The translations under genes were made by a program, and so were the position numbers. DNA of 64,000 nt. Source: Glycomyces lechevalierae (GTDB lineage Bacteria > Actinomycetota > Actinomycetes > Mycobacteriales > Micromonosporaceae). Location: NCBI RefSeq assembly GCF_027622945.1, contig NZ_JAPZVQ010000012.1, forward strand, positions 1 to 64,000, read 5' to 3'. Below, piece after piece: positions 1-64,000 of the stretch (positions are counted from its first letter, which is position 1; each line of letters opens with the position of its first letter). The notes under the pieces are model-generated. The model was not told the origin of the DNA and searched no databases. It saw nothing but the letters and a program-made list of their open reading frames with translations.

Positions 1-20
1 ACCGCCGAGAACTTAACATA
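1..20 (+). rRNA. rrl: 23S rRNA, 3' end (partial)
   Basis: The first bases resemble the last bases of bacterial 23S rRNA (CCGAGAACTTAAC, compare the CCGTGAGGCTTAACCTT end in E. coli). A 5S gene follows about 140 bp later, the usual rRNA operon order. The exact 3' end is approximate and the rest of the gene lies outside the window. Confidence 0.75.
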
Positions 21-158
21 ACATTCGGTCTTGATAGAACGAGGCATTCACGCACGCTATGCGATTCTGAGACAACACTGTTGGCTCGATCGCCTAACCA
101 CGAGACACGTCTCGTGGCCTGGCTTGATCGCTGAACGGACTGTTGGTTTCAATGGTTT

Positions 159-276
159 GTTTGGTGGTGAGAGCGGAAGTGACACACCCGGTCCCATTCC
201 GAACCCGGTCGTTACGGCTTCCAGCGCCGATGGTACTGCACTCGAGAGGGTGTGGGAGAGCAGGACACCGCCAAAC
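159..276 (+). rRNA. rrf: 5S ribosomal RNA
   Basis: The 118-nt segment has the 5S hallmarks: complementary ends (GTTTGGTGG with CCGCCAAAC), the conserved CCCATTCCGAACCCGG block, the AGCGCCGATGGTACTGC block and GGGAGAGCAGGAC near the 3' end. It follows the 23S tail and precedes a strong terminator, so it is the last gene of the rRNA operon. Confidence 0.96.
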
Positions 277-288
277 ATTTACTTATAG

Positions 289-321
289 AAAGGCCCCCAC
301 CTCACGGTGGGGGCCTTTTTT
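289..321 (+). terminator. rRNA operon terminator
   Basis: A GC-rich hairpin (AAGGCCCCCACC, short loop, GGTGGGGGCCTT) runs into six T residues, a canonical intrinsic terminator directly after the 5S gene. Confidence 0.93.
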
Positions 322-334
322 CGTATGCGCTGAT

Positions 335-484
335 TCAGGAAGAAGTCGAGAGCGCGTCTCTCACTTTCGCCACACCGACCCCAATTCCGAAGATCGCCCC
401 CGTCACCAGGAATGTCAGTAGCGAGACGGTCACCAGTGCGATCGCGATCCCGATCGCTCCTACGACGCTGAAAAATGTGCTCAC
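335..484 (-). CDS. small hydrophobic membrane peptide, 49 aa
   Basis: Not recognised as a named family. The 49-aa product is almost entirely one long hydrophobic stretch (about residues 5-38, rich in V, I, A, G, L) with a short charged C-terminus (AKVRDALSTSS). The GTG start was chosen because a strong GGAGGAGG Shine-Dalgarno lies just upstream. The open frame continues 12 codons further upstream but would then include that ribosome-binding site. It sits alone, convergent to the rRNA operon terminator. Function unknown; membrane location is inferred from hydrophobicity. Confidence 0.5.
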   Translation of the reverse strand: MSTFFSVVGAIGIAIALVTVSLLTFLVTGAIFGIGVGVAKVRDALSTSS

Positions 485-592
485 GTGGCCTCCTCCGTTG
501 CAGGCTCGTCGGCTGGGCAAGTGCCCTTCAGGTATTGTCCCACATCGTTGGATGAGACGTAGTGGGCGTCACAAGTTAGATAGGTCACAGTA

Positions 593-1118
593 GTGGACAG
601 GGATTCGGTTTCGCGTCTTCCCGGCACACCGCTGCCGCCTTCGGCCTCGCGGCGATTGGCGAGCGTAGGGCGGGATCCGATCAACCTGCATCGGGCACTC
701 GCGCACGCGCCGGCGTTGCTGGCGCCGCTGCTCGACCTCATTCATGCGCTGCGTTTCGACGCCGAGGCGCCGCGGAGCCTGCGGGAGCTGATGATCTGCC
801 GGATCGCGCAGCTCGAGAATTCGACCTATGAGCTGGCGCATCATCTTCCGATGGCCGCCGACGCCGGGCTGGACGATGAGCAGCTGGCCGCGCTTGAACG
901 GTGGCGTGAGGCCGACTGCTTCAGTGCGCCGGCAGCGGGCGGTGCTCGGGTACGCCGAGCATCTGGGGGCCGGCGCGGCTCGGGACGATGCGGCGCTCGA
1001 GGCGTGCTTCAGTCCGGTGGAGCAGACCGAATTGACGGTCACCGGGGCGACGTACATTGCGTTGGCACGGATGCTGCGGGCGCTCGATGTGCGAATCGAT
1101 GCGGGGCTTTCCGGTTGA
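593..1118 (+). pseudogene. carboxymuconolactone-decarboxylase-like protein, frameshifted
   Basis: Two overlapping frames together encode one protein of the carboxymuconolactone decarboxylase/AhpD-like alpha-helical family. The first frame gives LMICRIAQLENSTYELAHH, the helix pair that normally carries the CxxC/His site, here without the cysteine pair. It ends in a sensible register at WREADCFSA. From about 930 the next frame continues RQRAVLGYAEHLGAG and runs to a stop at 1118. Removing one C from GCGCCGG near 929-930 restores a single ~175-aa frame. The GTG start at 593 is approximate and lacks a clear ribosome-binding site. Either a recent pseudogene or a one-base sequencing error. Confidence 0.7.
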
Positions 1119-1183
1119 TTTCCGCTCTTGCGGGGTAGCTCGACTGATTGCCGCAATTGGTGACCTACGGGGTCCATGCGGCT

Positions 1184-1189
1184 TAGGAT
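1184..1189 (+). promoter_or_regulatory. putative -10 box for the MFS gene
   Basis: TAGGAT lies 45 bp before the MFS start, with a weak TGACCT -35-like hexamer 17 bp upstream. This is a pattern match only. Confidence 0.3.
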
Positions 1190-1234
1190 TTCGGCACGTG
1201 TGGTACCGATTCGAGTCGGCAGCGGGAGTGAGCG

Positions 1235-2683
1235 ATGGCCACGGACAATGACGGTCTGAAGCGGGGCGAGACCCATGTGGGGACGGCCTCGGCGGTGTTC
1301 GTCTCGATCGCCGCCGCACTCGGCGGGTTCCTGTTCGGGTACGACACGGCCGTGATCAACGGGACCACCGGCGCGCTCGAGGTCCAGTGGGAGATCGGCT
1401 CGGTCGAGACCGGCGTGGTCGTTTCTTCGGCGCTGCTCGGTTGTGCCGTCGGCGCGTGGTTCGCGGGTTCGTTGGCGAACAAGCTCGGGCGCCCGCGGGT
1501 CATGATGATCGCCGCGGTCGTCTTCTTCATCACCTCGCTGGGCAGTGCCTTGTCGACGGGTCCGGTGGACTTGACGATTTGGCGCGTGTGCGGCGGTCTG
1601 GCGATCGGCGCGGCGAGCGTCATCGCCCCCGCGTACATCGCGGAGATCGCGCCGGCGCATCTGCGCGGGCGGCTCGGTTCGCTGCAGCAGTTCGCGATCG
1701 TGCTCGGCATCTTCTCGGCGCTGCTGGTGAACTACGCGATCCAGAACGCGGCCGGGGGCGCGAGCGGTGAGGTGCCGTGGGGCGGTACGGCGTGGCGGTG
1801 GATGTTCGCGGCCGCCGCGGTGCCGGCGTTCGTGTACTTCATGTGCTCGCTGCAGATCCCCGAATCGCCGCGGTATCTCGTGGCGAAGCATGAGGTGGCG
1901 AGGGCCAAGGCCATCCTCATCAAGTACGTCGGCGGGGACGTGGACCAGAAGATCGTGGAGATCCAGGAATCGCTGCACAGCGACCGGCCGCCGCGGATCT
2001 CGGATGTGCGCGGCCCGCGCCTGGGCCTGCTGCCGATCGTGTGGGTCGGTATCTTCCTGTCGATGTTCCAGCAGTTCGTGGGCATCAACGTCATCTTCTA
2101 CTACTCGACGTCGCTGTGGCAGTCGGTCGGGTTCAGCGAGAACGACGCGTTCCTGACGAGCGTCATCAACTCGATCGTGAACATCGCCGGTACGATCCTC
2201 GCGATCTACCTGGTGGACCGGGTGGGCCGCAAGAAGCTCCTCATGTGGGGCTCGATGCTCATGTTCATCGCGCTCGGCACGATGGCGGTCATCTTCGCGA
2301 CGGCCGACGTCGACTCGAGCAACAACCCGATCCTCGGTGATGCGCAGGGCATCACGGCGCTGCTCGCCGCGAACGTGTTCGTGTTCGGATTCGCGTTCAC
2401 GTGGGGCCCGGTCGTGTGGGTGCTGCTGGGGGAGATGTTCCCCAACCGGATCCGCGCCTCGGCGCTCGGCGTGGCCGCCGCCGCGCAGTGGATCAGCAAC
2501 TGGCTCATCACCGTCACGTTCCCGGAGCTCGCGCAGACCGGCCTGTTCCTGGCGTACGGCCTGTACGCGGCCTTCGCGCTCATCTCGTTCTTCTTCGTGG
2601 GCAAGATGATCAAGGAGACCAAGGGCGTCGAGCTCGAGGACATGGAGAAGCTCGAAGGCGGCACCATCAGGGCGGCCGACTGA
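1235..2683 (+). CDS. sugar porter family MFS transporter
   Basis: A 482-aa integral membrane protein of the sugar porter family (XylE/GlcP/GLUT-like), probably a hexose or pentose/H+ symporter in the cytoplasmic membrane. Visible family motifs are GFLFGYDTAVINGT in helix 1, NKLGRPR between helices 2 and 3, PESPRYL after helix 6, QQFVGINVIFYYS in helix 7, DRVGRKKL between helices 8 and 9, and PNRIRASA later. Twelve hydrophobic helices fit the length, which is normal for the family. The ATG follows a GGGAG site. It is monocistronic, ending at a strong hairpin convergent with the ABC genes. The substrate cannot be read from sequence; glucose or xylose are the usual choices. Confidence 0.92.
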   Translation: MATDNDGLKRGETHVGTASAVFVSIAAALGGFLFGYDTAVINGTTGALEVQWEIGSVETGVVVSSALLGCAVGAWFAGSLANKLGRPRVMMIAAVVFFITSLGSALSTGPVDLTIWRVCGGLAIGAASVIAPAYIAEIAPAHLRGRLGSLQQFAIVLGIFSALLVNYAIQNAAGGASGEVPWGGTAWRWMFAAAAVPAFVYFMCSLQIPESPRYLVAKHEVARAKAILIKYVGGDVDQKIVEIQESLHSDRPPRISDVRGPRLGLLPIVWVGIFLSMFQQFVGINVIFYYSTSLWQSVGFSENDAFLTSVINSIVNIAGTILAIYLVDRVGRKKLLMWGSMLMFIALGTMAVIFATADVDSSNNPILGDAQGITALLAANVFVFGFAFTWGPVVWVLLGEMFPNRIRASALGVAAAAQWISNWLITVTFPELAQTGLFLAYGLYAAFALISFFFVGKMIKETKGVELEDMEKLEGGTIRAAD

Positions 2684-2695
2684 TCGCAGACGACA

Positions 2696-2727
2696 TGAGG
2701 GCCGCCCCCGATCGGGGGCGGCCCTCA
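2696..2727. terminator. bidirectional hairpin between convergent genes
   Basis: A perfect 14-bp stem (TGAGGGCCGCCCCC / GGGGGCGGCCCTCA, loop GATC) lies between the MFS gene and the convergent ABC permease gene. A partial T tract follows on the plus strand, so it probably terminates both transcripts. Confidence 0.8.
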
Positions 2728-2749
2728 CTGGTTTCCTTGTGGCGGAAGG

Positions 2750-5296
2750 CTATTCGTAGGCGATGGCGCCCAGGATGTTCGTCTTCGCGGCCCGTGCCGC
2801 GGGGGCGATGGCCGCGAGGAGTCCGACGAGGACGGCCGCGGCCAGGTACCCGGCGATGAGCGTGGTCGGGACGGCGAAGACGTCCACACCGGAGTCGGCC
2901 AGCGCGTTCTGGAGGGCCCAGCCGAGGCCGAGGCCCACGGCGACGCCCAGGACCGCGCCGAAGAGGGCGATGGTGACGCTCTCGACGATGACCATGCGGA
3001 CGGTCTGGCCGCGGGTCATGCCGATCGCCCTGAGCATCCCCAGCTCGCGGGTGCGTTCGAGGACCGACAGGATCAGCGTGTTGATGACGCCGATGACGGC
3101 GACGATCATGGCCAGGCCCAGGAGCAGTTGGATCGCGATGATCGCGAAGTCGAAGAACACCGTGACCTCGCCGACGAACTCCTCATGGTTCTGGGCGCTG
3201 ACCTCGGGCTCGTCGGCGAGCGCGTCGTCGACGGCCGCGGTGACGGCGTCGATGTCGGCGCCGTCGGCCACGTCGACCAGGGCCATCATCGGCTTGGTCG
3301 TGTAGAACTCCTCGACGTAGGCCGGGGCGACGTACCAGCCGTCGGTGTTCTCGTTGTCGACGAGGATCGCGGCGACCGTGAACTCGTGCGCCTCGGTGCC
3401 GCGGCTGAAGGTCGCGGTCACGATGTCGCCCATGCCGACGCCGAGCTCGTCGGCGGCCGACTGGTTGACGGCGATCTCGTCGTCGGCGAGCTCGTCGGAG
3501 TCGCCCTCGGCGAGAGTGCCGCCGAAGAGGTCGACGATCCCGCCGAAGTCGGTGGTGGTGTTGACGTACTGGTCGGTGCCGTCGATGTCGGCGATGTCGT
3601 AGTAGACCTCGACCGCGGCGTCCACGTCGTCGATGGCGCGGATGTCGTCCATGACGGCGGGGTCGAATGAGGCGGGGACCTCGGAGACGGCTGGGCCGGT
3701 GACGAACAGCTCGGCCTTGACCGCCTCGCCGAAGTAGTCCTCGATGCTGGCCTTGACGCTGGTGAGCAGCGTCGCGGTGGCGGTAACCAGCGTCACGCCG
3801 ATCATGAGCGCGGAGGCGGTGACGGCGGTGCGGCGCGGGTTGCGGCCGGCGTTGCGGCGGCCGAGCTTCCCGGCGAAGTTCCACGACCAGATCAGGCCGA
3901 GCGCGCCCACGAGCGGCTTGGAGAGCCAGGCCGTGAGCATGGTGACGCCGACGAAGACCAGGCCGGCGCCGACGGCGGTGCCGGTGAGGTCGGCCGTGTC
4001 GCCGCCGAGGTTCCCGGTGAGGCCCAAGGCCATCGCGCCGCCGCCGGCGAGGGCGATGATCGCGCCGCTGACGGTGAGGAGCGTGATCGGCCGGTCGGTC
4101 TTGGCGGCGGCGCGCATCGCCTCGACGGGCGGGACCCTGGAGGCCCGCACGGCGGGGACGAGCGCCGCGAGCACGGTGACGCCGATGCCGACCGCCAGCG
4201 CGGCCAGGATCGCGGTGGGCGGCACGGCCACACTGACCTGGGCCGCGTCGAAGAACGAGTTGGCGATGGCGGCGGTGAGCCCGGCGCCGCCCGCGACGCC
4301 GACCGCTGCGCCGACGGCCGCGGCGATCGTGCCGAGCAGGAGCGCTTCGGCGAGGATCGAGCGGACGACCTGGCCGCGGCCCGCGCCGATGGCGCGCATC
4401 ATCGCGATCTCCTTGAGGCGCCCGGCGATCACGATCGAGAACGTGTTGGCGATGAGGAAGACCGAGACGAACACGGCGACGAGTCCGAAGCCGAGCAGGA
4501 AGTTGCCGATCGTCTTCGTCAGCTTCGCGGTCTGGGCGCTCGCCTCGGCGTTGTAGTCCTCCCAGGACGTGACCTGCGATTCGGCCCCGATGACGGGTTC
4601 GAGCGCGGCGACGAGGTCGTCGGCGCCGGTGCCGTCGGCGGCGTACACGGCGAGGACGGAGTAGGCGTCCTCGCCGTCGAAGACGAGGCGCTGGGCTTCT
4701 GCGGTGGTGAAGGCGATCTCGGTGCCGCCGCTGATGGAGTCGCGGCCGCCGGCGTAGCCGTAGACGCCGACGATCGCGTACTCGGTCTGGTCGGTGGTCT
4801 GCGAGTAGGCGGTGACCGTCTCGCCCAGGCCGAGGCCGGAGTCGGCGGCGAACTTGGCGGAGACGGCGACCTCGCCGTCGGTCTCCGGGGCGCGGCCTTC
4901 ACGCAGTTCCCGTTCGCGGGCCTCGTCGCCCCAGTTGACGGCCGTGGTGGGGGCGAGGCCGCCGACGACCTTGCCGTTGTCGCCGATGGCGCTGATCGCC
5001 CAGGAGACGGTGGCGGCGACGTGGTCGACGCCCGCAGTGGATTCGACGGCGGCGAGCGCCTCGGCGGGGATGCCCTGCTGGACGAGGTCCTCGCTCCTCG
5101 ACTCGGCGTCGGCCGGCTGCACGAGGGCGTCGGCACCCGCGTAGGCCTCGGCGTTCAGGTCGTCCACAGTGGCTTGGATGGAGGCGGTGAGGACCAGCGC
5201 GGCGGCGATGAACGCCGATCCGAGGATGATGGCGATGCTGGTCAGGGCGAGGCGGGCCTTGCGGGCCGCCATGCCTTTGAGTGCGGCGCGGAGCAT
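2750..5296 (-). CDS. MacB/FtsX-type ABC transporter permease (module 1)
   Basis: An 848-aa permease with two FtsX-like domains. The N-terminal helix (about residues 16-38) is followed by a ~220-aa extracytoplasmic domain. The first FtsX core follows (VAVFVSVFLIANTF, then MMRAIGAGRGQVVRS), then a second extracytoplasmic domain from about 490. The C-terminal FtsX core has VIGVINTLILSVLERTRELGMLRAIGMTRGQ. The double-FtsX layout is typical of actinobacterial lipoprotein/antibiotic/peptide export permeases. Its start lies 4 bp after the stop of its ATPase gene (5301-6113), so the two are co-translated. It is a close paralogue of the permease at 6351-8903. The substrate is unknown; export or envelope-stress sensing is inferred. 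Confidence 0.88.
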   Translation of the reverse strand: MLRAALKGMAARKARLALTSIAIILGSAFIAAALVLTASIQATVDDLNAEAYAGADALVQPADAESRSEDLVQQGIPAEALAAVESTAGVDHVAATVSWAISAIGDNGKVVGGLAPTTAVNWGDEARERELREGRAPETDGEVAVSAKFAADSGLGLGETVTAYSQTTDQTEYAIVGVYGYAGGRDSISGGTEIAFTTAEAQRLVFDGEDAYSVLAVYAADGTGADDLVAALEPVIGAESQVTSWEDYNAEASAQTAKLTKTIGNFLLGFGLVAVFVSVFLIANTFSIVIAGRLKEIAMMRAIGAGRGQVVRSILAEALLLGTIAAAVGAAVGVAGGAGLTAAIANSFFDAAQVSVAVPPTAILAALAVGIGVTVLAALVPAVRASRVPPVEAMRAAAKTDRPITLLTVSGAIIALAGGGAMALGLTGNLGGDTADLTGTAVGAGLVFVGVTMLTAWLSKPLVGALGLIWSWNFAGKLGRRNAGRNPRRTAVTASALMIGVTLVTATATLLTSVKASIEDYFGEAVKAELFVTGPAVSEVPASFDPAVMDDIRAIDDVDAAVEVYYDIADIDGTDQYVNTTTDFGGIVDLFGGTLAEGDSDELADDEIAVNQSAADELGVGMGDIVTATFSRGTEAHEFTVAAILVDNENTDGWYVAPAYVEEFYTTKPMMALVDVADGADIDAVTAAVDDALADEPEVSAQNHEEFVGEVTVFFDFAIIAIQLLLGLAMIVAVIGVINTLILSVLERTRELGMLRAIGMTRGQTVRMVIVESVTIALFGAVLGVAVGLGLGWALQNALADSGVDVFAVPTTLIAGYLAAAVLVGLLAAIAPAARAAKTNILGAIAYE

Positions 5297-5300
5297 GGGG

Positions 5301-6113
5301 TCAGGCGGCCTCTCCGGCGAGGGGGACGCGGTTCTCGAAGCCGCGCATCGTGTCGATGACGGCGTCGGCGGTGGGCCGGTCGAGGTCGCGCACGATCTGG
5401 CCGTCCGCGAGGAACACGACGCGGTCGGCGTAGGCGGCGGCGGACGGGTCGTGGGTGACCATGACGATCGTCTGCCCGAAGTCGTCGACGGACTTGCGCA
5501 GGAACCGCAGGACCTCGCCGCTGGAGCGGGTGTCGAGGTTGCCGGTGGGCTCGTCCGCGAAGATGACCTCGGGCCGGGTGGCGAGGGCGCGGGCGCAGGC
5601 GACGCGCTGCTGCTGGCCGCCGGAGAGCTCGGTCGGCTTGTGCGTCAAGCGCTCCTGGAGGTCGAGGGTGCGGATGATCTGGCTGATCCACGCGGGGTCG
5701 GCCTTCGCGCCGGCGATGGAGGCCGGGAGGAGGATGTTCTCCTCGGCCGTGAGGGTCGGCAGCAGGTTGAACTGCTGGAAGATGAAGCCGATCTTGTCGC
5801 GGCGCAGCTTCGTGAGGGCCTTGTCGCCCATGCCGGTGATGATCGTGCCGCCGATGTCGACGGTGCCGCGGTCGGTGGTGTCGAGCCCGGCGAGGCAGTG
5901 CATGAGGGTCGACTTGCCCGAACCCGAAGGGCCCATGATGGCGGTGAACCGGCCGGCGGCGAACGCCACGGACACGTCTCGCAACGCGACGACCTGGGCC
6001 TCTCCCGAGCCGTACGCGCGCCACAGGCCGGTGGCGGTGACGGCGGGGCGGCGGTGCTGCGGGCCGGGCGCGTGCTGCAGGCTCTGCGGGGCGGGGGGAG
6101 TGCTGAGTGGCAC
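5301..6113 (-). CDS. ABC transporter ATP-binding protein (module 1)
   Basis: A 270-aa ATPase of the MacB/LolD class, partner of the permease at 2750-5296. It has Walker [11 protein letters not shown]-loop FQQFNLLP, signature LSGGQQQR, Walker B VIFADEPTGNLD and switch VTHD. The GTG at 6113 was chosen (product begins MPLSTPP) because AGAAAGG lies 7 nt upstream. A longer open frame upstream is low-complexity and unlike the paralogue. It is nearly identical in its core to the ATPase at 8906-9682, the mark of a tandem duplication. Confidence 0.9.
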   Translation of the reverse strand: MPLSTPPAPQSLQHAPGPQHRRPAVTATGLWRAYGSGEAQVVALRDVSVAFAAGRFTAIMGPSGSGKSTLMHCLAGLDTTDRGTVDIGGTIITGMGDKALTKLRRDKIGFIFQQFNLLPTLTAEENILLPASIAGAKADPAWISQIIRTLDLQERLTHKPTELSGGQQQRVACARALATRPEVIFADEPTGNLDTRSSGEVLRFLRKSVDDFGQTIVMVTHDPSAAAYADRVVFLADGQIVRDLDRPTADAVIDTMRGFENRVPLAGEAA

Positions 6114-6300
6114 GGAAGCGCCTTTCTGATCGGGTGTCTTTCCTGTTGCCACAAGGCTATTGAGACGGACACCCGGGCGCTTCGGCCCGCGGGACGGAGT
6201 TCCGTCCTCCCCGAGGCGGAGCGCCGCCCGCCGGGTCGGCCGAAAGACGGAGCCCCTTCGGCTGCTCGCCTCGGCCGACCGGCCGTCCGCGGGCAGACGG

Positions 6301-6330
6301 GAGGGGCGGCGCCTGACAACACCGCCCCTC
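6301..6330 (-). terminator. hairpin between the two ABC modules
   Basis: GAGGGGCGG and CCGCCCCTC form a 9-bp stem 20 bp after the stop codon of the upstream permease gene. No T tract follows, so it may terminate weakly or only stabilise the 3' end. Confidence 0.5.
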
Positions 6331-6350
6331 ACCTGGTTTCCGGAGGAATG

Positions 6351-8903
6351 CTATTCGTAGGCGATGGCGCCCAGCACGTTGAGCTTCGCGGCGCGCGCCG
6401 CCGGGGCGATCGCCGCGAGCAGGCCAACGACCACGGCCGCGACCAGGTAGGTGGCGATCAGGCCCCACGGGAGGGCGAAGTTATGGAGGCCCTCTTCTTC
6501 GAGCGCCTGCTGCACGGTCCAGCCCAGGCCGATGCCGACCGCGATGCCGAGGACTGCGCCGAACACGCAGATGATGACGCTCTCGACGGTGATCATGCGC
6601 CGCACCTGCCCGCGGGTCATGCCGACCGCGCGCAGGAGCCCGAGCTCCCGGGTGCGTTCGAGGACCGAGAGGACCAGTGTGTTCACCACGCCGATGACGG
6701 CGATGATCATCGCGAGGGCGAGCAGGATCTGCACGGCCGCGAGGATCGTGTCGAGGCCGCCGGTCTGCTGCTCGACGAACTCGGCGTTGTTGGTGACGCC
6801 CACTTCCGGTTCGTCCTTGAGGATCTCGTCGACCTCGTCCTGCACGGCGGCGACGTCGGCGCCCTCGGCGACCTGGATGTACGCCTGCATCGGCTTCTGC
6901 ACCATGAAGTGCTGAACCTGGTCGGGCGCGACCCACCAGCCGTTGGTGAGGTCGTAGCCCTCGAGGATCGCCGCGATCGTCAACTGTTCGGCGGTGCCGT
7001 CGGAGAAGGTCACTTCGACGGTGTCGCCGACGTCGACGCCGCGGTCCTTCGCGGTGCCCTCGTCGACCACGACCGCGTCGGGTGCGAGGTCCGCGACCGA
7101 GCCTTCGGCGACGGTGCCGCCGAAGACCGCGAGTGCGGCCTGCAGGTCCGAACTGGACGAGAGCGCGGCCTCTTCGCCGTTCACCTTGGTGTTGAAGAAG
7201 TCCGCGTACACGTCGCCGACCTCGTCGACGTCGGGCAGGGCCCGGATCTCGTTGACGCGCTCGGGCGAGAACGACGGGATGCTCGCCCCGCCTTGGGCGC
7301 CGGAGACGATGAGGTCCGAGTTGAGGTTCAAGTCGAGCGCTTCGGAGGTCGTCGACTTGATGCTGGAGACGAGCGTGGCGATGCCGGTGATGAGCGCGAC
7401 GGCGATCATGAGCGCCGAGGCGGTGATCGCGGTGCGCCGCGGGTTGCGGCCGGCGTTGAGCTTGCCGAGCCGCCCGGAGAACGACCACGACATGACCGCG
7501 CCGAGCAGCGCCACGAGCGGGCGCGACAGGATCGGCGTGAGCATGGTGACGCCCACGAATGCGATGCCGACGCCGACGAGGATGCCGGTGAGCTCTTCGC
7601 CGCCGAGGTTGTCCGTGAGCCCGAACGCGAGCAGCACCGCCCCGGCCAGGAAGACGATCGCCCCGGCGATGGTGATGCCGCGCAGGGGCTTCGGCGGGTT
7701 GACGGCTTCGCGCATCGCCGCGACCGGCGGGACGCTGGAGGCCTTGACGGCCGGGAGCAGCGCGGACAGGACCGTGACGCCGATGCCGACGGCCAGCGCC
7801 CAGAGCGTGGTCGCGGGGATGAGCAGCTGGACGGGCAGGCCGCCCATCATGGTCGCGCTGACTACTTCGGACAGCCCCCAGCCGAGGAGCAGGCCGAGGC
7901 CGAGGCCGATGATCGAGGCGCCGGTGCCGATGATGAGGGCTTCGGCGAGGACCGAGCGCACGACTTGGCCGCGCCCGGCGCCGATGGCGCGCAGCAGCGC
8001 GAGTTCGCGCTGGCGCTGGGCGACGATGATGGTGAACGTGTTGATGATCAGGAAGATCGACACGAACACGGCGACGAGGCCGAAACCGAGGAAGATGTAG
8101 CCCATGAAGTCGGAGACGACGGCGAAGCCCTGCGCGGCGGCCTCGCTGGCCTCCTCGCCGGTCTGGACCTTGAAGTCGTTCCCGACGGCCGCGGCGATGG
8201 CGTCGGTGTCGACGGCGTCGCCGTAGACGTACACCGAGGTGTAGACGTCCTCGCCCCCGGTGAGGAGGCGCTGGGCGTCTCCGGTGCTGAAGGCGACCTG
8301 GGTCTCGCCGGCGAGCGAGTCGCGGTCGCCGGAGAGGCCGTAGACGCCCACGATCTCGTACGCCACAGCGCTTTCGAGGTCGACGGTGTCGGAGTAGACG
8401 GTGACGGTATCGCCGACGGTGAAGCCGGAGTCGGCGGCGAACTTGGCGGAGACGGCGACCTCGCCGTCCGCTTCGGGCCCGCGGCCCTCGCGCAGTTCGA
8501 TGTAGTCGCCCTGGCCTTCGCCGGAGGCCCAGTTGAGGCCGATGGTGGGCGCGAAGGTGCCGACGAGCTTGCCGTTCTCGCCGAGGGCCTTGACCTGGCC
8601 TTCGATGGCGCCGTCGGCGCGGTCGACGCCGTCGGTGGCGCGGATCTGCTCGAGGGTGGCGGCGGGGATCGCCATGGCGGCGGGGTTGCCGGGCCCGCCC
8701 ATGCCGCCGCCGTCGGTGTCGCGGGTGACGACGGCGTCGACGCCGGTGTAGGCGTCGGCGATGACACCGGAGACGGATTTCTCCATGGTGGCGGTGAGGA
8801 CCATCGCGGCGGCGACGAACATCGTGCCGAGGACGACGGCGAGGCTGGTGAGGACGAGGCGGGCTTTGCGGCTCGCCATGCCCTTGAGGGTGGCGCGCAG
8901 CAT
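6351..8903 (-). CDS. MacB/FtsX-type ABC transporter permease (module 2)
   Basis: An 850-aa double-FtsX permease, paralogous to the product of 2750-5296 along its whole length. Shared features include the start LRA(T/A)LKGMA(S/A)RKARL, the DSGxxxGxTVT(V/A)YS stretch, the core LLRAIGAGRGQVVRS and the ending ARAAK(L/T)N(V/I)LGAIAYE. It has an N-terminal helix, a large extracytoplasmic domain, a first FtsX core (about 265-400), a second extracytoplasmic domain and a C-terminal FtsX core. The start lies 2 bp after the stop of its ATPase gene. Substrate unknown; an exporter of peptide, lipid or antibiotic is the likeliest role. Confidence 0.88.
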   Translation of the reverse strand: MLRATLKGMASRKARLVLTSLAVVLGTMFVAAAMVLTATMEKSVSGVIADAYTGVDAVVTRDTDGGGMGGPGNPAAMAIPAATLEQIRATDGVDRADGAIEGQVKALGENGKLVGTFAPTIGLNWASGEGQGDYIELREGRGPEADGEVAVSAKFAADSGFTVGDTVTVYSDTVDLESAVAYEIVGVYGLSGDRDSLAGETQVAFSTGDAQRLLTGGEDVYTSVYVYGDAVDTDAIAAAVGNDFKVQTGEEASEAAAQGFAVVSDFMGYIFLGFGLVAVFVSIFLIINTFTIIVAQRQRELALLRAIGAGRGQVVRSVLAEALIIGTGASIIGLGLGLLLGWGLSEVVSATMMGGLPVQLLIPATTLWALAVGIGVTVLSALLPAVKASSVPPVAAMREAVNPPKPLRGITIAGAIVFLAGAVLLAFGLTDNLGGEELTGILVGVGIAFVGVTMLTPILSRPLVALLGAVMSWSFSGRLGKLNAGRNPRRTAITASALMIAVALITGIATLVSSIKSTTSEALDLNLNSDLIVSGAQGGASIPSFSPERVNEIRALPDVDEVGDVYADFFNTKVNGEEAALSSSSDLQAALAVFGGTVAEGSVADLAPDAVVVDEGTAKDRGVDVGDTVEVTFSDGTAEQLTIAAILEGYDLTNGWWVAPDQVQHFMVQKPMQAYIQVAEGADVAAVQDEVDEILKDEPEVGVTNNAEFVEQQTGGLDTILAAVQILLALAMIIAVIGVVNTLVLSVLERTRELGLLRAVGMTRGQVRRMITVESVIICVFGAVLGIAVGIGLGWTVQQALEEEGLHNFALPWGLIATYLVAAVVVGLLAAIAPAARAAKLNVLGAIAYE

Positions 8904-8905
8904 GG

Positions 8906-9682
8906 CTAGGCGTGCTCCCCTTGGGCCGCGGCGACGAGCTCTTCGAAGTGCTTCATCTTGTCGATGACCTTGTCCGCGGTCGGCTCGGCCATGTCCTCGA
9001 CGATCTGGCCGTCCGCGAGGAAGACCACGCGGTCGGCGTACGCGGCGGCGGACGGGTCGTGGGTGACCATGACGATGGTCTGCCCGAAGTCGTCCACACT
9101 GGTGCGCAGGAAGCGGAGCACCTCGGCGCCCGAGCGGGTGTCGAGGTTGCCGGTGGGCTCGTCCGCGAAGACCACTTCGGGGCGCGAGGCGAGGGCGCGG
9201 GCGCAGGCGACGCGCTGCTGCTGGCCGCCGGAGAGCTCGGTCGGCTTGTGCGACAGGCGGTCGGCGAGGTCGAGGGTCTTGATGATCTGGTTGATCCAGG
9301 CGGGGTCGGCCTTGGCGCCGGCGATGGCCGCGGGCAGCGTGATGTTCTCTTCGGCCGTGAGGGTCGGCAGCAGGTTGAACTGCTGGAAGATGAAGCCGAT
9401 CTTGTCGCGGCGGAGTTTGGTGAGGGCCTTGTCGCCGAGGCCGGTGACGGCGGTGTCGCCGATGTGGACGGTGCCGCGGTCGGTGGTGTCGAGGCCGGCG
9501 AGGCAGTGCATGAGGGTGGACTTGCCGGACCCGGAGGGGCCCATGATGGCGGTGAACGCGCCGGAGGCGAACTCGACCGAGACGTCGCGGAGCGCGACGA
9601 CCTGGGCTTCGCCCATGCCGTAGGCCTTCCAGAGGCCTTCGGCCGATACGGCGGTGGTCCTGACGGGGGATGCGGTGGACAC
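8906..9682 (-). CDS. ABC transporter ATP-binding protein (module 2)
   Basis: A 258-aa MacB/LolD-class ATPase. Walker [10 protein letters not shown] is at residues 48-56, then [27 protein letters not shown] and VTHD. GTG at 9682 was preferred (MSTASPVRTT) because a GAAAGCGAGAG purine tract precedes it. A 50-codon upstream extension would run across the palindrome at 9812-9831. It is the first gene downstream of the two-component genes, after a 284-bp gap containing that palindrome, so the ABC modules probably have their own promoter. Confidence 0.9.
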   Translation of the reverse strand: MSTASPVRTTAVSAEGLWKAYGMGEAQVVALRDVSVEFASGAFTAIMGPSGSGKSTLMHCLAGLDTTDRGTVHIGDTAVTGLGDKALTKLRRDKIGFIFQQFNLLPTLTAEENITLPAAIAGAKADPAWINQIIKTLDLADRLSHKPTELSGGQQQRVACARALASRPEVVFADEPTGNLDTRSGAEVLRFLRTSVDDFGQTIVMVTHDPSAAAYADRVVFLADGQIVEDMAEPTADKVIDKMKHFEELVAAAQGEHA

Positions 9683-9811
9683 GACGCTCTCGCTTTCGAT
9701 GAAGGTGTCGGTGTGCCGAGGGATTCGGTGGTTTCCTGGTTCGCGAGACGCCGCTCGCGAAGTCGTTGCGTCAGACGCGAGGTGAGCGCATGACGTCGAC
9801 TCGGCTGATTG

Positions 9812-9831
9812 TGACATCATACATGATGTCA
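9812..9831. promoter_or_regulatory. perfect 20-bp palindrome, candidate operator
   Basis: TGACATCATACATGATGTCA is an inverted repeat with 9-bp arms around a 2-bp centre, 130 bp upstream of the ABC module start. On the minus strand it contains TATGAT, a good -10 hexamer, so a bound protein could block or position RNA polymerase. The neighbouring NarL-type response regulator is the obvious candidate ligand, since such regulators bind short inverted repeats. A repressor of another family is also possible. Confidence 0.6.
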
Positions 9832-9966
9832 TTCGGCGTCGTGTGGCTCGCGGTCATGTTCCGACGATATTGGACTCCGGACGTGCGCGCATCCGCTTCA
9901 CGGAGGGTCTTCGTCTACGTCGAGAGGCGGAGGCGGCGGTACCGGGGTACGACGCCGTCGCCGGTG

Positions 9967-10644
9967 TCAGCCGGTGCTGCCGGGCTTGACCAGGCCGCTC
10001 TCGTAGGCGAGGACGACGGCCTGGACGCGGTCGCGGACGCCGAGCTTGGTGAGCAGGTGGCCGACGTGGGTCTTGACGGTGGTCTCGCCGACGGTGAGGG
10101 TCTCGGCGATCTCGGCGTTCGTGAGGCCTTTCGCCAAGAGCAGCAGGACTTCCCGCTCGCGGGCGGTCAGGCCGTCGACGATCGCCGGGGCGGCGTCGCC
10201 GTCGCTGCCGCGGTGCTCGGCGAAGCGCCCCAAGAGGGTCGAGAGGATGTGCGGCGCGACGACCGCGCCGCCCCTGTGGACGGTGCGGATGGCCTCGACC
10301 AGGTCGGCGGCGGGCGCGTCCTTGGTGAGGAATCCGGCGGCGCCGGCCCGCAGCGCCCCGACGACGTACTCGTCGAGGTCGAAGGTGGTGAGCACGAGGA
10401 CGCGGGTGGGCAGGTTGGCCTGCACGATGTCCGCCGTGGCGGCCACGCCGTCGCGGCGGGGCATGCGGATGTCCATGAGCACGACGTCGGGGACGAGCCG
10501 CCGTGTGAGGTCGAAGGCCTCGACGCCGTCGCCGGCCTCGCCGACGATGTCGATGTCGGTCTCGGCGCCGAGGACCATCTTGAAGCCCGCGCGCAGGAGC
10601 TGCTGGTCGTCGGCGAGGAGGAGGCGGATCGGCCGGTCGTTCAA
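9967..10644 (-). CDS. NarL/FixJ-family response regulator
   Basis: A 225-aa two-component regulator. The receiver domain (about 5-125) has the acidic pair D12-D13, phosphoacceptor D58 in DVVLMDIRMP, and K in FLTKDAP. The LuxR-type helix-turn-helix (about 155-215) has LTAREREVLLLLAKGLTNAEIAETL and VKTHVGHLLTKLGV. The start is TTG at 10644, 7 nt after AGGGAG, overlapping the TGA of the kinase gene (TTGA). Translational coupling with the kinase shows they act as a pair. It probably controls the downstream ABC exporters. Confidence 0.92.
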   Translation of the reverse strand: MNDRPIRLLLADDQQLLRAGFKMVLGAETDIDIVGEAGDGVEAFDLTRRLVPDVVLMDIRMPRRDGVAATADIVQANLPTRVLVLTTFDLDEYVVGALRAGAAGFLTKDAPAADLVEAIRTVHRGGAVVAPHILSTLLGRFAEHRGSDGDAAPAIVDGLTAREREVLLLLAKGLTNAEIAETLTVGETTVKTHVGHLLTKLGVRDRVQAVVLAYESGLVKPGSTG

Positions 10645-11876
10645 CGTGTGACTCCCTGGAGGTGGGCGTTCTTGGGGAAGCGGGCCTCGACGAGGTAGCC
10701 GCCGCCGGGCCGGGGCCCGGCTTCGAGGGTGCCGCCGTACAGGGTGGCGCGCTCGCGCATGCCGATGAGGCCGTGGCCGCCGGAGAACCCCGAGACGACG
10801 GGGGCGCCGTGGCCCGAGTCGCCCACGGCGATGCGGAACTCGGCCTCGCCGTAGTCGACCACGATGCCGGCCCTGGCCTGCGGCCCGGCGTGCTTGATGG
10901 TGTTCGTCAGGGCCTCCTGGGCGATGCGGTAGACCGCCAGGCTCACGCCCGTCGGCAGCGGGTACTCCTCGCCGCGGACGGTGTAGCGCACCGGCAGGCC
11001 GGCGTCCTTGGTCTGCGCCACCAGCGCCCGCAGCGAGTCCACTGTAGGCTGCGGCTCGAGGTCGGCGCTGCCGCCTTCGTCGCGGCCCTGCCGCAGCACG
11101 GTGAGGATGTCCCGCATTTCGCGCAGCGCGGTGCGCGCGGTCTGGTTCACCGTCGTGAGCGCCTCCTCGGCCGCCTCGGGATTCGTCCGCAGCACCCGCT
11201 TGGCGCCTTCGGACATGACACCGATGACGGAGATGTGGTGGGCCACGACGTCGTGCAGCTCGCGGGCGATGCGCCGCTGCTCGTCCGCTACGGCCTGGGC
11301 CGCCAGCGCCTCCTGGCGCTCCTCGGCGAGCCGGGCCCGGTCGGAGAGCTCCACGACGTGCTCGCGCCGGTTGCGGATGACACAGCCGATCCAGAACACC
11401 GTGGCCGCCAAGGCGAGGTTGAGGATCGTGACGAGTGTGCTCGTCAGGTGGTCGCCGTCGCGGAAAGCGGCCGACTGCACGAAGAGCGACACCGGCACCC
11501 AGATCGCGGCGGACGCGACCAGCGCCCGGGTCAGCGGCAGGTACGCGGCTGCGGTGTAGGTGAGGACGAACATGCCGACGCCGCTGTCCATGGCCAGGCC
11601 CATGAGCGGTTCGAAGAGGAACGCGGCGCTCATGACGGCCAGCGACAGGATGATCCCGCCCCACAGCCACTTGCGTCGCAGGCAGATCGCGGCGAACGGC
11701 ACGGCCATCAGTCCGGCCTGGGTCCAGGTGAGCGTCACCTCAGGGGAGATCGCCGCAGAGAGCGAGAAGAACCCGAGGTAGCCGACGGCGGCGACGACCG
11801 CCAGGAGCGTGTCGGCCAGGAGCGGCCGGTCGCGCAGACGGCGCTGCAGGCGTGTGAAAGTGGAGGCGGCGTGCAC
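10641..11876 (-). CDS. NarL-type sensor histidine kinase
   Basis: A 411-aa sensor kinase with a membrane sensor of five or six helices (about residues 20-165) and almost no extracytoplasmic loop. The HisKA_3 dimerisation domain has ARELHDVVAHH with phosphoacceptor H208. A HATPase_c domain follows (N box QEALTNTIKHA, G boxes GDSGHGAP and GGHGLIGMRERA). The short sensor resembles intramembrane kinases that respond to cell-envelope stress or to a partner ABC transporter. Start GTG at 11876 gives the earliest sensible frame, and no clear ribosome-binding site is seen. It is the first gene of the kinase-regulator unit. Confidence 0.9.
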   Translation of the reverse strand: MHAASTFTRLQRRLRDRPLLADTLLAVVAAVGYLGFFSLSAAISPEVTLTWTQAGLMAVPFAAICLRRKWLWGGIILSLAVMSAAFLFEPLMGLAMDSGVGMFVLTYTAAAYLPLTRALVASAAIWVPVSLFVQSAAFRDGDHLTSTLVTILNLALAATVFWIGCVIRNRREHVVELSDRARLAEERQEALAAQAVADEQRRIARELHDVVAHHISVIGVMSEGAKRVLRTNPEAAEEALTTVNQTARTALREMRDILTVLRQGRDEGGSADLEPQPTVDSLRALVAQTKDAGLPVRYTVRGEEYPLPTGVSLAVYRIAQEALTNTIKHAGPQARAGIVVDYGEAEFRIAVGDSGHGAPVVSGFSGGHGLIGMRERATLYGGTLEAGPRPGGGYLVEARFPKNAHLQGVTR

Positions 11877-11941
11877 GCTCTACACCGTATCCGCCGTTCC
11901 GGCCCGTTTCATCGAACGCGAGAATGATCCGCGAGTACGCC

Positions 11942-12799
11942 TCAGGTAGGAGGCGTGTCCTCCAGCGGCGCCTCGACGGGCATCGCCAGGCCCGGCAGGA
12001 CCGTCGGCAGCGGGTACGCCGGCGGCTCGCCCCCGAACTCCGGGCACAGCGCCTGGTGCGCGCACCAGCCGCACAGCTTCGACTTCTGCGGCCGGAACTC
12101 GCCCGTGGCGATCGCCTCGCGCATCACCGACCACAGCGCCTTCAGGGTCTTCTCGAACCCCTCCAGCTCGCGCTCCTTGGGGGAGTAGTCGAGCATCTGC
12201 CCGTCCCCGAGGTACATGAGCCGCAGCAGGGTCGGCACCGTGCCCCGCGTCCGCCACCACACGAGGGCGTAGAACTTCATCTGGAACAGCGCCTTGTCCG
12301 CGAACCGCTCCGGCGGGCGCTTCCCGGTCTTGTAGTCCACGAGCCGCACCAGGCCCTCCGGGTTCACGTCGGCCCGGTCGATGAACCCCTTGAGCGAGGT
12401 CCCGTCGTCGAGCGTGGTCGTCACCAGGCACTCGGTGCGGTGCGGCTGGAGCCGCTGCGGGTCCTCCATCGCGAAGTACGTCTCGACCAGGCGCCGCACG
12501 TTCCGCAGCCAGTCCGACTCGTCGTCGAGCCCGTCGAACAGCGCCGCGTACTCGCCCGAGGCCTGCAGCTTCGCCCACTCCGGCTCGATCATCGCCAGCG
12601 CCTGCCGCGGGGTGCGCCGGCCCGCGTCCAGCTCGTACAGCCGCTCGAGCACCGAGTGCACGAGCGTGCCCTGCACCTGCGCCTTCGACGGCGGCTCGGG
12701 CAGGCGGTCGACCGCCCGGAACCGGTAGAGCAGCGGGCACTGCTTGAAATCCCCGGCGCGCGAAGGGGAGAGCTGGGTCGGGCGGGTGGCGTGCGGCAT
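11942..12799 (-). CDS. RecB-family PD-(D/E)XK nuclease, probable Fe-S protein
   Basis: A 285-aa RecB-like exonuclease domain protein. It opens with LSPSRAGDFKQCPLLYRFR, the family start motif. The catalytic core has GFIDRADV followed by VRLVDYKTGK (D and K of the active site). C21 with C243, C246 and C252 in CGWCAHQALC matches the four-cysteine 4Fe-4S staple of AddB-type nucleases. Stand-alone proteins of this type lie beside trmI and the proteasome genes in other actinobacteria. The role is presumably DNA processing or repair; the substrate is unknown. Confidence 0.88.
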   Translation of the reverse strand: MPHATRPTQLSPSRAGDFKQCPLLYRFRAVDRLPEPPSKAQVQGTLVHSVLERLYELDAGRRTPRQALAMIEPEWAKLQASGEYAALFDGLDDESDWLRNVRRLVETYFAMEDPQRLQPHRTECLVTTTLDDGTSLKGFIDRADVNPEGLVRLVDYKTGKRPPERFADKALFQMKFYALVWWRTRGTVPTLLRLMYLGDGQMLDYSPKERELEGFEKTLKALWSVMREAIATGEFRPQKSKLCGWCAHQALCPEFGGEPPAYPLPTVLPGLAMPVEAPLEDTPPT

Positions 12800-12815
12800 C
12801 CGTCGAGCATAAAGC

Positions 12816-12838
12816 GGCGGACCGACACCCGGTCCGCC
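12816..12838 (-). terminator. hairpin after the methyltransferase gene
   Basis: GGCGGACC and GGTCCGCC form an 8-bp stem with a 7-nt loop just past the methyltransferase stop codon. No T tract follows. Confidence 0.4.
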
Positions 12839-12851
12839 CGACCCCTCGCGC

Positions 12852-13601
12852 TCAGACCGGCCGGACCCGGAACACGTGCGTGTCGTACGGCATCGCGAAC
12901 GACTCCCGGCCCTCCAGGTCCGGGTGCGACTCGAGCACCTCCTGCACGACCGCCTCGATCCGCGCCCTGCCGGCCTCGTCGGAGGTGAGGTAGTACGAGC
13001 GCGACTGGACCAGCCGCAGGACTCCGGCCCGGTCGATCGGCCACTCGTGGCGGAACACCTGGTGCTCGGCCTCGCCGAACAGGTCCCCGAAGTAGCCCGG
13101 CCGCGCGGCGGCCAGCGCGTCCCGCTCGCCCTGCGAGCTGCCGATGGCCTCGGTCAGCGCCGCGACCCACCCGGTCGACTCGTCACGGACGTTCCAGATC
13201 GGCGCGAGCACGCCGTCCGCGCGCAGCACACGGCGGATCTCGGGCATGGCCTTGTCCCGGTCGAACCAGTGGAACGACTGGCCCCCGGTCACGAGACCGA
13301 CGCTCGCATCCGGCACCGGGATCGCCTCGGCGCTCCCGGCCAGCGCGACCGCGCCGGGCGTGGCGCTCACGAGCTTGGCGCGCATGAGCTCGTCCGGCTC
13401 GACGGCCGTCACGCGGTGTCCCTGGGCGACGAGCACCCGGGTGAGCAGGCCGGTGCCGGCCCCGAGGTCGACGGCGTCGTCGGCCCGCCCGTCGGTCATC
13501 CACGCCACGGCCTCGGCCGGGTAGGTCGGGCGGATCGAGTCGTAGAGGTCGGCGGCGGGACCGAAGGACTGCGCCATGCGCTGATCGAAGCTCATGCCCA
13601 T
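12852..13601 (-). CDS. class I SAM-dependent methyltransferase
   Basis: A 249-aa methyltransferase of the Methyltransf_11 type. SAM-binding motif I is AVDLGAGTGLLTRVL, the acidic motif II is VTAVEPDELM, and motif III is LVTGGQSFHWFD (the QSFHWFD stretch is typical of a small-molecule methyltransferase subgroup). Two methionines (13601 and 13595) could start it, neither with a clear ribosome-binding site. It is divergent from the site-2 protease gene. The substrate is unknown. Confidence 0.85.
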   Translation of the reverse strand: MGMSFDQRMAQSFGPAADLYDSIRPTYPAEAVAWMTDGRADDAVDLGAGTGLLTRVLVAQGHRVTAVEPDELMRAKLVSATPGAVALAGSAEAIPVPDASVGLVTGGQSFHWFDRDKAMPEIRRVLRADGVLAPIWNVRDESTGWVAALTEAIGSSQGERDALAAARPGYFGDLFGEAEHQVFRHEWPIDRAGVLRLVQSRSYYLTSDEAGRARIEAVVQEVLESHPDLEGRESFAMPYDTHVFRVRPV

Positions 13602-13680
13602 ACCGTACGCGCGTCATATTAGAACTTCAACAGGCCGCGCCGCGGGTCCCGTTGTGCGCGGACGCGTAGCATTGCCGCCG

Positions 13681-14787
13681 ATGTCGACTGCAAACACGCT
13701 GGCCTTCCGCAAAGCCGGATTCACCCTCGTCCGCTTCAAGGGCATCCCCGTCACCCTCGGCTACACCTGGCTGCTCCTGGCCGCCGTGGTCGTGATCGTC
13801 TACGCCCCGATCGTGCAGCGCTCGGTCCCCGGCCTCAGCACCGGCGCCGCGCTCATCGTCGCCGCCCTCTTCGCCGTCACCCTCCTCGTCTCGGTGTTCC
13901 TCCACGAACTCGGCCACGCCCTCGTGAGCCTGCGCGCCGGCATCGGCGTCCGCCAGATCAACCTCGACGCCCTCGGCGGCTTCACCGAGATGGACCGCGA
14001 AGCGCCCCGGCCCGGCACGGCCGCCGCCATCGCGCTGGCCGGCCCGGCCGTCTCCGCCGTCCTCGGCGGCATCGGCCTCGCCGGGCTCTTCGTCACCGCC
14101 CCCGGCTCGCTCCTCTGGCAGTTCGCGTTCCAGATTTGCGTCGCCAACCTCCTCGTGGCCGTCTACAACCTCCTGCCGGGACTGCCCCTGGACGGCGGCA
14201 AAGCCCTCCAGGCCGGCATCTGGGCCGCCACCGGCGACCGCTGGACCGGCTACCGCGTCGCCGGCTGGGCCGGGCGCGTCGTCGCCGTCGGCACCATCGC
14301 CGGAGGCCTGTGGCTCTACGCCTCCGACTGGTTCTCCGCGTTCGGGCTGCTCCTGCTCATCTTCGTGGCGTTCGAACTCTGGCGCGGGGCGACCGGCGCC
14401 ATCCGCGCCGCCCGCATGGGCCCGCGCGTCAAGGCCCTGGACGCCGCGGCGCTGGCCCGCCCGATCGTCCTCGTGCCCGCCTCGGCGACCCTGGGGGAAG
14501 CCCTGGCGGCCGCGAACGGGCGAGAGATCGTCGCCGTCGACGGCAAGCCCGTCGGGGTCCTCGACCACGCCGCCGCCGACGCCGTCCCGGAGGACCAGGT
14601 GGCCGCGATGCCGCTGGCCGGGCTGCTGCGCTCGGTCGGGCAGGTCCCGGGGCTCAAGGCCGAGCTCAAGGGCCAGGCGCTGGTGGACGTGATCGGCAAG
14701 AGCGGCGCGGAGCGGTTCTTCGTGGTCGATGAGGGCCGCCTGACAGGCCTGCTCTACACCGCCGACGTGGTCAAAGCCCTCCGTTAA
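13681..14787 (+). CDS. site-2 protease (M50) with C-terminal CBS-like region
   Basis: A 368-aa membrane metalloprotease of the Rip3/SpoIVFB-like group. Zinc motif HELGH is at residues 75-79. The third ligand is in NLLPGLPLDGG, about 90 residues later. Several hydrophobic helices span about 25-250. The C-terminal part (about 270-368) resembles a CBS pair (IVAVDGKPVGVLD; FFVVDEGRLTGLLYTADVV). ATG at 13681 was chosen because TAGCAT lies 8 nt upstream, suggesting a leaderless or very short leader. An in-frame extension upstream overlaps the divergent gene. Such proteases cut membrane-anchored regulators; the target is unknown. It directly precedes trmI. Confidence 0.9.
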   Translation: MSTANTLAFRKAGFTLVRFKGIPVTLGYTWLLLAAVVVIVYAPIVQRSVPGLSTGAALIVAALFAVTLLVSVFLHELGHALVSLRAGIGVRQINLDALGGFTEMDREAPRPGTAAAIALAGPAVSAVLGGIGLAGLFVTAPGSLLWQFAFQICVANLLVAVYNLLPGLPLDGGKALQAGIWAATGDRWTGYRVAGWAGRVVAVGTIAGGLWLYASDWFSAFGLLLLIFVAFELWRGATGAIRAARMGPRVKALDAAALARPIVLVPASATLGEALAAANGREIVAVDGKPVGVLDHAAADAVPEDQVAAMPLAGLLRSVGQVPGLKAELKGQALVDVIGKSGAERFFVVDEGRLTGLLYTADVVKALR

Positions 14788-15744
<957 letters not shown>

Positions 15745-15799
15745 CGATCCGGTCACATTCTGAGTCGGATTCACGACTTTCCAAGCGCCGAAACGAGAT

Positions 15800-15833
15800 T
15801 CGGGCGGGTGACGCGAACGCGTCACCCGCCCGA
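15800..15833. terminator. bidirectional terminator between trmI and ferredoxin gene
   Basis: A perfect 16-bp stem (TCGGGCGGGTGACGCG, loop AA, complementary arm) lies between the convergent trmI and ferredoxin genes, flanked by ATTTCGGT on one side and complementary CGAAAC on the other. It can serve both strands. Confidence 0.85.
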
Positions 15834-15844
15834 TTTCGGTCTCG

Positions 15845-16132
15845 CTAGTCGTCGGCGCCGGGGCCGGCGACGGCCGTCTTCGTCGCCCGGTCGCGGACGT
15901 AGATGCATTCGCCGGGGCAGTCGTGGGCGGCGTTCACAATGTCCAGACGCAGGTGTTCGGGCACGTCGACTTGTGAACCGGCCGTAGTCAACAGCTCACC
16001 GTCCGGGGCCTTCACGTAGGCCAGCCCGTCGATGTCGAACTCGAAGACCGAGGGCGCGTACTGCACGCAGAGCCCGTCGCCCGTGCAGGCGTCCTGGTCG
16101 ATCGAGACTTCGAGTTCACGTTCCTCAGCCAT
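15845..16132 (-). CDS. 3Fe-4S type ferredoxin
   Basis: A 95-aa ferredoxin. The cluster motif is C16-TGDGL-C22, where an Asp stands in place of the central cysteine, plus C72 in DCPGEC. This is the C-x2-D-x2-C...C-P signature of 3Fe-4S ferredoxins that often feed cytochrome P450s. A further cysteine, C76, follows. ATG at 16132 is preceded closely by GGGGGAC. It is divergent from arc with a 118-bp shared promoter region. No P450 gene is nearby, so the partner is unknown. Confidence 0.9.
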   Translation of the reverse strand: MAEERELEVSIDQDACTGDGLCVQYAPSVFEFDIDGLAYVKAPDGELLTTAGSQVDVPEHLRLDIVNAAHDCPGECIYVRDRATKTAVAGPGADD

Positions 16133-16208
16133 GTCCCCCAGATTAATTGCCGCGAAGAAGCTGGCGCAATGTCGGTGTCGAGTCTTACTATTGGCCTCCC
16201 CAGCCAGC

Positions 16209-16214
16209 TACGGT
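16209..16214 (+). promoter_or_regulatory. putative -10 box for arc
   Basis: TACGGT would give a start site near 16221 and a ~30-nt leader containing the GGGAGG ribosome-binding site of arc. Pattern match only. Confidence 0.35.
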
Positions 16215-16250
16215 TGGAGTAGGACAACCCTCACTCGGGAGGTGTGACCC

Positions 16251-18032
16251 GTGGCACGTAGCAACGATGACCGTCGACAGAACCTGAGCCAGGGCTCAGA
16301 GCACGACGAACTGTCAGGACAGGTCGAAGAGCTCCAGGAAGAACTGGCCGCTGCCCGACGCCGTCTCACCGAAACGCCCCGACACATGCACATTCTGGAG
16401 GAGCGGCTCGCCGCCGCCCAATCCCAGATCGATCGCCTGTCGGAGCAGAACGAGCGGCTCGTGGCCACCTTGAAGGAGGCCCGCGAGCAGATCGTCTCAC
16501 TGAAAGAGGAAATCGACCGGCTCGCCCAACCGCCGTCCGGCTACGGCGTGTTCCTGGGGGCCCGTGAGGACGGCACCGTCGACGTCTTCACCTCCGGGAG
16601 GAAGTTCCGCGTCTCGCTCGCGCCGTCGATCGACCCCGACGAGCTCGAGCGCGGCCAGGAGGTCCTGCTCAATGACGCCATGAACGTGGTGGAGGTGCTC
16701 GACTACGAGCGCATCGGCGAGGTGGTGACGCTCAAGGAGCTCATCGAGGTCCCCGGAGGCGGCCCTCCGGACCGCGCGCTGGTGACCAGCCACGCCGACG
16801 AGGAGCGGGTCGTGCTGCTCTCCGACGCGCTCATCAACGGGCCGCTGCGCGCGGGCGACTCGGTCATGATCGAGCCGCGCGCCGGGTACGCGTACGAGCG
16901 CATCCAGAAGAGCGAGGTCGAAGAACTGGTCCTCGAAGAGGTCCCCGACGTCGACTACTACGACATCGGCGGCCTCGACGGCCAGATCGAGATGATCCGG
17001 GACGCGGTGGAACTCCCGTTCCTCCACGCCGACCTCTTCCGCGAGCACGAGCTGCGCGCCCCGAAGGGCATCCTGCTGTACGGCCCTCCGGGCTGCGGCA
17101 AGACGCTCATCGCCAAGGCCGTCGCGAACTCGCTGGCCAAGAAGGTCGCCGAGATGCGCGGCGAGGAGGCCTCCGGCCGGAGCTACTTCCTCAACATCAA
17201 GGGCCCCGAGCTGCTGAACAAGTACGTCGGCGAGACCGAGCGGCACATCCGCCTGGTCTTCCAGCGGGCCCGCGAGAAGGCCAGCGAAGGCATGCCCGTG
17301 ATCGTGTTCTTCGACGAGATGGACTCGATCTTCCGCACCCGCGGCTCGGGCGTGTCCTCGGACGTCGAGAACACCATCGTCCCCCAGCTCCTGTCGGAGA
17401 TCGACGGCGTGGAGGGCCTGGAGAACGTCATCGTCATCGGCGCCTCGAACCGAGAGGACATGATCGACCCGGCGATCCTGCGGCCCGGCCGCCTGGACGT
17501 CAAGATCAAGATCGAGCGGCCCGACGCCGAATCGGCGAAGGACATCTTCTCGAAGTACATCACCCCGACCCTGCCGCTGCACGACGACGACCTCGCCGAG
17601 CACGACAAGGACCGGGACGCCACCGTGCAGTCGATGATCCAGGCGGTCGTCGAGCGGATGTACTCCGAAGTGGACGAGAACCGCTTCCTCGAGGTCACCT
17701 ACGCCGACGGCGACAAGGAAGTGCTCTACTTCAAGGACTTCAACTCCGGCGCGATGATCGAGAACATCGTCGCCCGGGCGAAGAAGATGGCCATCAAGGA
17801 CTTCCTGACGCACCAGTCGAAGGGCATCCGGCTGAGCCACCTCATCGACTCCACAGTCGACGAGTTCCGCGAGAACGAGGACCTCCCGAACACCACCAAC
17901 CCCGACGACTGGGCCCGCATCTCCGGCAAGAAGGGCGAGCGGATCGTCTACATCCGCACGCTCGTCTCCGGCAAGGGCCCCGACTCCGGCCGCAGCATCG
18001 ACACCGTGTCGAACACCGGCCAGTACCTGTAG
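16251..18032 (+). CDS. arc: proteasome-associated AAA ATPase (ARC/Mpa)
   Basis: A 593-aa hexameric unfoldase that binds pupylated proteins and feeds them to the 20S proteasome. An N-terminal coiled coil (about 20-95, the Pup-binding part) is followed by OB interdomains (about 97-230). The AAA module has Walker A GPPGCGKT (278-285), Walker B IVFFDE (351-356) and the arginine-finger region RPGRLDVKI. The C-terminal GQYL is the proteasome-docking tail. GTG at 16251 has GGGAGG 10 nt upstream. It heads the proteasome region, with dop next. A tandem repeat array starts exactly at its stop codon. Confidence 0.97.
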
Positions 18033-18147
18033 CGAAGCGGAAGGTACCGGAAGCACAGTGTGTAGCGAAGCGGAAGGCACCGAAAGCGCAGTCTGTAGTG
18101 AAGCAGAAGGTACCGAAGGCGCAGTCTGTAGCGAACCGAAAGGTACG
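18028..18147. repeat. 33-bp tandem repeat array at the arc stop codon
   Basis: Three full 33-bp units begin at 18028, 18061 and 18094 (each starting TGTAGCGAAGCGGAAGG or a close variant). A degenerate partial fourth unit follows to about 18147. The first unit begins inside the last codon of arc, so each unit repeats the TGTAG that contains the stop codon. Units differ at a few positions each. Confidence 0.92.
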
Positions 18148-18171
18148 TACAACCTGTAAGTAACGTCGATT

Positions 18172-18202
18172 CGATCGGCCGGCGGCCCCCGCCGGCCGAT
18201 CG
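18172..18202 (+). terminator. hairpin between arc and dop
   Basis: A perfect 14-bp stem (CGATCGGCCGGCGG with its complement, 3-nt loop) stands between arc and dop. No T tract follows. It could end the arc transcript. Confidence 0.6.
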
Positions 18203-18343
18203 GCGCACCCTCGAACGTGTCAGACCACCCGCCACCGGGTAACCGGTCGCCATGAAGACCCAGAACCTCAACGGCGCGAAACTCGGCGGCCTGGAAAAGC
18301 AAACCTCTCCGATCGGAGGGAGCGCCGCCGCGCCCGAAGGGAC

Positions 18344-18349
18344 TAGGCT
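18344..18349 (+). promoter_or_regulatory. -10 box, leaderless promoter of dop
   Basis: TAGGCT lies 7 nt before the ATG of dop, so transcription would begin at or next to the start codon. There is no Shine-Dalgarno. Confidence 0.55.
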
Positions 18350-18356
18350 CGAGAGC

Positions 18357-19862
18357 ATGACCGTACGCCGCATCATGGGCACCGAGATCGAATACGGGAT
18401 CTCCGTGCCGGGCCAGCCGGGCGCGAACCCGATGGTGACCTCTTCCCAGATCGTCAACGCCTACGCCGCGCGCCCCGAGCTCTCCAAGGGCGGCCGCGCC
18501 AGGTGGGACTACGAGGAGGAGACCCCCCTGCGCGACGCGCGCGGCTTCACGTACACCGGGGCCCTCTACGACCCCGCCGAGAACCTCGCCGACGAGGACT
18601 CCGGACTCGCCAACGTCATCCTCACCAACGGCGCCCGCCTCTACGTCGACCACGCGCACCCCGAGTACTCCACGCCCGAGGTCACCAACCCGCGCGAGAT
18701 CGTCCTGTTCGACAAGGCCGGCGAGATGACCATGGCCGAGGCCGCCCTCCGCGCGGCCCACACCCCCGGCATCGGTCCGATCAACCTGTACAAGAACAAC
18801 ACCGACAACAAGGGCGCCTCCTACGGCGCGCACGAGAACTACCTCATGTCGCGCCAGACCCCCTTCGCCGACATCGTCGCCCACTTCACGCCGTTCCTGG
18901 TCACCCGCCAGATCTACTGCGGCGCCGGGCGCATCGGCATCGGCCAGGACGCCTCCGAGCACCGCTTCCAGATCTCCCAGCGCGCCGACTTCTTCGAAGT
19001 CGAAGTAGGACTCGAGACCACGCTCAAGCGGCCGATCATCAACACCCGCGACGAACCCCACGCCGACGCCGAGCGCTACCGCCGCCTCCACGTCATCATC
19101 GGCGACGCCAACCTCGCCGAGTACGCCACGTTCCTCAAGGTCGGCACCGCCTCCATCGTCCTGTCCATGATCGAGTCCGGCGCCTTCGACGGCACCCTCG
19201 GCATCGCCGAACCCGTCGCCGAACTCCGCGCCGTCAGCCACGACCCCACCCTCAAGCACAAGATCGAACTGCGCAACGGCAAGCGCCTCACCGCCATCGA
19301 ACTCCAGCAGTCCATCCTGGAGCAGGCCGAGGCCTACTGCGGCGCCGACGCCGACCCCGACACCCGCGAGGTCCTCGACCAGTGGGCGTACGTGCTCGAC
19401 GCGCTGGCCCGCGACCCGATGGAATTGGCCGACATGCTCGACTGGCCCGCCAAGCTCTCGCTGCTCGACCGCTACCGCGAACGCGAGAACCTCGGCTGGG
19501 GCGCCGCGAAGCTCCAGGCCATCGACCTGCAGTACCACGACGTGCGCCCCGAGAAGGGCCTCTACCACCGCCTCGTCGCCCGCGGCAAGATGAAGCGCCT
19601 GCTCACCGACACCGAGATCATCAACGCGATGACTGAGCCGCCCAGCGACACCCGCGCGTTCTTCCGCGGCCGCTGCCTCGCCCGGTACCCCTCCGAGGTC
19701 GTCGCCGCCTCGTGGGACTCCGTCATCTTCGACGTGGGCGCGGACTCGCTCGTGCGAGTGCCCATGATGGAGCCCGAAAAGGGCACCAAAGCCCACGTCG
19801 GGGAGTTGTTCGAACGCTGCGAGGCCGCCAAGGACCTCCTCGACATCATCACGGCCGATTGA
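18357..19862 (+). CDS. dop: Pup deamidase/depupylase Dop
   Basis: A 501-aa carboxylate-amine ligase-like enzyme that converts the C-terminal Gln of Pup to Glu and removes Pup from proteins. The N-terminal Mg/ATP motif is MGTEIEYGIS. Conserved stretches shared with PafA include GARLYVDHAHPEYSTPE, LYKNNTDNKGASYGAHENYL, FLVTRQ and [13 protein letters not shown]. The extra segment after the first strand, the Dop loop (about 40-75), separates it from PafA. The start at 18357 is supported by the leaderless promoter and by homologues beginning just before the GTExEYG motif. Pup follows 108 bp downstream. Confidence 0.96.
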   Translation: MTVRRIMGTEIEYGISVPGQPGANPMVTSSQIVNAYAARPELSKGGRARWDYEEETPLRDARGFTYTGALYDPAENLADEDSGLANVILTNGARLYVDHAHPEYSTPEVTNPREIVLFDKAGEMTMAEAALRAAHTPGIGPINLYKNNTDNKGASYGAHENYLMSRQTPFADIVAHFTPFLVTRQIYCGAGRIGIGQDASEHRFQISQRADFFEVEVGLETTLKRPIINTRDEPHADAERYRRLHVIIGDANLAEYATFLKVGTASIVLSMIESGAFDGTLGIAEPVAELRAVSHDPTLKHKIELRNGKRLTAIELQQSILEQAEAYCGADADPDTREVLDQWAYVLDALARDPMELADMLDWPAKLSLLDRYRERENLGWGAAKLQAIDLQYHDVRPEKGLYHRLVARGKMKRLLTDTEIINAMTEPPSDTRAFFRGRCLARYPSEVVAASWDSVIFDVGADSLVRVPMMEPEKGTKAHVGELFERCEAAKDLLDIITAD

Positions 19863-19970
19863 GGCCGTGATTTCGCCGAGGGAATAAAGCAGGTCGGCGC
19901 AGCGTCGCATCTGGCATGGTGTCGTACCTTCGCGGTACGGTTTAGGCACCAAGGGAAGAAGGGAACAGCT

Positions 19971-20186
19971 ATGGCAGCGAAGGACTCCGGCGGGCAGTCG
20001 CAGTCACAGCGGTCGCGGCAAGACGCCGACGCCGAGGCCACCGAGGCCGCTGTAGACCCCGAGATCGCCGAGCGCCACGAAGCGATCACCGAAGAAGTAG
20101 ACGACCTGCTCGACGAGATCGACGAGGTCCTGGAGACCAACTCCGAGGAATTCGTTCGCTCGTTCGTGCAAAAGGGCGGGCAGTAG
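19971..20186 (+). CDS. pup: prokaryotic ubiquitin-like protein Pup
   Basis: A 71-aa acidic, disordered protein tag that is ligated through its C-terminus to lysines of target proteins. The N-terminus is hydrophilic, the middle (ITEEVDDLLDEIDEVLETN) forms the helix that binds the ARC coiled coil, and the end is FVQKGGQ. The terminal Gln means Dop must deamidate it before PafA can use it. The length is typical. A GGGAAGAAGGG site precedes the ATG. Confidence 0.97.
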   Translation: MAAKDSGGQSQSQRSRQDADAEATEAAVDPEIAERHEAITEEVDDLLDEIDEVLETNSEEFVRSFVQKGGQ

Positions 20187-20196
20187 CGCCCCCCTG

Positions 20197-20277
20197 CCGG
20201 TGACAAGGCCGCCCGATGCGACGCTTCAGCGCGAATCTTCGCTGAGGCACGCAGCGGGGGGCCTTGCCCCACCGGCG
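20197..20277 (+). other. long imperfect hairpin between pup and prcB
   Basis: GCCGGTG...AAGGCC (20197-20211) pairs with GGCCTT...CACCGGC (20261-20277), enclosing an inner hairpin (TTCAGCG...CGCTGA, about 20225-20247). It sits in the 171-bp leader of prcBA. It may terminate or process the transcript after pup, giving pup and prcBA different levels. Confidence 0.6.
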
Positions 20278-20357
20278 GCCCTCCGGCCCCCGGGCCGAAG
20301 CGGCGAGCCGCGTTCTACCGGCGCATTTTTTGAATAGAGGATCAGGGAGGTCATGTC

Positions 20358-21194
20358 GTGACAGGTCAAGAATTCCCAGGCAAACTGCCCAACGCGTTTA
20401 TGACGGCTGGAACCTCCTCCTTCTCGGAGTTCCTCATGCAGGTGGCACCCGAAATGCTGCCGGGGCGCAGACCCCTGCCGCCGGGTGACTTCGCCGCTGT
20501 CAGCGCCCACGCCACCACCATCGTCGCCCTCCGCACTGCAGAGGGCGTCGTCATGGCCGGCGACCGCCGCGCGACCATGGGCAACTACATCTCCAGCCGC
20601 GACATCGAGAAGGTCTTCCCGGCCGACGGCTACTCGCTCGTCGGCATCGCGGGCACGGCCGGCCTCGGCATCGAGCTGGTCAAGCTCTACCAGCTCGAAC
20701 TCGAGCACTACGAGAAGATCGAAGGCGCCCCGCTCACCTTGAACGGCAAGGCCAACCGCCTCGCCACCATGCTGCGCGGCAACCTCGGCATCGCCCTCCA
20801 GGGCCTCGCCGTCGTCCCGCTGTTCGCCGGGTTCGACGTCGACGCCGCCTCCCTCGAGGAGGCCGGGAAGATCTACAGCTTCGACGTCGTCGGCGGCATC
20901 TACGCCGAACGCGACTTCGACTCGATCGGCTCGGGCTCCATGTTCGCCAAGAGCTCCCTGAAGAAGCGCTACCGCCGCGACATCGGCACCGAGGAAGCCG
21001 TCAAGATCGCCGTGGAATCGCTCTACGACGCCGCCGACGATGACTCCGCCACCGGCGGACCCGACCCGACGCGCGACCTCTACCCCGTGGTCATGACCGC
21101 CACCGCCGAAGGCTCCAAGCGGATCGAAGAGGCCGTCGTGGCCGACGTCGCCCGCTCGGTCATCGCGGCCCGCACCGAGAACCCCTACGGATAA
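20358..21194 (+). CDS. prcB: 20S proteasome beta subunit
   Basis: A 278-aa precursor of the catalytic subunit. A 52-residue propeptide ends at SAHA, and autocleavage exposes the nucleophile T53 ([23 protein letters not shown]). The catalytic Lys and Asp lie in the following conserved blocks, and [13 protein letters not shown] is typical of actinobacterial beta subunits. GTG at 20358 follows AGGGAGG. It is in an operon with prcA 15 bp downstream. Confidence 0.97.
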
Positions 21195-21209
21195 GGAGAG
21201 GAGCCGGAC

Positions 21210-21965
21210 ATGGCCATGCAGTTCTACACCAGTCCCGAACAGATCATGCGGGACCGGGCCGAGTTCGCCCGGAAGAACATCTCCCGGGGCCGTAACGTCG
21301 TCGTGGTCTCCTGCGCCGACGGCGTCCTCCTCGTCGCGGAGAACGTCTCCTCGGCCCTGCACAAGGTCTACGAGCTCTACGACCGCATCGGCTTCGCCGC
21401 CGTCGGCAAGTACAACGAGTTCGAGAACCTCCGCACCGCCGGCGTCCGGATGGCCGACCTGCGCGGCTACTCCTACGACCGCCGCGACGTCAACGCCGCC
21501 AGCCTCGCCAAGGCCTACGCCCAGACCCTCGGTGCGATCTTCTCGGAGCAGACCAAGCCCTTCGAGGTCGAGATCTGCGTCGCCGGCGTCGGCGCCGGGC
21601 CCCAGGAGGACGAGCTCTACCGGCTCACCTTCGACGGCTCGATCAACGACGAGCCCGGCTACCTCGCCATGGGCGGCGACGCCGACCAGCTCAAAGAGGT
21701 CCTGGCCGACGGCCACGACTTCGAGGCGCCGCTCGCGGACGCGTTCGCGCTGGCGCTGCGGGCGCTCTCCAGCTCCGGCGGCAACGGCACGCCCCGCGAG
21801 CTGACCAAGGAGGTCCTGGAGGTCGCGGTCCTGGAGCGCGCCCGCCCGGGCCGCGCCTTCCGCCGCATCGAGGGCCTGGCCCTCGACGCGCTGCTGGCGA
21901 CCCCCGCCGCCGAGCCCGAGGCCGAACCGGCCGCGGACGAGGCAGCGGAGACCGACGAGTCCTGA
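21210..21965 (+). CDS. prcA: 20S proteasome alpha subunit
   Basis: A 251-aa subunit forming the outer rings and gate of the proteasome. The N-terminal [26 protein letters not shown] is the actinobacterial gate segment. [19 protein letters not shown] and [20 protein letters not shown] are alpha-family blocks. An acidic Ala/Glu/Pro-rich tail follows (from about 228). The ATG follows AAGGAGAGGAG. No catalytic Thr, as expected. Confidence 0.97.
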
Positions 21966-22242
21966 CGGCACCGCCGCCGGGCACGGCTTGAGTCCGGGCC
22001 GAGCGGGTACCCGCGTTCTCGCGGGCCCGACCGGCCCGGCCGACCGCCGATTCCGGCGGCCTCCGACCGCCGCCGACCGACACTCCTACGAGTATTCGCC
22101 GTCCCTCTCAAGTGGACGGCCCGTCCCGGCGGGACCGCATCAAGCCAGGTGCATACCGCCGTAAATCGAACAATCTCCATAGTGCCCGTCGCGGTACGGA
22201 ACCGTTCGACCGCGAGGGGTGTTCTCCTCAACCGAATCGGGG

Positions 22243-22248
22243 TAGGGT
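22243..22248 (+). promoter_or_regulatory. -10 box, leaderless promoter of pafA
   Basis: TAGGGT lies 6 nt before the ATG of pafA, without a Shine-Dalgarno. The 289-bp gap between prcA and pafA (21966-22254) shows short GC-rich palindromes near 22005-22025 that might end the prcBA transcript, and otherwise nothing recognisable. Confidence 0.55.
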
Positions 22249-22254
22249 TTCGAC

Positions 22255-23613
22255 ATGGACAGGCGCATTTTCGGACTGGAGACCGAATACGGGGTCACTT
22301 GCACCTTCAGGGGACAGCGCCGCCTGTCTCCGGACGAAGTGGCCCGCTACCTCTTCAGGCGGGTGGTCTCCTGGGGCCGCTCCTCCAACGTGTTCCTCCG
22401 CAACGGCGCCCGCCTCTACCTCGACGTGGGCTCCCACCCCGAGTACGCCACCCCCGAGTGCGACTCGATCGAGGACCTGGTCAAGCACGACCGGGCCGGT
22501 GAACGCATCCTCGAAGGCCTCATGATCGACGCCGAGAAGCGCCTCCACGACGAGGGCATCGCCGGCGACATCTACCTGTTCAAGAACAACACCGACTCCG
22601 CCGGGAACTCCTACGGCTGCCACGAGAACTACCTCGTCAGCCGCCACGGCGAGTTCGGGCGCCTCGCCGAGGTGCTCATCCCGTTCCTGGTCACCCGCCA
22701 GCTCATCTGCGGGGCCGGGAAGGTCCTCCAGACCCCGCGCGGCGCGCGCTTCTGCCTGTCGCAGCGCGCCGAGCACATCTGGGAGGGCGTCTCCTCCGCA
22801 ACGACCCGCTCGCGGCCGATCATCAACACCCGCGACGAGCCGCACGCCGACGCCGAGCGGTACCGCCGCCTGCACGTCATCGTGGGCGACTCGAACATCA
22901 ACGAGGTCACCACGATGCTCAAGGTCGGCTCGGCCGACCTGGTGCTGCGGATGATCGAGACCGGCGTGACGATGCGCGACCTCACCCTGGAGAACCCGAT
23001 CCGGGCGATCCGCGAGATCAGCCACGACACGACCGGAAAGCGCCTGGTGCGCTTGGCCAGCGGCCGCGAGGCGTCCGCTCTGGACATCCAGCGCGAGTAC
23101 CTCGAGAAGGCCATCGACTTCGTCGACCAGCGCGGCGCCGACGCCGGCACCAAGCGGGTCATCGACCTGTGGGGCCGCGTGCTCCAGGCCGTCGAGTCCG
23201 AGAACCTGGACTCGGTCTCGCGCGAGATCGACTGGGTCGCGAAGTACAAGCTCATCGAGCGCTACCGCGAGAAGCGGGGCCTGGCGCTCTCGAGCCCGCG
23301 CGTGGCGCAGCTCGACCTGGCGTACCACGACATCCGGCGCGGGCGCGGCCTGCACCACCTGATGGAGAAGCGCGGCGAGGCCGAGCGGCTCACTCGGGAC
23401 GTCGAGGTCTTCGAGGCGAAGGAAGTGCCGCCGCAGACCACGCGGGCGCGGCTGCGCGGCGAGTTCATCCGCAAGGCGCAGGAGAAGCGACGCGACTTCA
23501 CTGTGGACTGGGTGCATCTGAAGCTGAACGACCAGGCGCAGCGCACGGTCCTGTGCAAGGACCCGTTCCGGTCGCGGGACGAACGGGTCGACAAGCTCAT
23601 CGCCAGCATGTGA
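22255..23613 (+). CDS. pafA: Pup-protein ligase PafA
   Basis: A 452-aa ligase that joins deamidated Pup to target lysines using ATP. It is homologous to Dop but lacks the Dop loop. It starts [13 protein letters not shown] (catalytic Glu/Mg ligands at residues 9 and 11) and shares [53 protein letters not shown] and [19 protein letters not shown]. The C-terminal domain (about 380-452) has [23 protein letters not shown] 88-aa membrane protein gene follows 8 bp downstream. Confidence 0.97.
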
Positions 23614-23621
23614 GGCCGGCG

Positions 23622-23888
23622 ATGCCCGAACCAGACGAGCGCGAGGCCGCCCCGGGAGGGGCGGCCGAGCCCGGCTCCGGGCCGGTCCGAGTGGACCGGG
23701 CCCACGATGCGCGGCGAGGGACGTTGAGCGCCCTCGACCCGATCGCCGCCTACGAGCGGCGCACGACCCGCATCCGCGAGGAGATCGCCCGCAACCGCCG
23801 CGGCGAGTACACGGTCCCGACCTGGGTCCTGGCGGTCGCCTTGGCGGCGGTCATCGGGTTGTGGATCCTGGTGCTGTTCGTGCTCTAG
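23622..23888 (+). CDS. small C-terminally anchored membrane protein, 88 aa
   Basis: Family not recognised. The N-terminal ~60 residues are hydrophilic and charged (EREAAPGGAAEPGSG..., YERRTTRIREEIARNRRGEY), followed by one transmembrane helix at the extreme C-terminus (WVLAVALAAVIGLWILVLFVL), a tail-anchored layout. The ATG lies 8 bp after the pafA stop codon and a perfect terminator follows, so it is probably co-transcribed with pafA. Confidence 0.65.
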   Translation: MPEPDEREAAPGGAAEPGSGPVRVDRAHDARRGTLSALDPIAAYERRTTRIREEIARNRRGEYTVPTWVLAVALAAVIGLWILVLFVL

Positions 23889-23903
23889 CGAATCGAAGAC
23901 CTG

Positions 23904-23940
23904 AATGCCCCGCCGGCGCGAAAGCGCCGGCGGGGCATTT
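23904..23940 (+). terminator. terminator after the pafA unit
   Basis: A perfect 16-bp stem (AATGCCCCGCCGGCGC and its complement) capped by a GAAA tetraloop and followed by T residues. Confidence 0.85.
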
Positions 23941-23949
23941 CGCGTTCGA

Positions 23950-24033
23950 GCGCACGCCGAAAGTCCGCTCCGGCCAAAGGAAAGGGCCCCCGGTCGCAAA
24001 GATAGCCGACGAAACCTGAAGGGGAGCTGAAGC
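23950..24033. repeat. ~84-bp direct repeat, copy A
   Basis: It begins GCGCACGCCGA and contains AAAGGGCCCCCGGT, then ATAGCC, then AACCTGAAG and GAGCTGAAGC. Copy B at 24069-24151 matches at most positions. It lies in the 293-bp gap between the pafA unit and the DUF3866 gene, where no gene is seen. Confidence 0.85.
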
Positions 24034-24068
24034 CGTCATGCCGGATGGTCCGCACCGGGGCGGTTGCG

Positions 24069-24151
24069 GCGCACGCCGAGTGTCGGCTAGGCGCTGGGAA
24101 AGGGCCCCCGGTTTCCAAGGTAGCCAAGGGAACCTGAAGCGGAGCTGAAGC
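24069..24151. repeat. ~84-bp direct repeat, copy B
   Basis: Second copy of the element at 23950-24033, 119 bp on, with the same order of conserved blocks. A weaker third match lies at about 33332-33405. Neither copy is coding. Confidence 0.85.
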
Positions 24152-24181
24152 GTGTTGCCGCGCTGGCGGCGGGGGAGTGGT

Positions 24182-25273
24182 TTATTCGCGGCGGGGGGCG
24201 ATTTGGGCTGCGTGGCGGCCTGCTGCGGCCGCTGCGATGAAGTAGACGCGGTCGCGGTCGAGACCTCTGCCCATGGTGGACAGTTTGACCGGGAGTGCCT
24301 CCATCGCCTCGACCAGGCCCGAGCAGTCGATCTCGATCTGGCGGTGGCGCTCCGGCAGCTCCGCGAGCTGGCGTCGGATCTTGCCTTCGAGGTCCGCCGG
24401 GAGTTCGTCGGGCACCGGCACGTCCGCCGAGGCCAGCGCGACCTTCGCGTACGCGGTCATCGAGTGGTGCGATATGCCGCGGTGGCGTTCGCGCGCGTCG
24501 CCTTCGGAGATCCGCAGCGACGCCACGGGCCTGCCGCCGAGCACGGCCGCGGCGTTGACCGCCTCGCCCGCGGCGGTGCCGGAGAAGCCCCACACGGTGC
24601 CCGTGCCGAGGTTCCCCGGTCCCTGCGCGACGATCGCGATGTCCGCGCCGCCGACGACCCGGGCCGCGATGAGCGCGTTGTGGACGTTCGTCGCCTCGAG
24701 GTCGCCGCCGAAGCACTGCCCGGCGGTCACGGTCGTGCACAGCCGGTCGGAGAGCTGGTCGAGCTGGCGCGAGAACCACGCGGGCAGAGAGCCGCCGTCG
24801 GTCATGATGTACGCGACCCGCGCCTCGGGCACGGTCGCGTGGATCCCGGCGAGCACCGGCGCGAGGGCCGAGTGCAGGTCGGCGACGACCACGGGCATGC
24901 CGCCGAGGTCTTCGCAGGCTTCCACGGCCGCCCGGTGCGGCGAGTCGTCCTCGTCGACGGCCAGGCGCATGGCCTGCAGCGGCGTGTACCGGGCCTTGAC
25001 GATGTGCCCCGGCTCGTCCACGTCTGCAGGGAGCCGGTCGGGCACGGCCACGACCAGCGCGTAACCGCCCGTGCCCAGGCCCTTCGCGATGGCGTTGCAG
25101 TTGAGGAGCACCCGGTCGCCGACCTCGGGCACGCCCACGAGCTCGTCGTAGGCCAGGCCCCGGCATGCGAACGCGTCCTCGCCTTCGCGGGCCTCGACGT
25201 CGACCTCGAGCTCGGTGCAGCCGCGCCATCCGCCGCGCACGCCGGTGACGGTCCCGTATCGCCATCTGATCAC
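24182..25273 (-). CDS. DUF3866 family protein
   Basis: A 363-aa protein of the DUF3866 family, found beside paf genes in actinobacteria; the biochemical role is not established. It begins RWRYGTVTGVRGGWRGCTELEV, a beta-rich start. Glycine-rich conserved stretches follow (YIMTDGGSLPAWFSRQLDQL, TAGQCFGGDLEATNVHNALI, AIVAQGPGNLGTGTVWGFSGT, RHRGISHHSMTAY). No signal peptide or membrane helix. Start GTG at 25273 has TAATGT 6 nt upstream, a leaderless arrangement, and is divergent from pafB. Confidence 0.85.
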   Translation of the reverse strand: MIRWRYGTVTGVRGGWRGCTELEVDVEAREGEDAFACRGLAYDELVGVPEVGDRVLLNCNAIAKGLGTGGYALVVAVPDRLPADVDEPGHIVKARYTPLQAMRLAVDEDDSPHRAAVEACEDLGGMPVVVADLHSALAPVLAGIHATVPEARVAYIMTDGGSLPAWFSRQLDQLSDRLCTTVTAGQCFGGDLEATNVHNALIAARVVGGADIAIVAQGPGNLGTGTVWGFSGTAAGEAVNAAAVLGGRPVASLRISEGDARERHRGISHHSMTAYAKVALASADVPVPDELPADLEGKIRRQLAELPERHRQIEIDCSGLVEAMEALPVKLSTMGRGLDRDRVYFIAAAAAGRHAAQIAPRRE

Positions 25274-25279
25274 GCCCGG

Positions 25280-25285
25280 ACATTA
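25280..25285 (-). promoter_or_regulatory. -10 box, leaderless promoter of the DUF3866 gene
   Basis: Minus-strand TAATGT, 6 nt before the GTG start, no Shine-Dalgarno. Confidence 0.5.
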
Positions 25286-25429
25286 TCAAGCGCGCGCCCG
25301 GACGGCGGCGGCGCGCCGCCGGCGCGACACCCGCACGGGCGCAGTAGGGACCCGTCCGAAAGAGCCGGGCCCTCGCCGGCGCGACGCGCGCGCGGGCAGA
25401 CGTGCTGGCAGCGTCTCCGAAGCCTGGCA

Positions 25430-25435
25430 TAGGCT
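25430..25435 (+). promoter_or_regulatory. -10 box, leaderless promoter of pafBC
   Basis: TAGGCT, 6 nt before the GTG of pafB, no Shine-Dalgarno. Confidence 0.55.
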
Positions 25436-25441
25436 GGGCGG

Positions 25442-26425
25442 GTGTCCAACGATCGCACTGAACGACTGGTGAACCTGGTGCTCTGCCTGCTGTCCTCGCG
25501 GCGCTTCCAGACCTCCACCAGGATCGCCAGGACCGTCCCCGGCTACGAGCACAACCACGACGACAAGAAGGCGCACGACGCGTTCCAGCGCAAATTCGAG
25601 CGCGACAAGTCCGAGCTGCGCCGCATCGGCATCCCGCTGCAGTCGGGCATCGACTACCTCGGCGACGGCGAACCGGGCTACCGGATCGCCCGCTCGGACT
25701 TCGAGCTGCCGCAGATCGAGTTCACCGACGCCGAGGCCGCCGCCGTGGCCGCAGCCGCGCGCCTGTGGCAGCAGCCCGAGCTCCAGTCCGGTTCCTCCGA
25801 CGCCCTCCGCAAGCTCCGCGCGGCCGGCATCGACGTCGACTCGCACGCCGCCGCGTCCCCGGTGAAGGCCCTGCCCGGTGCGGAAGCGGCCCTCGCGCCG
25901 TTCCTCGAGGCGGTCGCCTCGCGGCGCACCGTCGTCTTCGACTACCTCGGCTCGCGCGACGAGTCCGCGCAGCAGCGCCGGATCCAGCCGTGGGGCTGCG
26001 CGGCCTGGCGCGGCCGCTGGTACGTCGCCGGCTGGGACCTCGAACGCGGCGCCCAGCGCTGCTTCCGGCTCTCGCGCATCAGCGGGAAGGTCCGCCTCAC
26101 CGGGCCCGAAGGCGCCTTCACGATCCCCGAGGACGTCGACGTGCTCGCGTTCGCGTCCGCCTCCGAGGACCGGCCGCTGCCCACCCGCGCCACGGTCCTC
26201 GTCCGTCCCAAGCGCGCCTGGGGCGTGCGCCGCCGCGCCGACCAGATCGGCCCGCGCACCCCCGAGGGCGACCAAGCCTGCTTCTCGTACACGGACACCG
26301 CCGCGACCGCGGCCTGGCTGGCCTCGTTCGGCGCGGACGTGCTCGTCACCGACCCGCCCGAGCTGGTCAAGGAGACCGTCGCGTGCCTCCAGGCACTCGC
26401 CTACGAGGAGGAGAAGACCCCGTGA
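25442..26425 (+). CDS. pafB: WYL-domain transcriptional regulator PafB
   Basis: A 327-aa regulator that works with PafC as the transcriptional activator of the SOS-independent DNA-damage response in mycobacteria. The N-terminal winged helix-turn-helix (about 1-75: RLVNLVLCLLSSRRFQTSTRIARTV, FERDKSELRRIGIPL) is followed by the WYL ligand-sensing domain (about 150-225: RRTVVFDYLG, RGRWYVAGWDLERGAQRCFRLSRI) and a C-terminal extension. The TGA overlaps the GTG of pafC. Confidence 0.94.
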   Translation: MSNDRTERLVNLVLCLLSSRRFQTSTRIARTVPGYEHNHDDKKAHDAFQRKFERDKSELRRIGIPLQSGIDYLGDGEPGYRIARSDFELPQIEFTDAEAAAVAAAARLWQQPELQSGSSDALRKLRAAGIDVDSHAAASPVKALPGAEAALAPFLEAVASRRTVVFDYLGSRDESAQQRRIQPWGCAAWRGRWYVAGWDLERGAQRCFRLSRISGKVRLTGPEGAFTIPEDVDVLAFASASEDRPLPTRATVLVRPKRAWGVRRRADQIGPRTPEGDQACFSYTDTAATAAWLASFGADVLVTDPPELVKETVACLQALAYEEEKTP

Positions 26426-27354
26426 CGCAGAACCGCCTGGCCCGCCTGCTCAACCTCGTCCCGTACCTCGTCGCACGGCCCGAGGGCGTCCCCATCGCCG
26501 AGCTCGCCGCCGACTTCGGCGTCGACGCCGACCAGATCCAGTCCGACCTCACCATGCTGTGGATGTGCGGACTGCCCGGTTACGGCCCCGGCGACCTCAT
26601 CGACATCGCCTTCGACGCCGACGCGGTGCGCGTCCTCTTCGCCGCCGGCATGGACCGGCCCGTGCGCCTCGCCGCCCACGAGGCGCTGGCGCTCTCGGTC
26701 GCCCTGCGCGTCCTCGGCGACACGCCCGGCGTCGGCGACCGCGCCGCCATCGTCTCCGCGCTCGACAAGCTCGCCGCGGCCGCGGGCGAGGCCCCCGCCG
26801 ACGTCACCGTCCGCGACACCGTCACCGACCCGCAGGCCGAGCGGTACGCGGCGCTCGTCGCCTCCGGTCACGCCGCCCGCATCACCTACTATTCCGCCAG
26901 CCGCGACACCACCTCCGAACGCGTCGTCGACCCCATCGAGGTCGTCGCCGCCGACGGGCACGCCTACCTGCGCGCCTGGTGCCGCACCGCAGGGGAGATC
27001 CGCCAGTTCCGCATCGACCGCATCGACGCCTGCTCCGAACTCGACGAGCCCTCCGAGCCGCTGCGCCTCACCAACCAGCCCGCGCCCACCGCGTTCCTCG
27101 CCTCCGAGCTGCCGCGCATCCAACTGCTCCTCGGCCCCGGCGCGACCACGGTCACTGACGCCTACCCGTGCGACGAGATCGTCGGCGAGAGCGACGGCCG
27201 CCGCCGCGTCACCATGCGCGTGCGCGACCTCGACTGGGCCCGCCGGTTCGTCCTCGGCCTCGGCGGCGAGGCCGAGGTCCTCGCCCCCGCCGAACTGCGC
27301 GACGCCGTCCGCCAGACCGCCCGCGCCGCACTGGACCGGTACCAGAACGCCTGA
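26422..27354 (+). CDS. pafC: WYL-domain transcriptional regulator PafC
   Basis: A 310-aa partner of PafB. The N-terminal helix-turn-helix is RLARLLNLVPYLVARPEGVPIAELAADFGVDADQIQSDLTML. The WYL domain is about 150-225 (ARITYYSASRDTTSERVVDP, GHAYLRAWCRTAGEIRQFRIDRI), followed by a WCX-type C-terminal region. The GTG overlaps the TGA of pafB (GTGA), and GAGGAGGAGAA provides the ribosome-binding site. The two genes are separate here, whereas some actinobacteria have them fused. Confidence 0.94.
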   Translation: MTQNRLARLLNLVPYLVARPEGVPIAELAADFGVDADQIQSDLTMLWMCGLPGYGPGDLIDIAFDADAVRVLFAAGMDRPVRLAAHEALALSVALRVLGDTPGVGDRAAIVSALDKLAAAAGEAPADVTVRDTVTDPQAERYAALVASGHAARITYYSASRDTTSERVVDPIEVVAADGHAYLRAWCRTAGEIRQFRIDRIDACSELDEPSEPLRLTNQPAPTAFLASELPRIQLLLGPGATTVTDAYPCDEIVGESDGRRRVTMRVRDLDWARRFVLGLGGEAEVLAPAELRDAVRQTARAALDRYQNA

Positions 27355-27404
27355 AGACCGCCGACCCGCCGCCGGGCCCGCTCGGCCCCGGCGGCAGCCG
27401 GCGC

Positions 27405-27410
27405 TACACT
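27405..27410 (+). promoter_or_regulatory. -10 box, leaderless promoter of the 69-aa membrane protein
   Basis: TACACT, 6 nt before the ATG, no Shine-Dalgarno. Confidence 0.5.
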
Positions 27411-27416
27411 GACCCG

Positions 27417-27626
27417 ATGATCTGGGCGATATCGGTCGTGCTGGCACTCGCCGGACTCGTACTCCTGGCCGTGGCGGCCTCGCGTCTCCTCGGCGGCCTC
27501 AAACAACTCCGATTCGGCCTCGAACGCGTCCAAGAACGCGCCGGAGAGCTACAGGACCTGCAAGAACGCCTGAACGCGACGCTCGCCGAAGCCGAACGCA
27601 CCGCCGCCGCACTCCCGAAGAAGTGA
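27417..27626 (+). CDS. small membrane protein with C-terminal coiled coil, 69 aa
   Basis: Family not recognised. An N-terminal transmembrane helix (residues 3-21, IWAISVVLALAGLVLLAVA) is followed by an amphipathic helix predicted to form a coiled coil (LERVQERAGELQDLQERLNATLAEAERTAAAL). It lies between pafC and tatA. The start is supported by the leaderless -10 box. It may be a small envelope or Tat-locus accessory protein, but that is only a guess from position. Confidence 0.6.
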   Translation: MIWAISVVLALAGLVLLAVAASRLLGGLKQLRFGLERVQERAGELQDLQERLNATLAEAERTAAALPKK

Positions 27627-27810
27627 CGTATCACCGTCACCGCCGCCACATTCTGATAAAGATCAGGGTTCCCGAAGGCTCCAGTGTTGACGGAAGTGTC
27701 AAACGTCGGTCATGCTTGTCCGGCTCGACGATGTCGTAGCCACGCCACCGCAGGTGAACCCGGTACCAAGCCGAGACTCAGGCTCCGTGGCAGCCGCCTT
27801 CCAAGCGGCA

Positions 27811-27816
27811 TACGAT
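27811..27816 (+). promoter_or_regulatory. putative -10 box for tatA
   Basis: TACGAT, 39 bp before tatA, would leave a ~30-nt leader containing the GGAGGG site. The rest of the 228-bp gap after 27626 shows nothing recognisable. Confidence 0.35.
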
Positions 27817-27854
27817 GGTTAACGTCACCGACACATACCCGGAGGGACCGAACA

Positions 27855-28133
27855 ATGGGTGCATTGAAGCCCTGGCACATCATCATTCTCGTCGTTGTCA
27901 TCTTGCTGGTGTTCGGCTCCAGGAAGCTTCCCGACATGGCGCGTGGTCTCGGTCGCTCCATGCGGATCCTCAAGTCGGAGACCGAGGCCATGAAGAAGGA
28001 CGGCAGCAACCCGGACGAGGACGGCGACACGCGCGCCGAGCCGCGCCACACCCGCGAGCCGCTCGAGCCGCCGCAGCCGGTCAACGAGTCCGTGATCGAC
28101 GGCGAATCGGTCGACCACAAGAAGACCCGCTAG
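27855..28133 (+). CDS. tatA: Sec-independent translocase subunit TatA
   Basis: A 92-aa pore-forming subunit of the twin-arginine translocase. A short N-terminal helix (PWHIIILVVVILLVFG) and hinge are followed by the amphipathic helix RKLPDMARGLGRSMRILKSETEAMK and a disordered acidic tail. The FG at the hinge and LP in the amphipathic helix are diagnostic. The ATG follows GGAGGG. tatC lies 22 bp downstream. Confidence 0.95.
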   Translation: MGALKPWHIIILVVVILLVFGSRKLPDMARGLGRSMRILKSETEAMKKDGSNPDEDGDTRAEPRHTREPLEPPQPVNESVIDGESVDHKKTR

Positions 28134-28155
28134 CCCGGAACCGGTCGTTACGCAC

Positions 28156-29142
28156 ATGGCTGACGAACCACCGCGGCGCAGCGGCAAACGCAAGTCCAAA
28201 TTCCAGCGTGCCGCAGACGGCTCCATGACACTCATGGAGCACTTCGCGGACCTGCGGAACCGCCTGCTCATCGCGATCACCGTGATCCTGGTGGGCACGG
28301 CGGCTGCGTTCTACTTCGCCGACGAGATCATCAAGTTCCTCTCCGATCCGTACTGTTCGGCGCTCAACAGCGGCTCGCTCACGGAAACCGGCGACGGGGC
28401 GAAATGCGAAGCGGTGCTGAACTCGCCGATCTCGCACATCACCTTGATGCTGAAGATCTCGCTGTACATGGCGCTGGTCGGGACCGCCCCCGTCTGGCTC
28501 TACCAGTTGTGGGCGTTCATCGCGCCCGGCCTGCACCGCAACGAGCGCAAGTACGCGTACCTGTTCATCGCGATCGCCGCGCCGCTGTTCCTGGCCGGCG
28601 CGACTCTCGCGTACTTCGTGGTCGCCCACGGCATGGAGTTCATCATGCTGCTGGCGAGCCAGGACTTCGTCATCCTGCTGAACCTCGAGGATTACCTCAA
28701 GTTCTTCCTCTCGGTGATGATGGTCTTCGGCATCGGCTTCGAGTTCCCGCTGATCATGTTGATGCTCAACGTGATCGGCCTGGTCAACGCGAAGCAGATG
28801 CTCGGCTGGTGGCGGATCGTGGTGCTGGTCAGCTTCGTGTTCACCGCGATCTTCACGCCCACGCCCGACCCGTTCGGCATGACCGCGCTGGCGATCTGCA
28901 TGCTCATCCTCTACCTGGCCGCCTGCGGTGTCGCCTACCTGAACGACAAGCGCAAGGGCGTCCGGTACGACGAGTACGACGGACTCGACGACGACGAGGC
29001 CGGTGACATCGGCGCCTCCGACGACCTGGCGGCCACCGCCGACATCTCGGCGAGCCGACTGGACGACGACGACCACCCCGGTGAGCCCGAGCGGCGCAAC
29101 CGCTTCGGTCGGCGCGTCGACGGCTACGACGACATCACCTGA
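28156..29142 (+). CDS. tatC: Sec-independent translocase subunit TatC
   Basis: A 328-aa receptor that binds twin-arginine signal peptides. Six transmembrane helices span about 35-265. The N-terminal SMTLMEHFADLRNRLL is the conserved signal-recognition face, and YQLWAFIAPGLHRNERKY, FEFPLIMLMLNVIGLV and FTAIFTPTPDPFGM are family blocks. An unusually long acidic C-terminal tail (about 270-328) is seen, as in other actinobacteria. Confidence 0.96.
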   Translation: MADEPPRRSGKRKSKFQRAADGSMTLMEHFADLRNRLLIAITVILVGTAAAFYFADEIIKFLSDPYCSALNSGSLTETGDGAKCEAVLNSPISHITLMLKISLYMALVGTAPVWLYQLWAFIAPGLHRNERKYAYLFIAIAAPLFLAGATLAYFVVAHGMEFIMLLASQDFVILLNLEDYLKFFLSVMMVFGIGFEFPLIMLMLNVIGLVNAKQMLGWWRIVVLVSFVFTAIFTPTPDPFGMTALAICMLILYLAACGVAYLNDKRKGVRYDEYDGLDDDEAGDIGASDDLAATADISASRLDDDDHPGEPERRNRFGRRVDGYDDIT

Positions 29143-29171
29143 GTCCCCTGAGGACGAAGGTCGAGCAATGA

Positions 29172-29207
29172 GAAAGGGCCCCACCGCTTCGGCGGTGGGG
29201 CCCTTTC
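29172..29207. terminator. terminator between tatC and the HAD gene
   Basis: A perfect 16-bp stem (GAAAGGGCCCCACCGC and complement) capped by a TTCG loop between two convergent genes. Terminal A/T pairs give a short T run on both strands. Confidence 0.85.
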
Positions 29208-29222
29208 AATGTCTCAAGTGAT

Positions 29223-29960
29223 TCAGCAGCCGCTGCGCACGAGCCGCAGCACCGCGTCCAGGCCCACGATCCGGCCCGCCTCCGCGTGCGGCAACAGGAA
29301 GCAGCGGGCGCCGATCCGCGCCGCGCCCGCGTCGGCCATGCTGTCGCCGACCATGAGCGCCCGGCCCGGCTCCACATCGAGCGCGTGGCACGCCGCGTAG
29401 AAGATCTTCTCGTCGGGCTTGCAGTAGCCGACCTCGTAGGACAGCACCCACTCGTCGATGAACCGGTCGATGCCCAAGCGCCGCAGGATCGGCCGCGCGT
29501 CGAAACCGATGTTCGACACCAGCGCGATCGGGTACCCCTGGGCCTTCAAGGAAACGAGCGTGCCGATCGTGTCGGCGAACGCGACCCAGCCCTCGGGCGA
29601 GGCCATCCGGTCGTACAGCGCCTCCGCCAGACCCTCGAACACGCCGTGGGCCTGCGCCGCGAGCGCCGTGAACGCCTCCCGGTGGGCCTCTTCGTCGAGA
29701 TCGCGGTCCGCCCAGGCGTCGGCGAAATCCGGACGCACCCGCGGCTCCATGCCCGAACCGAGCCAGCCCTGCGCGCCGATGGCGTCGGCCAGCGCCGTCA
29801 CCGCGAGCGGATCCAGCCGCCTGCCGCAGGACTCGGCCGCGAGCGACACCGAACGGGTCAGTGGTTCGAGCTGCGCCAAGGTGCCGTGGAAATCGAACAG
29901 GACCGCGTCGACCCCTCCGCGTCCCGCATCGTCATCTCCTGGTGAGGAATCCCGGTGCAC
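29223..29960 (-). CDS. HAD-superfamily hydrolase-like protein
   Basis: A 245-aa HAD protein. Motif I is VLFDFHGTLA, with nucleophile D23. Motif II is VSNIGFDA, and motifs III/IV are CKPDEKIFYAAC and MVGDSMADAGAA. Motif I has His where phosphatases usually have the second Asp (DxD), so the general acid is replaced and activity may be altered. The GTG at 29960 was chosen because TATCGT lies 6 nt upstream (leaderless). The promoter region is shared with divergent helY. Substrate unknown. Confidence 0.85.
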   Translation of the reverse strand: MHRDSSPGDDDAGRGGVDAVLFDFHGTLAQLEPLTRSVSLAAESCGRRLDPLAVTALADAIGAQGWLGSGMEPRVRPDFADAWADRDLDEEAHREAFTALAAQAHGVFEGLAEALYDRMASPEGWVAFADTIGTLVSLKAQGYPIALVSNIGFDARPILRRLGIDRFIDEWVLSYEVGYCKPDEKIFYAACHALDVEPGRALMVGDSMADAGAARIGARCFLLPHAEAGRIVGLDAVLRLVRSGC

Positions 29961-29966
29961 AAACGG

Positions 29967-29972
29967 ACGATA
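29967..29972 (-). promoter_or_regulatory. -10 box, leaderless promoter of the HAD gene
   Basis: Minus-strand TATCGT, 6 nt before the GTG start. Confidence 0.45.
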
Positions 29973-30046
29973 CCCGGCCGTGTAGGCGTCGTCACAGCCG
30001 GGTGCGGAACCCGCGTTACCGGAGTGCTCTTGTCGGGGTGGGAGAC

Positions 30047-30052
30047 TAGTGT
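30047..30052 (+). promoter_or_regulatory. -10 box, leaderless promoter of helY
   Basis: TAGTGT, 7 nt before the ATG of helY, no Shine-Dalgarno. Confidence 0.5.
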
Positions 30053-30059
30053 TGAGGCC

Positions 30060-32789
30060 ATGGTTACCGCCGACGTGCCTTACGCCGACGACCGCTCCCC
30101 GGCCCAACGCCACGCCGCCGCCCAGGCGCGACGGCAATGGCCTGAGCTGGCGGCCTTCGCAGGGGACTACCCGTTCGAGCTCGACGACTTCCAGGTCGAG
30201 GCCTGCCGCATCCTCGAGAGCGGGCACGGCGTGCTCGTGTGCGCCCCCACGGGCGCCGGCAAGACCGTGGTGGGCGAGTTCGCCGTGCACCTGGCGCTGG
30301 CCGAGGGCGCGAAGTGCTTCTACACCACCCCGATCAAGGCGCTGTCGAACCAGAAGTTCAACGACCTCGTGGCCGCGCACGGCGCCGAGAACGTGGGGCT
30401 GCTGACCGGCGACACGGTCGTCAACGGCGAGGCCCCGATCGTCGTCATGACGACCGAGGTGCTGCGCAACATGATCTACGCGGGCTCCTCCACCCTGCAG
30501 GGACTGCGCTATGTGGTCATGGACGAGGTGCACTACCTCGCCGACCGCTTCCGCGGCGCCGTGTGGGAGGAGATCATCATCGAACTCCCGCAGGAGGTCC
30601 GGGTCGTCTCCCTCTCGGCGACGGTCTCGAACGCCGAGGAGTTCGGCGACTGGCTCAAGAGCGTCCGCGGCTCCACTGAGGTCGTCGTCTCCGAGACGCG
30701 CCCGGTCCCGCTGTGGCAGCACATGATGATCGGTGGCGCGCTGCTCGACCTGTTCGAGCCCGACGGCGACTACGTCTCCAAGGAACTGCTCAAAAAGGAC
30801 GCCCGGGCGCGCGAGCGCAACGAGGGCCGCACCGGCGGGCGCCGCCGCGGCGGCAGGCCCTATGTGGACCGGGGCCGGGTCGTCTCCCGCCTCGACCAGG
30901 CCGCGCTGCTGCCGGCCATCTACTTCATCTTCTCCCGCGCCGGGTGCGACGCGGCCGTCGACGAGTGCGTCCGCGCCGGGCTCCGGCTCACCGACGGGCG
31001 CGAACGCGACGAGATCGTCGACTATGCGACCGCCGCCGTCGCCCACATCGACCCCGCCGACCTCGAGGCGGTCGGCTTCGACCGGTGGCTCGCCGGCCTC
31101 GCCGCCGGGATCGCCGCCCACCACGCCGGCCTGCTCCCGGTGTTCAAGGAGGTCGTCGAGAAGTTGTTCGAGCGCGGCCTGCTCAAAGCCGTGTTCGCGA
31201 CCGAGACGCTCGCGCTGGGCATCAACATGCCTGCGCGGTCGGTGGTCCTCGAGCGGCTCATCAAGTACGACGGCTCCGACCACGTGATGCTCACTCCCGG
31301 CCAGTACACGCAGCTGACCGGGCGCGCCGGGCGGCGCGGCATCGACGTCGAAGGCCACGCCGTCACCGTCTGGGCCGAGGACGTGCGCCCCAAGGAGCTC
31401 GCCGGACTCGCCTCGAAGCGCACGTACCCGCTGAACTCGAGCTTCGCGCCGTCGTACAACATGGCCGTGAACCTCATCGGCGCCGCCGGAGTCGAACGCG
31501 CCCAAGAGGTCTTGGCCTCCTCGTTCGCGCAGTTCCAGTCCGACTCCGAGGCCGTCCACATCGCCGAGCAGGCCCGCTCGCTCGGCCGCCGCGCCGCGGA
31601 GGCGGCCCAGGCCGCCGAGTGCCACCTGGGCGACTTCCTCGCCTACTACGACCTGACGCAGCAGCTCTCGCAGGCTGAGCGCGGCGCGCAGAAGCGCCGC
31701 AAGGGCGCCCTGCGCGACGAGGCCCGCACGAACCTCGAGAAGCTGCGCGGCGGCGACGTCATCTGGATCTCGCGAGGCAAGCGCACGGGCTGGGCGGTGT
31801 TCCTGCGCCCCACCGGCGGCTCGCGCCACCACGACCCGCGCTGGTCGGTGCTCACCGCCGACGGCTGGGCCGGGACGCTGGAGACCTCCGCGTTCGACGG
31901 CGGCGTGCAGGTCGTCACCCGCATTCGCATGCCCAAGCGCTTCGACCGGCGCGACCCGAAGTCCCGCTCGGACCTCGCCTCGAGCCTGCGGGAGGCCACG
32001 CGGGACCGCTCGCGGCCGACGCGGCGCGGCGGGGCGGCCGAGACCCCCGAGATCGCCCAGCTGCGCGAGGAGGTCAAGGCGCACCCGTGCCGGCTGTGCC
32101 CGGACGCCGGGCAGCACACGGTGCACGCATCCCGCTGGTCGCGGCTCAAGCGCGAGGGCGAGCTGCTGCGGCGCCGCTCCGAGCGGCGCGAGCACTCGCT
32201 GGCGCGGCAGTTCACCGCCGTGCGCGAGGTCCTGAGCGAGTTCGGGTACCTCGACGGCGAGACCGTCACGAGCGACGGCCGGCTGCTGCGCAACCTCTTC
32301 GTGGAGACCGACCTGCTTGTGGCGCAGTGCCTTCGCGACGGCATCTGGGAGGGCCTGGACGCGGCGTCGCTGGCGGCGATCGCGTCGACGGTGATCTACG
32401 AGTCGCGGTTCGAGGAGGACGAGTTCTTCGTGGCCGTGCCGGGGTCGATCGTGGACCCGGTGGCGAAGACCGTGCGGCGCTGGGAGGCGATCCGGCGCGC
32501 GGAGAACACGCGCGGGCTCTCGCTCATCTCGCGGCCGCAGATGGGCCTGGCCTGGCCGATCTACCGGTGGACGCGCGGCGAGGAGCTGTCGAAGGCGCTC
32601 GCGGCGGCCGACGGGCCGTGGCCGATGCCCGGCGGCGACTTCGTGCGGTGGGCGCGGCGCACCGCCGACCTGCTGCATCAAATGGGGACTGCGGCAAGAT
32701 ATATCGACACCGAGTCATCTAACAAGTTGGCGGACGCCGCCTACGACGCGGTGGACGCGATCCGCCGCGGCGTCGTCGCCGACGTCTGA
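30060..32789 (+). CDS. helY: Ski2/Mtr4-like DEAD/DEVH-box helicase HelY
   Basis: A 909-aa superfamily 2 helicase. Motif I is CAPTGAGKT (about 61-69), Ia TPIKALSNQKF, II MDEVHYLADR, III LSATVSN, V NMPARSVVLE and VI QLTGRAGRRGID. A long C-terminal region (about 560-909), containing the DSHCT-type domain, has VASTVIYESRFEED. Homologues sit downstream of tatAC in mycobacteria, matching this order. It is likely an RNA helicase in RNA turnover. The start is supported by the leaderless box; the in-frame extension to 29955 has no support. Confidence 0.94.
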   Translation: MVTADVPYADDRSPAQRHAAAQARRQWPELAAFAGDYPFELDDFQVEACRILESGHGVLVCAPTGAGKTVVGEFAVHLALAEGAKCFYTTPIKALSNQKFNDLVAAHGAENVGLLTGDTVVNGEAPIVVMTTEVLRNMIYAGSSTLQGLRYVVMDEVHYLADRFRGAVWEEIIIELPQEVRVVSLSATVSNAEEFGDWLKSVRGSTEVVVSETRPVPLWQHMMIGGALLDLFEPDGDYVSKELLKKDARARERNEGRTGGRRRGGRPYVDRGRVVSRLDQAALLPAIYFIFSRAGCDAAVDECVRAGLRLTDGRERDEIVDYATAAVAHIDPADLEAVGFDRWLAGLAAGIAAHHAGLLPVFKEVVEKLFERGLLKAVFATETLALGINMPARSVVLERLIKYDGSDHVMLTPGQYTQLTGRAGRRGIDVEGHAVTVWAEDVRPKELAGLASKRTYPLNSSFAPSYNMAVNLIGAAGVERAQEVLASSFAQFQSDSEAVHIAEQARSLGRRAAEAAQAAECHLGDFLAYYDLTQQLSQAERGAQKRRKGALRDEARTNLEKLRGGDVIWISRGKRTGWAVFLRPTGGSRHHDPRWSVLTADGWAGTLETSAFDGGVQVVTRIRMPKRFDRRDPKSRSDLASSLREATRDRSRPTRRGGAAETPEIAQLREEVKAHPCRLCPDAGQHTVHASRWSRLKREGELLRRRSERREHSLARQFTAVREVLSEFGYLDGETVTSDGRLLRNLFVETDLLVAQCLRDGIWEGLDAASLAAIASTVIYESRFEEDEFFVAVPGSIVDPVAKTVRRWEAIRRAENTRGLSLISRPQMGLAWPIYRWTRGEELSKALAAADGPWPMPGGDFVRWARRTADLLHQMGTAARYIDTESSNKLADAAYDAVDAIRRGVVADV

Positions 32790-32859
32790 GCCGTGACCGG
32801 TGCGGTCTCGCGGCCGCCCCGGTTCGCTGCTCGGCGGCGCTGAACCGGAAGGACATGCC

Positions 32860-33237
32860 GTGCACCGCAGCCGCATCTCGACGGTCCTCATCGACACCCC
32901 CGACGCCGACGCGGCGGCCGCGTTCTGGTCGGCCGCCCTGGGCGTGCCGGCGACGCCGGTCGCGGGGGAGGAGCAGTTCACGTCCCTCGAAGGCGCGCTG
33001 CCGGGGCTTGTGACCGCGGTGCAGCGCATCGACGAGGGCGAGCCGCGGATCCATGTGGACATGGAGACCGACGACCTGGACGCCGAGACCGAGCGGCTGA
33101 TCGCGCTCGGCGCGACCGAGGTCTCGCGCTGGCTCGAATGCCGGACGCTGCGCGTGCCCGGCGGGCACATCGTGTGCGTCATCCCCGTCCACTCCGACCG
33201 GGCCGAATTCGAAGCGGCGGCCACGGTCTGGGAGTGA
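32860..33237 (+). CDS. VOC (glyoxalase-like) family protein
   Basis: A 125-aa vicinal-oxygen-chelate fold protein. It has STVLIDTPDADAAAAFWSAALGV at the start, EPRIHVDMETDDLDAETERLIALGA in the second half and the closing VPGGHIVCVIPVHS. The GTG at 32860 follows GGAAGGA. Ligand or metal use cannot be inferred. It closely follows helY on the same strand but has its own start signals. Confidence 0.82.
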   Translation: MHRSRISTVLIDTPDADAAAAFWSAALGVPATPVAGEEQFTSLEGALPGLVTAVQRIDEGEPRIHVDMETDDLDAETERLIALGATEVSRWLECRTLRVPGGHIVCVIPVHSDRAEFEAAATVWE

Positions 33238-33331
33238 GGCCGGGGAACGGCCTTCGGTAAGAGGGCAGTCCGGCCCAGCGATAAGCCCGTGTGTGTTCCC
33301 TTGGCTGCACGGCATGCCGTTGGGGCCGTTC

Positions 33332-33405
33332 GGCGGGCACGCCGACCGTACTCATGGGCGCTGGGTTTGGGTCCCCGGTTGCAAGCGTGGCGCGGGGGTA
33401 CGACA
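33332..33405. repeat. possible degenerate third copy of the ~84-bp repeat
   Basis: The order GGC..CACGCCGA, GGCGCTGGG, GGG.CCCCGGTT, CAAG resembles copy B at 24069-24151, with about seven in ten positions matching by eye. It lies in the 203-bp gap between the convergent VOC and exonuclease genes, which otherwise shows nothing. Confidence 0.45.
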
Positions 33406-33440
33406 GTTTTCCGTGCCGGCGGCCGTGAAGGCGGTGTGAT

Positions 33441-34346
33441 TCAGGCCGCTTCGATCGCGATGGCCTCGTGGAAGCGGGTGAGCGCTGAAGCCACGCCCCA
33501 TTGGGCCGCAAGGGCTTCGACGCGCTCGGGGTCCTTCGGGGACTTCGGCAGGGTCGCGTCGACCAGGGGCACGTCGACGTCGGCGACCACGGTCGAGGTC
33601 ATCACGGCCCGGTCGAGGTAGTCGGCGGCCTCGGTGATCGCCTTGCGCTGGCGCTCAGGGAGATCAGAACCGTCCTCGGCCGCGGCGGCCTTGAGCCCCG
33701 CGATGCCGCCGAAGGTGTTCACGAGCGTCACCGCGGTCTTCGCGCCGATGCCCTTCACGCCAGGCAGGCCGTCCGAGGGGTCGCCGCGCAGGACCGCGAA
33801 GTCCACATAGTGATCGGGGGCGACGCCGAACTTCGTCGCGACCGCCTCCCCGTCGAACAATTCCGCTTTAGATATCCCGCGCGCGAGGTATACGACTTTG
33901 CGATCGCGCTCGTCGTCGACGAGCTGGAACAGGTCCCGGTCGCCGGTCACGACCAGCACCGGCTCGGCGGTGCGCGCCGCGAGGGTCGCGATCACGTCGT
34001 CCGCCTCGAATCGCGGATGCGTCGCCGTCGCCACGCCCAAAGCCGGGAGCAGTGCCTCGATCGCCTCGACCTGCTCGTCGAGCCCTTCCGGGGTGTCCTC
34101 CGAGCCGTCCGGCAGCGCCCGCGCGGCCTTGTACCCGGGCATGAGGTCGGTCCGCCATTCCGGGCGCCAGTTCCCCTCGAGGCAGCACACCATCCCGGTG
34201 GGGGAGTACTTGCGCGCCAGCACGGCCAGGCCGTCGAAGAAGCCCCGCACCGCCCCCGAGCGCCGCCCGTCCGGAGCCTTGATCGAGGAGGGGAGCCCGT
34301 AGTGGGCGCGGTACCACAGCGAGGCGGCGTCGATGAGCATCAGCAT
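33441..34346 (-). CDS. 5'-3' exonuclease (Pol I N-terminal domain-like)
   Basis: A 301-aa stand-alone flap/5'-exonuclease related to the N-terminal domain of DNA polymerase I. It begins MLMLIDAASLWYRAHYGLP, with metal-binding acidic residues in RFEADDVIATLA and VVTGDRDLFQLVDD. The helix-hairpin-helix is LRGDPSDGLPGVKGIGAKTA. It acts in removal of RNA primers or repair flaps. ATG at 34346 was preferred (GGTGGG upstream); GTG two codons earlier is possible. Confidence 0.92.
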   Translation of the reverse strand: MLMLIDAASLWYRAHYGLPSSIKAPDGRRSGAVRGFFDGLAVLARKYSPTGMVCCLEGNWRPEWRTDLMPGYKAARALPDGSEDTPEGLDEQVEAIEALLPALGVATATHPRFEADDVIATLAARTAEPVLVVTGDRDLFQLVDDERDRKVVYLARGISKAELFDGEAVATKFGVAPDHYVDFAVLRGDPSDGLPGVKGIGAKTAVTLVNTFGGIAGLKAAAAEDGSDLPERQRKAITEAADYLDRAVMTSTVVADVDVPLVDATLPKSPKDPERVEALAAQWGVASALTRFHEAIAIEAA

Positions 34347-34537
34347 GCCCACCAGCTTCTCACGCTGTGCACACTTACGCCTCGCAAGCTTCGCCGAGGC
34401 CGACGACACGGCGTGCGAACGGCGATTCGACCGCTTCTATTAGTGCGAAACCTGCCACATTTTCCACTGGCTGGAACAACTATGGGAGGGTCCGACCGGA
34501 ATGATCAGCGAATCAGCAACCTATGAGGAGCCCTCAG

Positions 34538-35323
34538 GTGAACACCTACGCCCGCCGCGCCGCCGCCGCACTGGCCCTGATCGGGACCGGGCTGGCCGCC
34601 GCCGCATGTACGTCGGACTCCGGCGACGACTCCACCCTGACCGTCTGCACGAACGTCCCGTTCGAACCCTTCGAGTTCATGGACGGCAACGAGTACGTCG
34701 GCTTCGACATGGATCTCATGAACCTCCTCGCCGAGCGCCTCGACCAGACCGTCGAGGTCGTCGAGATCGACTTCGACTCGATCGGCTCCGGCTCGGCCCT
34801 GAACGCCGGCACCTGCGACATCGCCGCCGCCGGCCTCACCATCACCGAGGAGCGCCAGGCGGCCATGGGCATGTCCCAGGCCTACTACCGCGCCGACCAG
34901 GCCCTCGTCGTGCCCAGCGCTTCGACCGTCGCCACGCTCGACGACCTCTCCGGCATGCAGGTCGCCGTCCAGTCCGGCACCACCGGCGAGACCTACGCCA
35001 ACGACCACGCCGGCCAGTACGGCTACGAGGTCGTCGCCTTCGAGACCATGGGCGACATCGCCTCCGCCCTCTCCGCCGGCAGCGTCGACGCCTCGATCGC
35101 CGACCTCGCGACCTGGACCGACATGATCAAGGACGCGCCCGACCTCAAGCTCGTGCAGCCCATCGAGACCGAGGAGCACTACGGCTTCGCCGTCCAGAAG
35201 GACGACAAGGAGCTCCTCGACGAGGTCAACGCCATGCTCGACCAGGCCTTCAAGGACGGCACCTACGCCGAGCTCTACGAGAAGTGGATCGGCGAGCCCT
35301 ACACCGGAGACGCCGGAAAGTAG
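34538..35323 (+). CDS. amino-acid ABC transporter substrate-binding lipoprotein
   Basis: A 261-aa PAAT-family binding protein. A signal peptide with lipobox LAAAAC anchors it by a lipidated Cys. The mature part has the SBP_bac_3 fold ([72 protein letters not shown]). The GTG at 34538 was chosen for its 8-nt spacing to GGAG; an in-frame ATG five codons earlier is possible. It overlaps the permease gene at its stop codon. The ligand is likely a polar amino acid such as glutamate, glutamine or cystine. Confidence 0.93.
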
Positions 35324-36144
35324 TGGACGCCGCAACCGCAACCGCGGCGCCCGAACGCCGCATGACGCCGAGGCAGCGGCGGCGCCTGTCCCGCACGATC
35401 CAGTACGTCGTGCTCGCCGCCATCGTGATCGTGCTGGCGGTCGTGGCCGACTGGGGCCGGATCGTCGACTCGTTCTTCCAGATCGACATCGCCGCGGACA
35501 TGTTCCCGGCGGTGTGGATCCCGTTCTGGAACACGATCGTCTACACCGTGCTCGCGTTCATCTTCGGCATGGCCGTGGGCGTGCCGATCGCGCTCATGCG
35601 CGTCTCCACGTTCGGCCCCTACCGGTGGTTCGCCACCGGCTACGTCGAGATCTTCCGCGGCCTGCCCGCCCTGCTGGTGCTGTTCCTCGTCGGCTTCGGT
35701 GTGCCGCAGGCGTTCCCGGGCATCCAGTACCCCGGCGGCGTCTACGGCCAGGTCGCGATCGGCCTCGGCCTGACCTCCTCGGCGTACATCGCCGAGAGCG
35801 TGCGCGCCGGCATCCAGGCCGTCCCCAAGGGACAGGTCGAGGCGGCCCGCTCGCTCGGCATGAGCCACACTCGCACCATGATCACCGTGGTCCTCCCGCA
35901 GGCGCTGCGGATCGTCATCCCGCCGTTGACGAACGAGCTCGTCATGCTCACCAAGGACTCCAGCCTCGTGTTCGTCCTCGGCGTCACCACCGCGACCATG
36001 GAGCTCTCCAAGTTCGCGCGCAACGCGCTGACCTCCGAGGCCAACGCGACACCGCTGCTCGTCGGCGGCCTGCTCTACCTGCTCCTGACCATCCCCCTCG
36101 GGCTGCTGGCCCGCCGCCTCGAGAAGCGAGGAGAAGCCCGATGA
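35323..36144 (+). CDS. amino-acid ABC transporter permease (HisM/GlnP family)
   Basis: A 273-aa membrane permease. About five helices span residues 25-265. The EAA loop is [35 protein letters not shown], the ATPase contact. GTG at 35323 shares its first base with the TAG of the binding-protein gene. The ATG of the ATPase gene overlaps its TGA (ATGA), so all three are translationally coupled. Confidence 0.94.
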
Positions 36145-36896
36145 GCGCCGGAGCGAACCCGATCGTCCACATCGAAGGCCTGCACAAGTCCTTCGGCGAC
36201 AACGAGGTCCTGCGCGGCGTCGACCTCGAGATCGCCGAAGGCGAGGTCGTGTGCCTCATCGGCCCCTCCGGGTCCGGCAAGTCCACACTGCTGCGCTGCG
36301 TCAACCTCCTCGAGGAACCCACCGAAGGCTCGATCAGCGCCGCCGGGCACGACATGACCGGCCCGGACGCCGACCTCGACCTCGCCCGCCGCGACATCGG
36401 CATGGTCTTCCAGCACTTCAACCTGTTCAGCCACATGACGATCCTCGACAACCTCGTCATCCCGCAGATGCGCGTTTGCAAGCTCCCCAAGGACGAGGCC
36501 GTCGCCGAGGCGCGGCGGCTCCTCGCCGAGGTCGGCATCGAAGGCAAGGAGCGGGCCAAGCCCTCGCAGCTCTCGGGCGGGCAGCAGCAGCGCGTCGCCA
36601 TCGCCCGCGCGCTGGCCGTCAAACCGCGGCTCATGCTCTTCGACGAGCCCACCAGCGCCCTCGACCCCGAGATCGTCGGCGAAGTCCTGCAGGTCATGAA
36701 GGGCCTTGCGGCCGAAGGCATGACGATGCTCGTGGTCACGCACGAGATGAGCTTCGCCCGCGAGGTCGCCGACCGGGTGCTGTTCCTCGACGGCGGCGTC
36801 ATCGTCGAGTCCGGGCCGCCCGCCGAGGTCCTCTCCAACCCGAAGACGGAGCGGGCCCGCAGCTTCCTCCACCGCGTCCTGCACCCGGTCGACTGA
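36141..36896 (+). CDS. amino-acid ABC transporter ATP-binding protein
   Basis: A 251-aa PAAT-type ATPase (GlnQ/HisP-like). It has Walker [11 protein letters not shown]-loop [11 protein letters not shown], signature LSGGQQQR, Walker [15 protein letters not shown] and [15 protein letters not shown]. It completes the three-gene uptake operon 34538-36896. Confidence 0.95.
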
Positions 36897-36909
36897 CATC
36901 ATTGGAGGC

Positions 36910-38499
36910 ATGAGCCTCCACCAGAAGACCGGTCCCGCAACGGCCGAGCGCGTCCTGTGGCGCGGCGGCCGCGTGCTCAGTCCGACGAGTCCCGCCGCGA
37001 CGGCCCTGCTCAGCGTCGACGGCCGCATCGAGTGGGTCGGCCCCGAGGCCGACGCGCCCGCCGCCGACCGCATCGAAGACCTCGGCGGCGGGCTCGTGAC
37101 GCCCGCGTTCGTCGACTCCCACGTGCACCTCACCGGCACCGGCGCGGCCCTCGCGGGCCTGCACTTCGCCGCCGACCGCTCCGCCGCGGCCGTCCTCGAG
37201 CACCTGGACGACTTCGCGCGCACCACCCCCGCCGACGCGCTGATCCTCGCCGGCGGCTGGGACGAGACCACCTGGGACGACCCGGCGCTGCCCACCGGCG
37301 AGGCCGTCGACAAGGCCGCCGGCGGCCGCCTGGCCTACCTCTCGCGCGCCTGCGGGCACACCGGGATCGCCACGCCACGCCTCCTCGCCGAGCACCCCGA
37401 ACTCGCCGAGCACGACGGCTACGACCCCTCCGGCGTGCTCACCCGCGCCGCCCACAAAGCCGCCCGCGCCACTCTCGCCGCCCGCATCCCGGTCTCCCAG
37501 CGCCTCGCGCTCGCCGAGCACGCCCTCGCCCAGGCCGCCCGCCGCGGCATCGCCGCCGTCGTCGAGCACTTCATCCCCGTCGCCGCCGACCCCTTGGGGG
37601 AGAAGGAGTTCCAAGGCCTGGTCGAACTCGGGCAGCAGCCCGGCAACCCGTCCGTGCACGGCTGGTGGGGCGAGCTGCGGGCCGCCGCCAAGGCCCGCGA
37701 CCTCGGCGCCCACGGCTGCGGCGGCGACCTCTCCGCCGACGGCTCCCTCGGGGCCCGCACCGCGTTCCTGCGCGAGCCCTACCGCGACGCCGACACGCTC
37801 GGCGCCGAGTACCTGACCGCCGACGACGTCGCCGCGCACCTCCTCGACTGCCACGAGGCGGGCCTGCCCGCCGCGTTCCACGCCATCGGCGACGGCGCGA
37901 TCGCCAACGTCCTCGACGGCCTCGACGCGGTCGAACCCGTGCTCGGCCTCGACGCGATCCGCCATGCCCGCCACCGGATCGAGCACGCCGAGCTCCTCGA
38001 CGCCGCGCTTATCGCCCGCATGGTCCACCACGGCGTGCACGCCTCCGTGCAGCCCGCGTTCGACGCCGCCTGGGGCGGCCCCGACGGCATGTACGCCACC
38101 CGGCTCGGGCGCGAGCGGGCCCTCGCCACGAACCCGTTCTCGAAGCTCGCCGGCGTCGGCGTCCCCCTCGCCTTCGGATCCGACTCCCCGGTGACCGCAC
38201 TGGACCCCTGGGGCGGCGTGAGAGCCGCCGTGCGCCACCGCAACCCGGTCTCGCGGCTCCCGATGGCCGCGGCGTTCACCGCGGCCACCAGGGGCGGCTG
38301 GAGGGCCCTCGGCGTCGACGACGCCGGGTCGCTCGTGCCGCACACGCGCGCGAATTTCACCGTGTGGGAGCTCACGGACGGGGGACTTCCCGATCTGAGT
38401 GACCCCGGCGTCCCCGATCCGAAGTGCGCCATGACCGTCGCCGACGGCGCCCTGATCTGGTCGGCCGCCTGGCCAGCGCCGACTCCGCGGCCGTCCTGA
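36910..38499 (+). CDS. amidohydrolase family protein (YtcJ-like)
   Basis: A 529-aa metal-dependent amidohydrolase of the Amidohydro_3 (YtcJ) group. The N-terminal beta sandwich is followed by the metal motif DSHVHLTGTG (about 74-83). Further ligands are in AFHAIGDGAI, HRIEHAELLD and FGSDSPVTALDPW. Length is normal. A GGAGG site is close to the ATG, 13 bp after the ABC operon, so read-through is likely. Substrate unknown; members hydrolyse amides, imides or N-acyl compounds. Confidence 0.9.
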   Translation: MSLHQKTGPATAERVLWRGGRVLSPTSPAATALLSVDGRIEWVGPEADAPAADRIEDLGGGLVTPAFVDSHVHLTGTGAALAGLHFAADRSAAAVLEHLDDFARTTPADALILAGGWDETTWDDPALPTGEAVDKAAGGRLAYLSRACGHTGIATPRLLAEHPELAEHDGYDPSGVLTRAAHKAARATLAARIPVSQRLALAEHALAQAARRGIAAVVEHFIPVAADPLGEKEFQGLVELGQQPGNPSVHGWWGELRAAAKARDLGAHGCGGDLSADGSLGARTAFLREPYRDADTLGAEYLTADDVAAHLLDCHEAGLPAAFHAIGDGAIANVLDGLDAVEPVLGLDAIRHARHRIEHAELLDAALIARMVHHGVHASVQPAFDAAWGGPDGMYATRLGRERALATNPFSKLAGVGVPLAFGSDSPVTALDPWGGVRAAVRHRNPVSRLPMAAAFTAATRGGWRALGVDDAGSLVPHTRANFTVWELTDGGLPDLSDPGVPDPKCAMTVADGALIWSAAWPAPTPRPS

Positions 38500-38569
38500 C
38501 GCGAGAAAATTTGTGGGACCAAAATTCCGACCCGGTTGACGCCATCGGCGCAGTTTGGCTTACGGTGGT

Positions 38570-38909
38570 CTGGTCCTCGGCGGACGACCGGAAACGGAAG
38601 CCCGCCGAACGTCGGGGGCGACTCGACTTGCTTTGCTCCCACGCAGACTGGACAAGGTGGCAGCGCGGCCGCACTGCTACCGGCGGCCAGGTCCAGATCG
38701 CGGGGGTCGGCGGAGGAAGGCGAGCCGGTCGCCGGTGGTGGACCCGCAGCAGACGCAGGAGATCCCTAGACAACAGCTCGTAGACGCTCAGCCAGACGGG
38801 TGCGAGTTGGTCCGAAGATCACCAGCCGACGCGGCAGGGGACACCGGCCGTACAGGGACTGGGAGAAACCCGTGCGAGGGGCGTAGCCGGACACAGCTAC
38901 GCCCCTTTG
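38570..38909 (+). ncRNA. candidate structured non-coding RNA or leader RNA
   Basis: A transcript of about 340 nt is bracketed by a promoter-like sequence and a terminator. A 5' hairpin (about 38579-38610) has a CGGCGG/CCGCCG stem enclosing CCG-GAAA-CGG. A second hairpin (about 38656-38681) has GGTGGCAG pairing CTGCTACC with an inner GCGGCCGC palindrome. It does not match RNase P, tmRNA, SRP RNA or the common riboswitch consensus sequences that were compared by eye. It could be a stand-alone RNA or a cis-regulator of lnt. Confidence 0.4.
38877..38909 (+). terminator. intrinsic terminator upstream of lnt
   Basis: An 11-bp stem (AGGGGCGTAGC / GCTACGCCCCT) with an 8-nt loop, followed by TT. It ends whatever is transcribed from the preceding 300 bp. 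Confidence 0.75.
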
Positions 38910-39009
38910 CCGTACCCGCAGTACGCTAGACCCCCGAAGGCGAGGGCCCCTCGCCACAGGCCGCCGCGCGCGGCCCAGCAGCACCGCGTACCAGCGAGGA
39001 GTGCCCTAC

Positions 39010-40671
39010 TTGAGCACCGTGATCGACGACGACCGCGACGCCGCCCCGACCCTCGAGGCCGCGCCCCCGGCGACCAAGCGCCGCACGCTCGTGCTGACGG
39101 ACTCCCCGCTCGGCCGCCGCCTCACCCTCCCCGCCGCGCTCGTCCTCGCCGTCGCCTCCGGCCTGCTCGCCGTGCTCGCGTTCCCGCCCTACGGCGCCTG
39201 GCCGCTCGCGGCCGTCTCCGTCGCCGGTCTCGGCGCCGCCGTCCACCGCCGCCGCCTGCGCGGCGGCCTCGGCGTCGGCTTCGTCTACGGCATGGCGTTC
39301 TTCCTGCCCCTCCTCGCCTGGTCCTCCACGCAGGTCGGGCAGTGGCCGTGGCTGTTCCTGTGCGGCCTCGAAGCGCTCGGCATGGGCCTGCTGGGCATGG
39401 GCCTCGCGGCCTGCTCGCGCCTCATCGACTCGCACCGCTGGATCTGGGCGCCCCTGACCGGCGCCGCGTGGGTCGCCGAAGAGGCCCTGCGCTCGCGCCA
39501 GCCCTTCGGCGGCTTCCCCTGGGGCAACCTCGCCTTCAGCCAGGCCGACGCGCCGACGGCCGCCGCGATCTGGCTCGGCGGCGCGCCCTTCCTGAGCTTC
39601 ATCGTCGCCCTCTCGGGCGGTTTCCTCCTCGCCGCCGGATTCGCGATCGTCACACGCCGCACGGCCGGTATCCGCAAGGCCGTCGCGTTCACCGCTGCCG
39701 CCGCGCTGACCGCGCTGGCGCCCCTGGCGCTGCCGATCGGCTCGACCGCGCCGAACGGCGAGACCATCAACGTCGCCGTCGTCCAAGGCAACGTCCCGCG
39801 CCTGGGCCTGGGCTTCAACGAGCAGCGCATGGCCGTCCTCGACAACCACGTGCAGGCCACCCTCGACCTCGCCGACGCCGTCAACGAAGGCCGCGCCGAC
39901 CGCCCCGACCTCGTCGTGTGGCCCGAGAACGCCTCCGACATCGACCCGATCCAGAACGACGACGCCTACCTCGCCATCAGCGGGGCCGCCGCCGCCATCG
40001 GGGCGCCCATCGTCCTCGGCGGCATCGTCAACAACGAGGACGGCACCCGCTCCAACATGACCATCGTCTGGGACCCCGAAGCCGGCCCGGTCTACATGTA
40101 CTCCAAGCGCCACCCGGTGCCCTTCGCCGAATACGTGCCCTACAAGGACTTCTTCAGCACCGTCGCCGGCTGGATCGACCCGCGCATGTCCGAGGGCCTC
40201 GACAACGTCGCCGGGTTCGAGCACGGCCAGAACCCCGGCATCGTCAAGGTCGGCGACCTGACCCTCACCGGCCTCATCTGCTTCGAGATCGCCTTCGACG
40301 CCGAGACCCGCGCCTCCGTCCTCGACGGCGCCCAGCTCATGGCCGTGGGCACCAACAACGCCACGTTCGACACCAACGAGGCCCAGCAGCAGCTCGCCAT
40401 GGTCCAACTGCGGTCCATCGAGCACGCCCGCGACGGCCTCATGGCCTCCACCGTCGGCGTCTCCGGGTTCACCGACCACACCGGCGAGGTCTCCCAGGCG
40501 ACCGAGTTCAACACCGCCGCCGTCATCCAATCGGACCTCACCCTGTCCGACCGCTCGACTCCGGCCTCCACAGTGGGTATCCTTCCTGAAGCGGTCCTCA
40601 CCGGAGCGGCACTGGTGGCCCTGGCCTGCGCCTTCTTGATCAACTTCAAGCACCGCCGCAGCCAGACCTAG
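39010..40671 (+). CDS. lnt: apolipoprotein N-acyltransferase Lnt
   Basis: A 553-aa integral membrane enzyme that adds the third acyl chain to lipoproteins. About six to eight helices in the first 240 residues are followed by an extracytoplasmic nitrilase-like domain. The catalytic triad is visible as E306 (VVWPEN), K366 (MYSKRHPVPFAEYVP) and C424 (LICFEIAF). A last helix lies near the C-terminus. TTG at 39010 was chosen because GAGGAG lies 8 nt upstream; the alternative GTG at 39001 overlaps that site. ppm follows 12 bp downstream. Confidence 0.93.
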   Translation: MSTVIDDDRDAAPTLEAAPPATKRRTLVLTDSPLGRRLTLPAALVLAVASGLLAVLAFPPYGAWPLAAVSVAGLGAAVHRRRLRGGLGVGFVYGMAFFLPLLAWSSTQVGQWPWLFLCGLEALGMGLLGMGLAACSRLIDSHRWIWAPLTGAAWVAEEALRSRQPFGGFPWGNLAFSQADAPTAAAIWLGGAPFLSFIVALSGGFLLAAGFAIVTRRTAGIRKAVAFTAAAALTALAPLALPIGSTAPNGETINVAVVQGNVPRLGLGFNEQRMAVLDNHVQATLDLADAVNEGRADRPDLVVWPENASDIDPIQNDDAYLAISGAAAAIGAPIVLGGIVNNEDGTRSNMTIVWDPEAGPVYMYSKRHPVPFAEYVPYKDFFSTVAGWIDPRMSEGLDNVAGFEHGQNPGIVKVGDLTLTGLICFEIAFDAETRASVLDGAQLMAVGTNNATFDTNEAQQQLAMVQLRSIEHARDGLMASTVGVSGFTDHTGEVSQATEFNTAAVIQSDLTLSDRSTPASTVGILPEAVLTGAALVALACAFLINFKHRRSQT

Positions 40672-40683
40672 AAAGCCGAAGCC

Positions 40684-41475
40684 ATGAGCCAGACACCGGA
40701 CCGGGGCCCCGCCGGCAACGACACCAGTCCGGCCATCGTGGCCATTCCGACGTACAACGAACGCGACAACATCGAGACCACCGTCGCCGCCGCCCTCGCC
40801 GGATGCGACCGCATCGACATCCTCATCGTCGACGACTCCTCACCGGACGGCACCGGCGAGATCGCCGACGCGCTCGCCGCCGCCGAGCCCCGCGTCCACG
40901 TCCTCCACCGGGCCGAGAAGCAGGGCCTCGGCGCGGCCTACCTCGCCGCGTTCGACTGGGCCACCCGCCACGGCTACCGCACCGTCGTCGAGATGGACGC
41001 CGACGGCTCCCACGACCCCGCCGACCTGCCCCGCCTCCTCGCCGCCCTCGACGACGGCGCCGACGTCGCCATCGGCTCCCGCTACATCCCCGGCGGCGCC
41101 GTCCGCAACTGGGCCCTCCACCGCCTCGCCCTCTCGCGCGGCGCCGGCGTCTTCACCCGCGCCATGCTCGGCCTGCGCGTCAAGGACGTCACCGCCGGCT
41201 ACCGCGCCTACCGCCTCGACGGCCTCCACAAACTCCAGCTCGACACCGTCAACTCCGTCGGCTACTGCTTCCAGATCGACCTCACCTGGCGCGCCGTCAA
41301 AGCCGGCTTCGACATCCGCGAGGTTCCCATCGTCTTCACCGAGCGCCGCGCCGGCGCCTCCAAGATGAGCGGCGCCATCACCGTTGAAGCCCTTTGGAAC
41401 GTGAGCCGCTGGGGCCTCGCCCACCGCGCACGCCAACTCAAGAGCGCCCTGCGGCGTGGCAGAATCGAAGGGTGA
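40684..41475 (+). CDS. ppm1: polyprenol-phosphate mannose synthase (Ppm)
   Basis: A 263-aa GT2 glycosyltransferase that transfers mannose from GDP-mannose to polyprenyl phosphate, the donor for protein and lipoglycan mannosylation. It has IPTYNERDNIE, VDDSSPDGTG, EMDADGSHDP (metal-binding DxD region) and GSRYIPGGAVRNW. Only the synthase domain is present; Lnt is a separate upstream gene rather than fused as in M. tuberculosis Ppm1. Its TGA overlaps the GTG of fxsA. Confidence 0.93.
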   Translation: MSQTPDRGPAGNDTSPAIVAIPTYNERDNIETTVAAALAGCDRIDILIVDDSSPDGTGEIADALAAAEPRVHVLHRAEKQGLGAAYLAAFDWATRHGYRTVVEMDADGSHDPADLPRLLAALDDGADVAIGSRYIPGGAVRNWALHRLALSRGAGVFTRAMLGLRVKDVTAGYRAYRLDGLHKLQLDTVNSVGYCFQIDLTWRAVKAGFDIREVPIVFTERRAGASKMSGAITVEALWNVSRWGLAHRARQLKSALRRGRIEG

Positions 41476-42017
41476 CGTACCAGCAGCCGCCCGCGGCGCC
41501 CAAACGCGCACCGTTCGCCTTCCGGCTCGCGCTGGCCATCTGGGTCATCGCCGAGGCCGCCGCGTTCTTCGGCCTGGCCTACCTCATCGGCTTCTTCTAC
41601 ACGATCCTCATCGCCGTCGGCACCACCGTGCTCGGCGTGGCCCTCGTGACGAACGCGGGCAAGAAGTCCTTCCGGTCCGCCCGCGACTACCTCAACTCCG
41701 GCGGCGACCCCTCCCGGGAGCTCCCGAACGGGTACGCGATCGCCGGGGCCCTGTGCCTCATCATCCCCGGGTTCGTCACCGACCTCATCGGCCTGCTGCT
41801 GCTCTTCCCGCCCACGCGCCTGCTCTTCCGCGGCCTCGGCCGCTGGATCGCCGCGAGCGCCCCCGTGATGCGCTTCGGCGGCGGGGACGTCATCGACGGC
41901 GAAGTGATCGACGAGCGCAGCGCGGACGACATGCGGACAGGCGATTGGGATCCGGACGCGCCGGTCAAGTACGGGGACACGAAAAACGGGCCCAGGTCCA
42001 TCGACCCGGGCCCGTGA
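41472..42017 (+). CDS. fxsA: FxsA family membrane protein
   Basis: A 181-aa FxsA-like protein. Hydrophobic helices lie at about 17-55 and 88-112, and the family core is ELPNGYAIAGALCLIIPGFVTDLIGLLLLFPPTRLLFR. A disordered acidic tail follows. GTG at 41472 overlaps the ppm stop codon (GTGA). E. coli FxsA relieves phage T7 exclusion by F; the role here is unknown. The end of the coding sequence overlaps the terminator of convergent rbpA. Confidence 0.9.
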   Translation: MTYQQPPAAPKRAPFAFRLALAIWVIAEAAAFFGLAYLIGFFYTILIAVGTTVLGVALVTNAGKKSFRSARDYLNSGGDPSRELPNGYAIAGALCLIIPGFVTDLIGLLLLFPPTRLLFRGLGRWIAASAPVMRFGGGDVIDGEVIDERSADDMRTGDWDPDAPVKYGDTKNGPRSIDPGP

Positions 42018-42020
42018 AAA
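41985..42020 (-). terminator. rbpA terminator overlapping the end of fxsA
   Basis: ACGGGCCCAGGT and ACCCGGGCCCGT form a nearly perfect 12-bp stem flanked by A runs on the plus strand. On the minus strand it ends in TTTTT, so it terminates rbpA. It lies within the last codons of fxsA. Confidence 0.75.
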
Positions 42021-42041
42021 ACTCAGCCGTTATCAGCGTTT

Positions 42042-42103
42042 GACCGCGCTTCTTTGAAGCTCGCTAGCGCTCGACCGCGCTACCTTGCAGCTCGCTAGCG
42101 CTC
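42042..42103. repeat. tandem 31-bp duplication across the rbpA stop codon
   Basis: Units 42042-42072 and 42073-42103 match except at a few internal positions (GACCGCGCT...AGCTCGCTAGCGCTC). The second unit contains the rbpA stop codon and its last codons, so on the minus strand the end of rbpA is copied once downstream. Confidence 0.9.
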
Positions 42104-42436
42104 GCCGCGGCGGGCGCGCATCTCCTGCAGGCGCTCGTCGAGGATCTCCTCGAGCTCCTCCATCGAGCGGCGCTCCAGCAGCATGTCCCAGTGGGTGCGC
42201 GGCGGCTTGACCTTCTTGGTCTCCGGCTCCTCGCCGTCCACCAGCTTGGCCGTGGAACCGTCGAGACGGCACTCCCACGTCAACGGGATCTCCGCTTCGA
42301 CCGCGAACGGCACCTCGAAGCGGTGCCCCTGCGGGCAGACGTAATCGCGGGTCTGGCGCGGCGCCAGCTCCGTGTTGCGGTCCGATTCGTAGCTGACGGC
42401 GCCGAGACGGGAGCCCCTCAGCATTCTGTCGCCCAT
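42095..42436 (-). CDS. rbpA: RNA polymerase-binding protein RbpA
   Basis: A 113-aa actinobacterial transcription factor that binds the sigma factor and stabilises open complexes. It starts MGDRMLRGSRLGAVSYESDRN (basic linker and N-terminal tail). The zinc-type core domain is YVCPQGHRFEVPFAVEAEIPLTWECRLDG, and the sigma-interacting domain is PPRTHWDMLLERRSMEELEEILDERL. The ATG at 42436 has AGGGGAA upstream. It is convergent with the lnt-ppm-fxsA operon, a conserved actinobacterial neighbourhood. Confidence 0.96.
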   Translation of the reverse strand: MGDRMLRGSRLGAVSYESDRNTELAPRQTRDYVCPQGHRFEVPFAVEAEIPLTWECRLDGSTAKLVDGEEPETKKVKPPRTHWDMLLERRSMEELEEILDERLQEMRARRGER

Positions 42437-42917
42437 GTTCCCCTGCACTTCCTCTGGAGCATTCGCTCTGCCACACGCAGCCGACCCGGTCAGCCTGGGC
42501 CGGCGCATCAGTCCCCAGCCGATCACGCCGATTCCTGGGGTTTTCGCTTCGTACAACGCCCGGACGCGGCCGGATCCTTCCCGGCATCGCCGTTCCCAGG
42601 CGCCGCGCTCGCGTTGCGGACCCCCAAGTGTGGCCCGGCGCTCGTGCGGCCGCCCACGGACGTCCCCTTGAAGTGTGACACAACACCGGCCCGGATCCGC
42701 GCGCCCGAGCACGTGAGATGCCGCTCGTCCCCTTCATGGCCGGACATCACCGGAGGCAAACGCCGTCCACCACCTTCCGGTTACACCGGGGCGTACCGGG
42801 CGCGGGCGGCCGGTGAACGCCGATCGGGTCGCATCAAGGGTGGACGCGCCCAGTAGGGTGTGCATCAGGCTAGACGCGTCAACGGCTCGCAAGCGTCGCC
42901 GAGAGGGAGTATTCAAA
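42437..42917. other. divergent regulatory region between rbpA and the Hsp70-like gene
   Basis: 481 bp with no convincing gene on either strand. TAGGGT at 42854-42859 is a candidate -10 for the Hsp70-like gene (about 52-nt leader). No clear SigR-type promoter (GGAAT, 18 nt, GTT) was found for rbpA by eye. Confidence 0.5.
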
Positions 42918-44270
42918 ATGCACGTGCTGGGAATCGACTTCGGAACCTCGAACACCGTTGCGGTTCTGCGTTCGGCCGACGGACGCGTACGACCCCTGCT
43001 GTTCGACGGCGCCCCGATCCTGCCCTCGGCGGTGTACTACAACTCCGACGGCCGCATGCTCGTCGGCCGCGACGCCGAGCGCAACGCCCGCATGGACCCC
43101 GCCCGCTTCGAACCCAACCCGAAGCGCCGCATCGACGACGGGTCCCTGTTCCTCGGCACCTCCGAGATCCCCGTGCCCCAGGTCTTCGCGTACGTCCTGC
43201 AGCAGGTCGCCCTCGAGGCCCAGCGCCAGGCCGGCCAGATGCCCGGCCAGGTCCGCCTCACCCACCCCGCCCGCTGGGGCGAGCGCCGCCGCGCCATCCT
43301 CGTCGACGCCGCGCGCCTCGCCGGCCTCCCGACCCCGCAGCTCATCCCCGAGCCCGTGGCCGCGGCCTCCTACTTCACCTCCGTGCTCGGCACCGCCGTC
43401 CCGCCCGGGCGCTCGCTCGCCATCTACGACCTCGGCGGCGGCACCTTCGACGCCACCGTCGTGCGCCGCACCCAGACCGGCTTCGAAGTCCTCGCTGAAG
43501 AAGGCGTCGGCGACATCGGCGGCCTCGACTTCGACCACGGCATCGTCGAGCACCTCGGCAAGACCTACGGCAAGTCCCACCCCGCCGAGTGGCAGCGCCT
43601 CCTCACCCCCTCCGACGACCGCGACCGCCGCTACCGCCGCATGCTCTACGAAGACGTGCGTGGGGCCAAGGAGACCCTCTCGCGCACCGCGAGCGCCGAC
43701 ATCCACCTCCCCGCGCTCGAAGTCGACGCCCACCTCACCCGCGCCGAGTTCGAGGAGATCGCCCGCCCGCCCCTGGAGCGCACCGTCGACTGCCTCCAGC
43801 GCGCCATCCAGTCCGCCCGCATGAACCCCGCCGACCTCGTCGGCATCTTCCTCGTGGGCGGCTCCTCGCGCATCCCCGCGATCTCCCAGCTCATCCACTC
43901 CAAGCTGGGCGTCCCACCGCAGACCTTCGAGCAGCCCGAGACCGTCGTCGTCGAAGGCGCGGTGCGCGCCGCCTCCGGCCCGGCCCCCTCGGAGCAGCCG
44001 ATGACCCGCCCCACCTCGGGCGGCCCCGTCTCGCCCGCCGGGCACATGTCCGCGCCCCGCCCGCCCGTCCAGGCCCCGCAGATGCTGCCGCCCCAGACGG
44101 CCTACCAGCAGCCCGCCCCGGCCCCGCAGCCGGCGTATCAGCAGCCGCAGCAGCAGCTCCCGGCGAAGCGGCCCCTGACGCAGGAGCCGGCCGTCCTGGT
44201 GACCGGCGCGGCCGTCATCGTCCTGATCGTCATCTTCTTCGTGCTGCTCTCGACGATCCTCAACGGCTAG
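42918..44270 (+). CDS. Hsp70-like ATPase with C-terminal membrane anchor
   Basis: A 450-aa protein. The actin-fold nucleotide-binding domain of Hsp70 (residues 1 to about 355) has LGIDFGTSNTVAVL (phosphate 1), AIYDLGGGTFDATVV (phosphate 2) and FLVGGSSRIPAI (adenosine). The substrate-binding domain of DnaK is missing. It is replaced by a Pro/Gln-rich linker (about 365-425) and a C-terminal transmembrane helix (VLVTGAAVIVLIVIFFVLLSTIL). The ATG follows GAGGGAG. It is likely an inner-membrane ATPase rather than a classical chaperone; partner unknown. Confidence 0.88.
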   Translation: MHVLGIDFGTSNTVAVLRSADGRVRPLLFDGAPILPSAVYYNSDGRMLVGRDAERNARMDPARFEPNPKRRIDDGSLFLGTSEIPVPQVFAYVLQQVALEAQRQAGQMPGQVRLTHPARWGERRRAILVDAARLAGLPTPQLIPEPVAAASYFTSVLGTAVPPGRSLAIYDLGGGTFDATVVRRTQTGFEVLAEEGVGDIGGLDFDHGIVEHLGKTYGKSHPAEWQRLLTPSDDRDRRYRRMLYEDVRGAKETLSRTASADIHLPALEVDAHLTRAEFEEIARPPLERTVDCLQRAIQSARMNPADLVGIFLVGGSSRIPAISQLIHSKLGVPPQTFEQPETVVVEGAVRAASGPAPSEQPMTRPTSGGPVSPAGHMSAPRPPVQAPQMLPPQTAYQQPAPAPQPAYQQPQQQLPAKRPLTQEPAVLVTGAAVIVLIVIFFVLLSTILNG

Positions 44271-44834
44271 CTAGACGCCGTCGTGTTGGCGCACCGAGAA
44301 GCCGGCCCGGCGGTTGAGGTCGACGATCTGGCGGTCGAGCCAGTCGATCTCGGTCAAGTTCGTCGACCGGTGGATCTGCATGAGGCCCTTGCGGAACGGT
44401 GATTCGAGCCGTTCGGCCGGGATCGGCGCGCCCTGCTCGTCGAAGAACAGCTGCGCCGGCTGGTCGAGGAATTCGCGGCGGCGCGCGAGCACGAGTGCCT
44501 GCTCGCGCGGGTTCTCCAGGTGGTGGAGGAACGCGAGCAGCACGTACCACTTGTTGTCGTCGGTGACGAACCCCGGCTCGGGGTCGCGGAGCCACCGGCG
44601 CAGCTGGTCGGTGCCGATCTGGGTGATCTCGAGCATGTGGCGCGGGGCCGCGACCGACCCGGGCGCGGTGCGCCGGGTGAGGCACTGCGCGTCCTCGAGC
44701 TTCTTGATGGTCGGGTAGAGCGTCCCGTCGGCGATCGGCCGGACGTGCCCGGCGAGGCTGGCGACCCGGTTCTTGAGGTCGTAGCCGTGGAGCGGGAAGT
44801 CCCGCAGGAATCCGAGAATGGCCATCTTCAACAT
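44271..44834 (-). CDS. PadR-family transcriptional regulator
   Basis: A 187-aa regulator. The PadR winged helix is MLKMAILGFLRDFPLHGYDLKNRVA...GTLYPTIKKLEDAQCLTRR, followed by a Vir_C-like helical region (WLRDPEPGFVTDDNKWYVLLAFLHHL, PLARRREFL-like stretch). The ATG at 44834 has CATAAT 6 nt upstream, so translation may be leaderless. GATATATC palindromes and AT-rich sequence just upstream (about 44850-44870) are candidate self-operators. Stop codons of it and the Hsp70-like gene abut. Confidence 0.88.
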   Translation of the reverse strand: MLKMAILGFLRDFPLHGYDLKNRVASLAGHVRPIADGTLYPTIKKLEDAQCLTRRTAPGSVAAPRHMLEITQIGTDQLRRWLRDPEPGFVTDDNKWYVLLAFLHHLENPREQALVLARRREFLDQPAQLFFDEQGAPIPAERLESPFRKGLMQIHRSTNLTEIDWLDRQIVDLNRRAGFSVRQHDGV

Positions 44835-44970
44835 GCGTCCATTATGGCAGGTATAACAAGATATATCGACTCCGAGGTAGAAGACCTCGTTGTCAGTCAA
44901 CGGAATCGGCCGTCATCAAGCACGAGCACGGGCTGCGCCCGCGCACCCACCAAGAAGGACAGAGCACGGA

Positions 44971-45016
44971 AGAGCCTCCCGTTTTCCCTGCTCAGCAAGG
45001 GGAAACGGGAGGCTCT
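44971..45016 (-). terminator. terminator downstream of the 45039 gene
   Basis: AGAGCCTCCCGTTT and AAACGGGAGGCTCT form a 14-bp stem enclosing a smaller TTCCC/GGGAA pairing, 23 bp past the stop codon of the minus-strand gene. Confidence 0.7.
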
Positions 45017-45038
45017 TGGGTTCGCTCTCGAGGGGGAG

Positions 45039-45602
45039 TCAGAGGATGTGGAAGTACCAGAGGACGAGGTAGCCCGCCGCGAGGATGCAGGCGATGACGG
45101 CGAGGAGGACGAGCCAGCCGGCGGCGGCCTCCATGATGCCGGGGCGGCCGCTGTCGCCGGTCGCGGCGACGACGGGCTCCCACACGGTGTCGTCGATGAT
45201 CCGCATGGGGGCGAGGGCCTTCGCGGGCGGGTACCAGGCGCGGGCCTGGGCTTTGGCGGCGGTGCGGTTGGCGGGCTGGAGGCGGCCGCGCCGGTTGTAG
45301 GCGAACAGGGCCACTTCGGACTCGTCGGCGAGGGCGGCGATCTCGGGGCTGACGGGCATGGTCGCGTAGAGGCGCCGCTTGCGGTCGGGGGAGCCGGTGC
45401 CGACGATCATCGGGATGTCCGCGGCGGTGACGGCCAGCCCGGGGGACTTGGCGGCGACCACGGCTTTCGTGGACTCGACGGTCGCCTCCCACTGCGGGCT
45501 GCCGATGACCTCGCCCTCGACCTTGTCGAGGTGCTTGAGATGGGCCTGGACGAGGCTCAGGAGCGCATAGGTCTGCGGAGGCACATCGGGCGGCATGTTC
45601 AT
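45039..45602 (-). CDS. hypothetical protein with C-terminal transmembrane helix
   Basis: Not recognised. About 187 aa if begun at 45602 (MNMPPDVPPQTYALL); upstream or slightly later starts are possible and no ribosome-binding site decides. The soluble part is mixed alpha/beta with a Lys/Arg-rich stretch (RGRLQPANRTAAKAQARAWYPPAKAL). The C-terminus is a helix anchor (AAAGWLVLLAVIACILAAGYLVLWYFHIL). It lies just downstream of the MurA-like gene on the same strand, separated by ~60 bp. Confidence 0.65.
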   Translation of the reverse strand: MNMPPDVPPQTYALLSLVQAHLKHLDKVEGEVIGSPQWEATVESTKAVVAAKSPGLAVTAADIPMIVGTGSPDRKRRLYATMPVSPEIAALADESEVALFAYNRRGRLQPANRTAAKAQARAWYPPAKALAPMRIIDDTVWEPVVAATGDSGRPGIMEAAAGWLVLLAVIACILAAGYLVLWYFHIL

Positions 45603-45662
45603 GAATGGAAGTGTCACATACGGTCGCGGCCGGTCCGCGACCGTGCTTCGGAACACCGCGGT

Positions 45663-47006
45663 TCAGAACGGCTCGATCTCGGCCCCGAGGAGCTGCAGGC
45701 GCTCGGCGAGCTGCTCGTAGCCGCGGTGGATGACGTCCACGTGCCGCAGTTCCGAGACGCCCTGCGCGCGCAGCATCGCCAGGAGCAGGACGACGGCCGG
45801 GCGCAGCGCGGGCGGGCACACGACCTCGCCGCCGGTCCACCGCACCGGCCCTTCGACCTGGAGGCGGTGCGGGTCGAGCAGTTTCACGCGCGCGCCGAGC
45901 CGGTTGAGCTCGGTCAGGTAGATCGCGCGGTTCTCGTACACCCAGTCGTGGATCATCGTCCCGCCCTCGGCGCAGGAGGCGATGACCGCGAAGAACGGCA
46001 GGTTGTCGATGTTGAGCCCCGGGAACGGCATCGGGTGGATCTTGTCCGCGGCCGCGCGCAGCGGCGAGGGATGGACCGTGAGGTCGACGAGGCGGGTGCG
46101 GCCGTTGGCGGCCAGGTACTCCTCGCTGCGGGAGTACGCCAGGCCCATCTCCTCGGCGAGGGCGAGTTCGATCTCGACGAACTCGATCGGCGTGCGGCGC
46201 ACGGTGATCTCGGATTCGGTGACGATCGCGGCCGAGACGAGGCTCCAGGCCTCGATCGGGTCCTCCGCGGGCGCGTAGTCGACCGGCTCGTCGATCTCCT
46301 CGCGGCCGTAGACGGTGAGCGTGGTGGTGCCGACGCCGTCGATGCGCACGCCGAGCTGCTCGAGGTACCAGCACAGGTCCTGCACCTGGTAGTTGCAGGA
46401 GGCGTTGCGGATGACCGTGACGTCCGGGAAGCGCGCGGCGGCCATGATCGCGTTCGCGGTCACGGTGTCCCCGCGCTCGGTCAGGACGATCGTCCCGGGC
46501 GGTTCCACGTGCTCTTTGACGGTGGCGCAGTAGCGGCCCTGCGAGCGCTCGACGGACAGGCCGAAGCGGCGCAGGGCGGTGAGGTGCGGTTCGACCGTGC
46601 GGTCGCCGAGCTCGCAGCCGCCGGCGAACGGCAGTTCGAACTGATGGTAGTCGTGCAGGAGCGGGCCCAGGAACATGATGATCGAACGCGTGCGGCAGGC
46701 CGCGTCCGTGTCGACGCGGGTGAGGTCGAGGCGTTCGGGCGGCTGGATCCGCAGGTCGCCTTCGGGGCTGAGCCATTCGTACGCGACACCCATCGAGCCG
46801 AGGACGCGGAGGATCCGGTTGACCTCCTCGATGCGGGCGACGCGGCGCAGCACCGTCGGCCCGCGGTTGAGCAGGCTCGCGCACAACAGCGCGACCCCGG
46901 CGTTCTTGGAGGTCTTGACGTCGATCGACCCGGTGAGGGCGGTGCCGCCGCGCACGCGCAGGTGGCGGGGGCCGGTGGTCGCGGGATCGCCGCCGTAGTC
47001 GAACAT
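45663..47006 (-). CDS. UDP-GlcNAc 1-carboxyvinyltransferase-like (MurA family)
   Basis: A 447-aa EPSP/MurA-fold enzyme. The catalytic cysteine loop is LPFAGGCELGDRTVEPH, with C131 in place. KNAGVALL near residue 34 matches the UDP-GlcNAc-binding Lys-Asn, and NIDNLPFFAVIASCAEG and HDWVYENR are MurA-like. It would add enolpyruvate to UDP-GlcNAc, the first step of peptidoglycan precursor synthesis. No other mur genes are near, so it may be a second MurA or a specialised paralogue. The ATG at 47006 has TACGCT 6 nt upstream (leaderless). Confidence 0.85.
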   Translation of the reverse strand: MFDYGGDPATTGPRHLRVRGGTALTGSIDVKTSKNAGVALLCASLLNRGPTVLRRVARIEEVNRILRVLGSMGVAYEWLSPEGDLRIQPPERLDLTRVDTDAACRTRSIIMFLGPLLHDYHQFELPFAGGCELGDRTVEPHLTALRRFGLSVERSQGRYCATVKEHVEPPGTIVLTERGDTVTANAIMAAARFPDVTVIRNASCNYQVQDLCWYLEQLGVRIDGVGTTTLTVYGREEIDEPVDYAPAEDPIEAWSLVSAAIVTESEITVRRTPIEFVEIELALAEEMGLAYSRSEEYLAANGRTRLVDLTVHPSPLRAAADKIHPMPFPGLNIDNLPFFAVIASCAEGGTMIHDWVYENRAIYLTELNRLGARVKLLDPHRLQVEGPVRWTGGEVVCPPALRPAVVLLLAMLRAQGVSELRHVDVIHRGYEQLAERLQLLGAEIEPF

Positions 47007-47012
47007 GCGGTC

Positions 47013-47018
47013 AGCGTA
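47013..47018 (-). promoter_or_regulatory. -10 box, leaderless promoter of the MurA-like gene
   Basis: Minus-strand TACGCT, 6 nt before the ATG, no Shine-Dalgarno. Confidence 0.5.
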
Positions 47019-47099
47019 ACGGAATCCAATGTCCAGTAGGGTCGATCACGTTCTCTGGTTCGCCCAGCTCAGCATGGGTGTAAAAGCGCCCGCGCCGGT

Positions 47100-48038
47100 T
47101 CAGGACGGCGATTCGGGGAGCGGCCCGATGCCTTCGGCGGCCCGCACCTGCTCGTCCAGCAGCTCCATGACGGCCGCGACGGACGGGCGGCGGGCGCCGC
47201 CGCGCAGCGTCACCGCCCGGAAGTGCCGGAACGGCGTGAACGGCCCCGAGACCGGGACGCGCACGAGGTCGAGGTGGTGGGGGAGGTCCACGAGGCGGGG
47301 GATGAGTGCGACGCCCATCTTGTGGGCGACCATTACAGCGATGACATTCCACTCGCGCGCCTCACCGGTGACCGTGGGCCGGAAACCCGCGTTCGAGCAG
47401 GCGGTGAGCACGTGCCGGCGGTGCATCGACCCGGGCACGCCGATGATCCACGGCTCGCGCTCGAGCTCCCGCAGGTCCACCGCTTCGTGCCCGGCGCACC
47501 AGTGCCCGGCGGGCACCACCAGGTCGAACGGGTCGTTGAAGACCGTCTGCGCGTCGAAGCGGATGTCCTCGGGCGGCGGATTCTCAGGCGTGGCCTCGAC
47601 GAGCGCGAGGTCCGCCTCTCCGGCGAACAGCAGGTCGAAGCTCTCCGAGGCCTCGGCCTCCCGCAGCCGCAGCTCGAGCGCGGGGAACCGCTTGCGAGCC
47701 GCATCGACCAGCGGCGCCAGCAGCGTCGCGATCGCCGTGGGGAACCCGCACAGGCGCAGCATCCCCGACGGCTCCCCTTCAGTGGCCTGCAGTTCGGCCT
47801 CGGCCAGCCGCCACATCGCCTCGATCGCGTCGATGTGGGCGATGAGGACCTGCGCCGCCGACGAGAGCTTGACCCCGCGCCCGACCGGCTCCAGCAGCGG
47901 CACGCCGAGGTCCTTGGCGAGCAGCCGGATCTGCTGCGACGCCGCCGAAGTGGACATGTGCAGGGACTTCGCGGCGCCGGAGACCGTGCCGTGGTGGGCG
48001 ATCGCCCGCAGCACGTGCAGTCTCCTCAGGTCGATCAC
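47100..48038 (-). CDS. LysR-family transcriptional regulator
   Basis: A 312-aa regulator. The N-terminal helix-turn-helix is LRRLHVLRAIAHHGTVSGAAKSLHMSTSAASQQIRLLAKDLGVPLLEPVGRGVKL. The effector domain is about 90-295. GTG at 48038 gives the usual short N-terminus. It is divergent from the zinc-ribbon gene at 48236. LysR proteins usually control a divergent neighbour, so that gene or the following membrane gene may be the target. Confidence 0.92.
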   Translation of the reverse strand: MIDLRRLHVLRAIAHHGTVSGAAKSLHMSTSAASQQIRLLAKDLGVPLLEPVGRGVKLSSAAQVLIAHIDAIEAMWRLAEAELQATEGEPSGMLRLCGFPTAIATLLAPLVDAARKRFPALELRLREAEASESFDLLFAGEADLALVEATPENPPPEDIRFDAQTVFNDPFDLVVPAGHWCAGHEAVDLRELEREPWIIGVPGSMHRRHVLTACSNAGFRPTVTGEAREWNVIAVMVAHKMGVALIPRLVDLPHHLDLVRVPVSGPFTPFRHFRAVTLRGGARRPSVAAVMELLDEQVRAAEGIGPLPESPS

Positions 48039-48235
48039 AGTGTGGCCCCAATCGCTTAAGTAGTCACTTCACGATGAGTTTCGCAAACTAGCGTCACCAA
48101 GGTGTTGTAGCCCGGACGATTGGGACCTTAACCTCGTATTGAGCGTGAGAACAGTGCGCGAACACCGCCGAGGGCGGTTTCGGCCGGCGCTCTTCCCTAG
48201 AACGAAACCCGAAGCCCTGTAAGGAGGACGCGGTC

Positions 48236-48430
48236 ATGCAGTGCTGCCCGTTTTGCGGTTGGCCCGACGACGATCCGGTGACGACCGTGTCCCGGCATCA
48301 GAGCGGCTCGGGTCTGACGGTATGGACGCGCTGCATCTGCGGATCGCTCCAGACACGGGTCCTTCGCGGGGCCGTGATGGAGATCTGCGCGCGGAGCAGA
48401 CCGAGCGGCCATCCGGCCGCGACCCTGTAA
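48236..48430 (+). CDS. small cysteine-rich (zinc-ribbon-like) protein, 64 aa
   Basis: Not recognised as a named family. The sequence MQCCPFCGW...TRCICGSLQTR has two cysteine pairs (CPFC and CIC) about 28 residues apart, suggesting a treble-clef or zinc-ribbon metal site. A very strong AAGGAGGAC Shine-Dalgarno sits 7 nt before the ATG, better than most genes in the window. It lies divergent from the LysR gene. It may bind nucleic acid or a protein partner; unknown. Confidence 0.7.
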   Translation: MQCCPFCGWPDDDPVTTVSRHQSGSGLTVWTRCICGSLQTRVLRGAVMEICARSRPSGHPAATL

Positions 48431-48527
48431 CCCCTCGGTCTCCTCTCTCCTCTTCTTCCTTCCCGCACCGCGCCACCGACGGCGCGGGGCACCTTCCTGC
48501 CTGCTCACGTTCTTTCGAGGATTCGCC

Positions 48528-48914
48528 ATGCACGACTTCGACATCCGCATCATGTTCCAGATCATCGGCGCGCTGCTCTACATCACCAACTTCCTGCTCC
48601 TGCAGACCCACCGCATCCACGCGACCAAGCCGGCCTCGCTGCTGCTGGTCATCTCGGCCTGCTCGATCCTCCTCACCGCCGCGATCATCGGCCACGACTG
48701 GGGCCTCATCCTCCTCGAAGGCACCTGGCTGTTCCTGGTGACCACGACCTTCGCCATCCGGCAGCGGTCGGCCCGCCGCCAGGCCGTGCTCGAGCGCGAG
48801 GCCGAGGACTCGGCCGTGGCGCCGATCCGCACCGCGCCGGTCGCCGAGCCTGTGGCCGAGCCGATGCCCGCGCCTGTGGTGCGCGAGCGGGAACTGGCGG
48901 GCGCCGCCGCATAG
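48528..48914 (+). CDS. small membrane protein, CBU_0592-like
   Basis: A 128-aa protein with three hydrophobic helices in the first ~80 residues (IRIMFQIIGALLYITNFLLLQ, ASLLLVISACSILLTAAII, WGLILLEGTWLFLVTTTFAI), resembling the CBU_0592-type membrane domain. A hydrophilic Ala/Pro/Glu-rich tail (about 85-128) follows. Function is unknown. It follows the cysteine-rich gene on the same strand. Confidence 0.7.
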   Translation: MHDFDIRIMFQIIGALLYITNFLLLQTHRIHATKPASLLLVISACSILLTAAIIGHDWGLILLEGTWLFLVTTTFAIRQRSARRQAVLEREAEDSAVAPIRTAPVAEPVAEPMPAPVVRERELAGAAA

Positions 48915-48928
48915 CGGCCGACGCCGGT

Positions 48929-48934
48929 TAGGCT
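48929..48934 (+). promoter_or_regulatory. -10 box, leaderless promoter of the response regulator
   Basis: TAGGCT, 6 nt before the GTG at 48941, no Shine-Dalgarno. Confidence 0.5.
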
Positions 48935-48940
48935 CGGGGC

Positions 48941-49588
48941 GTGGCAATCCGAGTGCTGATCGCAGACGACCAGGAGATGGTCCGGGCAGGGTTCCGGGCC
49001 ATCATCGACGCCCAGCCCGACATGGAAGTGGTGGCCGACGCCCCCGACGGGGTGATCGCGGTGGCCGAGGCGCGGCGGCACAAGCCCGACGTGTGCCTCT
49101 TCGACATCCGCATGCCCCGCCTCGACGGGCTCGAGGCCACCCGCACCCTCCTGGCCGGCGCCAACGGCACCGGGCCCCGCATCGTCGTCGTCACCACCTT
49201 CGACACCGACGAGTACGTGTACGGGGCGCTGCGCTCGGGCGCGACCGGGTTCCTGCTGAAGGACTCGGGCCCCACCCTGCTCGTCGAAGCGGTCCGAGCC
49301 GCCGCGAGCGGCGAATCGCTCATCTCCCCGTCCGTCACCGTGCGGCTCCTCGAACGGCTCACCGAGCCCGTTCCGGAGGGCCCCAAGGCCTCGCACGTGC
49401 TCACCGAGCGCGAACTCGACGTCGTCGAACTCGTCGCGCGCGGCAAGACCAACGCCGAGATCGCCGAGACGCTCTTCGTCTCCGTCTCCACCGTCAAGAC
49501 CCACCTCGAGGCCGTGCGCGCCAAACTCGGCGTCCGCAACCGCGTGGGCATCGCGGCGTGGGCCTGGGAGCACGGCGTCGTAGGCTGA
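48941..49588 (+). CDS. NarL/FixJ-family response regulator (orphan)
   Basis: A 215-aa regulator with receiver residues D9-D10, phosphoacceptor D55 (VCLFDIRMP) and K in FLLKDSG. The LuxR-type helix-turn-helix is LTERELDVVELVARGKTNAEIAETLFVSVSTVKTHLEAVRAKLGV. No kinase gene is adjacent, so it is an orphan in this window. The yigZ-like gene begins right after its stop codon. Confidence 0.92.
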   Translation: MAIRVLIADDQEMVRAGFRAIIDAQPDMEVVADAPDGVIAVAEARRHKPDVCLFDIRMPRLDGLEATRTLLAGANGTGPRIVVVTTFDTDEYVYGALRSGATGFLLKDSGPTLLVEAVRAAASGESLISPSVTVRLLERLTEPVPEGPKASHVLTERELDVVELVARGKTNAEIAETLFVSVSTVKTHLEAVRAKLGVRNRVGIAAWAWEHGVVG

Positions 49589-49589
49589 C

Positions 49590-50204
49590 ATGCCCTCCAC
49601 ACTGGCCGTCGCCCGCTCCGAGACCGAGACCGTCGTCAACCGGTCCCGGTTCATCTGCACGCTCTACCGCGTCGCCTCCGATGTCGAAGCGCGCGAACGC
49701 ATCAGCGCCCACCGCAAGGCCAACTGGGACGCGACCCACAACTGCACCGCCTACGTCCTCGACGACGGCCGCGCCGCCCGCTCCAACGACGACGGCGAAC
49801 CCGCCGGGACCGCCGGCGTCCCCATGCTCGAAGTGCTGCGCGGTCGCGACCTCACCGACGTGCTCGCGGTCGTCACCCGCCACTTCGGCGGCGTGAAGCT
49901 CGGCGCGGGCGGGCTCGTGCGCGCCTACGGCGCCGCCGTCTCGGCCGCCCTCGACGAGGCGGGCACCGTCCCGCTGGCCTACTGGCAGCGGCTCACCGTC
50001 CGCGTCGACTACGGCACCGCCGGGAGCCTCGAAGGGCTGCTGCGACTGCGCGAGGACGTGCGCCTCGTCGACGTCGCCTTCGGCCCCGAAGTCGTCTTCG
50101 ACCTGGCCTGCTCGGACGTGGAGCTGCTGGTCGACTGGCTCGCGTCCCAATCCGCGGGCACGGCGGAGGTGGAGCCCTCCGGGACACTCCGCGTGGAGTT
50201 GTAA
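49590..50204 (+). CDS. YigZ/IMPACT family protein (UPF0029)
   Basis: A 204-aa protein with the IMPACT N-terminal domain (about 20-130) (NRSRFICTLYRV, HNCTAYVLDDG, RSNDDGEPAGTAGVPMLEVL, TRHFGGVKLGAGGLVRAYGAAV) and a C-terminal DUF1949-like domain. The ATG lies 1 bp after the regulator stop codon. The cellular role of bacterial YigZ proteins is not settled. Confidence 0.9.
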   Translation: MPSTLAVARSETETVVNRSRFICTLYRVASDVEARERISAHRKANWDATHNCTAYVLDDGRAARSNDDGEPAGTAGVPMLEVLRGRDLTDVLAVVTRHFGGVKLGAGGLVRAYGAAVSAALDEAGTVPLAYWQRLTVRVDYGTAGSLEGLLRLREDVRLVDVAFGPEVVFDLACSDVELLVDWLASQSAGTAEVEPSGTLRVEL

Positions 50205-50205
50205 C

Positions 50206-51179
50206 ATGCCAGTTGTGACCGATAACAAGACTGCCTTCGAGCTCCCGAACCCCTTCATCCTCGAACGCGCCGACCCCCAGATCACCCGGCACACCGACGG
50301 TCGGTACTACTTCACCGCCACCGTCCCGGCCTACGACCGGATCGTGCTGCGCGCCGCCGACACCCTCCTGGGCCTGCGCGACGCCGAAGAGACCACCATC
50401 TGGGTCCAGCACCCCGAAGGCCCCATGGGCTCCCACATCTGGGCCCCGGAGCTGCACTGGATCGACGGCGCCTGGTACGTCTACTTCGCCGCCGGCGAAG
50501 CCGAATCGGCCACCGCGGACGTCTGGCGCATCCGCATGTACGTCCTCGAGAACCGCAACGCCGACCCCCTCCAAGGCGAATGGACCGAGAAGGGCCAGAT
50601 CGAGACGCCCATCGACTCGTTCTCCCTCGACGCGACCACCTTCGCCCACAACGGCACCCGCTACCTCTGCTGGGCCCAGCACGACCCCGGCCTCGAAGGC
50701 TCCAACACCAGCCTCTTCCTCGCCGAACTCGCGAACCCCTGGACCCTCAAGGGCGCGCCCGTCGAACTCTCCCGCCCCGAACTGCCCTGGGAGACCATCC
50801 GCTTCGCCGTCAACGAGGGCCCCTACGCCCTCATCCGCAACGGCAAGGTCTTCATCACCTACTCGGCCTCCGGCACCGGCGCCGAGTACTGCATGGGCCT
50901 GCTCACCGCGGACGCCGACGCCGACCTCCTCGACCCCGCCTCCTGGACCAAGCACCCCGAACCCGTCTTCACCACCAACGCGGACAACGGCATCTACGGC
51001 ACCGGCCACAACGCCTTCACCGTCGACGAAGAAGGGAACGACCTCCTGGTCTTCCATGCCCGCGCCTACGAGGAGATCATCGGCGACCCGCTCGACAACC
51101 CCGACCGGCACTGCCGCGTGCAGCCCTTCGGCTGGAACGAGGACGGCACCCCCGACTTCGAGGAGCCCCTCCCCGAGAA

Positions 51180-51183
<4 letters not shown>
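50206..51183 (+). CDS. glycoside hydrolase family 43 protein
   Basis: A 325-aa five-bladed beta-propeller glycosidase. Catalytic base D23 (ERADPQITR), pKa modulator D142 (SLDATTF) and acid E204 (VNEGPYAL) are in the expected order. No signal peptide, so it is probably intracellular, acting on imported arabino- or xylo-oligosaccharides. The ATG starts 1 bp after the yigZ-like stop codon. Alpha-L-arabinofuranosidase or beta-xylosidase are both possible. A GH51-like gene at the window end also points to arabinan use. Confidence 0.9.
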
Positions 51184-51599
<416 letters not shown>

Positions 51600-51608
51600 G
51601 TCGGTCTC

Positions 51609-52670
51609 TCAGGTGTCGAGGGCGGTGCGGGCCCAGCGGACGAGCATGTCGAAGATCGGGCGGCGCCGTTCGAGCACCGCCGCGTCCCCGGCGGCATCGT
51701 AGTCGGCGCTGGCGATCGGCTGCTCCGCGGCGAGGCGGGTGAGCATCGCCGGGGCGAGCCAACAGTACTTGGCGGCGCCGGTGGCGGCGATGGCTTTTCG
51801 GGTCGAGGACGGTTCGGTGTACCCGGCTTCGGCGAGCCCGGCGAGGTAGGCGTCGGTGACGAGCGCTTCGGTCTCGGCGAGGCGCTCGACGGGCTGGAGG
51901 CCGTCGAAGAACGTGTCCGCGATCAGGTTCGCCACGTCCTCGCCGATCGCGCCGCGCCCGGTGAACGACCAGTCGAGCAGGACCGGTTCGCCCTCGCGCT
52001 GCACGAGGTTCATCGGCCACACGTCGAGGTGGCCGATCGTCTGCGGCAGGTGCTCGGCGACGGTGAACAGGTCGTCGCGGCGCTCCCAGATCAGGCGCAG
52101 TCCTCCGCGGGTCTCGTCAGGCCAGTGGGCGGCCGCGGCCGGGTGGTCCCACGGAATGCCGGTGAAGTCGCGGCGGCCCGCGTACTGGCGCAGGAAGCGG
52201 TGGGAGAGCCAGGGCGGCTCGGGGCTGTCGCGGTGCAGCGCTTGGACGACGCCGAGCCGGTGGGCGAAGTCGGCGAGCATCGGCGCGGTCCAGTGCCGGC
52301 CGTGGACACCGTCGACCGCTTCGAGCCACAGTTCGCGGCTGCCGTCGGGACGTTCGCCGGAGGCGAGCAGCGCGGGCGCCGCGATACCGGCTTCGCGGCC
52401 GTATGCGGCGGCGAAGCCGCTGGTGTAGGCGAGGTATTCGCGCTGCCAGAAGTTCCAGTGGCGCGGGTCGTCGGAGGCCGCCCAGTGCTGGTGGCCGCCG
52501 CCGTTCGGCGTGAGGTGCTTGAGGATCGCGTCTCCGCCGGGCCCGGAGACCCGCCAGATGCCGCCGGTGGCCTGGTTGCCGGTGTTGTGGGTGAGGGTGG
52601 TGACCGAGTGGAAGTCGGTGCCGATGGGGGAGTGGAGCGGGTCGGAGAGCACCGGCTGATTCTGCCCCAT
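51609..52670 (-). CDS. aminoglycoside phosphotransferase-like kinase
   Basis: A 353-aa protein kinase-like small-molecule kinase (APH fold). The catalytic loop HLDVWPMNL has catalytic Asp and Asn. The metal-binding motif is LLDWSFTGRG. The N-lobe carries GGIWRVSGPGGDAILKHL with the ATP-binding Lys. The substrate is unknown and need not be an antibiotic. It is upstream of arfB by 9 bp, likely one transcript. Confidence 0.82.
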   Translation of the reverse strand: MGQNQPVLSDPLHSPIGTDFHSVTTLTHNTGNQATGGIWRVSGPGGDAILKHLTPNGGGHQHWAASDDPRHWNFWQREYLAYTSGFAAAYGREAGIAAPALLASGERPDGSRELWLEAVDGVHGRHWTAPMLADFAHRLGVVQALHRDSPEPPWLSHRFLRQYAGRRDFTGIPWDHPAAAAHWPDETRGGLRLIWERRDDLFTVAEHLPQTIGHLDVWPMNLVQREGEPVLLDWSFTGRGAIGEDVANLIADTFFDGLQPVERLAETEALVTDAYLAGLAEAGYTEPSSTRKAIAATGAAKYCWLAPAMLTRLAAEQPIASADYDAAGDAAVLERRRPIFDMLVRWARTALDT

Positions 52671-53951
52671 CGGATGCGCTGGCGGCCTGCCGCACTCATG
52701 TCCTGGTGGTCAAACCAGTCAGCGACGAGGAGCTGGGTGGAGCGGCGGGGTCGGTCGACGGGTTCGGCGGGCGCCGGACTGCCGGTCGACCCGCTCCACC
52801 GCGGGGTGGGGGTTTCGTTGCAGCCCAGGTGGTTTGACGCGAACGTGAATGGTTTCGCACCGTGTGGGTGTTGCCGTCCCTGCGGGTACGGAGGATCATT
52901 GAGATACGCACAAGAGTATGGAATCCGTACAGGAGTCGAGTAGGTGCAAGCAGACTACGCCAAGCCTCTGGCCGACTGGCTTACCTGAACGGGTTCCCAG
53001 GCCGCCGTCCCATTTCGATGGGTCGGTGGTGCTGGCTCCGCTCGTGCTATCGGGTCCTGCAGCTATCCGCTCTCAGTTCGCTGATCGGATCGGGTAGGAG
53101 ACGGACCGGTCGGGATCACCTCGACCGGACCGCGAGTGCTACGAACGAGGCACACCATGTCCAAGCGATGCAACGCCGACCATAGCGGGAGTCCGGACAT
53201 CACCAGGCGCTGTTGGTGAACGCAGCGGACAGGACCGTCCAATCGGGGGCGGCGACCGCCAGCACACCGACACGCCATTCCCAGGAACGACACCTACCCG
53301 GTAATCGTGGTGGCCGAGACACGGAAAGGAGGTTCTCCGAGCGGGCCGTGAGGATGGGGACCGCCAAGACGATCGCACACCGAAAGGGGCGCAACAGACG
53401 CCCCGTCGGGCGAAAGCGAACACCGAAGGCCCGGGTGCCCTCGGCGAACGATGGAGCGCGAGACGAGGTCGGAAGGATGGGAGGTGTGAGGCGATGAGGA
53501 AGCAGAGCCCAGTGATGCTGCAAGCGTGTCAGTGGAACGGGATGCGCGCGCGCGAGTCGATGACGGCCGAGGCGGCGAGCGTCGTCGCCCCAGGGGCGGT
53601 GCCTGCCGTCTCCGGCTCGATCCTCGCTGGCCCCGGCCGCCCGACCGCACCGGGGCACCGCCAGACAACGGCGGCACCCCACCGGCCACCGCCGCCGGCC
53701 CGACCGCCCCGGGGGGAACGGCAGGTACGACCGTCCGCGCGCCTGCCCGAATCCGGCAGCGCGCTCCGGCCGGACACTGCGGGAGTTCGCCCACCGCATT
53801 CCGTCGCTGATTGCTTGTACCCAAGGAGCACCGACCCGGCCCCGGCGGCGCCTCCCGGTGAAACACCGCTTGGCCCTCGCTGATCGGTTGTAGCGTCGGG
53901 AGAAGCAGGCCTCGCCTTGGCCTCGCAGATCTCGGCAAGACTCGGCCGTTC
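52671..53951. other. 1.28-kb region without a convincing gene
   Basis: No frame here has both a plausible start signal and family resemblance. The open frames are Arg/Pro/Ser-rich, as expected for chance frames. An imperfect inverted repeat occupies about 52700-52840. Base composition around 52850-53200 looks less GC-rich than the coding flanks. It may be a decayed gene, a decayed mobile element or a non-coding RNA locus. Confidence 0.6.
52700..52840. repeat. imperfect inverted repeat
   Basis: GTCAAACCA and GGTGGAGCGG near 52706-52745 recur in reverse complement as CCGCTCCACC (about 52792-52801) and TGGTTTGAC (about 52831-52839). The arms are interrupted and only partly matched. Confidence 0.5.
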
Positions 53952-56444
53952 CTAGTCGGTGAAGTCCTCCAGGGTCATGACCACGGTGCCGGTCTCGTCC
54001 GAGGCATCCAGGTCCACCTTGAAGACCATCGCCCAGTCCTTGTCGCCGGCCGGGTCGTCGATGGTCTGGCGGACGGTCCAGGTGCGGCCCTCTTTGGCGA
54101 TGTCGAGGTACTCGCCGCCGCGTGCCGCGCCGGAGGTGCCGATGTCGTCGTGGGCCTGGAAGTACCGCTCCAGGGTCGCGTCCCATTTGGAGACGGGCCA
54201 GCCGGTCTCCAAGGCCGCCAAGGCGTCCACGCGGTCGGCCGCGGCCAGCTCGACGTGCCGGAACGCGGCGTTGCGGACGGCGATGGTGAAGGCCCGCTCG
54301 TTGTCGGTGAACGCCCGGGAGGGGCGGCCGGTGTCGATGTCCTCCTCCTCGCCGGGGTTCGTGAGCTGCTCCCACTCGTTGATGAGCGAGGAGTCGGTCT
54401 GGCGGATGGTCTCGCCGAGCCAGGCGGTGAGGTCGTCGAGCTCGGGCCCGCCGGTGTCCTCCGGGAGGGTCTGGATGAGCGCCTTGTACGCGCTCGAGAG
54501 GTACCGCAGCAGCAGGCCTTCGCCGCGCTGGATGCCGTAGAGGCCGATGTACTCGCCGAAGCTCATGCGGCCCTCCCAGATCTCGCGGAGGATCGACTTG
54601 GGCTCGAGCTGGTAGTCCGCCGCCCACGGGTGGCTGGTCCGGTAGGCGCTGAACGCCTCATCGAGGAGGTCGGCGAGCGGCTTCGGGTAGTCCACTTCGG
54701 CGTCTTCGAGCTGGTTCATGCGGTCGTAGTAGTCGAGCCCGTCGGCCTTCATCGCCTCGATCGCCGCGCCCTTGGCCTTGTTGCGCTGGGCGGCGAGGAT
54801 CTGGCCGGGGCCTTCGAGGGTCGCCTCGACGATGGAGACGACGTCCATCGCGTACGTCTCCGACTCCGTGTCGAGCAGTTCCAAGGCCGCCAACGCGAAC
54901 GGCGCGAGCGGCTGGTTGAGCGCGAAGTGGTCGGGCATGTCGACGGTGAGGCGCACCTTGCCGTCCTCGATGACGATGATCCCGGCGTCGCGGAGGGTGC
55001 GGGCGATGGTGAGCGCCGTGCGCGCCATCTTGAGCTGGGTGGCGCGGTCGGCGTGCGAGTCCTCGATGAGGGTGCGCACGTGCTCGAACGTGTTGCCGGG
55101 CCGGGCGAGCAGGTTGATGAGCATCGCGTGGGTCATGCGCATGCGCGACTGCAGCGGCTCGGGCGGGGCCTCGGAGAGCGCGGCGAAGGTCTCGTCGGAC
55201 CAGCCGACGAACCCCTCGGGCGGCTTCTTCTTCGCCATCTTCTTGCGCTTCTTGGGATCGAGGCCGAACTTCTGCATGGCCTTCTCGTTCTCGATCACGT
55301 GCTCGGGGGCCTCGCACACGACGAAGCCCTCGGTGTCGAACCCGGCGCGGCCGGCGCGCCCGGCGATCTGGTGGAACTCGCGGGAGCGCAGGCGGCGGGT
55401 GCGGCGGCCGTCGTACTTGGTGAGGCCGGTGAAGAGCACGGTACGGATCGGGACGTTGATGCCGACGCCGAGCGTGTCGGTGCCGCAGATGATCTTGAGC
55501 AGGCCCTGCTGGGCGAGGCGTTCGACCAGGCGCCGGTACTTGGGGAGCATCCCGGCGTGGTGGACGCCGATGCCGGAGCGCACGAGCCGGGCGAGGGTCT
55601 GGCCGAACTTGGTGGTGAACCGGAACCCGCCGAGCGCGGCGCTGATCTCGGCCTTGGCGTCCTTGTCCACGAGGTTGAGGCTCGACAGCGCCTGGGCGGT
55701 GTCGAGCGCGGCGGCCTGCGTGAAGTGCACGATGTACGCCGGCGCCCGGTTGTTGTCCACGAGGTTCTCGACGGTCTCGTGCAGCGGGGTCTTGCGGTAC
55801 TCGTAGTGCAGCGGCACGGGCCGGGTCGCGGAGGCGATGAGCGCGGTCTCGCGGCCGGTGCGGCGGGTGAGGTCCTTCTGGAAGAACTCGGTGTCGCCGA
55901 GCGTCGCCGACATGAGGGTGAACTGGGCGCGGTGCAGCTCGAGGAGCGGGACCTGCCAGGCCCAGCCGCGGTCGGGCTCGGCGTAGAAGTGGAACTCGTC
56001 GGCGACGACCGAGTCGCAGTCGAGGGCGGCGCCTTCGCGCAGCGCGAGGTTCGCGAGGATCTCGGCGGTGCAGCAGATCAGCGGCGCGTCGGGGTTGACG
56101 GCGGCGTCGCCGGTGAGCATCCCGACGTTCTCGTGCCCGAACTGCTCGCACAGCTCGAAGAACTTCTCCGACACGAGCGCCTTGATCGGCGCCGTATAGA
56201 AGGAGGTGCGCTGGTTCGCGAGCGCGTTGAAGTGCGCGGCGGCGGCGATGAGCGACTTGCCCGAGCCGGTCGGGGTGGCGATGATCGTGTTCTGGCCGGT
56301 GCAGATGGCCAGCAGCGCCTCTTCCTGGTGCTCGTAGAGGGCGATCCCGGAGTCTTCGGCCCATTGCGCGAAGGCCGTGTAGACGTCGTCGGGTTCGGGC
56401 GTGTTCGAGGACGGCAGGTAGTCGATGAGGCTCACGGGGGTCAA
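53952..56444 (-). CDS. Ski2-like DEAD/DEFH-box RNA helicase with DUF3516-type C-terminus
   Basis: An 830-aa superfamily 2 helicase. It has motif I ATPTGSGKS (about 56-64), Ia TAPIKALVSEKFF, II VADEFHFYAE, III LMSATLGD, V GVGINVPIRTVLF and VI QIAGRAGRAGFD. The C-terminal ~400 residues lack DSHCT features and resemble the DUF3516 domain of actinobacterial helicases. It is a second Ski2-type helicase besides helY. An RNA decay or rRNA processing role is inferred. The ATG is 38 bp from a long inverted repeat. Confidence 0.9.
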   Translation of the reverse strand: MTPVSLIDYLPSSNTPEPDDVYTAFAQWAEDSGIALYEHQEEALLAICTGQNTIIATPTGSGKSLIAAAAHFNALANQRTSFYTAPIKALVSEKFFELCEQFGHENVGMLTGDAAVNPDAPLICCTAEILANLALREGAALDCDSVVADEFHFYAEPDRGWAWQVPLLELHRAQFTLMSATLGDTEFFQKDLTRRTGRETALIASATRPVPLHYEYRKTPLHETVENLVDNNRAPAYIVHFTQAAALDTAQALSSLNLVDKDAKAEISAALGGFRFTTKFGQTLARLVRSGIGVHHAGMLPKYRRLVERLAQQGLLKIICGTDTLGVGINVPIRTVLFTGLTKYDGRRTRRLRSREFHQIAGRAGRAGFDTEGFVVCEAPEHVIENEKAMQKFGLDPKKRKKMAKKKPPEGFVGWSDETFAALSEAPPEPLQSRMRMTHAMLINLLARPGNTFEHVRTLIEDSHADRATQLKMARTALTIARTLRDAGIIVIEDGKVRLTVDMPDHFALNQPLAPFALAALELLDTESETYAMDVVSIVEATLEGPGQILAAQRNKAKGAAIEAMKADGLDYYDRMNQLEDAEVDYPKPLADLLDEAFSAYRTSHPWAADYQLEPKSILREIWEGRMSFGEYIGLYGIQRGEGLLLRYLSSAYKALIQTLPEDTGGPELDDLTAWLGETIRQTDSSLINEWEQLTNPGEEEDIDTGRPSRAFTDNERAFTIAVRNAAFRHVELAAADRVDALAALETGWPVSKWDATLERYFQAHDDIGTSGAARGGEYLDIAKEGRTWTVRQTIDDPAGDKDWAMVFKVDLDASDETGTVVMTLEDFTD

Positions 56445-56482
56445 TGGTGCCCGCTTGCCCGCTTGCCCGGCCAGGCGGGGTC

Positions 56483-56645
56483 AGGTGGCGTCCGGGAATC
56501 CCCAACGGCCGCTATCCGGCCCATTCGCCCGCTCGCTTCGTTGTCGGCCCTCCGGATACAACACCGGTATCGGGAGGGCCTGCCGCCTTGCGAGCGAACA
56601 AATGGACTCGGATACCGACTCGCCGGGGATTCCCGGACGCCACCT
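56483..56645. repeat. 163-bp long inverted repeat (perfect 21-bp ends)
   Basis: Arms begin with a perfect 21-bp pair (56483-56503 and 56625-56645, AGGTGGCGTCCGGGAATCCC...). They continue inward with about three in four bases paired (TATCCG, CATT.G, CGCTCGC, GGCCCTCC) to a centre near 56564. The right end includes two bases of the stop codon of the exonuclease III gene. It fills the gap between that gene and the helicase. Confidence 0.92.
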
Positions 56646-57441
56646 AATGGTCGTACGTCACCAGGACGGGGGCGTGGTCGGACCAGCGCTGGTCGTGGGC
56701 GGGGGCGCGGTCGACCCAGGCGGTGGTGGCCTTGGCGGCGAGCGGCGTGGTGGCGACGTGGAGGTCGATGCGCCAGCCGGCGTCGTTGTCGAAGGCGCGG
56801 CCGCGGTAGGACCACCAGGAGTAGGGGCCTTCGACGCCGGGGTGGAGGGCGCGGACGACGTCGACGAAGGCGCCGGTGGCGTAGAGGTCGGTGAGCCAGG
56901 CGCGTTCGTTGGGGAGGAAGCCGGCGGTCTTCTTGTTGGACTTCCAGTTCTTGAGGTCGGCTTCGGCGTGGGCGATGTTCCAGTCGCCGCAGACGAGGAG
57001 TTCGCGGCCGTCGGCCTGGGCTTTCTTGGCGGCTTCGGCGAGGTATTCGGCGAAGGCGTCCATAAAGCGTTCCTTCTCGACCTGGCGGGGGGTGTCGGTC
57101 TCGCCGGAGGGGAGGTAGAGGCTGGCGACGGTGAGGCCGGGGAGGTCGACTTCGGCGTAGCGGCCGTGGTCGTCGAATTCGCCGCCGAAGCCGATGCGGG
57201 CGGCCTCGGGTGCGGTGCGGGTGAGGACGGCGACGCCGGCGCGTCCTTTGGCGACGGTGGAGGGGGCGACGTGCCAGTGCCAGCCGCCGGCTTCGAGGGC
57301 TTCGGCGGGGATCTGGTCGTGGGCGGCGCGGACTTCTTGGAGGAGCACCACGTCCGCTTGCGTCTGTTCGAGCCAGGGGACGATGCCCTTCTTGGCGGCG
57401 GCTCGGATTCCGTTGACGTTGGCGGTGGCGATGGTGCGCAT
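56644..57441 (-). CDS. xth: exodeoxyribonuclease III (AP endonuclease family), copy 1
   Basis: A 265-aa exonuclease III/AP endonuclease. Metal and catalytic residues lie in TANVNGIR, LLQEVRA, SLYLPSG, VCGDWNIAHAEADLKNWKSNKK, RIDLHV and SDHAPVLV. It acts on abasic sites in base-excision repair. The ATG at 57441 has TAGGCT 6 nt upstream (leaderless). A second family member lies at 59888-60667, separated by a divergent membrane protein gene. Confidence 0.94.
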   Translation of the reverse strand: MRTIATANVNGIRAAAKKGIVPWLEQTQADVVLLQEVRAAHDQIPAEALEAGGWHWHVAPSTVAKGRAGVAVLTRTAPEAARIGFGGEFDDHGRYAEVDLPGLTVASLYLPSGETDTPRQVEKERFMDAFAEYLAEAAKKAQADGRELLVCGDWNIAHAEADLKNWKSNKKTAGFLPNERAWLTDLYATGAFVDVVRALHPGVEGPYSWWSYRGRAFDNDAGWRIDLHVATTPLAAKATTAWVDRAPAHDQRWSDHAPVLVTYDH

Positions 57442-57447
57442 CGGCCC

Positions 57448-57453
57448 AGCCTA
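57448..57453 (-). promoter_or_regulatory. -10 box, leaderless promoter of exonuclease III copy 1
   Basis: Minus-strand TAGGCT, 6 nt before the ATG. Confidence 0.5.
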
Positions 57454-57543
57454 ACGCGGGGGTGTGACGCGGGCGGGGTGCGGCGCGGCGGGGTGTGGTG
57501 AAGGTCGGGCCGCCAGGGAGCCGGGAGGGGCGCGCGGACACCA

Positions 57544-57549
57544 TAGACT
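57544..57549 (+). promoter_or_regulatory. -10 box, leaderless promoter of the 57556 gene
   Basis: TAGACT, 6 nt before the ATG, no Shine-Dalgarno. Confidence 0.5.
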
Positions 57550-57555
57550 GCTGGG

Positions 57556-59832
57556 ATGACTTGGGAGGCTGGCGTGCGGTGGCGCGGAGGCGGTTCGTTG
57601 GTGCGGGGTTTCGCGGCCGCGCTGGCGGTGGTGTGCGCGGTGCTGGCGTTGCCTCCGGCGGCTGCGGCGGCCGAGGAGGACGAGGTCGCGGGGATCATCG
57701 TCGTCGGGGTGCCGGGTTTGGCGTGGACCGATATCGATGAGGCGGTGACGCCGAACCTGTGGGGGATGGCGGGTTCGGGTGCGTCGGCGTCGATGAGTGT
57801 GCGCACGATCGGGTCGTGGACGTGTCCTGAGGCGGGCTGGTTGAGCCTGGGCGCGGGTGAGCGTGCGGGCGGGGCGGCGCCGCGGGACGCGCAGTGCGCG
57901 GCGCAGTCGCAGTTGCAGGCGCCGGTGGAGGACGGTGGCGGCTGGTCGGTGGACGGCTGGGACGCCCTCGTGGAGGCGAACGAGTCGTTCAACTACGGGG
58001 CCCGGCTGGGTTCGCTGGCGGACGCGGTGGCGGCGATGGCCGCCGCCGAGAGGACCGCGGCGATCGAGGCCGAGGCGGCCGGCGAGCCGGTGGTCGAGCC
58101 GGATCCGGGCGCGTGCGTGGCCGGGATCGGCGACGGCGCGGCGCTGGCCGCGGCCGACACCGAGGGCCGTATCTCGTTCTGGGCGCCGGAGTTGGCGTCC
58201 CTCGGTGAAGCGATGGCGGCGTGCGACGTGGTGGTCGTCGACCCGGGTGTGATCGTGGGCGACACGGCCGATGCGGCGCCGGACACGAGCACGGATTACG
58301 ACCAGCTCGGTGAGGACGACATCGGTGTGGGCACCGACGAGCCTTCCGCCGACGTCGACGCGGGCGAGATCGAGCCCGAGCCGGACGCGGTGCGGAAGCG
58401 TGCGGCCGCCGTGGCGGATGCGGCCGTGGGCGAGGTCGAGGCGGCGCTGCCGGACGACTGGCGGCTGCTGGTCGCGGGCGTGTCGGATGCGTCGGCGCCG
58501 TCGGCGCTGCACCCGGTCCTGTACTCGGGTGCGGGTGTGGAGCCGGGCGAGTTGACGTCGGCGACGACGGGCCGCGACGGGTACGTGCAGTTGGTGGACC
58601 TGACGGCGACGGCGCTGGGCGCGGTCGGCGCGGAGGTGCCGGCGACGGTGGCGGGGGCGCCGATCCAGGTGCTGCCGGACGCGGACCACACGAGCGCTTC
58701 GGCGGTGGCCCGCGGTATCGACGAGACGGCGGCGTCGCAGGCGGTCATCTCGGTGAGCTTCGTCTTCTACTCGGTCCTGTCCGCGATCGGGGTGATCGCG
58801 GTGGCGGCCGCGGTGTGGCTGCTGTGCGGCTCGGACCGGTACCGGGGCCTGGCGCGGACGGTCTGCCTGGCGGTCGCGGCGATGCCCGTGGCCGGGGTCG
58901 CGGCCGGGATCCCGCACTGGTGGCGGGCCGAGCACCCGCAACTGGCGTTCTGGGGGATCATCGCCGCGGGCATGGCCGTGCTGACCGTGGCGGCGTCGCT
59001 GCCGTGGACGCGGCACGGGGCGCGGCCGGTGCTGGTGATCGCGGGCGCCGCGGCGCTGCTCATCGCCGTCGACCAGGTCTCGGGCGCGACATGGCCGCTG
59101 CACACCCCGATGGGGTACACGGCCCAGGCGGGGGCCCGGTTCACCGGGCTCGGCAACTACGCGTTCAGCGTGTTCGCGGCCGCGGTCATCCTCCTCGTGG
59201 CGTTCCTGCCGTGGAAGGGCCGCGCCCGCGTCTGGGGTCCCGTCCTGATCGGCGTGTGCGCCGTCGTCATCGTCGGCGCCCCCAACCTCGGGCGGGACAT
59301 GGGCGGGACGCTCACCCTCGTGGCCGCCGGGATCCTGTGCTGCCTCAAACTGTGGGGCCGCAAGCTCTCCCTCGGGGCGCTCGCGCTGGCCGGCGGGATC
59401 GCGTTCGCGGTGTTCGCGATCGGCGGGTTCCTCGACTACCTGCGCCCGCAGGAGGACCAGACGCACCTGGGTCGGTTCGTCGGCTCCGTCCTCGACGGGA
59501 CCGCCGCGAACATCCTCATCCGCAAAGCCGACGCGGCGATCGGCACGATCGGGCGGCCGCTCACGTGGGTCTCGCTCGCGGCGCTCATCGGCGCGATCGT
59601 CATCTGGCGCAAACGCGCGCCGATCCGCTCGAACGAAGTGGCGGCTGCCGCGGTCGGATTGAGCGCCGTCGCCGTCCTCGGTGCGGTCGTCAACGACTCC
59701 GGGATCGCCGTCACCGGGTTCACCACCGCGCTCGGCTTCGGGCTCCTCGCCGTCGCCGTCGGGCCCCGCACCGAGCGTGCCGAACCGGCCACACCGGACC
59801 CTGTCGCGGCCGCCCCCACCAGCAAGAACTGA
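57556..59832 (+). CDS. large multi-spanning membrane protein with extracytoplasmic N-terminal domain
   Basis: A 758-aa protein without a confident family name. A signal peptide or anchor (about 14-40) is followed by a ~350-residue extracytoplasmic domain. That domain starts VAGIIVVGVPGLAWTDIDEAVTPNLWGMAGSGASASMSVRTIG, resembling the alkaline phosphatase/sulfatase fold start. It contains an acidic insert (about 235-280). About eight to ten helices follow (395-740). The layout recalls envelope proteins of other actinomycetes; function unknown. Confidence 0.8.
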   Translation: MTWEAGVRWRGGGSLVRGFAAALAVVCAVLALPPAAAAAEEDEVAGIIVVGVPGLAWTDIDEAVTPNLWGMAGSGASASMSVRTIGSWTCPEAGWLSLGAGERAGGAAPRDAQCAAQSQLQAPVEDGGGWSVDGWDALVEANESFNYGARLGSLADAVAAMAAAERTAAIEAEAAGEPVVEPDPGACVAGIGDGAALAAADTEGRISFWAPELASLGEAMAACDVVVVDPGVIVGDTADAAPDTSTDYDQLGEDDIGVGTDEPSADVDAGEIEPEPDAVRKRAAAVADAAVGEVEAALPDDWRLLVAGVSDASAPSALHPVLYSGAGVEPGELTSATTGRDGYVQLVDLTATALGAVGAEVPATVAGAPIQVLPDADHTSASAVARGIDETAASQAVISVSFVFYSVLSAIGVIAVAAAVWLLCGSDRYRGLARTVCLAVAAMPVAGVAAGIPHWWRAEHPQLAFWGIIAAGMAVLTVAASLPWTRHGARPVLVIAGAAALLIAVDQVSGATWPLHTPMGYTAQAGARFTGLGNYAFSVFAAAVILLVAFLPWKGRARVWGPVLIGVCAVVIVGAPNLGRDMGGTLTLVAAGILCCLKLWGRKLSLGALALAGGIAFAVFAIGGFLDYLRPQEDQTHLGRFVGSVLDGTAANILIRKADAAIGTIGRPLTWVSLAALIGAIVIWRKRAPIRSNEVAAAAVGLSAVAVLGAVVNDSGIAVTGFTTALGFGLLAVAVGPRTERAEPATPDPVAAAPTSKN

Positions 59833-59842
59833 CCCGCGCACC

Positions 59843-59867
59843 CCGGGTCCGCCGAACGCGGACCCGG
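59843..59867 (+). terminator. hairpin after the membrane protein gene
   Basis: CCGGGTCCGC and GCGGACCCGG form a 10-bp stem with a 5-nt loop, 10 bp after the stop codon. No T tract. Confidence 0.5.
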
Positions 59868-59874
59868 CGGCGGG

Positions 59875-59880
59875 TAGGGT
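59875..59880 (+). promoter_or_regulatory. -10 box, leaderless promoter of exonuclease III copy 2
   Basis: TAGGGT, 7 nt before the ATG at 59888, no Shine-Dalgarno. Confidence 0.5.
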
Positions 59881-59887
59881 GTGGCTC

Positions 59888-60667
59888 ATGCGCGTGGCCA
59901 CGTGGAACATCAACTCGCTCAAAGCCCGCCTCGACCGGCTCCTCGGCTGGCTCGAGACCGCCGAGCCGGACGTGGTCTGCCTCCAAGAGCTCAAATGCGC
60001 CGACGCCGACGTCCCGATCGACGCGCTCGCCGCCGCCGGATACGAGACCGCCGCGTGGGGCCTCGGCCGCTGGAACGGCGTCGCGATCCTCTCCCGCGTC
60101 GGCATCGCGGACATCCGCCGCGGCCTGGTCGACCAGCCCGCGTTCGGCGACGAGACCGAACCGCGGGCGATCACCGCCACCTGCGGGCCCGTGCGCGTCC
60201 AGTCCCTGTACATCCCCAACGGCCGCGACGTCGCCGACCCGCACTTCCCGTACAAGCTCGCGTTCCTCAAGGCCCTCGCCGACGACGTGCGCGCCAACGC
60301 CGCCGGCGACCTCCCGTTCGCCGCCCTCGGCGACTACAACATCTGCCCGACCGACGACGACGTCTGGGACGTCGACGAATGGCCCGGCACCACCCACGTC
60401 ACCAAGGACGAGCGCGACGCCCTCGACGCCGTCAAGGCCGCCGGACTCGCCGACGTCTACCCCCGCGCCCTCAAACACCCGCAGCCGTTCACGTTCTGGG
60501 ACTACCGCAACCTCGACTTCCCCAAGAACCGCGGGCTCCGCATCGACCTGGCGCTGGCCAACCCCGCGTTCGCCGCGGCGGTCACCGACGCCTACGTCGA
60601 CCGCAACGAACGCAAAGGCAAAGGCGCCTCCGACCACGCCCCCCTCGTGGTCGACCTCGACCTGTAA
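59888..60667 (+). CDS. xth: exodeoxyribonuclease III (AP endonuclease family), copy 2
   Basis: A 259-aa enzyme with TWNINSLKARL, CLQELKCAD, SLYIPNGRDV, ALGDYNICPTDDDVWD, TFWDYRNLDFPKNRGLRIDLAL and SDHAPLVV, the complete set of metal, base and catalytic motifs. This copy looks like canonical Xth, while copy 1 differs in its substrate loops, so they may have different substrates. It is transcribed away from copy 1 across the large membrane protein gene. Confidence 0.94.
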   Translation: MRVATWNINSLKARLDRLLGWLETAEPDVVCLQELKCADADVPIDALAAAGYETAAWGLGRWNGVAILSRVGIADIRRGLVDQPAFGDETEPRAITATCGPVRVQSLYIPNGRDVADPHFPYKLAFLKALADDVRANAAGDLPFAALGDYNICPTDDDVWDVDEWPGTTHVTKDERDALDAVKAAGLADVYPRALKHPQPFTFWDYRNLDFPKNRGLRIDLALANPAFAAAVTDAYVDRNERKGKGASDHAPLVVDLDL

Positions 60668-60727
60668 CCACCGGCCGCCGCCCAGCCAGGGCGGGCGGCC
60701 CGACCCTCCGGAAGTAGACCTCCACCC

Positions 60728-61693
60728 GTGCGCAGCAAGCAGATCATCCCCGTAGTGCTCCTCGCCGCCCTCGTGGCGTTCTTCCCGGTGCCGGCCTCGG
60801 CCGAACCCGACGAGGAGACCCTCGAATCCGACCTCGCCGAGGCCATCGACAAGGTCGCCGACGCCGAGGACGCCGTCGACGCCGCCAACGCTCGCGCCGC
60901 CGAACTCGAAACGCAGATCACCCAGACCGAGGCGCTCTTCGGCGAACTCACCGCCGAACTCAACGAGTACGCGGTCTACCTCCACACCGAGGGCGAACTC
61001 CAGACCACCAACGCGATCCTCTCCTCCGAGGACGGCAGCGCCCTCGTCGACGCCATGACCTACACCGGGTTCCTCGGCGGCGAGCGCGCCCGCCTCATGA
61101 ACGACGCCGGCGCCCTCCTCGACGAGCTCGAAGCGCAGCGCTCCGCGCACGCCGACGAGGTCCAGGCCGCCGAAGACGCCCTCGAAGAAGCCGAGAAGGC
61201 CGCCGACGAACTCGAAGAGCAGCTCGAAGAGCTCCGCGCCGAGCAGTCGTCCGGGCCCGGCTCGGACGGCGGCGCCCCCGCCGCCGAGGGCTACGACGGC
61301 GACGGCGGCGGCTGCACCGAGGACGACCCGACCACCGACGGCTGCCTCACCCCGCGCACCCTCAACATGTACTACGAGACCATCGAGGCCGGCTTCGACC
61401 ACTACGTCTCCTGCTACCGCTCCGGCGGCTCCGGCGAGCACCCCCTGGGCCGGGCCTGCGACTGGGCCGCCGACGAGTCCGGGTTCCAGAACGAGGACGC
61501 CACCGGCGACGACAAGACCTACGGCGACCAGCTCGCCTCCTGGTACGTCAACAACGCCGACGCCCTCGGCGTCGAGTACGTGATCTGGTACAACGAGTTC
61601 TGGTCGCCCTCTTCGGGATGGCGCTCCTACTCCGGCGGGAACGGCGACCCCGCCTCCGACCACACCAACCACGTCCACGTCTCCATGCGCTAG
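60728..61693 (+). CDS. secreted coiled-coil protein with ARB_07466-like C-terminus
   Basis: A 321-aa secreted protein. The signal peptide (MRSKQIIPVVLLAALVAFFPVPASA) is cleaved at about residue 25. A long coiled coil (about 30-175, Ala/Glu/Leu-rich) resembles the regulatory arm of NlpC/P60 hydrolases, then a Gly/Asp linker. The C-terminal domain (about 200-321) has CLTPRTLNMYYETIEAGF, GRACDWA and DHTNHVHVSMR, like ARB_07466-type proteins. It has no NlpC/P60 Cys-His-His set. Likely envelope-associated. GTG at 60728 lacks a strong ribosome-binding site. Confidence 0.82.
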   Translation: MRSKQIIPVVLLAALVAFFPVPASAEPDEETLESDLAEAIDKVADAEDAVDAANARAAELETQITQTEALFGELTAELNEYAVYLHTEGELQTTNAILSSEDGSALVDAMTYTGFLGGERARLMNDAGALLDELEAQRSAHADEVQAAEDALEEAEKAADELEEQLEELRAEQSSGPGSDGGAPAAEGYDGDGGGCTEDDPTTDGCLTPRTLNMYYETIEAGFDHYVSCYRSGGSGEHPLGRACDWAADESGFQNEDATGDDKTYGDQLASWYVNNADALGVEYVIWYNEFWSPSSGWRSYSGGNGDPASDHTNHVHVSMR

Positions 61694-61700
61694 GAACCGA

Positions 61701-62339
61701 ATGACGAGCATCCGCGACCAGTACCTCACCGCCGCCCGCACGGCCCTCGCCCTCGCCGAGGACGACGCCGTCGCCAAGGCCTGGACCGGGCCCTCCGCGC
61801 TCACCGGCTTCACCGTCGGCGGCCTCGCCGCGCACCTGCTGCAGCAGATCACCTCCGTCACCGCCGGCCTCGCCGCCGACCACGCCGGCAAGGAGACCGT
61901 GGGCCTGTTCGAGCACTACGACCGCGCCGCCTGGCTCGCCGCCGACGTCGACAACGACTACAACACCGGCATCCGCGAAGGCGGCGAGCGCGCCGCCGAA
62001 GCCGGACCCGCGACCGTCCTCGCCGAAGCCGCCGCCGCGCTCTCGGCCCTCGAGACCGCGCTCGCGGCCATGGACGGCACGGAGACCTCCGGGAACACGC
62101 GCTGGCCGTACGCGATGACCCTCGACGACTTCCTGTGCACGCGTCTGATGGAGATCGTCGTCCACGGCGATGACCTCGCCTGCTCGGCGGGCGTCGACAC
62201 GCCCGTGTTCGACCAGGACGCGTTCGACACGGCCGCGTGGATGCTCGCGCGGCTCGCCGTCAAACGCCATGGCCAGGCGAATCTGGTGCGTGCCCTCGCC
62301 CGCTCCGAGCGCGCCCCCGCGTCGATCAGCGGCCTGTGA
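61701..62339 (+). CDS. maleylpyruvate isomerase/DinB-like family protein
   Basis: A 212-aa protein of the mycothiol-dependent maleylpyruvate isomerase N-terminal (DinB-like) family, an actinobacterial group. Four-helix-bundle pattern with possible metal His residues (GGLAAHLLQQ, EIVVHGDDLA). The ATG lies 7 bp after the preceding stop codon. The true substrate is unknown. Confidence 0.8.
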   Translation: MTSIRDQYLTAARTALALAEDDAVAKAWTGPSALTGFTVGGLAAHLLQQITSVTAGLAADHAGKETVGLFEHYDRAAWLAADVDNDYNTGIREGGERAAEAGPATVLAEAAAALSALETALAAMDGTETSGNTRWPYAMTLDDFLCTRLMEIVVHGDDLACSAGVDTPVFDQDAFDTAAWMLARLAVKRHGQANLVRALARSERAPASISGL

Positions 62340-62379
62340 GACCGGTCCCGGGTCGTGGCCGCGGCCCGGGAGCCTGTGG

Positions 62380-62385
62380 TACGGT
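62380..62385 (+). promoter_or_regulatory. -10 box for the DAHP synthase leader
   Basis: TACGGT, 7 nt before the ATG of the leader peptide, so the leader peptide itself would be translated leaderlessly. Confidence 0.45.
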
Positions 62386-62392
62386 TCGCCCC

Positions 62393-62464
62393 ATGTCTAC
62401 GGCAGTTCGTGGTTATTGGCGCTTTACGCCGGCTCCGGGTGGAGCCCGGCGGCGCACGCGCTGA
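62393..62464 (+). CDS. aromatic-amino-acid leader peptide, 23 aa
   Basis: The peptide MSTAVRGYWRFTPAPGGARRRTR contains Tyr, Trp and Phe within four codons (TAT TGG CGC TTT, codons 8-11). That is the signature of a translational sensor for all three aromatic amino acids. It is followed by alternative hairpins and a terminator, and then by the DAHP synthase gene. Ribosome stalling at these codons would change RNA folding and let polymerase through. The composition and position make coincidence unlikely. Confidence 0.85.
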   Translation: MSTAVRGYWRFTPAPGGARRRTR

Positions 62465-62515
62465 CCGCAGAACACACCCGGAGCCAACAAGGCAGCGACA
62501 CCAGTCGCTGCCTTT
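62429..62515 (+). promoter_or_regulatory. transcription attenuator of the DAHP synthase gene
   Basis: GGCTCCGGGT (62431-62440) can pair either with GGAGCC just after it (hairpin about 62429-62452) or perfectly with ACCCGGAGCC (62476-62485). The terminator stem AAGGCAGCGAC / GTCGCTGCCTTT (62489-62515) follows, ending in TTT. This is the arrangement of mutually exclusive helices expected for leader-peptide attenuation. Confidence 0.8.
62489..62515 (+). terminator. attenuator terminator
   Basis: An 11-bp stem with loop ACCA, ending in CCTTTC. It lies 80 bp before the DAHP synthase start. Confidence 0.8.
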
Positions 62516-62595
62516 CGTCGTCAGGCGGGCCGGCACCGGGGGAGACCACGAGTGGACAGGACCCGCCTCGCAACCAGAGATGGGAACCGCACCCG

Positions 62596-63669
62596 ATGAG
62601 CACGCCCGCCGATCGTTCGCCGCAGACCAACGACCTGCGCGTCACCTCCTTCCAGCCGCTCGTGGCCCCGGCCGTCCTCCGCGCGGAGCTGCCGCTCGGC
62701 CCAGAGCGTTCCGCCCTGGTCGAGCGCACCCGCCGCGAGGTCAAGCACGTCCTCGACGGCACCGACGACCGCCTCCTCGTCGTCGTCGGCCCCTGCTCGG
62801 TGCACGACGCGGCCGCCGCGAAGGACTACGCGCAGCGTCTCGCCGCCGCCGCGGCCCCGCTCGGGGACGCCCTCATGGTCGTCATGCGCGTGTACTTCGA
62901 GAAGCCCCGCACCACGGTCGGTTGGAAGGGCCTCATCAACGACCCGCACCTCGACGGCACCCACGACGTGGAGCTGGGTCTGCGCCTGGCCCGCCGCGTC
63001 CTGCTCGACGTGCTCGACACGGGCCTGCCGGTCGGCTGCGAGTTCCTCGAGCCGACGAGCCCGCAGCACATCGCCGACGCCGTCTCGTGGGGCGCGATCG
63101 GCGCCCGCACCACCGAGTCGCAGGTGCACCGCCAGCTCGCGTCGGGCCTGTCGATGCCCGTCGGGTTCAAGAACACCACCGACGGCGACCTGACCTCCGC
63201 GATCGACGGCTGCCGGGCCGCCGCCGGTGACCACGTGTTCTTCGGCGTCGACGAGGACGGCCGCGCGTCGATCGTCTCCACCAGCGGCAACCCCGACTGC
63301 CACATCATCCTGCGGGGCGGGCGCGGCGGCCCCAACTACGGGCCCGAGGACGTGCGCGACGCGGTCGGCCTGCTCGCGAAGCACGGCATGCCGCAGCGGC
63401 TCGTCGTCGACGCGAGCCACGCCAACTCCGGGAAGGACCACGTCCGCCAGGCCGAGGTCGTGCGCGAGGTCGCCGCGCGCATCGGCGCGGGGGAGCAGGG
63501 CATCGCCGGTTTGATGATCGAGAGCTTCATCGAGCCCGGCCGCCAGGAGCCCGGCCCGCTCGACACCCTCGCCTACGGCAAGTCCGTGACCGACGCCTGC
63601 GTCGGCTGGGACGAGACCGCGGCGCTCCTCGGCGAGCTCGCCGACGCCGTCCGCCGGTCCCGCGCCTAG
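62596..63669 (+). CDS. aroG: 3-deoxy-7-phosphoheptulonate (DAHP) synthase, class I
   Basis: A 357-aa class I DAHP synthase joining PEP and erythrose 4-phosphate, the entry step of the shikimate pathway. It has VVVGPCSVHD, VVMRVYFEKPRTTVGWKGLINDPHLDGT, GARTTESQVHRQLASGLSMPVGFKN and VDASHANSGKDH, and metal ligands in the GPCSVHD, SHAN and IESF regions. The ATG at 62596 has only a weak GATGGGAA site. It is controlled by the upstream YWRF attenuator. The allosteric type cannot be read from sequence; the symbol is by family. Confidence 0.94.
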   Translation: MSTPADRSPQTNDLRVTSFQPLVAPAVLRAELPLGPERSALVERTRREVKHVLDGTDDRLLVVVGPCSVHDAAAAKDYAQRLAAAAAPLGDALMVVMRVYFEKPRTTVGWKGLINDPHLDGTHDVELGLRLARRVLLDVLDTGLPVGCEFLEPTSPQHIADAVSWGAIGARTTESQVHRQLASGLSMPVGFKNTTDGDLTSAIDGCRAAAGDHVFFGVDEDGRASIVSTSGNPDCHIILRGGRGGPNYGPEDVRDAVGLLAKHGMPQRLVVDASHANSGKDHVRQAEVVREVAARIGAGEQGIAGLMIESFIEPGRQEPGPLDTLAYGKSVTDACVGWDETAALLGELADAVRRSRA

Positions 63670-63677
63670 ACACACCG

Positions 63678-63714
63678 GAAAGGGGCCCGCAGCGTGACGC
63701 TGCAGGCCCCTTTC
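63678..63714 (+). terminator. terminator after the DAHP synthase gene
   Basis: GAAAGGGGCC pairs with GGCCCCTTTC around an inner GCAGCG-TGA-CGCTGC helix, followed by T-rich sequence. Confidence 0.85.
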
Positions 63715-63755
63715 TCCTTGCACGGCTGCGTTTTCCACGAGCCGCTTTCCACGAG

Positions 63756-64000
63756 CTAGGCGATGCGGATGGTGTTCCAGCTCATCGCGGGCAGCTCCAC
63801 ATAGGCCACGCCGTCCTTGACGGTGATGTCGCCGTTGGCGACCGGGGCCACGCGGGTCGGCTCGGCGAGGGTGTTCTTCGCGTCCGGGTCCTCGTCGGTG
63901 AGCGTCGAGCAGGTCAGGTCCGACAGGCCGCCGAGCGAGCCGAGGTCGATCTCGAGGGTCAGCGGCGACTCGAGGTCGCGGTTGACGGCGAACACCGTGA
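63756..64000 (-). CDS. alpha-L-arabinofuranosidase (GH51-type), C-terminal part
   Basis: Only the last ~81 residues are inside the window; the gene starts beyond the right edge. The sequence (VFAVNRDLESPLTLEIDLGSL..., ending ELPAMSWNTIRIA) matches the C-terminal beta-sandwich domain of GH51 arabinofuranosidases, with the closing PAMSWNxIR motif. Together with the GH43 gene at 50206 it suggests use of arabinose-containing polymers. It is convergent with the DAHP synthase gene. Confidence 0.85.
   Translation of the reverse strand, partial: TVFAVNRDLESPLTLEIDLGSLGGLSDLTCSTLTDEDPDAKNTLAEPTRVAPVANGDITVKDGVAYVELPAMSWNTIRIA

Follow-up and report, generated by a model that had tools for sequence, protein, structure and literature searches.

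A widely conserved regulatory leader, real and of a kind already known, precedes the class I DAHP synthase gene in the Glycomyces lechevalierae window (the window being the whole stretch of 64,000 nucleotides that was analysed). Judged by its sequence, the Glycomyces leader is filed as belonging to the AroR kind, known from Corynebacterium, and the switch is probably tuned mainly to phenylalanine. We consider it fairly probable that it works as a ribosome-mediated attenuator, related to AroR, that raises expression of the class I DAHP synthase when charged aromatic tRNA is short. The sensor half of this switch is well supported, the output half is not. The elements on which this reading is built, together with the neighbouring genes, are placed in the window as follows.

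61701–62339, upstream gene: ORF with a mycothiol maleylpyruvate isomerase N-terminal domain (domain match)
62380–62385, plus strand: −10-like box TACGGT, 7 nt 5' of the leader start and with TG one base upstream, a predicted leaderless promoter
62393–62464, plus strand: leader peptide ORF MSTAVRGYWRFTPAPGGARRRTR with its stop, read from the sequence (ATG at 62393, 23 aa)
62414–62419, plus strand: leader codons Tyr UAU (62414–62416) and Trp UGG (62417–62419)
62423–62425, plus strand: Phe UUU, the last aromatic codon and candidate main sensor, from codon conservation among loci
62431–62441, plus strand: segment B1, GGCUCCGGGUG, inside the ORF and 8 nt 3' of the first base of UUU; pairs with C, with compensatory changes in related loci
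62475–62485, plus strand: segment C, CACCCGGAGCC, with its GAGCC core, 3' of the leader stop; from the conservation of GAGCC
62489–62514, plus strand: terminator-like hairpin T, 11 bp, from folding (shuffle control for the window only)
62524–62543, plus strand: segment D (approximate), partly complementary to C, with weak evidence from C:D complementarity above control
62596–63669, plus strand: class I DAHP synthase (AroF/G/H type; TIGR00034, NF009395, PF00793), the presumed regulated gene aroG
63756–63998, minus strand: alpha-L-arabinofuranosidase gene, convergent with aroG (PF06964)

The leader ORF sits between the isomerase-domain ORF and the DAHP synthase, which is 93% identical to the Glycomyces niveus enzyme (among the matches listed, best 80 of 585). 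The region originally noted starts with the −10-like box at 62380, the leader ATG itself being at 62393. That an aromatic leader of 23 residues, with Tyr, Trp and Phe, precedes a DAHP synthase had been proposed in the first-pass annotation and was confirmed from the sequence; one Arg codon separates Trp UGG from Phe UUU. The spacing of the box predicts that the leader transcript starts at or very near its own AUG, in line with the earlier suggestion that the peptide is leaderless. A second DAHP synthase, of class II, is encoded in the same genome (5.6 Mb), and no leader obeying the rule described below was found before it. A 5S rRNA gene (RF00001) lies at 160–276 of the window.

Folding of the window leader revealed an 11-bp helix, B1:C, between the leader ORF and the sequence past its stop. 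The stretch 62426–62487 folds at −36.5 kcal/mol (z −3.9, with 1 of 200 shuffles equally good), and 62488–62520, which contains hairpin T, folds at −20.3 kcal/mol (z −6.0). By folding T is strong, and it is followed by the tail UUUCGUCGU, which is not a U-run. The generic scans matched neither a promoter at the window leader nor a terminator within it, probably because this tail replaces the U-run and because no good −35 element stands 5' of the −10-like box. The same terminator scan also overlooks a very stable hairpin 3' of aroG (63677–63715; −32.6 kcal/mol, z −5.6), which may terminate both aroG and the convergent alpha-L-arabinofuranosidase gene. No Rfam match was obtained over 62300–62700 at E ≤ 1.

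Loci for comparison were taken from relatives (an enzyme match in 30 of 61 genomes) and from named genomes (best 80 of 585 confirmed matches), giving 110 loci (L001–L110), of which 107 are distinct once L031, L032 and L033, repeats of L004, L019 and L017, are dropped. A leader was called where a short ORF with clustered aromatic codons lies behind a −10-like box, a box distance of 4–9 nt being a condition of selection. By that rule it is present in 81 of the 107 distinct DAHP synthase loci and in all 19 Glycomyces loci carrying the gene; three of the 22 same-genus genomes, the window's own included, gave no enzyme match, and one of these three is 92% complete. Among the matches listed, the leader-bearing genera are Mycobacterium, Mycolicibacterium, Nocardia, Rhodococcus, Gordonia, Dietzia, Tsukamurella, Williamsia, Corynebacterium, Amycolatopsis, Pseudonocardia, Saccharomonospora, Micromonospora, Phytohabitans, Kribbella, Streptomyces, Isoptericola, Cellulosimicrobium, Microbacterium, Arthrobacter and more. 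The 26 loci lacking it (L027–L030, L045, L046, L050, L056, L060, L062, L063, L066, L071, L072, L074, L075, L080–L082, L085, L087, L088, L092, L102, L107 and L110) include Bifidobacteriaceae, Nocardiopsis, MAGs and other phyla; by eye, L027–L029 lie behind carrier-protein-like sequence, and L050, L063 and L071, which satisfied the mechanical rule with unrelated ORFs, were excluded by eye, likewise the second ORF of L020.

The 81 leaders represent 76 distinct peptides, and counts over loci refer to related rather than independent sequences. A TANNNT box stands 6–8 nt before the leader start in 81/81 loci, with three occurrences in all at other distances between 0 and 34 nt; its presence is partly built in by the 4–9 nt selection, the sharper 6–8 nt spacing is not. 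TG is found one base upstream of the box in 52 loci. The GAGCC motif occurs within 60 nt after the leader stop in every one of the 81 (against 15% of shuffles). Twenty loci were set apart as type II by a sequence rule and all others, the window among them, were called type I (61 loci).

A covariance model was built from 37 of the 61 type I leaders (alignment A2) with nothing of the enzyme included; it holds only 9 pairs because MAFFT misaligned many of the T hairpins in A2. The model matches 51 of 296 class genomes at E ≤ 0.01, with a single match per genome in 49. Its best 30 loci, one of which is the window itself and part of the model, all have an adjoining DAHP synthase and a leader of the same promoter spacing. 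Locus L133 is probably a repeat of L043. No NCBIfam family was found for the five leader peptides searched. A literature search, with limited coverage of subscription papers, found no description of such a leader outside Corynebacterium, and PMC1262725, in the part covered, lists for Actinobacteria candidates at Trp, Cys and Leu genes together with ileS T-boxes, and none seen for other amino acid pathways.

A closer look at the codons shows that the strongest constraint in the leader falls on the last aromatic one, which is Phe in 78 of the 81 loci and Tyr in three. This Phe codon is UUU in 78/78, compared with 10 of 30 for the other Phe codons of the same leaders and 11 of 543 (2%) for those of the DAHP synthase genes, and UUU is again the last aromatic codon in all of 29 further leaders. 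Tyr is written UAU in 83 of 90 leader codons vs 4 of 403 in the DAHP synthase genes. Selection to keep the 5' end free of structure could account for some of this use of U-ending codons, but hardly for the contrast between the last Phe codon and the earlier ones. The comparison of related genomes suggested at the outset thus found the aromatic codons conserved, and the contrary outcome, no conservation, did not occur.

The further proposal that one leader senses all three aromatic amino acids is unproven. Tyr, Trp and Phe are all represented in the peptides of 73 of 81 loci and of 18 of the 29 further leaders; Trp is absent from 4 of the 19 Glycomyces leaders and from 11 of the 29. Besides, Phe is the predominant last aromatic residue, folding predicts opposite effects for the first and the last aromatic codon (see below), and the Corynebacterium counterpart operon is described as answering Phe limitation and not Tyr (as summarized in review PMC11802643). 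Within family f34, among the best 30 model loci, 11 of 19 leaders (L114, L116, L118–L124, L129 and L136) are without any Trp, most of them close to RRYPYFAQAPGGAG.

The two types differ in what follows the leader. In type I loci a separate hairpin T comes after C, and a perfect stem of at least 8 bp lies near C in 59 of 61. In type II, a different layout behind the same leader seen in Nocardia, Rhodococcus, Amycolatopsis, Pseudonocardia and their allies (L026, L048, L049, L052, L061, L064, L065, L068, L069, L070, L073, L076, L077, L079, L083, L084, L091, L093, L098 and L101), C forms a hairpin with the next segment, without a U-run, and the separate T is absent. The B1:C duplex has a mean z of −5.7 in Glycomyces and −4.4 in the other type I loci, vs −0.9 and −0.7 with C reversed. 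Over 25 distinct B1:C pairs, in which the pair types vary at positions 6, 9 and 10, B1 makes 9.48 of 11 pairs with its own partner, 8.58 with the C of another locus and 7.34 with a shuffled C. In type II the helix is unsupported (z −1.4 vs −1.0 for the control; 8.00 pairs with the own and 8.09 with a swapped C). The arrangement noted in the window is more than chance: in related loci the leader comes back together with its −10 box, with the GAGCC core and with UUU as the final aromatic codon.

The effect of a ribosome on these pairings was modeled by masking, the ribosome footprint being represented by covering bases up to 12 nt away from the first base of the codon in the A site; the foldings are equilibrium ones, without steric or kinetic terms. 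The mean probability of B1:C over the 61 type I loci is.52 with no ribosome; it is.97 when the first aromatic codon occupies the A site,.27 when the last one does, and.91 for a ribosome at the stop. The corresponding values for the full leader of the window, in this order, are >.99, >.99,.20 and >.99. In 79 of 81 loci B1 comes 7–10 nt after the opening base of the last aromatic codon, so that a ribosome at this codon covers a few B1 bases and one at the window Tyr codon does not. A Phe-gated helix is predicted on this basis, with a different effect of Tyr and Trp, in agreement with the response of C. glutamicum aroF to Phe and not Tyr reported in the review (PMC11802643).

In the mechanism that we favour, the transcript would begin at or near the leader AUG and a ribosome would load on the leaderless ORF. 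With fast translation, B1:C would form after the ribosome departs, T would follow and most transcripts would end there. When charged tRNA-Phe is short, the ribosome would wait at UUU with its footprint extending into B1, and the opening of B1:C by the waiting ribosome would free C and favour aroG expression. For the Tyr and Trp codons, which precede UUU by 9 and 6 nt, the prediction is a different or a weaker action. The sequence comparison supports the leader, the −10 spacing, the UUU, the B1:C helix (type I) and T; we infer in which direction the control works, how B1:C leads on to T or to aroG translation, and which amino acids matter. The attenuator transcripts reported at C. glutamicum aroF (per the available text of PMC4046766) favour termination as the output.

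A textbook antitermination switch, which we regard as unlikely, would work in the other sense: a stall at Tyr or Trp would let B1:C form as the antiterminator (ON state), and translation to the stop would hinder C and lead to termination. It would fit the B1:C probability, which peaks for a ribosome on the first aromatic codon, the position of the C core 11–23 nt past the leader stop in 78/81 loci, so near that a ribosome on the stop codon would reach up to C, and the type II layout, in which C is the 5' arm of the next hairpin and B1:C and that hairpin are mutually exclusive. In type I loci, the window included, B1:C and T however have no bases in common, and T keeps a mean probability of.95–.97 in the four ribosome states over the 61 loci (lowest single locus.72); the type II hairpin, for its part, has no U-run. 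The conserved last Phe codon would moreover oppose such a switch, contrary to the Phe response that the partly available sources report for AroR. No upstream partner for the 5' arm of T was found above chance (mean z +0.59 over the 61 type I loci), and the values for its 3' arm against the upstream leader are mixed, about −1.3 in many Glycomyces and positive in many others. A textbook antiterminator is not supported by these foldings: of the alternative pairing segments and terminator first claimed, the helix and a terminator-like hairpin hold, and the segment competing with the terminator 5' arm does not. Membership among the classical attenuators is not claimed, because a competing antiterminator was sought and was not found. 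A kinetic version, with the 5' arm of T pairing upstream before its 3' arm is made, was also rejected, as it gives.25 at Phe vs.58 at the stop, the wrong sense, and that upstream pairing is at chance level.

Control at the level of translation is likewise improbable. Here stalling would rearrange the leader, through C:D pairing or the loss of long-range pairing, and alter ribosome access to the aroG start, T being unregulated or structural. The C:D complementarity is modestly higher than its control in each group (in Glycomyces the mean z is −1.8 vs −0.5 with C reversed, in the other groups −1.9 vs −0.5 and −2.4 vs −0.8; p < 0.05 in 6 of 19 Glycomyces, 20 of 42 other type I and 15 of 20 type II loci), but the C:D probability in the window itself is at most.06. 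In the window, the predicted Shine-Dalgarno accessibility increases from.33 to.58 on a stall at Phe (.52 at Tyr), which makes this explanation slightly likelier and the attenuator slightly less likely; on average over the 61 type I loci it hardly responds (.40 free vs.43 stalled, with a rise above 0.1 in 10 loci and a drop in 2). Against it stand also the D:E pairing, which is at chance in Glycomyces (z +0.7), and the weak structure of the region after T and near the aroG start (mean z −0.4 to −1.0). One engineering paper, in the part available, terms AroR a translational regulatory leader peptide. A chain of B1:C, C:D and D:E pairings sequestering the Shine-Dalgarno sequence was rejected on the little mean change under the ribosome masks and the chance-level D:E. 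Finally, it is very improbable that the leader is just a short ORF arising by chance in a GC-rich sequence, with a hairpin that does no more than terminate the upstream gene 61701–62339: the generic scans do score neither promoter nor terminator, but the peptide, the −10 spacing, the choice of UUU and the pairing recur beside DAHP synthase over many genera.

The attenuator proposed here resembles E. coli trpL and pheL, with their control codons, alternative pairing and terminator, in that the window leader ORF carries regulatory codons; it differs in that no segment pairing to the terminator 5' arm was found. Closer is AroR of C. glutamicum, which in the accounts available (PMC4046766 and PMC11802643, citing Neshat et al. 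2014) has the residues Phe-Tyr-Phe and precedes aroF, the gene for one of two DAHP synthases. Both are short aromatic leaders 5' of one of two DAHP synthases, Glycomyces too having its class II enzyme, and differ in their aromatic residues, the window leader reading Tyr-Trp-Arg-Phe. The C. glutamicum locus itself was found in none of the 401 genomes searched, and homology to AroR is therefore argued through other Corynebacterium loci. In Corynebacterium ulceribovis and C. amycolatum (L054 and L109) RFYF leaders with the −10 box and the GAGCC core precede a DAHP synthase (in L109 the perfect stem located by the hairpin finder has only 5 bp). The RNA model is weak in a Corynebacterium-type genus, with matches in 14 of 151 genomes at E ≤ 0.1; of 20 weak model loci there, 13 have no DAHP synthase or leader and seven are further RFYF-type loci with the −10 spacing and GAGCC, the genus being probably Corynebacterium, judging from a near-identical match to the leader of C. 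amycolatum. The assignment to the AroR kind follows the Phe/Tyr leader ORF directly 5' of a class I DAHP synthase and the parts in common with these loci (−10 spacing, GAGCC core, aromatic leader and following hairpin).

The first-pass view that a leaderless leader peptide is unusual is not borne out. Reports of such peptides exist for S. lividans (TrpL1, LeuL1, LeuL2 and IlvL; PMC8079986, as far as its available text goes) and for ilvB of C. diphtheriae (from a partly available source). The S. lividans leaders also have a leaderless ORF, hairpins and an amino acid gene downstream; the eight named in that text (two Leu, two Trp, Ala, Ile, Met and Thr) differ in that none belongs to a DAHP synthase. 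In the genome of the window, moreover, a trpE-like gene has a leader that is predicted from its sequence to be leaderless. This is a 12-aa ORF, MRIHARNWWWRR, 5' of a chorismate-binding gene (L141; leader start at locus base 648), with −10 box TAGTAT 7 nt before the start. It resembles a classical Trp leader and has the same promoter spacing as the window leader, with three Trp codons and no Tyr or Phe as the difference. The trpE-like ORF spans 746 aa from base 703, its true start being probably later.

A regulator described in one Corynebacterium species is in this way extended to many Actinomycetes, and the switch sits at the entry step of the pathway to the aromatic amino acids and to many antibiotics. 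What stands out is the breadth of occurrence, a synonymous codon, UUU, fixed in GC-rich genomes, and the missing antiterminator. A bolder reading, which we hold as doubtful, is that of an ancient leaderless Phe-gated switch across Actinomycetes, in which the near-invariant UUU would be the sensor, stalls at Tyr and Trp would act oppositely on the same helix, and the terminator would be controlled without antiterminator base-pairing. Two points that can be tested are raised by these leaders: why UUU is kept, and how they act without a visible antiterminator.
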